Of a stretch of DNA of 35,749 bases, positions 1-35,749 are shown in pieces. The stretch's first letter is position 1. Every line of letters begins with the position of its first letter. A program made the position numbers and the translations under genes. The notes below the pieces were generated by a model. It made no database searches. It saw only the letters and a program-made list of their open reading frames with translations, and had not been told where the DNA came from. Source of the DNA: Planctomycetaceae bacterium (GTDB lineage Bacteria > Planctomycetota > Planctomycetia > Pirellulales > Pirellulaceae); contig PKCN01000319.1 of assembly GCA_002862205.1 (NCBI GenBank), forward strand, positions 1-35,749, in the 5' to 3' direction.

Positions 1-50
1 CGGCTGGATCATCCCCGAGCGGCTGGATCATCCCCGAGCGGCTGGATCAT
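1..50. repeat. 19-bp tandem repeat, about 2.6 copies
   Basis: The unit CGGCTGGATCATCCCCGAG occurs at 1-19 and 20-38 without a mismatch, and a 12-base partial copy follows at 39-50. The array is cut by the window edge and may be longer. A 19-base period would change reading frame at each copy, so the array is probably not translated. From 51 to about 200 I see no gene or clear promoter. Confidence 0.9.
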
Positions 51-202
51 CGAGTGTCCTCGATGGCTTGTATTCCCTCGATGTGTATTCGGCCCATGGC
101 TTGCGCGAGTGATCGTAGAGTTGGTAAGATCTAGCCTTCAACCGTCCTCCTACCAAAGCGTGATGCCACCACCCCGTTGCATCGGTGGTTCATTTACATC
201 AC

Positions 203-207
203 GGGAG
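203..207 (+). promoter_or_regulatory. Shine-Dalgarno site deciding a TTG start
   Basis: GGGAG lies 7 bases upstream of an in-frame TTG at 215. The upstream GTG at 185 has no comparable site. The protein read from TTG begins right at the conserved methyltransferase N-terminus, so 215 is the preferred start. Confidence 0.55.
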
Positions 208-214
208 TCTTGCA

Positions 215-1882
215 TTGACCCTACAGCCGAATCGTATTTATCAGGGCAATTGCATCGAAAAGCTTCGGCAATTTGAAGCAGGTTCAGTGGATCTTGTTTT
301 CGCGGATCCACCTTTCAACATTGGTTATTCGTATGATGTTTACGATGATCAACGTACGACGACCGATTATCTGGAATTTTGTGAGGCCTGGATCCGCGAG
401 GTTCATACAGCACTCAAACCCAATGGTACGTTTTGGCTCGCCATTGGTGATGAATATGCTGCCGAGTTGAAGGTGCTATCACAGCAGCTTGGATTTCACA
501 GCCGCAGTTGGGTGATCTGGTATTACACGTTTGGCGTCAACTGTGTGCGTGGCTTCAGTCGTTCGCATACACATCTATTTCACTTCGTCAAAGACCCTGA
601 CGATTTTACTTTCAACGGTGAGAACCCGGCAGTTCGTGTTGCTTCTGCAAGGCAACTCGTTTACGCGGACAGCCGCGCAAGCACGAAAGGCAGGTTACCG
701 GATAATACCTGGATCCTGCGTCCTCAGGATGCACCACTCCCTGGTTTTTCACCATCGCACGACACCTGGTTTTTCTCACGCGTCGCAGGGACTTTCAAGG
801 AACGTGAAGGATTTCATGGTTGCCAGATGCCCGAACAGCTTCTGGGCCGCATCATTCGTGTTTCAAGCAATCCGGGTGATCTGGTGGTCGATCCTTTTGG
901 TGGCAGTGGTACCACGTTGGCAGTGGCAAAAAAACTGGGTCGTCGCTGGAACGGATTTGAGCTTTCCAAGGAGTACGTTTCACGCATCGAGCAACGGATC
1001 GGAGGGTGCGAGGTCGGACAGGAACTGGATGGTCCAGCAGACCCGCAAAAAAGTGCACCGAAAACCTCTCGCGGCAAGAAGCGAACAAAATTCAAGAATG
1101 GCAGGCCGGTCATTTCGCTCGATGCTGAAACGGAGACTTCTGTGATCGAGGCATTTGTTGATGCTTCCGATGGCCACTCGACTGACTACCTGCTCTGTGA
1201 TCCCAAATTATCCAAACGTTTTTTGTCTGCCTGTCGTGAGCATTCACTTCCGGGTGATGCACGAATGTGGAATTCATTTCTGCTGAGGATTCGAAAGTCC
1301 GGTAAGTTGCCCAAGTCAACCAATTCTGGCCGAAGGTTGTCGTATGCTGATATGGATCCGTACATTGACGCCAGTGAAGCTGCCATGCGACTGGTTGGAA
1401 TCGACTACGGCATGACCCTTGATGAGATGTTGTGCAGTCCACAGGCCGCCAGCGAGTTTGATCAGTTGGCTGGCCTGTTTGCTCCGGGTTACTCATCTTT
1501 TGAATATCGGTGGGCATCGCTTGCTTTGCGAAAGCGGGCTGGAACCAGGCGTTATCGTTCGCTCGCCTCTGAGCAGCATGAACATTGGAGCCAGCAGCGT
1601 ACGCCGAATCGTATTGTGATCAAGAAATGTTTGGAGGCAAAATATGACTGTCCGGGAGTCTACGCCGTTTTACACGAAGATTCAGTACTGTATGTCGGTG
1701 AGACTCGCAGCATCCGTGACCGCGTCGAAAAACTGCTGAGCACCGAAGCATGGATGAACTTTGCACCAACAGCATTGCGTGTTTGGCCACTCGAGAGTGA
1801 ACAAGAACAATACGGTTTGCGGTCGTTCTTGATCAACCAGCACAAGCCATTACTGAATTCCGAGTACCTGTTGCACAGTTAG
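215..1882 (+). CDS. Beta-class DNA methyltransferase fused to a GIY-YIG-like domain
   Basis: A 555-residue protein. Residues 1-265 form an N6-adenine/N4-cytosine DNA methyltransferase (N6_N4_Mtase family) of beta class. Catalytic motif IV, DPPF, at 31-34 comes before the SAM-binding motif DPFGGSG at 226-232. Residues 300-470 are an unrecognised linker or recognition region. Residues 478-548 resemble a GIY-YIG nuclease: GVY at 481-483, YVG at 493-495, arginines at 501 and 503, and a closing LI....P..N at 539-548. The catalytic glutamate usually found three residues before the LI pair is arginine here (R536), so nuclease activity is doubtful. The family modifies a base in a short DNA site using SAM. 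It could be a one-protein restriction-modification enzyme or a solitary methyltransferase with a DNA-binding tail. No separate restriction gene follows. The methyltransferase call is firm; the tail is less so. Confidence 0.9.
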   Translation: MTLQPNRIYQGNCIEKLRQFEAGSVDLVFADPPFNIGYSYDVYDDQRTTTDYLEFCEAWIREVHTALKPNGTFWLAIGDEYAAELKVLSQQLGFHSRSWVIWYYTFGVNCVRGFSRSHTHLFHFVKDPDDFTFNGENPAVRVASARQLVYADSRASTKGRLPDNTWILRPQDAPLPGFSPSHDTWFFSRVAGTFKEREGFHGCQMPEQLLGRIIRVSSNPGDLVVDPFGGSGTTLAVAKKLGRRWNGFELSKEYVSRIEQRIGGCEVGQELDGPADPQKSAPKTSRGKKRTKFKNGRPVISLDAETETSVIEAFVDASDGHSTDYLLCDPKLSKRFLSACREHSLPGDARMWNSFLLRIRKSGKLPKSTNSGRRLSYADMDPYIDASEAAMRLVGIDYGMTLDEMLCSPQAASEFDQLAGLFAPGYSSFEYRWASLALRKRAGTRRYRSLASEQHEHWSQQRTPNRIVIKKCLEAKYDCPGVYAVLHEDSVLYVGETRSIRDRVEKLLSTEAWMNFAPTALRVWPLESEQEQYGLRSFLINQHKPLLNSEYLLHS

Positions 1883-1903
1883 CCGGGTATCCATGATTTC
1901 TTT

Positions 1904-1933
1904 ATCTGCCAATTATACATCTGCCAATTATAT
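1904..1933. repeat. 15-bp direct repeat in the nanA leader
   Basis: ATCTGCCAATTATAC at 1904-1918 is followed at once by ATCTGCCAATTATAT at 1919-1933. The repeat fills most of the 63-base gap between the methyltransferase stop and the nanA start. Its AT-rich TTATAC could serve as a -10 element, and the paired copies could be tandem operator half-sites. Both roles are inference. Confidence 0.75.
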
Positions 1934-1945
1934 AACTGAGGAACA

Positions 1946-2878
1946 ATGATTGAGACGCTATTGAATGGTTTGATTGCTGCAACCGTGACGCCACTTGATC
2001 GTGAAGGAGCGTGTGATTTATCGGCGATCAAGCCCATGATTGATCGCTTGATCGAATCTGGTGTGAGCGGTCTTTATGTTTGCGGCAGTACGGGTGAAGG
2101 AATGTCGTTGACCTGCCACGAACGTAAGAATGTTGTCGAGGCGAGTGTCGATGCCACGGCCGGCAGGGTGCCGGTCATTGTGCAAGTAGGCCATAACAGC
2201 ATCGCCGACGCGTGTGATCTGGCAAACCACGCGGCAGGTGCAGGAGCGAATGTGGTATCGGCTACCTGTCCATCCTATTTCAAAGTGGGAGACACCGAAA
2301 CTTTGTTGAAGTGCATGGGCAAGATCGCAAACGCTGCTCCGCAGCTGCCCTTCTACTATTATCATATTCCGGCGCTGACTGGTTCCCAGATAGATGTCGT
2401 TGATTTTCTCGAGCGCGGTGGCAGGAGTATTGCAAACCTCGCGGGGCTGAAATACACCAATACCCTGATCCATGAGTTTCAGGCTTGCCAGAATACACAA
2501 TCGCGAAATTTTGATGTGGTCTGGGGTTGTGATGAGATGTTGCTGGCGGCATTTGCCAGTGGAGCCACCGCTGCCATTGGAAGTACCTACAACATCGCGG
2601 CACCTTTGTACTGCCAGATCATCGAAGCGATTGAAGCTGGAGACTGGAAGACAGCACGTCAGTTGCAATACCACTCGGTGGAAATGGTGAATGTGATGAA
2701 GTCTTATGCCTTTCATGGGGCACTCAAGGCAATCATGTCAATGCTGGGAATGCCAGTGGGAAGCTGCCGACTGCCGTTGAATGAACTCTCGAAGGAAGAA
2801 ACGGAGAGTTTAAAAAGTGGACTCGAGCAGATTGGATTCTTTGAGTGGTGCGGTCATGAATCCCAGATAGGGAGTTAG
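1946..2878 (+). CDS. nanA: N-acetylneuraminate lyase (DapA/NanA superfamily)
   Basis: A 310-residue TIM-barrel class I aldolase of normal length for the family. It shows the carboxylate-binding GSTGE at 47-51, the catalytic tyrosine in YYYHIP (Y139), and the Schiff-base lysine in GLKYT (K169). The tyrosine and lysine contexts fit the sialate lyase branch better than dihydrodipicolinate synthase. The reaction splits N-acetylneuraminate into N-acetylmannosamine and pyruvate in the cytoplasm. ATG 1946 is preceded by GAGGAA at 1938-1943, which is closer to the start than usual. It begins an operon: the transporter gene starts 3 bases after its stop and an AGE epimerase follows. That context strongly favours sialic acid breakdown over another DapA-family role. 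Confidence 0.88.
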   Translation: MIETLLNGLIAATVTPLDREGACDLSAIKPMIDRLIESGVSGLYVCGSTGEGMSLTCHERKNVVEASVDATAGRVPVIVQVGHNSIADACDLANHAAGAGANVVSATCPSYFKVGDTETLLKCMGKIANAAPQLPFYYYHIPALTGSQIDVVDFLERGGRSIANLAGLKYTNTLIHEFQACQNTQSRNFDVVWGCDEMLLAAFASGATAAIGSTYNIAAPLYCQIIEAIEAGDWKTARQLQYHSVEMVNVMKSYAFHGALKAIMSMLGMPVGSCRLPLNELSKEETESLKSGLEQIGFFEWCGHESQIGS

Positions 2879-2881
2879 ACG

Positions 2882-5512
2882 ATGCGTGGACTGGTTTATT
2901 TTTGTGCAATGTTATTGGGCTGCCTGCTGGCAACGGATACCTGTCTTCATGCTCAGGAAACTGAGAACAGTCTGTTGACATGGAGTGACGAGATACCGCC
3001 ATTGCCGGATTCGATTGGCTTGGCAGGGCCGTTTGTTGGTGTGCATGGCGATGCCCTGATTGTCGCTGGCGGAGCCAACTTTCCGAGGCCGGTCTGGGAT
3101 AATGAAAAAGTCTGGCACGACGAAATCCACATTCTCCGTAAGAAAGATGGAGAGTACTCGTGGAAGCAGTCTGGTCGTCTGCCTCGACCACTGGCTTATG
3201 GTGCCGCCGTTTCTACCAAGGCAGGCGTGCTATGCATCGGAGGCAACGACAACAGTAGCACATTCAGTGAGGTCTTCTTGTTGCAAGCGGATGAAGAGAC
3301 TGGCGAAGTCAATATCGTTGACTACCCTGCTCTTCCAGACCCGTGTGCTTTCGGTGCTGCAGCTTTGATGGGAAATGCTGAAGATGGAGTGGTGTTCCTT
3401 GCCGGTGGGCAATCAGGTTCGTCGCTCGATACTGCAACGAATCAGATGTGGTCTCTGGATCTTTCCAAACGCGACGATACGGCAGCTTTTGTCTGGAAAA
3501 AAGAACCTGATCTGCCCGGGCCGACTCGAGCGCTCAATTTGACGCTCGCTCAGCATGATGGTTATGAAGATTCGCTTTATGTCATCAGTGGGCGGCGACA
3601 GAATGGAGAAGAAGTTGAATTTCTTACTGATGTGTGGCAGTACAAACCGAGTTCCAAAAGCTGGCGTCCCAGAGCAGAGGTGCCCAGATGCGTGATGGCC
3701 GGCACTGGCATCGGTTGGGGGCAAAGTCATCTGTTGGTTCTTGGAGGTGCGGATGGATCATTGTTTTTCAAGTCGGATGAGTTACGTGACAATCATCCCG
3801 GGTTTCCCAAAGAGGCCTGGGCTTACCACACGATTACCGATACGTGGGTTTCTGCCGGAAAAACACCTCAGAATCAGGTCACCACCATTGCTGTTCAATG
3901 GGACAATGCGATCGTTATTCCCAGCGGTGAAATCAGACCACGTGTGCGGACCCCGAATGTCTGGAAGGTGACCGTGAACCCAAAAGCGGATCAGTTCGGG
4001 GTCGTCAATAATGTGGTATTGATCGGGTATCTGCTGGGAATGGTGGCAATTGGTTTTTACTTTGCACGCCGGACAAAGAATACGGATGATTTTTTTCGAG
4101 GGGGAAAAAATGTTGCCTGGTGGGCTGCAGGATGCAGCATCTTTGCGACCATGCTCAGTTCTCTCACTTATACCGGTGTGCCGTCGAAATCGTACGCTCA
4201 GGACTGGGTGTATGCGGTCGGCAACTTCATGATCCCGTTGGTCGCCGTGATCGCGGTTTACGTTGCTTTGCCTTTTTATCGCGGCATTGATGCGACCAGT
4301 GCTTACGAATATCTGGAGAAGCGTTTCAATCGCGGTACACGATTATTCGGCAGTGCCAGCTTCACACTCTTTCATATCTTTCGGATGGCGGTGGTCATGT
4401 CGTTGACAGGAATGGCATTGGCGGTCGCCACTCCTTTGACACCCGCGCAGTCCGTTTTGGTCATGGGTTTCATGAGCATCCTGTACTGCACGATGGGCGG
4501 CATTGAGGCCGTGATTTGGACGGACACCGTGCAGACGGTCATCTTATTGGGCGGAGCCTTGATCGCTTTGATTTTGCTGTTTTCAGGCATTGATGGCGGA
4601 TGGCAGGGTTTTCTGGATCATTCTCAGGCGTCTGATAAATTCAAAATCACCAACCTGAATCTGGATGCCACCAGCGCTCAGATTGCACTGTGGGTCATTG
4701 TGGTTGGTGGCATCGCGCAGAATGTTTCTTCCTACACAGCCGACCAGGCGGTGGTACAGCGGTACATGACAACGGAAACGCGTCGTCTGGCGGCAAGGTC
4801 GATCTGGTTGAATTCAGGTTTGGCAATTGTGGCGACCTTTCTGTTCTTTGGACTCGGAACCGCTCTGCATGCTTACTATCACTCGAACCCCGAAAAGCTT
4901 GACCCGAATATCACAACCGATCAGATCTTCGCACTATTCATTGCACATGAAATGCCAATTGGTTTCGCGGGTCTGATTGTTGCTGGAATTTTTGCGGCAG
5001 CCCAATCGACGGTTTCGACCAGCATGAATTCCACGGCGACAACACTGGTGACTGATTTTATGAAACCACTCAATATTTGTCGTACCGATCGTGGATATTT
5101 GCGAGCAGCTCGGATCTTGACGCTGTTGATTGGTGTGTTGGGAACACTGATTGGTCTGCTATTCGTAAACCCGGATATCAAGTCACTCTTTGATGAATTT
5201 CTGAAGATCATTGGCCTGTTCATGGGAGTACTGGGCGGACTCTTTGTGCTGGGAGCCATGACGAAACGTGCCAACGGCACGGGAGCCTTGGCGGGCGCAG
5301 TCGTGGGTGCCATGACGATGTATCTGGTTTGGAAAGAGACGTCGATTAACGGTTATCTTTACACGGCAGTTGGGATCAGTGTCTGTTTTGTCGTTGGCTA
5401 TTTGGTCAGTCTGCTGCGACCAGCTTTGAGCGACGACGAGTTGGCAGGCTTGACTGTGTACACGATGGCGGGAAATGCTGAACCCGATGTTGCGAGCCGA
5501 TCATCAGCATGA
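2882..5512 (+). CDS. Kelch-type mutarotase fused to a sodium/solute symporter
   Basis: An 876-residue fusion. Residues 1-25 are a signal peptide ending near CLHAQ. Residues 30-368 form a Kelch beta-propeller resembling the cyclically permuted NanM-like mutarotases, with repeated GG-containing blades such as VAGGANF and VLGGADG. From about 372 to 860 it is a sodium:solute symporter (SSS family) with a dozen or so hydrophobic segments. It has the family segment [13 protein letters not shown] and a Ser/Thr-rich stretch [10 protein letters not shown] that fits the sodium site. The propeller would lie in the periplasm, converting the alpha anomer of sialic acid released by sialidases to the form that is imported. 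The gene starts 3 bases after nanA, and its stop overlaps the epimerase start as ATGA. The substrate is inferred from context. Confidence 0.87.
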
Positions 5513-6675
5513 CTTGGTTGACTCCCGAAGAACTGGTTGCGACATATCGCAATGGTTTGTTGGAAGATACCATGCCGTTTTGGCTGGATCATTGTGTGGA
5601 CCATCAGCATGGTGGTTTCACCATGGCGCTGGATCGCACAGGTCAGGTCGTGGATACGGACAAAGGCGTATGGCAGCAAGGTCGTTTTACCTGGCTTCTG
5701 GGTGAACTCTATAACAACCTGGAGGCCCGTGATGAGTGGCTGACTCTGGCCCGTCATGGGGCTGATTTTCTGCTGCAGCATTGCTTTGATGCCAGCGATG
5801 GACGTATGTGGTTTCATGTCACTCAGGATGGCAAACCCATTCGCAAACGTCGATATGCTTTTGGTGAAAGTTTTGCCGCCATCGCGTTTGCTGAACTCGC
5901 CAAGGCTACCGGCGAACCAGCTTACGCTGAGCATGCGGTCAAGACGTTTCATCAATTTGTCCAGCACAACCTCGATCCTGTCGACACACCCCCCAAATTT
6001 ACTGATCACCGGCAGACACGCTCCATTGGATTTCCGATGATTGCGATTGCTACCGCTCAGGAGTTGCGGGAATCCATCGACTTTGCTGACGCCAACCAGT
6101 GGATTGACAGGAGCATTGAGACGATTCAGCGGTTTCATCTCAAGCCTGAACTGAATTGTGTCATGGAAACGGTCGGTCAGCAGGGCGAAGTGATCGACCA
6201 CTTCGATGGACGGACACTCAACCCCGGGCATGCGATAGAAGGAGCCTGGTTTTTGATGCGCGAAGGAGCACATCGAAACGACTCCACGCTGATTGAGATG
6301 GGGTGCCAAATGCTGGATTGGATGTGGCAGCGCGGTTGGGACTCAGACTATGGTGGAATTCTTTATTTCACGGATTTGCATGGCCACGCGGTTCAGGAGT
6401 ATTGGCACGATATGAAGTTCTGGTGGCCACAATGCGAGGCCATCATTGCCACGCTGCTGGCATTCCGGCTGACAGGAAGGCAAAAATATGCCGATTGGCA
6501 CCAACAAATCCATCAATGGGCCTATCAGCATTTCCCCGATTCGGAGCATGGTGAGTGGTTTGGCTATCTGGACCGGACCGGCCGGGTCACCTCGACCTTG
6601 AAGGGAAACTTGTGGAAAGGACCCTTCCACCTACCGAGGATGCAACACATTTGCACTACAATTTTATCTCTGTGA
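5509..6675 (+). CDS. N-acylglucosamine 2-epimerase (AGE family)
   Basis: A 388-residue protein of the usual length for the AGE (alpha/alpha)6-barrel family. It converts N-acetylmannosamine, the nanA product, to N-acetylglucosamine. Recognisable family segments are the N-terminal [50 protein letters not shown] (with a candidate catalytic histidine), KFWWPQCEA, and the C-terminal [12 protein letters not shown] (with the second candidate histidine). The start overlaps the symporter stop by four bases (ATGA), which indicates translational coupling. It completes a path in which sialic acid enters amino-sugar metabolism at GlcNAc instead of through ManNAc kinase and NanE. No kinase or deaminase gene is in the window. 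Confidence 0.9.
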
Positions 6676-6676
6676 T

Positions 6677-6695
6677 CACCTTCAAGGGTGTTTTT
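6677..6695 (+). terminator. Weak hairpin and T-run after the nan operon
   Basis: CACCT, loop TCAA, GGGTG (one G-T pair) forms a 5-bp stem followed directly by TTTTT at 6691-6695. It starts two bases after the epimerase stop. The stem is short, so partial read-through into the downstream oxidoreductase is possible. Confidence 0.45.
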
Positions 6696-6848
6696 CCAAG
6701 TCGTAAATACCGATAAGATCGATGGCAATTTGCCAAAAACGGAGCTGAGCAGGCCCAATTTTTGACGCTTCCCGTCTACAATTCGGGTACCGCAAATGGA
6801 TTTCCCCTTCCACCCCTCTGTCTCTAACCTACCCATTCGAGGACATAA

Positions 6849-8159
6849 ATGACGCAAAACGATTCCAACCGTCGAACGTTTCTGAAGACTTCAACGGCGG
6901 CAGCAACCGGTGCTGCGTTGACCAGCACCATCGCCAAGACCGCTCACGCGGCCGGTAGTGATACAATTCGCTTTGTGCTGATTGGTTGTGGTGGTCGTGG
7001 CGGTGGTGCTGCCGCTCAGATCATGAATACCAAAGGAAATGTCAAGCTGGTCGCAGTAGCCGATCCATTTGAGGAGAATGCCAAGAGCAAATTGGCGAGG
7101 TGGAGTAAAGGAGATACCAAGGACAAAGTTGACGTTCCTGAAGAGCGTATCTTTGGCGGGTTGGACGGATACAAAAAAGCAATCGATACCGATTGTGATT
7201 TGGTCATCATTGCGACCCCTCCAGGCTACAAGCCGCAACAGTTTGAGTATGCGGTCAGCAAAGGTCGCCACGTATTCATGGAAAAGCCTGTCGCAGCGGA
7301 TGCTGTTGGAGTACGTCGTGTCTTGGACGCAGTCGAAGAATCCAAGAAGAAAAAATTGATGGTGGGCATTGGATTGCAACGCCGACACGAGCCACGTTAC
7401 ATGGAGACGATTGATCGTATTCATGATGGCGCTATCGGTGATATCATTGCTCAGCGGGTGTACTGGAATGGTGGTGGAATCTGGTATCGCAACCGGAAGG
7501 CCGACATGAGCGAGATGCAGTTCCAAACCAATAATTGGTACCACTTCAACTGGCTGTCTGGTGACCAGATCTGCGAACAGCACATCCACAATCTGGATGT
7601 CGGTTGCTGGGTCAAAGGCGAGTACCCCGTCGAGTGCAATGGCATGGGTGGTCGCGGGATGCGAATGGACGGTGATGCGTCGAAATCCCAGATTTTCGAT
7701 CATACCTTCTGTGAGTACACTTTCTCCGATGGAACCAAGATGTTCAGTCAGGGCCGGCATTTGCGTGGCGCTTGGAACAAGGTTGGAGAAGCAGTTCATG
7801 GTACCAAAGGTACTGCTGACCCCTCCGGTTCGATTGCCGGTGAATCCAATTGGAAATTCTCCGGGAAAAGCCCAAATGGTCACCAGCAAGAGCAACATGA
7901 TCTCATAGAAGCGCTGATGCGAGGCGAGATCTACAACGAGGGTGAGTATGGTGCCAAGTCGACCTTCACCGCCATTCTTGGCCGTGAAGCCTGCTACAGC
8001 GGTAAGGTTCTGAAGTGGGACGACCTGTTGGCACGTGGTCGCGAATTGGCACCAGGGATCGATAACTACACGATCGATACACCACCACCAACGCTTCCCG
8101 ATGAAAACGGTTTGTATCCCGTGCCTGTACCAGGCAAATACGATCCATTCGCTTCCTGA
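6849..8159 (+). CDS. Tat-exported Gfo/Idh/MocA-family oxidoreductase
   Basis: A 436-residue NAD(P)-dependent oxidoreductase. Residues 1-34 are a twin-arginine signal: NRRTFLK at 7-13, a small-residue hydrophobic stretch, and a likely cut near AHA. The Rossmann loop is IGCGGRGGG at 45-53, and the family EKP motif is at 145-147. Folded export with bound cofactor is typical of the many planctomycete members of this family. ATG 6849 has GAGG at 6839-6842, six bases away. The substrate cannot be read from sequence. Known family members include NanOx/YjhC, which acts on 2,7-anhydro-N-acetylneuraminate, so a sialic-acid role fits its place behind the nan genes. The weak hairpin in the 173-base gap and the periplasmic location leave other sugars possible. 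Confidence 0.88.
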   Translation: MTQNDSNRRTFLKTSTAAATGAALTSTIAKTAHAAGSDTIRFVLIGCGGRGGGAAAQIMNTKGNVKLVAVADPFEENAKSKLARWSKGDTKDKVDVPEERIFGGLDGYKKAIDTDCDLVIIATPPGYKPQQFEYAVSKGRHVFMEKPVAADAVGVRRVLDAVEESKKKKLMVGIGLQRRHEPRYMETIDRIHDGAIGDIIAQRVYWNGGGIWYRNRKADMSEMQFQTNNWYHFNWLSGDQICEQHIHNLDVGCWVKGEYPVECNGMGGRGMRMDGDASKSQIFDHTFCEYTFSDGTKMFSQGRHLRGAWNKVGEAVHGTKGTADPSGSIAGESNWKFSGKSPNGHQQEQHDLIEALMRGEIYNEGEYGAKSTFTAILGREACYSGKVLKWDDLLARGRELAPGIDNYTIDTPPPTLPDENGLYPVPVPGKYDPFAS

Positions 8160-8187
8160 TTCAAGAATTCAGAAGCCTGGAGAAATC

Positions 8188-8230
8188 AACGTCTCTGGAT
8201 TGGCTCATGTCCGATCCAGAGGCGTTTTTT
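8188..8230 (+). terminator. Strong intrinsic terminator between convergent genes
   Basis: The core stem CTCTGGAT (8193-8200) pairs perfectly with ATCCAGAG (8214-8221) across a 13-base loop. Further pairs outside it, including one G-T, give about 13 bp in all. TTTTTT follows at 8225-8230. It ends the plus-strand oxidoreductase transcript. Its T-run shares bases with the stop codon of the convergent exporter gene. Confidence 0.88.
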
Positions 8231-11200
8231 ATTGACTGCGCTTGATTTGGCGAGGTGGGTCTTTGCGAGGAAAGTGCAAACGCAGATGCGGCACCGCTTC
8301 GTCATCCGCTTCGTCATCGCTGGCTGCCGGAGCACTGCTGGCTGCCGGAGCACTGCTGGCTGCCGGAGCAATGCTGGGTGATGTTTCGACGGAAACGGGG
8401 ACCCTCACATTCATGTCATCTGAAGTAACCGGTGTGGATGTGTCATCCATCCCGAGGTGATCTGGTTTCACGGGCCGGTTTTCGCGCGGCTTGAAGAAGC
8501 GACCGGCGGGACCGGCCAGTAAAGCTGGCAGCAGAATCAGGTCACCCGCTAAGGCAGCTACGAGCATCACCAGCATCAATGTGCCAAATCGTTGGGTAGG
8601 TGTGAAGGTCGACAAAGCAAACACAAACAGCCCCAGACCACCGACGATGGTGGTCTGCGTCATGGCAGGACCAACACGACGATAAGACTGAATTACCGCT
8701 TCAACGCGGGTCATGCCTTCATCCAGATGCGCACGGAACCACGACAGGAAGTGAATCGTGTCGTCCACTGCCACTCCCATGGCAACAGAGGCTGTCATCA
8801 TGGTTCCGATGTCAATTTCGATATTCAAATGACACATCACCCCAAACACAACCAAGACAGGAAAGACATTGGGGATCATCGACACAAGACCAGCTGCCAC
8901 ACCATTTGCGAGGTTGCCCGGTTTCATCCATCCCAGCGGCATGCGACCTGGATTGAGAAGCCAGACCATGACCAGCGCGATCAGGACAAATGCCATCGCA
9001 ATTGAATGCGTCAAGCTGGTCAACAGCGTTCGCTGCGCTTTGTAGACCACGGGAACAACACCCGTGTAAATCACTTGGATTGGTCCACTGCCATCAACAT
9101 CAGGTACCCGATCAGCGGTAAGTTGCGGCGATACTTTTTTATCGCGAATGATGGTTGCGTCAATCAGATTGGGCGAAGAATTGAAGTCATCGATTGTGAA
9201 GACATCACTCCCCAGCCAGACAATGGCATCGAACCTCTCCAGTGACTCCTGCCACTTGGGATTGGAGGTCATTGCCTCGGCCTTTTCCGGCGACACGTCA
9301 ATCCATCGTGGGGATTCAATCCGCTCACCACTGAGTAACTCAGCAAGTGTGGCAGCGTAGGTTGCTTTTTGGTTAATCTCACCATCAGGTAAAATCAAAT
9401 CAGCGGACTCGAGTGTCTTGGGGCTTTCGCGGCTCACCACCAGAACTTGTGACTTTGTATCAAGCTTCGTCGGGTTGCCATTGTCATCCGTGGTCAGCGA
9501 GCCAAGGATTTTGTCACGTGTGTCATAGGCCCGTAAAACTGGTTCAACAGATTCCCTGAGAGTGGAGATGAATCGACCATAGTCAACATCGGAGAGTGCG
9601 GCGACCCGAAGGCTGATTCTCCACAATTCGTTATCGAGGGCCCCTGCCGATTTTTCCAGTCGCAGGTAGTCGTTTTCTTGTAGATCCTCGCGACCTGCCA
9701 GAATCTCACGATTGAACTTTGCCCTGATCGGACTGTAACTGTTGCTTGGTTCGGGTAGCGGTGGCAGAACCGTGTCAGCGCTCATGACCTGCCCGACGAC
9801 ACCACGACCAGGCTCACCAAGGATTCGATTGACAACGGTCCGAATCCGCGAAATGGCTTCGACCCGCTCCAGCATGGTGAGCGCTTGGATGGAGGGTTTA
9901 TCATCGGCTGATGCCATACCGTCGCTGATGTTTTCATCTGCATCCGCCAGATATTCTGCTTGCATTTCCGGTGGGACGCGAACAATCAACTCCATGGGAA
10001 CCAATTTCCCGAAGTTGTCTTCGAGCCAGCCATAGTCATGAATGATCCGCGAATCGGGATCAAACAACTTCAGTAACTGGACTGAGGTTTTGATATTCAG
10101 AAGTCCGAGTGAGCAGACTGCCAGCATCAATAAACAGGTACTGCTGACAATCGCATGGTGTCCTGTAATCCAGCGGCCCACCGCAGCCCACCAATCTGAC
10201 AAGCGACTCTCGGGTGCCGGTTGTTGCGTGGTTGAATCGATTTCGGATTCAGAGAACTTGGGAGCAAAAACCTGTAGGGCGGCAGGCAGATAGGAGAACA
10301 GGATAGCGAGCGTCATCAGAACGCCAATGGCTGAATAGAAGCCAAAATTGCTGATTGGAGCCAGATTGCTGGTGAACAGCGAGGCGAGACCAATTGCGGT
10401 CGTCAAAGAAGCCAGCGAGCAAGGCAGAATGGCGTGTCGCAAAGCACGTCCGGGCGCTCCTGCCTTTCCGCGAATCCGTACCTCGTCGCGGTAGTAGTTG
10501 ACAACGTGTATCGCTCCCGAGATCCCAAGTACATAAACCAGCGATGGCATGCTCAGTAGAATCGCATCGACTTTACCTGACGTCCACCAGACCATTGCCA
10601 TGCTAAGCATGGCTGAGCAACCGCCAACGACGAATACCATCACGGTGATCTTGATACTGCCAAAACAGATATAAGACAGAATGATCCCCAGCACAATGCT
10701 GTAGCCAACCAATCGAGCCAGCGTGACGGTTCCCTCTTCGTCAATGGCAGTATTGTCGACAGGGGGACCACCGATGCGAAGCGGCGGTAAGCCATCCACC
10801 GATTCGGCGGGCCGACGATTGAACGGGGGTGGCGCCATGGACGGCGGAGCAGCCGGTTGAACACCGGACTCGGCGGCCAAAGTCAATAGGCGTCCTCGAG
10901 GCTGCCCCATGATTCCCCGGCCCAATGCATAGGCGAGATTGTCTTTTGCCAGGTCAGTCAGAGTAATGAGGACGCACGTCAATCTTGGTGGTGGTTCCAC
11001 TTCCATCGCGTCGTAGACCGCATACCACACGTTGGTGCGATCATTCAGGAATGCTTGTTTGAGCTGATCAAGCGAGGAATCATATTCATCCGCCAGAATT
11101 TCTGTGAGGTGGAAATCGACTTGTGCGTCAAAGTCCTCGGGCAACTGGTCACGGCTGCTCTCCGGCAGTGCATCACGGAACGCTGCGGCAGTCCATTCGA

Positions 11201-12029
11201 AGTCGTCCGTGATTGCAGGGGCAAACAGGCTTCCCGTCAATCGCTCCATCGCGCGGCGACGGGCCACCGTAGATCGGCGATCTTCATCAGTCAGATCGAC
11301 CGGCCAAAGTGGACCACCTTCGCGGGCCAGCTCATCCAGAATCGAATCGCCGGTTTGAACCGAGTGAAACAGATTCGCACAGATCATCGAAGGATCTGCG
11401 TAAAACGGATTCTGAAATTGTGATTTGCCGGGCGGGTCACCAAAGCCGGTTATGAAGGTGCTTTGCAGCTCATAAGTGCCAAGGGATTTCTTGACCTGAC
11501 GAATCAGAGCAGCCGGCCCGTTGTTGGGTTCGTCCCATCGATACAGGTGACCCTTGGGCGTGATGTAGTACCATTGCCCGGAGGGCGTGCTCAGCCACTT
11601 TTCCTGCTGACCGCCCCAATCATAAAAGTCGCTGCCAGCCAGCAGCAACTGGAGTTCGTTACCTACCGACTTTGCTCGCTGGTAACTTTCTGCGAGTTCC
11701 AAAGTTAAATCAGCAGATGGATCAAACGTCTCACTTTCGTGCAGCAGTTTCTGCTCAAGCAAACTCAGACGCTGGTCACCACTAACGCAACCTGGCCATG
11801 TTGCCAACACAAAACTCTCACCCGCGAAGTGATCAGCAAACCACTCCAGTTCAGCTGTCTCAGGAAAGTCGCTGGGCAGCCAGTCTTTGACATCGTTCTC
11901 TTTTTGATTCAGGCTCAGCCTGGCTGCTCGAAAACCCGATGGCAGGAAAAAGAAAAAAGCAACGAGAATTAGCAGCGCATAACTGATCCCCAATGGGCTA
12001 CGTCGCTCAAGCAATGGACGTTGATTCAT
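8229..12029 (-). CDS. RND/MMPL-superfamily membrane exporter
   Basis: A 1266-residue inner-membrane protein with the two-half RND layout. There is an N-terminal membrane segment (about 12-34), a large extracytoplasmic domain, a first membrane bundle (about 430-640), a second extracytoplasmic domain, and a second bundle (about 990-1180). The second bundle carries GVAVDDTIHFLSWFR and ends in GDLILLPALL, both typical of MMPL/SSD-type transporters. RND proteins are normally proton-driven exporters of lipids or other hydrophobic compounds; the substrate here is unknown. The last 75 residues are a low-complexity cytoplasmic tail with Ala/Pro/Ser repeats and DDEADDEA, encoded by tandem repeats at 8295-8373. 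I see no Shine-Dalgarno site before ATG 12029. It lies 442 bases downstream of the BatA-like gene on the same strand, so it may have its own promoter. Confidence 0.88.
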   Translation of the reverse strand: MNQRPLLERRSPLGISYALLILVAFFFFLPSGFRAARLSLNQKENDVKDWLPSDFPETAELEWFADHFAGESFVLATWPGCVSGDQRLSLLEQKLLHESETFDPSADLTLELAESYQRAKSVGNELQLLLAGSDFYDWGGQQEKWLSTPSGQWYYITPKGHLYRWDEPNNGPAALIRQVKKSLGTYELQSTFITGFGDPPGKSQFQNPFYADPSMICANLFHSVQTGDSILDELAREGGPLWPVDLTDEDRRSTVARRRAMERLTGSLFAPAITDDFEWTAAAFRDALPESSRDQLPEDFDAQVDFHLTEILADEYDSSLDQLKQAFLNDRTNVWYAVYDAMEVEPPPRLTCVLITLTDLAKDNLAYALGRGIMGQPRGRLLTLAAESGVQPAAPPSMAPPPFNRRPAESVDGLPPLRIGGPPVDNTAIDEEGTVTLARLVGYSIVLGIILSYICFGSIKITVMVFVVGGCSAMLSMAMVWWTSGKVDAILLSMPSLVYVLGISGAIHVVNYYRDEVRIRGKAGAPGRALRHAILPCSLASLTTAIGLASLFTSNLAPISNFGFYSAIGVLMTLAILFSYLPAALQVFAPKFSESEIDSTTQQPAPESRLSDWWAAVGRWITGHHAIVSSTCLLMLAVCSLGLLNIKTSVQLLKLFDPDSRIIHDYGWLEDNFGKLVPMELIVRVPPEMQAEYLADADENISDGMASADDKPSIQALTMLERVEAISRIRTVVNRILGEPGRGVVGQVMSADTVLPPLPEPSNSYSPIRAKFNREILAGREDLQENDYLRLEKSAGALDNELWRISLRVAALSDVDYGRFISTLRESVEPVLRAYDTRDKILGSLTTDDNGNPTKLDTKSQVLVVSRESPKTLESADLILPDGEINQKATYAATLAELLSGERIESPRWIDVSPEKAEAMTSNPKWQESLERFDAIVWLGSDVFTIDDFNSSPNLIDATIIRDKKVSPQLTADRVPDVDGSGPIQVIYTGVVPVVYKAQRTLLTSLTHSIAMAFVLIALVMVWLLNPGRMPLGWMKPGNLANGVAAGLVSMIPNVFPVLVVFGVMCHLNIEIDIGTMMTASVAMGVAVDDTIHFLSWFRAHLDEGMTRVEAVIQSYRRVGPAMTQTTIVGGLGLFVFALSTFTPTQRFGTLMLVMLVAALAGDLILLPALLAGPAGRFFKPRENRPVKPDHLGMDDTSTPVTSDDMNVRVPVSVETSPSIAPAASSAPAASSAPAASDDEADDEAVPHLRLHFPRKDPPRQIKRSQ
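8295..8373. repeat. Two in-frame tandem repeats in the exporter tail
   Basis: A 12-bp unit CGCTTCGTCATC is present twice (8295-8306 and 8307-8318). It is followed by an 18-bp unit CTGGCTGCCGGAGCACTG at 8320-8337 and 8338-8355, and a third copy at 8356-8373 with one change. On the coding (minus) strand these give DDEADDEA and repeats of a six-residue Ser/Ala/Pro unit. Both unit lengths are multiples of three. Confidence 0.92.
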
Positions 12030-12471
12030 AGAGGAGTGCTAAGTTACATGAGCCGACGGACAAGGCTCGGTTTCGATGCGGACTACTGTTGGTGGGTAAG
12101 TTACCGCTGATGACGCGAGTGGTCTACTTCAAACGGGCTCAATGCCTCACCCAACAGCCGTCGATTTGTCGGATATTCGGGTCGCGTCCAGTTTACAGGC
12201 ATGTCAGAGTTGTTCGCAACGGAAAAACAGGTGTGGGATCCAGCGGCAAGGCCAACTTAGCCGCTATATCTTGCCTGAATTGGCAGCATGCTGTCCCGAA
12301 ATACTCACATCGACTGCTCGACATCGCCTCGTCGAGTGGTGCGATCGCTTGTCTGGGCCCTGATGTCGTTCCCATCACGATTCGTTTCCGAACCATCATT
12401 TCGAGTTCAAATCCATCTTTTGAAAGCATTGCGCATGCGTGTGTGGCAACATTGATTCGCTCGTATCGAAA
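12030..12471. other. 442-bp spacer upstream of the exporter gene
   Basis: It contains only short open frames on both strands with no recognisable protein features. GCGGC at 12243 could pair with GCCGC about 12 bases on, but this is weak. It probably holds the exporter promoter and leader. I cannot identify promoter boxes with confidence. Confidence 0.5.
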
Positions 12472-14877
12472 TCAGCGTGCTGATGTGGTGCGAGCACGAT
12501 AAAAGCGATTTCCGAGTATTTGTTCCAACAGAAAGATTGCCAAGGCAAAAAGGATGGCCGGTGAGTGTAAGGAGACTCGCTGAGTTGCTTTGTTTTCAGC
12601 AAACTCGATGCCCTCCCGGTCGGCCACCAGATCATATCGTTCCGGCCCGAAAATTTGATCGAGCTGGTCTGCTCCGATTCGATTCAGGGAGATCGAGCTG
12701 CCGGGCAAATTGGTTGAAAAACCTGCGCCCGGGTTCAGGCCTCGAATCCAATAGATTCCCGATCGTGGGGTATCCGTGAAGGTGACACGTTCATTGGATG
12801 GTGTGACATTGAACGGAATGGGTGGTTGATTTGATGGTGGAAAAATCTGAATCTTCTGTGTCAGACTTGCGTTCTCGATTGTCGTGTTGGAATTTTTATT
12901 CTGCTTGGTTTGCACTGCCGCGATTACTTTGGGTTGACCGACAAGCAGCATCGATTGATCGCTTCCACGCTGTGTCAGGTATTCGATGCTTTGTCGCGTC
13001 AGTAACCAGGCTGGCCAGGGGTCCGTACCGAACAGGGTATTCCAGTTTCGTGTTGCACTCGAAAGGCCGGGAATCGGTGTGCTGAGCACCAGGATACGGC
13101 CTGAACTGCTTCCGGAATCGGTGGGCACGATTCTTGAGGTCAGGGCCGCGTGTTCGGTGCCTGCATATCGGATCAGAATGGTATCTTTTTCTGTCGTTTT
13201 GAGTTGCCAATACTGCTGAACACGAAAATCGCTCCAAGGAGTGTTATCAGCGAGTATCGAAGTGATCGGGTTCCCTTTTGTTGTCATTTGGAAAAAGGTG
13301 CCGGGTTCGGGTATTCTCCAACGTCGCACGAGAGAAGGTGTAAAGCTTGACTTGATATTCGATCCACTGACTGCTGGTCCGAGCGTCACAAAGACACCAC
13401 CGCCGGTCGTCAAATACGCTGCAATACTTGTATCTTCGAGAACGGCATTGTCAGGGTTGATCAGCAGGATGGATTCGAAATCGCTCAATCGTACGGCGGG
13501 CAGATCGGCAAACCCGATACGTTCAACCTGGAACTCTGCATTTTCCTCATCTGACAAGCCAGCAGATGCAGTCATGATTTGACTGATGATCCGGGATTCA
13601 TCCGAGTCATCACAAACAAGCAGCACCTTGGATGGTGGCAGGACCTGGAGGGTGAAATAGCGGCGGTCGTCGATGGAGATTCCATCCTCGCCGATGAGTG
13701 TGATTTGTCCATGATGTGTACCGATATCGAGCGCAGGAATCGTTAATAGCAGTTCACTCGATCCACCCTTGCTGACTTGGACGCTGGTTCGATCGACACT
13801 TTCGAGTTCTGGCAGCACAACGTTTCCATTGCGAATCACTGGGAGAGCTGCATCGGTTTTAAAAAGTTGAAGATCCGCGGTGACGGAATCGGTTTCAAGA
13901 TCACTGAACGATTCGAAATTCAGTGTTGTCGAGACTGAAATTGGCGAACCACGAGGTGGCGTTTGATCCGAGAGTTTTGGAATGGATAGAGAGCGGTTGA
14001 ACCCTTCAAAATCTCCCGTGTCAAAAATGGTCAAGGCAATGGTGGGGGCGGATTCCAGCAAGGTCAGCATGCTGCTGTCATCGAGTGCATCGTTCCATGT
14101 TGACTCAGTCAAGTCACTCAATAGCAGGATTTGGCGATTGGGTAATTCACTTTCTCGCACCAGACGGGCTGCTGCGTCCAATCGTGATGCGACGGACTGG
14201 GTTGTTTCCAGTGGTTGCAACTGTTCAATTTTCGAGATCGCATTGGCGGTGTCCATGGAGAAGGAGGCAAGCTGTGAGGAGCGGTCGAGAATGGCGACGC
14301 GACTGGTGCGCGGTAATCGAGTTACCATCCAGGTTGCGACATCTTTCATCCGCATGATGCGATTGTCGTCGGGCGTTTTCCAGGACGACGTGGGTGAGTT
14401 GTCCACAATGATCGCAATGGCAACCGGTTCGATCGTGTCGATCGATGGAGCCGGGCCGGAGGCATAGGTATAGCCTCCCCAAGCCAACGCGATTAACAGC
14501 AGCAGGGCCGCAGCGGTTCCAAGCCCGTAGGTGGTTGTTTTGGCCTGCCCACGGGAAAGAGCAACGGTCGCCAGCAACAGTAAAATCAGACCCAGAAACG
14601 TACAAATCCCAATCGTCAGCCATGTGATTGACAGCGACTGATGAATCGCGGGTCGGGCGAGAGCAAGCGCGAGCATTGCCACGGCAAGAATGCGTAGTGC
14701 CAGTAACCACCAGCGACGAACCCGTAACCGACTGCGATTGGATTCCATCCGCTTGGTCAGAAAGCGAATGGAGGGGAAGACCACTTTTCGGGGCTCGCGC
14801 CGGGCGATCAGATGCAGCACGATCGGGACGCTAATCGCCACCAGACCGAACAGTAGGGTTGCATTCAGAAACGTCAC
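12472..14877 (-). CDS. BatA-like membrane protein with VWA domain
   Basis: An 801-residue protein from GTG 14877. The N-terminus TFLNATLLFGLVAISVP, then HLI, FPSIRFL and an arginine-rich stretch before a second membrane helix, is the BatA/aerotolerance N-terminal domain. Two more hydrophobic segments follow (about 85-140). A von Willebrand A-like domain (about 150-330) has the metal-site start DNSPTS, a variant of DxSxS, and LLLSDLT. A long extracytoplasmic region with GGGVFVTLGP recalls a glutamine-amidotransferase-like fold, and a final membrane helix lies near the C-terminus. The longer frame from TTG 14940 adds 21 residues absent from the usual family start, so GTG is preferred, though neither has a good ribosome site. 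With the DUF58 and MoxR genes upstream it forms the common MoxR/DUF58/BatA set, thought to act as a chaperone complex at the cell envelope. Confidence 0.83.
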   Translation of the reverse strand: MTFLNATLLFGLVAISVPIVLHLIARREPRKVVFPSIRFLTKRMESNRSRLRVRRWWLLALRILAVAMLALALARPAIHQSLSITWLTIGICTFLGLILLLLATVALSRGQAKTTTYGLGTAAALLLLIALAWGGYTYASGPAPSIDTIEPVAIAIIVDNSPTSSWKTPDDNRIMRMKDVATWMVTRLPRTSRVAILDRSSQLASFSMDTANAISKIEQLQPLETTQSVASRLDAAARLVRESELPNRQILLLSDLTESTWNDALDDSSMLTLLESAPTIALTIFDTGDFEGFNRSLSIPKLSDQTPPRGSPISVSTTLNFESFSDLETDSVTADLQLFKTDAALPVIRNGNVVLPELESVDRTSVQVSKGGSSELLLTIPALDIGTHHGQITLIGEDGISIDDRRYFTLQVLPPSKVLLVCDDSDESRIISQIMTASAGLSDEENAEFQVERIGFADLPAVRLSDFESILLINPDNAVLEDTSIAAYLTTGGGVFVTLGPAVSGSNIKSSFTPSLVRRWRIPEPGTFFQMTTKGNPITSILADNTPWSDFRVQQYWQLKTTEKDTILIRYAGTEHAALTSRIVPTDSGSSSGRILVLSTPIPGLSSATRNWNTLFGTDPWPAWLLTRQSIEYLTQRGSDQSMLLVGQPKVIAAVQTKQNKNSNTTIENASLTQKIQIFPPSNQPPIPFNVTPSNERVTFTDTPRSGIYWIRGLNPGAGFSTNLPGSSISLNRIGADQLDQIFGPERYDLVADREGIEFAENKATQRVSLHSPAILFALAIFLLEQILGNRFYRARTTSAR

Positions 14878-15019
14878 GGTGCGTCGCAGTTCCAAGCGGT
14901 AGGGAGGATTTGAAGTTGACTGTTCGGGGTATTGTTTCAATGCGGGTCGTCAGGAACACATCATTGATCAATCAGTCTTTGATAACATCGGATGGAATTC
15001 CGCGGTCGCTGATGGCCCG

Positions 15020-15925
15020 CTAAAAACGACTCTGCCGTTGTATCAGGTACTCGGTGAGCGCTTTGTCGAACGGCATGCTGGTGTCCAGAGGAACATAGTC
15101 GACTCGCAACTTGTTGAGGCCTTCACGATAGGCATCCCGGAAGGCTTCCACTTGTTGCAGGTAGTCTTCCCGGAAACCTGTGGCATCCACAGAGACCGTT
15201 TCGCCACTTTCTGAGTCTTCAAACTGCACAGGTCCATCGTAAGGAAACTTGACCTCAGCCTCATCCATGACGTGGAATACAATGACATCATGTCCGCCGT
15301 GCCTTAGCCTTGCCAACGCGGAGATGATTTCTTCCGGAGCGCCTTCATCGTCATTGGTTGGCAAAAGGTCTGAGAAGAGAACCACCAGCGAATGTTGTTT
15401 CAGCATCGCCGCCAATTGAATGATGCAGGCAGGCAGATCGGTTTTGCCATTAGGCTCCAGTTTGGACAATTGTCCCATGACTTCACCGATGTGACCGCGC
15501 CGACTGCGGGCTGGCAGACGAGCCTGCATTTTTTCGTCAAACGTGATCAAGCCCACCGGATCCTGTTGCATGGTCATCAGGTAGGTGAGTGATGCTGCCA
15601 GGCATGTACAGTATTCAAACTTGTTCATGGTCTGTTCTTCGGTGAATCCCATCGACTTGGACAGGTCGATCACCAAATAGGCAGTCAGGTTGGTTTCTGC
15701 CTCGAAACGTTTGACAAAGTATTTGTCTGATTTTGCGTAGACCAGCCAGTCGATCAGCTTCGGGTCATCACCGCGGTTGTATCGGCGATGCTCACTGAAC
15801 TGAACCGAGAATCCGTGGAATGGGCTGGAATGCAGGCCCTGTAAAAATCCCTTCACCACCATCCGTGCGCGCAGATCCAGACGCTTGATCTGTTGCAGCG
15901 ATTCGGGTGAAAGCAGTGCTGTCAT
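15020..15925 (-). CDS. DUF58 protein with VWA-type metal site
   Basis: A 301-residue protein of standard length for the DUF58 family. The segment FHGFSVQFSEHRRYNRGDD followed by IDW (37-60) is the family signature. A VWA-type MIDAS, DLSKS, follows at 87-91, and VVLFSDLL sits further on. It has no membrane helix, so it is probably cytoplasmic. DUF58 proteins are almost always encoded next to MoxR ATPases, as here, where the gene begins 26 bases after the moxR stop. The MoxR ATPase is thought to remodel VWA-domain partners such as this one. The exact cellular function is not known. Confidence 0.92.
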   Translation of the reverse strand: MTALLSPESLQQIKRLDLRARMVVKGFLQGLHSSPFHGFSVQFSEHRRYNRGDDPKLIDWLVYAKSDKYFVKRFEAETNLTAYLVIDLSKSMGFTEEQTMNKFEYCTCLAASLTYLMTMQQDPVGLITFDEKMQARLPARSRRGHIGEVMGQLSKLEPNGKTDLPACIIQLAAMLKQHSLVVLFSDLLPTNDDEGAPEEIISALARLRHGGHDVIVFHVMDEAEVKFPYDGPVQFEDSESGETVSVDATGFREDYLQQVEAFRDAYREGLNKLRVDYVPLDTSMPFDKALTEYLIQRQSRF

Positions 15926-15951
15926 GCAGGGGTGGGTCCAGACAATCGTTT

Positions 15952-17037
15952 TTAGTTTGCCGGCTTGAGCTTTTCAGGCTCAGGCGGTTGAATGTCTTCT
16001 AGCAAACGCATCACGATGGCGTCCGTGTCCATCCCTTCGGCTTGAGCCTGGAAATTGGTTGCCACCCGGTGACGCAATACTGGTAAAGCAATTCGTTTGA
16101 TGTCATCGGGATCAATGCTGAAACGTCCATTCATTGCTGCGATCGCTTTGGCGCCCGCAATCAGGTTTTGCCCCGCTCGTGGGCCCGCACCCCAATCAAC
16201 CAGTTCCTGAATGTATTCAGGAGCGGTCGGATCTTTGGGACGCGTGGCCCGCACCAGTTTCGAGGCATAGCTGATGACGTAGGGATTGACGGCGATGCTG
16301 GAAACCAGTTTCTGTATATTCAGGATCGCCCGTGAGGAAAGCACCTTGTTGACTTTCACTGATTCACCGCGTGTGGTCGCGGTCAGAATCTGCTCTTCCT
16401 CTTCAGCCGATGGATACCCCACTTTGATATTGAACATGAACCGGTCGAGCTGTGCTTCTGGGAGGGGATAGGTTCCTTCCTGCTCGATTGGATTCTGGGT
16501 TGCGATTGTGAAGAAGGGTGCGGGAAGTTTGTAGGTATCACGACCAACCGTGACTTGGCGTTCCTGCATGGCCTCCAACAGCGCGGCTTGGGTTTTTGGT
16601 GGTGTTCGATTGATTTCGTCAGCAAGCAGAATATTGGTAAAAATCGGGCCTTCGACGAATCGAAAACTTCGCTTGCCCTGTTCATTTTCTTCCAAAACTT
16701 GCGTTCCAGTGATATCCGAAGGCATCAGGTCTGGGGTAAACTGGACGCGTTTGAAGGAAACGTCGAGGATATCGGCCAGAGTGCTGACCATCAGCGTCTT
16801 GGCCAATCCCGGGACGCCTTCAAGCAGGCAGTGGCCGCGCGTGAAGATGGCAGCTAGCAGTTGCTCGATGGTATCATTCTGGCCAACAATGACCTTTGCG
16901 AGTTCCGATCGCATGGTCTTTTGGTGATCCGAGAATTCACGTAACACATCACCAAGATTCCGCGAAGCCGATTGCCCCGCTGAAGTCGCTTTTGGTGAAG
17001 GTTGATTTGGTGGAGGGGGTGGAGGAGAACCGCTCAT
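15952..17037 (-). CDS. MoxR-family AAA+ ATPase
   Basis: A 361-residue protein when read from ATG 17037. A proline-rich start (six consecutive prolines at 5-10) leads into the AAA+ core. The core has Walker A GVPGLAKT (74-81), Walker [13 protein letters not shown] with D140 and E141, and the sensor segment [21 protein letters not shown]. The C-terminal helical lid ends near residue 345. MoxR ATPases work as chaperones on VWA-domain partners, here probably the DUF58 and BatA-like proteins encoded next. The frame also runs on to ATG 17124, but the family core begins much later and the shorter start is more likely. The start codon overlaps that of the divergent squalene-repeat/DUF4159 gene by two bases. 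Confidence 0.93.
17021..17027 (+). promoter_or_regulatory. Shine-Dalgarno site for the DUF4159 gene, inside moxR
   Basis: GGAGGAG sits 8 bases before ATG 17036 on the plus strand. On the minus strand the same bases are proline codons of the MoxR proline tract. It supports 17036 as the plus-strand start, though any purine-rich site here is partly forced by the proline codons. Confidence 0.5.
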
Positions 17038-19495
17038 GATGGAAAAGAAACAATCCTTTGCGGAAACACGACCAATGCTCTTCAGGGTTGCACGAAGGCC
17101 GCTGGGGGGTGCTAGGGCAGACATCTGCTTTGCTGGCTGCTACCGCTATCTTAGACCGCTGGGACAGATTGCGGGAAAGGGGGGCCAGTTCTGGATTGTT
17201 CTGATTTGCTTGGGAATGGTGCTGCTGCCACGCCAGCAAGCCCAGGCGGATATCGACACCAAGGCCGTTCAACGCTCCATTAGCCGCGGAATTGCCTATC
17301 TTCGCAAATCACAAAACGAGCGAGGTGGCTGGGAGGAATATGGGGGCCAATCGTGTGGCCTCTCCGCCCTGTGTACCCTCGCCCTATTGAATGCATCGGT
17401 GTCCCGAGAAGACCCTGATATTGTGCGGGCAATACGGTATCTACGCTCATTTGAACCCAAAGCAACCTACTCAGTTGCACTGCAAACGCTGGTCTTTTGC
17501 CAGTTGGGCTCCGCCGGGGATCTGCCCAGAATCCGGAAAAACGTTGAACGTCTTGTCAAAGGACAGAAGGTTGCTGGTGTCGAAGACCGGATTGGGAGTT
17601 GGGATTACGGAAGTCAGCGGGGTGCCGGTGATCCATCCAATTCCCAATTTGCCTTGCTGGCACTCGGTGCCGCTCAAGATCGCGGGATAAAAATAGATCC
17701 CAGGGTGTTTCAGCGAGCCCATCGCTACTGGGTCGATCGTCAGCAAGCCAACGGTGGGTGGGCGTATGGCAGGGGCAGGCGGACTTCGGGAAGCATGACC
17801 TGTGCTGGAATCGCTTCCGTTATCATCTCTGGTAGTCGACTGGATTCTGATGCGGCCGGCAATCAAATCCAGTGTTGTGGGGGAAGCACGACGGACGAGC
17901 TGGCGATTGAGAATGGAGTCCAATGGCTCGGAAGGAATTTCAATCTGGAAGTCAATCCAGGCGGGGATTCATTGACCAAGTTTTACTACTTGTACGCCCT
18001 GGAGCGTGTAGGTCGATTGTCTGGCCGCAGATTCATGGGTGAACATGACTGGTATCGAGAGGGTGCTGATCACCTGGTGGGTATCCAGGATGAATTTCAG
18101 GGGTTCTGGTCAAACAAGGGCGCCATGGAAAGTAATAATGTTGCCACTTCCTTTGCATTGTTGTTCCTCAGCAAAGGAAAACGACAAGTGGTTGCGGGGC
18201 GACTCAAATATGGAAGTCCCGATGCAGTAGCACGGTGGAACCAGCACGCTGATGGATTACGCCAACTGGTGCGGCACGTTGAGAGGGATTGGGGGCGGGA
18301 TCTTACTTGGCAGACCATTGATGCCAACACGGCAAGTTTGGAAGACCTGCTGCAAGCCCCTGTCCTGGTAATGAGTGGAACCGAGGCGTTCCAGATGCCA
18401 GCTGAACTTTCGAAACGACTCAAGGAGTATGTTGATCAGGGTGGCTGTATCCTCTTTGAAGCCGAGGGTGGGGATGGATGCGGGGACGCGAGTGGCTTTG
18501 AAGGCAGCGTGAACCAGTTATGTCAAAACTGGTTTGAGGGAGCGGGTTTGGAACGATTGCCTCCAGGCCATCCCATCTGGTCAGCTCAGCATGCGGTCGA
18601 TCCGACATCGATTGGTCCCGAATTTTGGGTTTACGGCGTCCAAGCGTGTTGTCGCACTGCTGTTTTTTATGTGCCCCAAAGTTTGTCCTGTCGGTGGGAA
18701 TACGGCGATCTTCTTTTTCATCGGGACCGTGGCGATAAACAATTACGACAACAGGTACAGGCCGGGATTCAAATTGGGGAAAACCTGATTGCCTATGCCA
18801 CCGGCCGTGAATTGAAAGACAAGCTCGAACAGCGAACTATTTTGCAGGCAGGGCAGGAAGTTGATACAGCCCGCGATGTCATTCAGGTGGCAATGCTGTC
18901 GTTGGATGCCGGTGGACGAGAAGCTCGCCGCGCCCTGCCTAACGCAACTGCCTTGATTGCCGCCCGTGTTCCTATTTCGCTGACCTCCCCTGCTCAGCCC
19001 GTTGGCCTCGATTCGCGGCAATTAAACGATGTCCCGTTTCTATGGATTCACGGGCAGACGGATTTCAGTTGGGATGAAGCTCAACGTCAAGTCTTACGTG
19101 ACTATGTGCAGAATGGGGGAATCATCCTTGCTTCGGCTATTTGTGGCAGTCAGGCTTTCAGCGATGCATTTCGGCGGGAAATGGCGAAAACCCTCCCTCA
19201 GTCGCCTTTGCAGGCAATGCCTGCAAATCACCCCGCTCTACGAGCAACGGGTGGGTTTGACCTCAGAAGTGTGACAATCCGGACACCTGCCAAAGAGGGG
19301 CAGAAAGGATCGCGCCGAACAGGTCAGCCAGATCTGGAATTTGCCGTGGTGGACGAGCTGGCGGCAGTCTTTTTTTCACCGTTGGACTTGAGTTGTGCCC
19401 TGGAAAGCCCGAATTCAGTTCAATGTCCTGGTTACAACACCGAGGATGCTGCCAAGATCGTTGCCAATCTGGTCCTATTTGCTCTTGAGCAGTAG
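17036..19495 (+). CDS. Squalene-cyclase-type repeat protein with two DUF4159-like domains
   Basis: An 819-residue protein. A hydrophobic segment at about 58-72, ending LLPRQQAQA, looks like a signal peptide preceded by an unusually long N-terminal stretch. Residues 80-400 contain prenyltransferase/squalene-cyclase alpha-alpha repeats, for example [22 protein letters not shown] and later [17 protein letters not shown]. From about 415 to 590 and again from about 660 to 815 there are two related domains with DYVQNGG or EYVDQGG and PANHP or PPGHP segments, typical of DUF4159. The repeat fold need not be an enzyme; such repeats are common in exported planctomycete proteins. DUF4159 proteins often neighbour MoxR/DUF58/BatA genes, so a role in that envelope complex is likely. 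An alternative start is ATG 17075. Confidence 0.8.
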
Positions 19496-19606
19496 TGGCG
19501 AGGTGGTCATGACAGGTTTTTCGCGTTGATTCTGCCTTTTCGAGGGTCATTGGACGGTTTTTAAGTCAAGCTGACCCAAGATTCGCTGCGAACAAGCCAT
19601 TTCTAC

Positions 19607-19636
19607 TTGCCGAAACAGCCTCGCTACTGCAATAAT
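19607..19636 (+). promoter_or_regulatory. Possible sigma-70-type promoter for rpmG
   Basis: TTGCCG (19607-19612) and AATAAT (19631-19636) are 18 bases apart and lie about 55 bases upstream of the L33 start. Both boxes match the bacterial consensus only in part. I see no other candidate in this 195-base gap. Confidence 0.3.
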
Positions 19637-19690
19637 CGCGTCTCTAAATTTCCATATTGCCCAAATTAGCCGATAAACCGAGCCCTCCCG

Positions 19691-19855
19691 ATGGCCAGAA
19701 GTAAGAAGAAAGCTGAAACGATTTTTCTCGTGTGCGAAGAGTGCGGCGACTACAACTACTCAGTCAGGAGAAAGCCTGGCGGAGAAAAGCTGCGCGTCAA
19801 AAAGTATTGCGCGCGTTTGCGAAAGCACACATTTCACGGTGAAAAGAAGAAGTAA
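19691..19855 (+). CDS. rpmG: 50S ribosomal protein L33
   Basis: A 54-residue protein starting [20 protein letters not shown] and containing [18 protein letters not shown], the classic L33 pattern. It belongs to the large ribosomal subunit near the tRNA exit site. Cysteines at 15, 18 and 40 keep three of the four ligands of a zinc ribbon; the fourth position is not cysteine, so zinc binding is uncertain. It stands alone between the DUF4159 gene and a repeat-rich spacer, not in a ribosomal operon. Strong lysine and arginine content fits rRNA binding. Confidence 0.95.
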
Positions 19856-19870
19856 TTCGACGACATCATC

Positions 19871-19942
19871 GCTTGCAGTGTTCACGGCTTGCAGTCTTGC
19901 AAACTGGCAGTGTTGCAGTGTTGCAAACTTGCAGTGTTGAGG
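19871..19942. repeat. Degenerate cluster of GCAGTGTTGC-like repeats
   Basis: Copies of the core GCAGTGTT occur at 19875, 19907, 19915 and 19931, mixed with CTTGCAGT and TTGCAAACT words, within about 70 bases after rpmG. The spacing is irregular (8-bp steps inside a larger pattern). It does not encode a plausible protein. Confidence 0.65.
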
Positions 19943-20001
19943 CAGTCGGCGAGTGATCTGAAGGCAGCCCCGCAGCAACCGCAGCACGGAGATTGGTGTT
20001 G

Positions 20002-20020
20002 CCCGTCGTGTCACGACGGG
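20002..20020. repeat. Near-perfect palindrome
   Basis: CCCGTCGTGTCACGACGGG reads as an inverted repeat with a single central T. As RNA it gives an 8-bp GC-rich stem with a three-base loop. No T-run follows on either strand, so it is not a simple intrinsic terminator. It may be a dispersed extragenic palindromic element or a protein-binding site. Confidence 0.75.
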
Positions 20021-20075
20021 GACGGATAGATCAGGAAAGTGGTTGTTCGGCCCCAGAGATGCTGGCAGCAAGATG

Positions 20076-20131
20076 GGCAGTCACACGGTTCAGGCAGTCA
20101 CACGGTTCAGGCAGTCACACGGTTCAGGCAG
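20076..20131. repeat. 17-bp tandem repeat, about 3.3 copies
   Basis: GGCAGTCACACGGTTCA is repeated exactly at 20076-20092, 20093-20109 and 20110-20126, with a partial copy after that. It ends about 80 bases before the recJ start. The period is not a multiple of three and the region is not coding. With the GCAGTGTT cluster and the palindrome it fills most of the 357-base rpmG-recJ gap. Confidence 0.93.
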
Positions 20132-20212
20132 TTCATGCCTGCTGATTTTCCAGTAACAGCGTTGCCGTGATAGAGGTCGAGTCCCAGCGGTTCCGTTCCA
20201 CAGGATTCACGG

Positions 20213-21973
20213 ATGAAACGACAGTGGCGAATCATTCCGCACGACGCTGATCGTGTCGAGAGTCTGATCCAGTCGACAAGACTGCCGGCGGTGGTTGCAC
20301 AACTTCTGGTCAGTCGAGGCATTTACACTTCCGAGGACGCTTCACGGTTTCTCGATACCAAATTGATGGGATTGAGAGATCCTCAGGAATTGCCTGGGAT
20401 CCCGCAAGCGACGTCGATTCTTGTGGAGGCGATTGAGAACAAAACTCCGATCGTTATCTACGGTGACTATGACTGTGATGGGATGACTGGGACAGCCATT
20501 CTGGTCAACGGTTTGCGGCTCTTCAACGCCGATGTGAGTTACCATGTTCCGAACCGTCTCGAAGATGGATACGGCTTGAATGAAGAGGCGATTCGCAAGC
20601 TGGCCGACCGTGGCAAGAAACTGATCGTTTCGGTGGATTGTGGGATCACCAGTGTTTCTCATGCTGAGCTATGTAAGGAATTGGGCGTCAAATTGGTGAT
20701 CACCGATCACCATACCATTGGTGAGCAATTGCCTGACGCTGATGCCATCGTGCACCCACGTTTGCCGGGCACCGCTTACCCATTTGGAGAACTTTGTGGA
20801 GCGGGTGTGGCATTCAAACTTGCCTGGTCACTGTGCCAATCGATTTGTGGAGCAAAGAAAGTCACTGAGCGGATGCGTCGCTACTTGATGCAGTCGTTAT
20901 CTCTTACTGCAATCGGAACGGTGGCGGACGTTGTACCGTTGCTGGACGAGAATCGGATTTTGGTTGAGCATGGCATCCGCATGCTGCGGGCTGAGCCATT
21001 GCCTGGTCTGACTGAATTGATGAAAGTTACCAAGCTTGATCAGGTTGAAAGTCTGAATACTGAGAGCATTGGTTTTAATATTGCCCCCAGGTTGAATGCC
21101 GCAGGAAGACTTGGTCAGGCGCAGTTAGCGGTTGAATTGATGACCATTTCACCCGGCGAGCGGGCGACGCAATTGGCGGAATACATTCACCAACTCAACA
21201 CGACACGTGATAGCTTGCAACGCAGTGTTTATCTGGCCGCAGATAAACAGGCCAAGTCCGATTTCGAGCCGGAGAGTGATCCCGCATTAGTGCTTGCCGG
21301 AGTTGGCTGGCATCAGGGTGTGATCGGCGTTGTGGCTGGCCGCCTGGCTGATAAGTATGCAAAGCCGGTATTTGTGATTTCTCTGGATGCTGCGGGCAAA
21401 GCCGAAGCGGTGGGCTCAGGTCGTGTCGGTGGAACAAACATCAATCTTTATGAAGCGCTTTCTGAGTGTGATCACAGGTTGGCCCGTTTTGGTGGACATA
21501 AGGCCGCAGCCGGTTTGACCATCAGCGAGCGGGAAATCGAATCTTTTCGCGGTGACTTCAATGAAGCAGTTGCCAAGCAATGGAATGATAAAGAAATCGT
21601 GCCTGAGATCGTGATTGATGCTGAGGCGACACTCGGTCAATTGAATCTCGAAGTTCTCAAGCAGATGGACATGCTTGCCCCGTTTGGTGCGGCCAATCCA
21701 AGGCCCGTTCTTTGTTGCAGAAATGTTGAGCTTGACGAACCTGCACGCAAGATGGGAGGCGGTGACCGACATCTCACCGTCAATCTGCGGCAGGGCAAAA
21801 AAGTAATCCGCGGAGTCGCATTTGGTGCTGGGGATTGGTGTGATGAAATCAATGCCACTGAAGGCCCAATTGAAATTGCCTACCGCCCGGTTGTGAATGA
21901 TTTTCGTGGATTCAGGAAAGTCGAAATTCATCTTGTTGATTGGCGGCCAGCAACAACACTCGCTGCCGTTTGA
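20213..21973 (+). CDS. recJ: Single-strand-specific 5'-3' exonuclease RecJ
   Basis: A 586-residue protein of usual RecJ length. The DHH phosphoesterase motifs are all present: DYDCDG (85-90), SVDCG (140-144) and TDHH (164-167), which bind catalytic manganese. The DHHA1 domain follows with GSGRVGG and GGHKAAAG (about 401-440), then an OB-fold-like C-terminal domain. RecJ degrades single-stranded DNA from 5' ends in RecF-pathway recombination, mismatch repair and base-excision repair. ATG 20213 has a distant AGGA. The gene stands alone, with no secD/secF or prfB neighbour, so it is probably transcribed from the repeat-rich region upstream. Confidence 0.96.
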   Translation: MKRQWRIIPHDADRVESLIQSTRLPAVVAQLLVSRGIYTSEDASRFLDTKLMGLRDPQELPGIPQATSILVEAIENKTPIVIYGDYDCDGMTGTAILVNGLRLFNADVSYHVPNRLEDGYGLNEEAIRKLADRGKKLIVSVDCGITSVSHAELCKELGVKLVITDHHTIGEQLPDADAIVHPRLPGTAYPFGELCGAGVAFKLAWSLCQSICGAKKVTERMRRYLMQSLSLTAIGTVADVVPLLDENRILVEHGIRMLRAEPLPGLTELMKVTKLDQVESLNTESIGFNIAPRLNAAGRLGQAQLAVELMTISPGERATQLAEYIHQLNTTRDSLQRSVYLAADKQAKSDFEPESDPALVLAGVGWHQGVIGVVAGRLADKYAKPVFVISLDAAGKAEAVGSGRVGGTNINLYEALSECDHRLARFGGHKAAAGLTISEREIESFRGDFNEAVAKQWNDKEIVPEIVIDAEATLGQLNLEVLKQMDMLAPFGAANPRPVLCCRNVELDEPARKMGGGDRHLTVNLRQGKKVIRGVAFGAGDWCDEINATEGPIEIAYRPVVNDFRGFRKVEIHLVDWRPATTLAAV

Positions 21974-22458
21974 TTCAAAACCCCAGTCAGAGCAATGGCC
22001 GATTCACGTCAACTTCTTTGATGTTCAGCTACATCACACGCCAGGCTGAATGAGCCGAGTTCTATCCTGCCGAATAATACCATCAGGATTACTACAAGAA
22101 GAACCCAACCAAGTACCAATTCTATCGCTGGAAATGCGGACGGGATGCCCAGTTGGATGCAGTTTGGGGTCAGAAAGCAAGACAACCATGAAGGTGGTTG
22201 AGCATGACACCCAAGATGCATCGATGGTTTACCGTGATCTTCCATGGACGCGAGACTCTCCATCTTTGACAATCAGTATCCGTGAGGGATTTGAGAGTGA
22301 GTGATTGATTTTGTTGAGGGTTGCGAAGTCGGCTTCCCTTGCGAAAGATGGGGGCGTCCCGCATGCGGCTCGATTGTTGTGTCTTTGTTGTTGGCGATCA
22401 TGCGGCTCATGCTTGTTCCAACTTTTTTGTTCCAACTTTTTCCATTTGAGAATTTTAC
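21974..22458. other. 485-bp spacer between recJ and the esterase gene
   Basis: Short frames exist on both strands but none has a recognisable domain, ribosome site or good codon pattern. Just upstream of the esterase gene the 14-bp unit TTGTTCCAACTTTT is present twice in tandem (22413-22426 and 22427-22440), another small non-coding repeat. I see no clear terminator after recJ. Confidence 0.5.
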
Positions 22459-23193
22459 ATGCCTGAAGCACGCCGGACCCGAATAGCCTCACTCGATTGC
22501 ATTGTTGTGGATGGTGGTGATGAACCCAGCATTGGAGTGGTGATTTGTCATGGATATGGGGCCTCCTATGACGACTTGGCCGGACTTTCCAACGAGTGGA
22601 TCACTTTATTGGGCGATCGTGCCGATAACTTTCGTTTCGTTTTCCCCGACGCCCCCCATTCACTGGCTGAACTTGGAATGCCTCAGGGGCGAGCATGGTG
22701 GCCGATCAATATGGCGCGATTGGCAGAGGCTGTGCAGGCAGCAGACTTTGAGGAATTGCATGCTCATGAGCCACCGGGAGTCACCGAAGCGCGTGTGGCG
22801 CTTTGCGAGACGATCAAAGAGGTGAAAGAGCAATTAGGTGGAGAAGCCACGCCGTTGGCATTGGGTGGTTTTTCACAGGGTGCCATGTTGGCAATGGATA
22901 CAGCATTGCGGGGAACGATTGCACCACCGCAGTTGCTGATTCAATTCTCTGGCACGGTAATCTGCCAGCCTCAATGGCGAGAGGCGATGAACCGTTTGTC
23001 GGGGACTGAAGTCTTTCAATCGCATGGAACAATCGATCCTATCTTGCCTTATGCAAGTGCCCAAAATCTCAACGAGATGTTGACGAGCGCGAGTGTGAGC
23101 ACCCGATTTCACTCATTCCAGGGACCGCACACGATCGATCTGGAATCAGTAACAGTGACAGCGGAGTTGTTGAGAAAGATCGTCGTCTCATGA
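22459..23193 (+). CDS. Alpha/beta hydrolase, phospholipase/carboxylesterase family
   Basis: A 244-residue cytoplasmic serine hydrolase. The oxyanion segment is HGYGA (31-35), the nucleophile elbow is GFSQG with S139, the catalytic aspartate is D193 in HGTIDPILP, and the histidine is H224 in GPHTI. This matches the Abhydrolase_2 group (EstB, YpfH, acyl-protein thioesterase-like), enzymes that cleave short-chain esters or thioesters. There is no signal peptide. The real substrate is unknown. The gene's stop codon and that of the convergent LemA-like gene share the six bases TCATGA (23188-23193). Confidence 0.9.
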   Translation: MPEARRTRIASLDCIVVDGGDEPSIGVVICHGYGASYDDLAGLSNEWITLLGDRADNFRFVFPDAPHSLAELGMPQGRAWWPINMARLAEAVQAADFEELHAHEPPGVTEARVALCETIKEVKEQLGGEATPLALGGFSQGAMLAMDTALRGTIAPPQLLIQFSGTVICQPQWREAMNRLSGTEVFQSHGTIDPILPYASAQNLNEMLTSASVSTRFHSFQGPHTIDLESVTVTAELLRKIVVS

Positions 23194-23760
23194 ACGAGAT
23201 GCATTCCCTGCATTCCAATCTTCCATATCAAAAACAGTAAATTCGGCATGACGTTTACGTTGTTGCAGGAACGAAGTGCGTCGAAGATTCTGGTGAGCGA
23301 TCGCTGATGAATTGTAAAGGGATGTGCGATCCCCGATTTGGGTGTTGGCTTTATCAAGTCCCTCGATGCAACTGGTGACCAGATGGGCTTGATTGAACCG
23401 TTCGTCTGTTTCGATGCTATCGATCAGATCTCGCGTGAAATTGGCCAATTCACGTTCTCGGGACATGAAGTCACGGATTTGGCTGGCACATGGTTTGCGA
23501 GGATCGATGGTGGAGAGAGATGCCTCGGCGGTCTGGCTGATCTCTCTGAGTTTTTGCCGTTCAAAATTCGGATCAAACGAACTGGGAAGGGAGTCGGCGA
23601 GATGTGAAACGATCACATGTCGATTGGTCAATTGCCGCTTGAGTTCACCCAATTCGACAATGCTCCGCTCAGAAAGCTCGTCGAGCCGCTGGGATCGGTG
23701 ATACCTCAGGCCCAACTGCCAAAAGGCGACAACAGCGAAGAAAAAGCACAGATACACCAT
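23188..23760 (-). CDS. LemA-like membrane-anchored protein
   Basis: A 190-residue protein. Residues 2-18 are a membrane anchor or signal, and the rest is mostly helical. The order of features follows the LemA family: an ELKRQLTNRH segment soon after the anchor (compare the LemA region around QLKRRHDLIP), then near the end DKANTQIGDRTSLYNSSAI, like the LemA ENRI...R..YN motif. Similarity is weak and several usual residues differ, so this is a diverged member at best. LemA proteins sit in the membrane with a helical bundle outside; their function is poorly known. The 3' end overlaps the convergent esterase gene by six bases. Confidence 0.62.
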   Translation of the reverse strand: MVYLCFFFAVVAFWQLGLRYHRSQRLDELSERSIVELGELKRQLTNRHVIVSHLADSLPSSFDPNFERQKLREISQTAEASLSTIDPRKPCASQIRDFMSRERELANFTRDLIDSIETDERFNQAHLVTSCIEGLDKANTQIGDRTSLYNSSAIAHQNLRRTSFLQQRKRHAEFTVFDMEDWNAGNASRS

Positions 23761-24103
23761 GTGTTCACCATGACTGAGACTGGGTAGAGCAATTCCGAAC
23801 CAGCTTTACCTTCAAAAAGCTGCGCGTGCGGGAGATTGCCGAGGATTACCTTGTATCACTGATTCAATCATTGTTTCTGCAAGGCAAGTCCCCCCTCGAG
23901 GATGGTTGCCAATCGACAGCGAGCGATTTTTCATCAAGGAGGCCTTTGGTCCGGTCACAGCCGGTGTCGGATCGAGGGCTCTCGCGGTCGAGAATGACTT
24001 GTCACACAATTTTCAACGTTTATCCTGCGGTCTGAGGAGCGATGATGACCGGTTATAACTTACCGTCGTTCACGAATCAGTCACTTACCAGTTGCGACTA
24101 CTG
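23761..24103. other. 343-bp intergenic region
   Basis: It lies between the LemA-like start (minus) and the DinB-like start (plus), so it must hold both divergent promoters. Two short open frames of 65-69 codons on opposite strands show no family features. I cannot assign promoter boxes. Confidence 0.45.
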
Positions 24104-24685
24104 ATGACTCGAATAGCCAGCCGACGCCCGGAAAATACTGAAGTGGGTACTGAATATCAGCAGAGTCTGATTGATCGAATGGAGGGCGATTGTGCACTGA
24201 AAGCTTTGGAAGATCAGCTCTACTGGGTTTGCGAGTTGGCAAGTCATTTGTGTACCGAGCAAGTGGATAAAGTCCATGCTCCCTATGAATGGACGGTTCG
24301 GCAGGTCTTCGAACACTGTGTCGATGCTGAGCGGGTTTTTGGCTACCGCATGCTGAGAATCGCTGCGGGTGATGACACACCTTTGCCAGCTTGGAACGAA
24401 AATGCATATGCTGACAGTCGATTCGGATTGGGCAATTTCAGTGGTCTGGTTGCAGAATTCGGCCATCTAAGACAGGCTAACTTGCTGTTGTTACGGCGAA
24501 TCGTACCAGCCTCATGGGATTTGAGTACGGAGGTCGATGGTTTTTGCATGACCGTGCGTGCTATCTCGTGGCTGACCGCAGGGCACCTGCATCATCATCT
24601 CGGGATTGTCGAACAGCGTTGTGGGGTGTTGGTTCCCAGAACTGCCCAGCAAGCGATGACGAACCAGCAGGCGATGAAATCCTGA
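24104..24685 (+). CDS. DinB-like four-helix metalloprotein
   Basis: A 193-residue helical protein. The pattern WTVRQVFEHCVDAERVFGYR near residue 70 and GHLHHHLGIVEQR near 160 is typical of the DinB/YfiT-like superfamily, in which three histidines from different helices bind a metal. Members include bacillithiol or mycothiol S-transferases and many proteins of unknown role. Because ergothioneine genes lie a few kilobases downstream, a link to thiol chemistry is possible, but they are on the other strand. ATG 24104 is preferred over the in-frame TTG at 24092. It is followed 21 bases later by the HEAT-repeat gene on the same strand. Confidence 0.72.
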   Translation: MTRIASRRPENTEVGTEYQQSLIDRMEGDCALKALEDQLYWVCELASHLCTEQVDKVHAPYEWTVRQVFEHCVDAERVFGYRMLRIAAGDDTPLPAWNENAYADSRFGLGNFSGLVAEFGHLRQANLLLLRRIVPASWDLSTEVDGFCMTVRAISWLTAGHLHHHLGIVEQRCGVLVPRTAQQAMTNQQAMKS

Positions 24686-24706
24686 CCGGTCCGCTGCCAG
24701 CCTGAA

Positions 24707-26293
24707 ATGAATTACAAGGCACACCTGTGGTGCTGCCAAATCTCGAACAGAACAGAAGATTCCGTGTTTGAAGAAAAGCTCGAACCGCTTCTTGGGTCTT
24801 CCGCTGATCCAGTAGCCGCCGGATGGCAATTGCGACAGTTGGCTGAATCCGTTGAGGGTCAGGGAGCCCTGCTGGTTGAAGAGATTGCCAGTCAGTCCGA
24901 TCTGTTATCAGCATCAGATCCAGCCATCCTTGGCGGGATCTTGCGTGTGGTACATACCGTTGTCCTTCAGGCTGGCCCGGAAGTTGTATCCAAATTGGAC
25001 CCAAGCCACCTGCAGAGGATCATGGAGGTTTTGCCCTCCAAGACGACCAACCGTTTTCTGATCCTGCAACTTCTGGCATTGATTCGCAGCGAAGATGCAC
25101 TTGGAAAATTGGTTTTTCTGTTGGAAGAGGTACCGCCCAAGCAGTGGATGGAAGCGGCGCAGGTATTGAGTCCTCTGATGCAGCACTCCGATTGGTCAAT
25201 TGATGCGGTGTATCCGGCGTTGTTGGATTCACTTCAACATGCGGCCTTGGCATCACCGGTTCTGGATCTTGCGAATTATCTGTTTCGAGAGGGCCGCACT
25301 GAAACTCATCCAGCGAGTGAGCGTTTGCCGATGTTGAATCATCTGTTGGGCGAAGTCAGTGGCCGATTGAGTTTGTTCGAGGAAAATCCACGCTCGTTCG
25401 GTGACGACGTCGAGACTGTTCAAGCCACGTTGGGTGAGGCTGTCGCTTTGGCGGTATCACTTTGTGATACTGTTGGGTTGATCGGTGACGAGGCATCCAT
25501 AGGAAAATTGAACCAGACCATCGAGCTTCGACATCGACGAGTTCAATGTGAAGCAGCGGGTGCACTTGCCAAGCTGGGGGATGATGATGGAAAAAAAAGA
25601 TTGTTGGCTTTGACTGAGGATCCGGCAGCTCGACTGCGAGCGATTCACTACGCAGATGAAATTGGGATAGGCGATCAGGTCAAGGAGGATGATCGTGGAG
25701 AGAAAGCGACGGCTGAGGCAGAGATGGCTTTATGGCTTACCCAGCCACAGCAAATGGGAGTTCCGCCAACTTCGGTGGAAGTCATTGATCAACGACGTTT
25801 GTTATGGCCAAGTTACAACGATCCGATTGATGTTTGTCTGGTGCGTTTTGAGTACAACATGGGCGAGCGGACCTACAGCAATGTTGGAATGACAGGGCCG
25901 GTTTGTTTTGCCATGGCCACGGATGTAGCGAACCTTCCCGTCGACGATATCTACTCAATTTATGCGGGCTGGCATGCTGAGCATGATGAGATTTTTACAA
26001 TTGCTGCGGACCAGTTCAACGATGCCCAGCAACGAGCGATGGAGACATTCTCGAAACATTTGGAGCATCTCGGCTACCGATCCATCAAGCCCGTGATGCT
26101 GGGGATTTTTCTGGATGAGCAGGCAGGTGTCTTCAATGCCTTGCGGGAAACCACCGAATGTGTCGTGATCACTGATAATCTCGAAACCATTGATCGTCCA
26201 ATTTCTGGGCGTTTAAGACCACTTTCGGCTGACGATTTGTTTAATCTGTACAAAGGCAGAAAAATGTTGCGAACCTTCAATTCGCAATCCTGA
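24707..26293 (+). CDS. HEAT-repeat-like protein upstream of the FtsK/EssC-like gene
   Basis: A 528-residue protein without signal peptide or membrane helix. Residues 20-340 are alpha-helical repeats of HEAT/ARM type; the clearest copy is VQCEAAGALAKLGDDDGKKRLLALTEDPAARLRAIHYA. From about 360 to 525 there is a separate mixed alpha/beta domain starting near DVCLVRFEYNMGERTYSNVGMTGP that I do not recognise. HEAT folds are usually scaffolds for protein-protein contact. It stops 24 bases before the small helical gene, with the ATPase gene close behind. All three are probably one transcript, which suggests an adaptor or coupling role in the same machine. A GTG at 24764 is a possible later start. 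Confidence 0.6.
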   Translation: MNYKAHLWCCQISNRTEDSVFEEKLEPLLGSSADPVAAGWQLRQLAESVEGQGALLVEEIASQSDLLSASDPAILGGILRVVHTVVLQAGPEVVSKLDPSHLQRIMEVLPSKTTNRFLILQLLALIRSEDALGKLVFLLEEVPPKQWMEAAQVLSPLMQHSDWSIDAVYPALLDSLQHAALASPVLDLANYLFREGRTETHPASERLPMLNHLLGEVSGRLSLFEENPRSFGDDVETVQATLGEAVALAVSLCDTVGLIGDEASIGKLNQTIELRHRRVQCEAAGALAKLGDDDGKKRLLALTEDPAARLRAIHYADEIGIGDQVKEDDRGEKATAEAEMALWLTQPQQMGVPPTSVEVIDQRRLLWPSYNDPIDVCLVRFEYNMGERTYSNVGMTGPVCFAMATDVANLPVDDIYSIYAGWHAEHDEIFTIAADQFNDAQQRAMETFSKHLEHLGYRSIKPVMLGIFLDEQAGVFNALRETTECVVITDNLETIDRPISGRLRPLSADDLFNLYKGRKMLRTFNSQS

Positions 26294-26305
26294 TATCCCC
26301 CAAAA

Positions 26306-26312
26306 GGGAGGG
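26306..26312 (+). promoter_or_regulatory. Strong Shine-Dalgarno site before the 85-residue protein
   Basis: GGGAGGG lies 5 bases before ATG 26318. It is the best ribosome site in this gene cluster; the next gene, the ATPase, has none visible. This predicts much higher production of the small protein than of the ATPase. Confidence 0.65.
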
Positions 26313-26317
26313 CTTGT

Positions 26318-26575
26318 ATGGCATTCCAACTCGGACGAATTACTGACTGTGAAGGTCGAATTCAGCGGGATTTTACGGAGTTTGCGAGACTCTGGGCCAA
26401 GGTACGGGAGGATTGGTTGGATGATCGGTGTCGGAAGTTTGAGCAGGAGAATCTTTCTTCCTTGGGCCCCAGTTTGAGCCGATTCACAGGAACACTTCAT
26501 GAATTCTGTGATTCGGTCAGGAAGGCAGATATTGAGCTGAAAGACGATCATGCGCTTTCGGACGGGTTAGACTAG
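26318..26575 (+). CDS. Small helical protein with W-x-D motif, WXG100-like
   Basis: An 85-residue acidic protein without signal peptide. It reads as two amphipathic helices joined near residues 32-36. The turn carries W33-L-D35-D, then F41, and then a regular ladder of hydrophobic residues L46, L49, L53, F56, L60, F63, V67. The sequence ends in KADIE and an acidic tail. WXG100 (ESAT-6-like) proteins have this size, hairpin shape and a tryptophan at the turn, but with glycine two residues later where aspartate stands here. They are exported by EssC/EccC ATPases, and an ATPase of that layout is the next gene. A WXG100-like substrate or structural partner is therefore plausible but is inference. 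It could instead be a cytoplasmic regulator of the ATPase. Confidence 0.7.
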   Translation: MAFQLGRITDCEGRIQRDFTEFARLWAKVREDWLDDRCRKFEQENLSSLGPSLSRFTGTLHEFCDSVRKADIELKDDHALSDGLD

Positions 26576-26591
26576 AGAAGGTTGCTTCTCT
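26574..26591 (+). other. Hairpin between the small gene and the ATPase gene
   Basis: AGAGAAG, loop GTTG, CTTCTCT forms a perfect 7-bp stem. It begins inside the TAG stop of the small gene and lies 23 bases before the ATPase ATG. A pyrimidine-rich stretch follows but no T-run, so it is not a standard terminator. It could protect the 3' end of a short, abundant mRNA or reduce read-through. Confidence 0.6.
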
Positions 26592-26613
26592 CCTCTCTCC
26601 CCCTATCGCAATC

Positions 26614-29600
26614 ATGAAAGACAATTCTGTCAGTCCGACTGGGCTTCTTGCGACAACGCGTCAACGTCAGCTTCTGGACGGTTTGTCGAAGCGATTCCAG
26701 ACTTGCTCCTCACGGCAGTCAGATTTGCTGAAACTGCACCATGAACAGGAGATGGAAGAGGAACGAGGTTACGCACTCAGTCATGCTGAAACCATGCAAC
26801 AGTGTCGTGCTACGCGTCGCAAAATGCTTGCCATGTGGGATGAAGCAGACGAAACGCTGGCAAGAACTTATGAAGAGACTGCGATTCGTAATCGGCTTGA
26901 TCTCAGTCGTCTCGAGCAGCTATTCAAAAAAAAGGCAATGGAGGAGCAGTCGGTAATTGAACGAAAGGTTCACTCACGATGTCAGGCAGTCAAAGAGCAA
27001 TATGAAAACCGTAAAAATCAACCCGGCCAGCAACAACGCAAGGAAGTCAAGTTGATTGATGAGGCTTTGTTGCCTTTAGCCAAGCAGATTGAAGAGGTGA
27101 ATTATCTCACCATTCGTCGTCTCGACATGCTCCCCGAGACAGAGCCCGACGAGAAGCAATTGAAGGAATTGAGTGAGGCCAAGCCAGAAACGATAAAAGC
27201 GACAATTGAGTCGCTGAGTCGTTTGACCAAAAAATGTGAAACACAAAAGATCGAACTTCAGTCCGGTACGGCTTCCAAAATTGTGGACTCGTTCTACTTG
27301 CCAGCTGCTGTCGCCGTATTTCTGGTGATTTGGGCGATCGCCGCTCTGATCGTTGTTCCTGAAACGTCAGCCAGATGGCTTTGGGCGGCGGGTGGGCTTG
27401 TTCCTGCGTTTGTACTCGGGTTCGCCGCGTATCTTATCCTTTTGTGGCCACTCAAACGCATGACGCGTCGTATCTATCCAAGAGTGGTGATGCTCGGACA
27501 TCTTGCAGACGAGTTTGCAGCAAATGCGCGCAGCCTTGCGAAGAAAATCTCAGAAGCTTCATCCACGGAACTGGTGGAACGACGGGATACACATCTCGCT
27601 GCCGCTGAGCGTTGGCAGAAAGACCAGATGGTAGCCATGCAGCAAAGACTTGCTGCGGAGCAGGAAACACAACGAGTGCGGTTGTCGGAATCGTTGAAAA
27701 ATGTGGATATAGAGTACGAGACCAATGCAACTCGTATTGGTACCCAGATGCATACCAAAGCAGATATGGTTGCGAATGCGATTTCCACGGAATTGATGGA
27801 AGCTGATCTGGCGATTGAGGTTCAGCGTGATGATCAATCAGCCCGACGCAAAGTCGAAGTTGGTCATTTGATCGACCGTTTGAATGAGGGTGTGAAACGT
27901 GGACTGCAAAGAATTGACTCCGCAGATCAAGAGATGGAGGCCAGGTTCCCCGCTTGGACTGATTTGTCCGATGATGGAGACCTACCAACCAGGCAGATCG
28001 ATTATTTGCCATTGGGATTTTTGAAAGTCGCCGACAGTTTGCGTCAGGTTTTGGAACAACCTTCCCAATCAGATTCTAGCAGTGCCCAGAGCAACGGCTC
28101 TGTTGGTGAAGCCGATGTTGCTACGGCGGGCGAAGAAGTTGCAAAGTTGCTGGATGAAGTACAACTTCCAGCCAATCTGCCAGTGGTGTTACATCGCCGT
28201 CTTCATAGTGGGCTGATGATCGAGTGCTCAGAGGCGCACATGGAACAGGCCATTGACCTGGTGCATCAGGTGCTGTGGCGGTTGTTAACGTCCGCTCCTG
28301 CGGGTCGTGCAAAATTGACAATGATTGATCCTTTGGGCAGGGGACAGCACTTCACCAGTTTCATGGCTTTGGCGGATCATGATCCCACTCTTGTCGGGCA
28401 TCGTGTCTGGACGACCGATGCAAAGATTGAGAGTCGACTGGGTGAGCTTGCTGATCATGTTGAAGATGTGTTGCAAGCCAGTTTACGCGACCGTTTTGAA
28501 AGAATAGAAGATTACAATGAGGTTGCCGCTTCGATGGCCGAACCCTACCGAGTTGTTGCTGCGGTCGGGTTCCCGGACGCACTTTCGCGGGACAGTTATC
28601 GACATCTGTTGGCGCTTCTGGAAAGTGGCTTGCGATGTGGTGTGTTTACCATCCTTGTTTGTGATCGCGAAAAGCCGTGGCCACCTGAAACTCCCTTGCC
28701 CGATAGTGACAAAATACTGTCGCTCAACATTGATGACCAAGGTGAGTGGCACCTGAAATCAGACGGTATGGAAAATTTGCCATTTGTACCGGCTACGGCA
28801 CCTCCTGCCCAAATCCGTAAAGAACTGGTGCAGCACGTTGGCGCCGCTGCAGTGGCGGCTGCCAAGGTTGAAATCCCGCTAGGAAATGTACTGACTGATT
28901 TTGAACCTGCTGCCGGCTTGACGGGCACTGGGATCGAATTGCCCATCGGCAGTCAGGGCGCGAATCGATCGCTATGCATTGATCTTGGAAAAGGTGTTCA
29001 GCAGCACGTTCTGATCGCCGGAAAGACTGGTTCAGGCAAGAGTACGCTGTTGCATTCGATCATCATGTCGGGTGCTTACCGCTATCGGCCCGATCAATTG
29101 CAATTCTATCTTTTGGATTTCAAAAAGGGTGTCGAGTTCAAACCTTATGCAGAGCATGGGCTGCCACATGCGAGGGTTGTTGGAATCGAAAGTGAACGTG
29201 AGTTTGGTCGTAGCGTTTTGCAACGTCTGGATGAAGAGTTACAGCACCGTGGTGAACTATTCAGGGCAGCAGGGGTGCAGGAAGTGGGAGAGTACTTGAC
29301 GGCGACCGGAAAGCAGATGCCACGCATCATGTTGGTTGTTGACGAATTTCAGGAATTGTTCGTCCGTGACGATCGTCTTGCTGGCGATTGTACAATGCTA
29401 CTTGATCGGCTTGTCAGACAAGGTCGTTCCTTTGGCATGCATGTGGTGCTCAGCAGTCAGTCACTGGCCGGTGCCTACTCTCTTCCAAGGGCCACGTTAG
29501 GGCAGATGGCAGTTCGTATTGCGATGCAGTGTAGTGAATCCGATGCGGCGATGATTCTTGCCGATGACAATACAGCTGCCCGTTTGATCAGTCGCCCGGG

Positions 29601-30564
29601 TGAAGCCATTTACAACGACGCGGGAGGTCTTGTTGAGGGCAATCAACCGTTCCAGGTAGCTTGGCTGTCTTCGGCAGAACATCGTGACATGCTGACGTCG
29701 ATTACAGATCGTGACGAAAATTATCGGAAAGATTTGCCGCCGATGGTGGTGTTTGAAGGCAATCGACCCTGCCGTTGGTCGACGGCCATGGCGGATTCAG
29801 TCCTGGACGCCGAACAGAACAATCTGCTTTGTGGTCTGCTCGGTGAATCGGTTGAGATTGGACCCCCGCAACGTGTCAAGTTGGGTCGCGATCCTGGACG
29901 TAATATTCTTATGATCGCCGGATCAGACTCGCGAAATGCACTTCTGGCTTCCAGTCTTTCCGGGATAGCAAAGTCTGATCCCCGTTTGGAGGTTGTCTAT
30001 TTCGATGGCACGCGCGCAGATGATGGCGGTTCAGCTGCGTCATGGCTTGAACAAGCAGGCGTTCGTACCAGACTGGTAAAAATACGCGATGCAGATGGTG
30101 AGATCAGCCGTCTCAATGATTTGATACAAGAGCGTGGGTGCGAAACGAATGATTCCCCCCCGATCATTCTGGTCATCGATCCGTTGGAACGATTCAGAGA
30201 TTTGAGACAGGATGATTCGTTCAATTTCTCGCTGGATGCAGGATCAGGACCAGCATCAGGGGGCGCTGCGCTGCAAACGGTGCTCAGAGATGGGCCAGCA
30301 GCAAACGTGTTTGTCGTGCTGATTGCTGGATCTGCTGAAACGGTAACACGCTGGTTACCCAGAGCTTCGCAGCATGATTTGGAAATTCGCATCCTTGGGC
30401 AGATGAATCAATCCGACTCGGCACTGCTCATCGATTCTCCGGTCGCTGCGGAACTGTCAGCAGCAACGATGCTTGTCTACGACGATGCAGATGGAGGCAT
30501 TGCCAAATTCAGACAGTGTGATTTACCGGACGCTGATCAGGTCAAAGACTGGTTGGCGAGTTAG
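26614..30564 (+). CDS. FtsK/SpoIIIE-family ATPase with EssC/EccC-like layout
   Basis: A 1316-residue membrane ATPase. Residues 35-220 are charged coiled coil, 227-250 and 256-278 are two membrane helices, and 300-440 is a second coiled coil. Three ATPase-like modules follow. The first (about 520-780) lacks a Walker A but has LTMIDPLGRG near 568-577. The second is intact, with Walker A GKTGSGKST at 803-811 (K809) and Walker B VVDEFQEL with D910 and E911. The third (about 1090-1310) is degenerate, with GSDSRNA at 1103-1109 in place of a Walker A, and LVIDP with D1189. One active and two worn-out modules after a membrane pair resembles EccC/EssC of type VII secretion, whereas FtsK proper has one motor and a gamma domain. 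The FHA domains of EssC are absent and long coiled coils stand instead. A DNA translocase remains the alternative. Confidence 0.82.
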   Translation: MKDNSVSPTGLLATTRQRQLLDGLSKRFQTCSSRQSDLLKLHHEQEMEEERGYALSHAETMQQCRATRRKMLAMWDEADETLARTYEETAIRNRLDLSRLEQLFKKKAMEEQSVIERKVHSRCQAVKEQYENRKNQPGQQQRKEVKLIDEALLPLAKQIEEVNYLTIRRLDMLPETEPDEKQLKELSEAKPETIKATIESLSRLTKKCETQKIELQSGTASKIVDSFYLPAAVAVFLVIWAIAALIVVPETSARWLWAAGGLVPAFVLGFAAYLILLWPLKRMTRRIYPRVVMLGHLADEFAANARSLAKKISEASSTELVERRDTHLAAAERWQKDQMVAMQQRLAAEQETQRVRLSESLKNVDIEYETNATRIGTQMHTKADMVANAISTELMEADLAIEVQRDDQSARRKVEVGHLIDRLNEGVKRGLQRIDSADQEMEARFPAWTDLSDDGDLPTRQIDYLPLGFLKVADSLRQVLEQPSQSDSSSAQSNGSVGEADVATAGEEVAKLLDEVQLPANLPVVLHRRLHSGLMIECSEAHMEQAIDLVHQVLWRLLTSAPAGRAKLTMIDPLGRGQHFTSFMALADHDPTLVGHRVWTTDAKIESRLGELADHVEDVLQASLRDRFERIEDYNEVAASMAEPYRVVAAVGFPDALSRDSYRHLLALLESGLRCGVFTILVCDREKPWPPETPLPDSDKILSLNIDDQGEWHLKSDGMENLPFVPATAPPAQIRKELVQHVGAAAVAAAKVEIPLGNVLTDFEPAAGLTGTGIELPIGSQGANRSLCIDLGKGVQQHVLIAGKTGSGKSTLLHSIIMSGAYRYRPDQLQFYLLDFKKGVEFKPYAEHGLPHARVVGIESEREFGRSVLQRLDEELQHRGELFRAAGVQEVGEYLTATGKQMPRIMLVVDEFQELFVRDDRLAGDCTMLLDRLVRQGRSFGMHVVLSSQSLAGAYSLPRATLGQMAVRIAMQCSESDAAMILADDNTAARLISRPGEAIYNDAGGLVEGNQPFQVAWLSSAEHRDMLTSITDRDENYRKDLPPMVVFEGNRPCRWSTAMADSVLDAEQNNLLCGLLGESVEIGPPQRVKLGRDPGRNILMIAGSDSRNALLASSLSGIAKSDPRLEVVYFDGTRADDGGSAASWLEQAGVRTRLVKIRDADGEISRLNDLIQERGCETNDSPPIILVIDPLERFRDLRQDDSFNFSLDAGSGPASGGAALQTVLRDGPAANVFVVLIAGSAETVTRWLPRASQHDLEIRILGQMNQSDSALLIDSPVAAELSAATMLVYDDADGGIAKFRQCDLPDADQVKDWLAS

Positions 30565-30698
30565 CAGACGAATTGGCATTCCGAGCCAAGTTCAGTCATG
30601 GCACGTTGGGCGGATTCCAATGGGCAGCGTCATTTCGAACAACGCTTTGTGCTGTTTGATCATGAAATTGGCCGGTCGTGCTGAACAGGCACCAAAGA

Positions 30699-31190
30699 TC
30701 ACCATCCCAGTGTGCCTGGGCCGCCTTTGAATGGACCTACAATGTCGTCCGTGATCCAGCCACCATAAAAGTTCCCGTCCTGAGGTCTGGCCCTTTCCCC
30801 GTCGACATAACAGCAATCGGTTTTATGAGGATAAAACGCGAGATAATCCTTCATGGCAGCGAACCGTTGTGTCGGCTGTGAATAGCACCACGCCAGATCT
30901 GCAATCTCAATCCCATCCCACATGTACGCGAAGTAGGATGCATATCCTTTCCACTCGCAAAAGGAGCCTCCCCGAGTCTTCTTCAAACGTTCCATGGTGA
31001 TATCGTCGGTGGGCAGATAGTAAACCGGTGGATGACTTGTCTCCAATACCCTGTAGGAGTTTTTTGTGTCCGCCAATGTTTTGCCATCGATGATGATCTG
31101 GATGTGTCGGGAGCAGGACTCCAAAGCTGGTGGGCGTGGGTAGTCCCAGACAGACTCACAACCAGGGCCGGGATCAATACGCTGCGTCAT
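30699..31190 (-). CDS. DUF427 protein, last gene of the ergothioneine cluster
   Basis: A 163-residue protein when read from ATG 31190. DUF427 features are ESVWDYPRPPALE near the start, TLADT, RVLETSHPPVYYLP, FCEWKG, and the ending FKGGPGTLGW. The family fold is a small beta structure; no enzyme activity is firmly established to my knowledge. The gene begins 16 bases after the egtB stop, so it is very probably co-transcribed. The open frame extends upstream to 31502, but that part is only a shadow of egtB in another frame. A second, shorter DUF427 gene lies at the other end of egtB, so the family appears twice in this cluster. Confidence 0.85.
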   Translation of the reverse strand: MTQRIDPGPGCESVWDYPRPPALESCSRHIQIIIDGKTLADTKNSYRVLETSHPPVYYLPTDDITMERLKKTRGGSFCEWKGYASYFAYMWDGIEIADLAWCYSQPTQRFAAMKDYLAFYPHKTDCCYVDGERARPQDGNFYGGWITDDIVGPFKGGPGTLGW

Positions 31191-31206
31191 GTCAGTGGGT
31201 GCCAGA

Positions 31207-32511
31207 TCAGGAGATGGATTTGGCCAGTCGCAGGCCAGTGAATTGCCAGCGGGCATCAGCAGGGAAAAAGTTCCGATAGCTCTTCCGCAGGTGTTCTCGA
31301 GGCGTTGCGCAAGATCCACCGCGAAGAACATATTGGTTACACATGAACTTGCCGTTGTACTCACCAAGTGCACCGTCTGCGGCTTGGTATCCAGGGTAAG
31401 CCGAGTAAGAACTGCAGGTCCACTGCCAGCAGTCGCCGAACAGCCCGTAGAAAGGTCCATTGGCAGCACCATGGCAGGGATGCACTGCCTGGTGGGAATC
31501 ATGGTGGTCTTCCGCGAAACAGCCTTTGATCGGGTAGTTACTGGCTACCGCTTCCCATTCAGTTTCCGTTGGCAGCCTTGCGTTTGCCCAGCGAGCGTAG
31601 GCATCAGCCTCAAAAAAGCTGATATGCGTGACAGGGGCGGACAGGTCGAGTGCTTGCAGACCGCCCAGCGTGAACTCACATGGCTCATCGTTTTGATAGA
31701 ACCAATACAGCGGTGAGTTCCATTGGTGGCGGTTGATATGGTTCCAGCCCAGAGACAGCCACAATTCGGACCGCTGGTAGCCATGATCATGAACGAAATC
31801 CAGATACTCTCCGTTCGTGACAAGTTGATCACGCAACGCGTAGGGTTCGAGGAAGACACGATGTCTTGGTGACTCATTATCAAAGGCGAATCCCTCGCCA
31901 TTGTGTCCTATACAATGGACTCCTTCTTCGTAGTCGACCCACTGCCTTTCTGACGGTAGGTCGCTGGTGGCCGGTTTGCATAGGGACAACGAGGGAAACA
32001 TCGGATTCTGTGCGAACAGATGTTTGATATCGGTTTGCATCAATTCCTGGTGTTGTTGCTCGTGGTTCAGCCCCAGTTCGACGATATCCAAAATCTCTTC
32101 GCTGCCAGGGGCCACTTGCTGTAGGGTTTCGAGCATCATCTCATCGACACTCTTCCGATAACAATTGATTTCCTCAACGGTCGGGCGTGTCAGTAATCCC
32201 CGCTGCTCACGTGGGAACTGCTCACCTACCGAGTTGTAGTACGAATTGAACAGATACTCGAAAGCATCATTGAATTTTCGATACCCGGGATTTCGAGTGA
32301 GGATGAAGGTCTCGAAGAACCAGGTTGTGTGCGCCAGATGCCAACGCATTGGACTGGCATCAGGCATCGACTGACCGATGTAATCTTCTACACACAGCGT
32401 TTCGCACAGTTTCGCGGAGAACGCCCGGACTGCGCGATAACGATCCAGCAAATGGTATTTTCGAAGATCGAGTTGTGGTTCAACTTCCAGAGCAGCGGTG
32501 GACGTGTTCAT
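31207..32511 (-). CDS. egtB: Ergothioneine sulfoxide synthase EgtB
   Basis: A 434-residue protein of normal EgtB length. The N-terminal DinB-like domain carries the iron ligands: HLAH (58-61) and HEQQHQE (150-156), giving the three-histidine site. The C-terminal formylglycine-generating-enzyme-like domain (about 180-434) has WNHINRHQWNSPLYW, RLPTETEWE and LRGGSCATPREHLRKSYRNFF. The enzyme uses oxygen and iron to form a C-S bond between trimethylhistidine (hercynine) and a cysteine-type thiol donor, on the way to ergothioneine. No egtA or egtC is present, so the donor may be cysteine itself. The lyase EgtE must be encoded elsewhere. Its start overlaps the stop of the small DUF427 gene as ATGA. 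Confidence 0.95.
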   Translation of the reverse strand: MNTSTAALEVEPQLDLRKYHLLDRYRAVRAFSAKLCETLCVEDYIGQSMPDASPMRWHLAHTTWFFETFILTRNPGYRKFNDAFEYLFNSYYNSVGEQFPREQRGLLTRPTVEEINCYRKSVDEMMLETLQQVAPGSEEILDIVELGLNHEQQHQELMQTDIKHLFAQNPMFPSLSLCKPATSDLPSERQWVDYEEGVHCIGHNGEGFAFDNESPRHRVFLEPYALRDQLVTNGEYLDFVHDHGYQRSELWLSLGWNHINRHQWNSPLYWFYQNDEPCEFTLGGLQALDLSAPVTHISFFEADAYARWANARLPTETEWEAVASNYPIKGCFAEDHHDSHQAVHPCHGAANGPFYGLFGDCWQWTCSSYSAYPGYQAADGALGEYNGKFMCNQYVLRGGSCATPREHLRKSYRNFFPADARWQFTGLRLAKSIS

Positions 32512-32792
32512 GGTTGAACCTCAACCCCTTTCCAGAAGGCTACATAGTCGCGAACGTTGGCGACAGCATCCTTGGGTGCAGGGTAATACCATGCGGCATT
32601 CACATTCGTATTATCTTCCACCACAACATCGTAATAACTGGCGGTACCTTTCCATCCACACACGGTATGGTGCTCACTTTCGCGGAAGTACTGCCGATGA
32701 ATCGAAGTGGGTGGGAAATAGTGATTTCCTTCAATGATCTCAGTCGCATCACTTTCAGCAATGATGACGCCATTCCAGAGTGCTTTTGGCAT
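32508..32792 (-). CDS. Short DUF427 protein between egtD and egtB
   Basis: A 94-residue single-domain DUF427 protein. Recognisable segments are AIW-type start ALWNGVIIAES, GNHYFPP, CGWKGTASYYDV and AAWYYPAPKDAV. It lies 59 bases after egtD and overlaps the egtB start by four bases (ATGA), so its translation is coupled to egtB. The location suggests a function tied to ergothioneine synthesis or use, but no biochemical role can be read from the sequence. It has no signal peptide or membrane segment. Confidence 0.87.
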   Translation of the reverse strand: MPKALWNGVIIAESDATEIIEGNHYFPPTSIHRQYFRESEHHTVCGWKGTASYYDVVVEDNTNVNAAWYYPAPKDAVANVRDYVAFWKGVEVQP

Positions 32793-32851
32793 GTTGTATG
32801 AACAACTTCAGGTTGGGGGCAGGAAACGTTCGAGGCTGATTTTTCTTTGGA

Positions 32852-33823
32852 CTATGCTTCGAGGTACATCACAGCAAAGTATCTTTTCGGATCGAGCCAG
32901 AGGGCCCGGCAAGACCATCCAGCTTCATCAGCCATCGTTGAGAATCCCTCGACAGTATATTTGTGCGAGTATTCTGTGAGGATTTCATCCGATTCATTGA
33001 TTTGGAAAAATTGATCGTCGATTCGGATGGACTGTTTGCAGCGACTGCGTAACCTCATTTCGATTCGGCCCGCCTGTTCGTTGAAGATCGCTTTGTGTTC
33101 AAAATTTGCAACGTTGACTTGCGCGTCAAGTTCCCGATTGATTCTGGACAGCAAGTTGAGATTGAACTGTGCGGTGATTCCCTTGCGGTCGTTGTAAGCT
33201 GCTTCCAGAACGTCTTTTTGTTTAAGTAAATCGAATCCAATCAATAAGCTCCCCCGCTGACCCGCTGTATCCCGCATGGCTTGGAGCAATTCACTGGCTT
33301 CTTCGTGCGTGAAATTTCCAATGGTCGAGCCCGGGAAATAAATGCACGTGTTCATGTCTGGCGAAGATGCTTCCGGCAAGTCGAGTGGCTTGGTGAAATC
33401 GCCGACAATTGGCCTGATTGCATGTTGCGGGTACTCCGCCGCCAACTCTCTGGCAGCAGCATGAAGATGCTCTTTCGAAATGTCGATCGGCAAATAGGTG
33501 TCAAGGTTGTTGAGTTGGTCCAACAGGATGCGTGTTTTGAGACTGCTTCCGCTGCCGTATTCGACTAACCTCGCATTGTCACCGATGCAGGCCGCCATCA
33601 TCGGCGCGTGGCGTCGCATGATCGCGGCCTCGGTACGGGTCGGGTAATACTCCTGCAACTCGCAGATCTGGTCGAACAGAGCCGAGCCGCGTTGGTCGTA
33701 GAAATATTTGGAAGGGATGGCCTGTGTGGGAGCATTCAATCCAGTGAGCAGATCGTAACGGAACTGTTTGGCGGCTTCGGAGAGAGGTTTTTGTCCCGAC
33801 GGGGACACGAGAGTCGAGGGCAT
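32852..33823 (-). CDS. egtD: L-histidine N-alpha-methyltransferase EgtD
   Basis: A 323-residue SAM-dependent methyltransferase of standard EgtD length. It shows KYFYDQRGSALFDQI followed by YYPTRTE in the N-terminal histidine-binding part, SAM motif EYGSGSS (88-94), LPIDIS (111-116), and FPGSTIGNF (about 163-171). It adds three methyl groups to the alpha-amino group of histidine to give hercynine, the substrate of EgtB. It is the first gene of a minus-strand operon with two DUF427 genes and egtB. The 178 bases between it and the next upstream-lying gene, the response regulator, should carry its promoter, but I see no clear boxes. Confidence 0.96.
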   Translation of the reverse strand: MPSTLVSPSGQKPLSEAAKQFRYDLLTGLNAPTQAIPSKYFYDQRGSALFDQICELQEYYPTRTEAAIMRRHAPMMAACIGDNARLVEYGSGSSLKTRILLDQLNNLDTYLPIDISKEHLHAAARELAAEYPQHAIRPIVGDFTKPLDLPEASSPDMNTCIYFPGSTIGNFTHEEASELLQAMRDTAGQRGSLLIGFDLLKQKDVLEAAYNDRKGITAQFNLNLLSRINRELDAQVNVANFEHKAIFNEQAGRIEMRLRSRCKQSIRIDDQFFQINESDEILTEYSHKYTVEGFSTMADEAGWSCRALWLDPKRYFAVMYLEA

Positions 33824-34001
33824 GGGTGGGTATTCCGTGAGACGAATCAGGTTTCCTTAACTTGGAAGTCTAGGAAACTGTCCAGTGGGACCTGTTTTTT
33901 GGCAATTCAGGACGGTTTGCAGATGATTTCAGGCGGGGATTTGCGATATCAGGCAAATCATGCCGAATTTTGGAGCCTGCCAACGTTTCGAAGCAGGCTG
34001 A

Positions 34002-35372
34002 TCAGGCATCTTTGTCTGTATCGACATTGGATTTGAGTTTGCGATACAGCGTCTTTCGGTCGAGACCCAAAATTCGTGCCGCCTGAGTTCGATTTTGATC
34101 CACTGCCTGCAGCACGTGTTCGATGTAGCGTCGTTCGACTTCCTCCAGTGGCACCAATTCGGTTGGATCATCCCCACCGATGAACACAGTACCCCCGCGG
34201 TGATTGCGAATTTTATCTGGTAAGTCTTCAACCGTGACAGAGTCATAGCGGGTAAGTGCCAATGCCCTTTCAATGACATTTCTCAATTCACGGACATTTC
34301 CCGGCCATGAATAAGCCAGTAATTTCTCTGCGGCCGTTTCAGTGATGCCAGTTACTTCTTTACCAGAGGTTTTGGCGAACTGATCGATGTAATGGGATGC
34401 AATTGCGAGGATATCAGTCCCACGCGATCGAAGCGGTGGAAGATGCAACTGTATGACGTTGATACGGTAGTACAGATCTTGTCGGAACTTCCCTTCCTCA
34501 ACAGCTGTCTCAAGATCTCGATGGGTAGCCGCCAGTACCCGCACATTGAATTCGATTTCCTGATCACTTCCCACGGCTCTCAAGCGGTTCTCTTCCAATG
34601 TTCGCAACAATTTCACTTGCATGGACATGGGCATGTCACCCATTTCATCCAGTAACAAAGTGCCACCTTCTGCTTCCATGAATAAACCTCTTCGCTCGCT
34701 GCGAGCATCGGTGAAAGCACCGCGTACGTGGCCGAATAGTTCACTCTCGAGAAGAGTTTCGGAAAGTGCTGCACAATTGACAGCGACGAACGGGTGGGCC
34801 GCACGACTACTGAGTTTGTGAATGGATCGAGCTACAAGTTCTTTTCCAGTTCCGCTTTCTCCTGTGATGAGCACAGAGGCATCGGAGGTTCCAACCCGTT
34901 TCATCTGATCGTACAGATCCAGCATGGGCATGCTTTCACCCAGCATTTCTCCGAAATGGTTTTCTTTTTGTGCTTGTTGCTCAAGTAAGTGGATTTGCCG
35001 TTTTAACTGACGATGTTCAACGGCACGGGCAATGGTAAGAGTGAGAAGTTCCAGTTCAACGGGTTTGGTGAGAAAGTCGTAAGCACCGCTGCGAATTGTC
35101 GCGATTGCGGTATCAAGAGTTCCAAACGCGGTCATCACGATGACAGGAATATCAGGCCGGGTTGAACTGATTTGTTGGCAGAGTTGCAGGCCTGTGGTTC
35201 CTGGCATCCTTATATCGGTAAGTACCACATCAAACTCATGATCGTGAAGTAGATCATTGGCCTCAGTTGCGCTCTGGCACCAGTTGGTGGAATAACCCTT
35301 CATGCTCAGGGTGGTTTCGATCAGTTCGCACATTGCTTTGTCGTCGTCAACGACCAGCACCTTACCCTTCAT
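34002..35372 (-). CDS. NtrC-family sigma-54-dependent response regulator
   Basis: A 456-residue transcription activator. The receiver domain (1-120) has acidic residues VDDD near 8-11 and phospho-acceptor D53 in LTDIRMPG. The AAA+ domain (about 145-385) has Walker A GESGTGKE, a sigma-54 contact loop reading GAFTDA where the canonical form is GAFTGA, Walker B LLLDEMGD, and the arginine finger region. A Fis-type helix-turn-helix is at the C-terminus (NRTQAARILGLDRKTLYRKL). It would activate sigma-54 promoters when phosphorylated by the histidine kinase encoded just upstream; the kinase stop and its start share a base (TGATG). Its targets are not evident from the window. Confidence 0.95.
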   Translation of the reverse strand: MKGKVLVVDDDKAMCELIETTLSMKGYSTNWCQSATEANDLLHDHEFDVVLTDIRMPGTTGLQLCQQISSTRPDIPVIVMTAFGTLDTAIATIRSGAYDFLTKPVELELLTLTIARAVEHRQLKRQIHLLEQQAQKENHFGEMLGESMPMLDLYDQMKRVGTSDASVLITGESGTGKELVARSIHKLSSRAAHPFVAVNCAALSETLLESELFGHVRGAFTDARSERRGLFMEAEGGTLLLDEMGDMPMSMQVKLLRTLEENRLRAVGSDQEIEFNVRVLAATHRDLETAVEEGKFRQDLYYRINVIQLHLPPLRSRGTDILAIASHYIDQFAKTSGKEVTGITETAAEKLLAYSWPGNVRELRNVIERALALTRYDSVTVEDLPDKIRNHRGGTVFIGGDDPTELVPLEEVERRYIEHVLQAVDQNRTQAARILGLDRKTLYRKLKSNVDTDKDA

Positions 35373-35749
35373 CAGACTAACTCCGTGGGATCATGATCGC
35401 CCGCCTGGCTGGCATTACTGGTGGCAGGGGCATTACTGGTGGCAGGGGCATTACTGGTGGCAGGGGCATTACTGGTGGCAGGCAGGTAGATCGAGAATTG
35501 ACTGCCCTGCCCCTCCGAACTCTCCACTTCAATCCATCCGCCATGTTCCTGAATGATGCCGTGCGAAATGGACAATCCCAGGCCTGTGCCTTCACCGACG
35601 TCTTTGGTTGTAAAAAACGGCTCAAAGATATGCTCTCGATTTTCCGCTGATATTCCTTCACCATCGTCGGTAATGATGATACTTCGGTAGATCCTGTCTG
35701 TTCCACGATCATTTCCGGGATCATTTCCGGGATCATTTCCGGGATCATT
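35372..35749 (-). CDS. Sensor histidine kinase, C-terminal part only
   Basis: The last 125 residues of a histidine kinase; the rest lies beyond the window. The HATPase_c boxes are clear: ITDDGEGI (G1), FEPFFTTKD (F) and GTGLGLSIS (G2), then HGGWIEVES and FSIYLP, which ends the domain. Just before G1 there are four tetrapeptides, NDPG three times and NDRG once, encoded by a 12-bp repeat. After the domain come four exact copies of PATSNA from an 18-bp repeat, then a short acidic end. The kinase would autophosphorylate and pass phosphate to the NtrC-type regulator, whose start overlaps its TGA stop by one base. Confidence 0.93.
35411..35482. repeat. 18-bp tandem repeat, four exact copies, in the kinase tail
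   Basis: GGCATTACTGGTGGCAGG is repeated without a mismatch at 35411-35428, 35429-35446, 35447-35464 and 35465-35482. On the coding strand it gives four copies of PATSNA. Identity at every base, including silent positions, points to recent expansion. Confidence 0.97.
35708..35749. repeat. 12-bp tandem repeat inside the kinase ATP-binding domain
   Basis: ATCATTTCCGGG is repeated at 35708-35719, 35720-35731 and 35732-35743, with a partial copy running off the window end. In the kinase frame it encodes NDPG tetrapeptides just upstream of the G1 box. Confidence 0.93.

Follow-up and report, generated by a model that had tools for sequence, protein, structure and literature searches.

The DNA analysed here (the window, 35,749 nucleotides, which is one contig, C51, of a 7.77 Mb planctomycete genome) appears to hold one half of a type VII-like export system of a diderm bacterium, a reading based on sequence comparisons to which we assign a probability of roughly 0.6. 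The system is split over two loci in this genome: the window carries the genes for an EccC/EssC-like membrane ATPase and for a small WXG100-like protein (B), and the genes for a further WXG100 protein (A) and for a protein that we call mid are located elsewhere. We conclude that the type VII-like system is real and conserved and belongs to a kind already in print, with B and mid as new components.

Three open reading frames follow one another on the plus strand at positions 24707-26293 (528 aa), 26318-26575 (85 aa) and 26614-30564 (1316 aa), separated by gaps of 24 nt and then 38 nt, which confirms the three close same-strand genes reported in the first-pass annotation of this DNA. A scan for viral contigs found nothing, and a promoter and terminator scan was uninformative. 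The features are:

24707..26293, plus strand: HEAT-like protein, 528 aa (P0001); weak HEAT_2 match; homologue in 76 of 99 relatives regardless of the ATPase
26318..26575, plus strand: WXG100-like protein B, 85 aa (P0002), predicted helical hairpin whose bend contains W-x-D (AF2 model, 44-member alignment, profile match to EsxA)
26414..26422, plus strand: W33-L34-D35, bend motif of B (alignment and model)
26614..30564, plus strand: EccC/EssC-like membrane ATPase, 1316 aa (P0003) (sequence searches, model, structure comparison)
27301..27357, plus strand: first transmembrane helix, residues 230-248 (hydropathy)
27397..27453, plus strand: second transmembrane helix, residues 262-280 (hydropathy)
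28168..28863, plus strand: module 1, degenerate FtsK-type, approximately residues 519-750, no Walker A; family motif IDPxGxGQxF (alignment, model)
28921..29643, plus strand: module 2, intact ATPase module, approximately residues 770-1010 (PF01580, 6e-30; model)
29020..29046, plus strand: Walker A GKTGSGKST, residues 803-811, in the middle module; the only Walker A in 62 of 62 members of the ATPase family
29341..29346, plus strand: Walker B acidic pair DE, residues 910-911 (family alignment)
29746..30561, plus strand: module 3, degenerate, approximately residues 1045-1316

The predicted model of P0003 contains three FtsK-like modules. Together with the hydropathy profile and the motif scan, it bears out the earlier description of a membrane ATPase with two adjacent transmembrane helices and three modules, of which the middle one alone has intact Walker motifs. 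A weaker hydrophobic stretch at residues 665-683 falls within module 1 and was not counted as a transmembrane helix; the same scan over the 62 family members gave two stretches in 44, three in 11, one in six and none in one. By sequence and by its multi-module arrangement, the ATPase is nearest to EccC/EssC. By sequence, module 2 best matched the first ATPase module of the 4nh0 chain, and structural alignment placed the three modules of P0003 along residues 454-1315 of the 4nh0 protein, that is, along all three of its modules. P0003 scored well under the NCBIfam equivalog cut-offs (112 versus 509 bits) and is thus not EccC or EssC proper. The first-pass annotation had proposed a structural comparison with EccC/EssC and FtsK, and the outcome depended on the level of comparison: the multi-module arrangement was closest to EccC/EssC, but the fold of the single middle domain scored at least equally well against FtsK, and VIA-align placed FtsK motor domains first.

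The middle module shares its motor fold with FtsK/SpoIIIE, and PADLOC matched P0003 to SspH (88 bits), mad8 (72 bits) and HerA. Both results would fit a motor of the FtsK/HerA/SspH kind that translocates DNA or acts in DNA defence, with the hairpin proteins as its regulators or coiled-coil partners. We nevertheless regard such a motor as quite unlikely. The strong PADLOC matches span only the shared motor domain, and EccC/EssC is favoured by far in sequence. No C-terminal FtsK gamma domain, a DNA-binding domain that the first-pass annotation had named as evidence against its own reading, was found among the Pfam matches of P0003 at E≤1. Unlike FtsK/SpoIIIE, P0003 has three tandem modules and WXG100 partners, one of them a canonical WXG100 protein that accompanies it constantly, and the genome has its own FtsK gene elsewhere (G000:C224).

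This constant partner is protein A. In the genome of the window, A (positions 8962-9231) and mid (8465-8956) lie side by side on the minus strand of another contig (G000:C1, locus L101), behind a TPR-like gene. A is a protein of 89-90 aa that in this genome passes the Pfam cut-off for WXG100 (PF06013; 43.3 versus 27.3 bits) and stays below that of NCBIfam (37.1 versus 44.85 bits). W43 and D45 were invariant in 42 of 42 sequences. In the PDB the A family best matched HP0062 of H. pylori (4e-13; PDB 3fx7, 2gts), its closest solved relative, followed by EsxB (7e-8), streptococcal homologues and EsxA. HP0062 is described as having WRD in its bend and as clustering with an FtsK/SpoIIIE gene (PMC3397514). 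On these sequence matches, A is classified as a canonical WXG100 protein (PF06013).

The presence of A follows that of the ATPase closely. Among 99 relatives, 68 had both, two the ATPase only, one A only and 28 neither (Fisher p 3e-21). The three exceptions can be ascribed to incomplete or truncated assemblies: completeness is 72% and 73% for the two genomes with the ATPase only (G055 and G095), and G012, the genome with A only, has B as well as the beginning of the ATPase gene, at the end of a contig. mid was found in 70 of the 99 relatives with one match each (E≤1e-6); these are the ATPase genomes, except that mid was present in G012 and not found in G095. In a sample of 294 genomes of the phylum, 39 had A and 40 the ATPase, and all 39 genomes with A also had the ATPase. 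In 39 of the 68 genomes with both, no more than 3 kb separates A from the ATPase; in the other 29, which include all 21 counted in the genus of the window, A lies apart or on another contig (25 on different contigs, where fragmented assemblies may hide some linkage, and four far apart on the same contig). That the two are present together even though their genes are apart is a strong sign of joint function. Within the genus of the window the ATPase was found in 21 of 22 genomes, and the 22nd has the start of its gene at a contig end.

For protein B, the AF2 model (pLDDT 89) predicts a helical hairpin with helices at residues 5-30, 36-46 and 49-82 and a bend at 31-35 that contains W33-L34-D35. 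W33 and D35 are the sole invariant columns of the 44-member alignment, so the 85-residue hairpin with a tryptophan at its turn, until then a candidate, has gained support from both model and alignment. The B profile matched EsxA in the PDB at 3.8e-4, in a table whose top row, a viral fusion coiled coil, we took as noise. PF06013 was the commonest Pfam match of the B family (10 of 44 members at E≤1, best 8e-4); P0002 itself had no Pfam match. Alignment of the B and A profiles by hhalign gave a probability of 52%, and the structure search was led by EsxA and HP0062, all matches being at E≥0.6. The WXG100 superfamily is marked by a hairpin of about 100 residues, a conserved tryptophan in the bend and homology. 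Counting each of these as present in B, on predicted structure and profile matches, we classify B as a putative distant and diverged WXG100 relative.

The first-pass annotation had made its reading depend on a conserved linkage of the small gene with the ATPase, and such linkage was found. We fetched 80 ATPase loci, some of them from genomes that had also supplied profiles, and set aside 19 whose sequence upstream of the ATPase was shorter than 1.7 kb. In the remaining 61 named loci, B was present in 55, which indicates linkage beyond chance. A, mid and B occurred together in 43 of these loci, mid and B in two, HEAT and B in six, B alone in four, and none of A, mid and B in six. The gene order in most other sampled lineages is A-mid-B-ATPase.

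The HEAT gene behaved differently. P0001, first described as a helical-repeat protein, is only weakly HEAT-like (PF13646, E 4e-5, under the Pfam cut-off), and its membership of the group did not hold. A homologue was found in 56 of the 70 genomes with the ATPase and in 20 of the 29 without it, leaving 14 with the ATPase only and nine with neither (Fisher p 0.30); this table scores G012 as ATPase-negative despite the gene start visible at its contig end. In the genus of the window and in G034 and G058, HEAT is the neighbour of B and the ATPase; in the other HEAT-bearing genomes it is located elsewhere. Since its presence is independent of the ATPase and its location mostly a different one, we judge the HEAT gene to be a neighbour in the genus of the window and rule it out as a component of the system. 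A match of the mid profile to the HEAT protein was an artefact of a HEAT fragment (L012) in the mid alignment and was gone once L012 had been removed.

These data also bear on whether HEAT, B and the ATPase could form a self-contained trio in which HEAT stands in for the missing parts. Despite the adjacency of the three genes in the genus of the window, G034 and G058, we consider this highly improbable, given the independent occurrence of HEAT and the existence of A and mid elsewhere in the same genome. The suggestion that the HEAT protein replaces other membrane parts is therefore abandoned. The type VII-like interpretation itself was right in kind, with an EccC/EssC-like ATPase and a WXG100 partner, but it had included HEAT and missed A and mid.

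The mid protein is predicted from its sequence to be mostly helical, and we found no convincing family for it. Sequence matches in the PDB were at E 0.03 and worse and appear to be due to chance, and hhalign gave no convincing homology to A (33% over 34 columns) or to B (1%). We scanned nine proteins, namely eight long mids and the tail of the mid counterpart in locus L088, for C-terminal domains. An Imm33-like domain was above the Pfam cut-off in four of the long mids (L143, L179, L199 and L200), below it in L174 and a weak match in L191. Imm33 is counted among the immunity domains found in polymorphic toxin systems (PMC3482391). The mid homologue of L147 has a hydrophobic helix followed by a tail with E...D...ExK, by eye a pattern of restriction-endonuclease-fold nucleases. 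Locus L088 represents a divergent second system in genome G042, flanked by von Willebrand-type genes, in which a 436-aa protein at the position of mid has a similar nuclease-like pattern by eye; it resembles mid weakly, and its status as a counterpart rests mostly on position. Searched against the PDB by sequence, one of these two tails gave no match and the other four matches at E≥0.15; the L147 tail had no database match in the domain scan or the PDB search. In most mids (104 profile matches, by eye) the tails were short or low in complexity. The loci labelled Chloroflexota (L147, L158 and L185) may be mis-binned contigs.

Imm33-like and nuclease-like tails would be expected if mid were a carrier whose C-terminal domains can be exchanged. 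We tentatively propose that mid is such an exported carrier, whose helical targeting domain might dock together with A and B on the ATPase and whose C-terminus might serve as a variable cargo slot, occupied by nothing, by an Imm33-like domain or by a nuclease-like domain. In bacteria that have an outer membrane, it would then play a part analogous to that of LXG effectors.

Other parts of known type VII systems were searched for in 40 genomes. YukC/EssB was found in none of them and YukD in three, with positive controls in both cases, and neither was found in the genome of the window (G000). The EccB search was also negative in all 40, but no control genome was positive either. The YxxxD/E signal, known from mycobacterial substrates and above all a feature of T7SSa substrates (PMC3935865), was looked for in the last 40 residues and occurred in 0 of 42 A, one of 44 B and two of 31 mid sequences. 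The pattern HxxxD/ExxhxxxH, taken from the same source, occurred in B (14 of 44 versus 12.9 in shuffled sequences) and mid (16 of 31 versus 16.8) about as often as chance would give, and in A (22 of 42 versus 13.3) modestly more often. Inspection of the gene-order listing by eye found no membrane, periplasmic or outer-membrane gene that recurs beside the set across families; flanking genes were common to loci within the genus of the window. Nor did we find a large family of WXG100-domain effectors: of the 69 positive genomes, 66 had a single PF06013 match and three had two, and mid had a single match in each of its 70 genomes. As YukC and YukD were not found in this genome, A lacks YxxxD/E and no flanking gene was seen to recur across families, export is a function that we infer.

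The same observations would suit a complex that descends from a type VII system but has lost export: anchored in the membrane, the ATPase assembly would serve in remodelling or as a scaffold with a role in the envelope, and would have A, B and mid as fixed subunits. Mostly single-copy parts, no cargo family, no YxxxD/E signal and no recurring envelope-spanning neighbours all agree with it. We consider it unlikely, since mid has differing C-terminal domains in some lineages, which would be expected if it were an exported carrier, and since the sporadic distribution in the phylum (39 of 294 genomes) is unlike that of a housekeeping envelope function.

If the system exports, as we favour, the ATPase would form a ring anchored in the inner membrane by its pair of transmembrane helices, with its coiled coils in the cytoplasm. 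Together, A, B and mid would build helical-bundle complexes through which mid, with anything joined to its C-terminus, reaches the ATPase. Powered by hydrolysis in its middle module, the ATPase would then move A, B and mid across the inner membrane, and modules 1 and 3 may have binding or regulatory functions.

With the T7SSa and T7SSb systems (EccC/EssC with EsxA/EsxB) the present system shares a membrane ATPase of the EccC/EssC kind and a constant WXG100 partner. Unlike them, it has a coiled-coil-like N-terminal region with no FHA domain detected, a single intact module beside two degenerate ones, W-x-D instead of W-x-G, no YxxxD/E in A, and no YukC or YukD found in this genome, and it belongs to a diderm phylum. 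A closer precedent is footnote 6 to Table 1 in Zhang et al. 2012 (PMC3482391), which mentions planctomycete 'solo WXG' proteins with a distinct YueA-like ATPase that has three HerA/FtsK domains, the middle one alone active. Planctomycete hosts, a three-module ATPase with only the middle module intact and a WXG partner are common to both, and we take the present system to be the one in that footnote. In contrast to the footnote's 'solo', B and mid are further partners here. The footnote's 'mobile' does not suit the genus of the window, throughout which the ATPase is kept; across the phylum its presence is patchy.

In the surveys cited here, WXG100 proteins are nearly confined to two phyla, with a few from Chloroflexi (PMC3935865), T7SS subtypes are described in two phyla, Bacillota and Actinomycetota (PMC11217815), and ESX is left out as absent from diderm-LPS bacteria (PMC4793230). 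The first of these used the pattern W-x-G, which A and B would escape because of their W-x-D motif. A search of literature titles for WXG100 proteins or type VII secretion in planctomycetes found none, and we found no description of B, mid, the four-gene set or its split in the genus of the window in the portions of the literature available to us. B and mid are two newly named components of a WXG100-ATPase set. Present in 70 of 99 relatives and more sparsely in the phylum (40 of 294 genomes), this set offers a testable case for the role of WXG100 proteins in a cell with two membranes.

Next to the WXG100 protein A lies a TPR-like gene; among the loci compared, 16 show a similar one. Just downstream of the window's ATPase is a pair of genes that we take to be of the ergothioneine type (EgtB/EgtD). 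A second, divergent copy of the type VII-like system was found in genome G042; its ATPase is shorter (1059 aa), its 436-aa protein combines a coiled coil with a nuclease-like tail, and von Willebrand-type or -like genes stand at both ends (two in all).

L101, 9273-10253: the TPR-like gene, which lies immediately upstream of A
Window, 31207-33823, minus strand: FGE-sulfatase/DinB protein and histidine-specific methyltransferase, adjacent (Pfam)
L088 (G042:C3), 4102-10659: von Willebrand-type gene, WXG100 protein, 436-aa protein, small gene, ATPase, von Willebrand-like gene

ORFs that match only part of the ATPase were also seen. Downstream of an intact ATPase copy in L052 (G037:C180), a separate 516-aa ORF (2532-4082) is similar only to the C-terminal half of the ATPase. 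A 347-aa ORF in L092 (G032:C1, 8961-10004) matches only residues 57-389, the coiled-coil and transmembrane part; neither A nor the middle protein was found in G032, and the ORF is either a relic or a chance coiled-coil match.

The middle protein of L147 (716-1897), on a contig labelled as a Thermoflexales MAG, has a hydrophobic helix and a C-terminal nuclease-like domain. Because the L147 ATPase is about 55% identical to planctomycete ATPases over some 870 residues, transfer of the system or mis-binning of the contig is possible.
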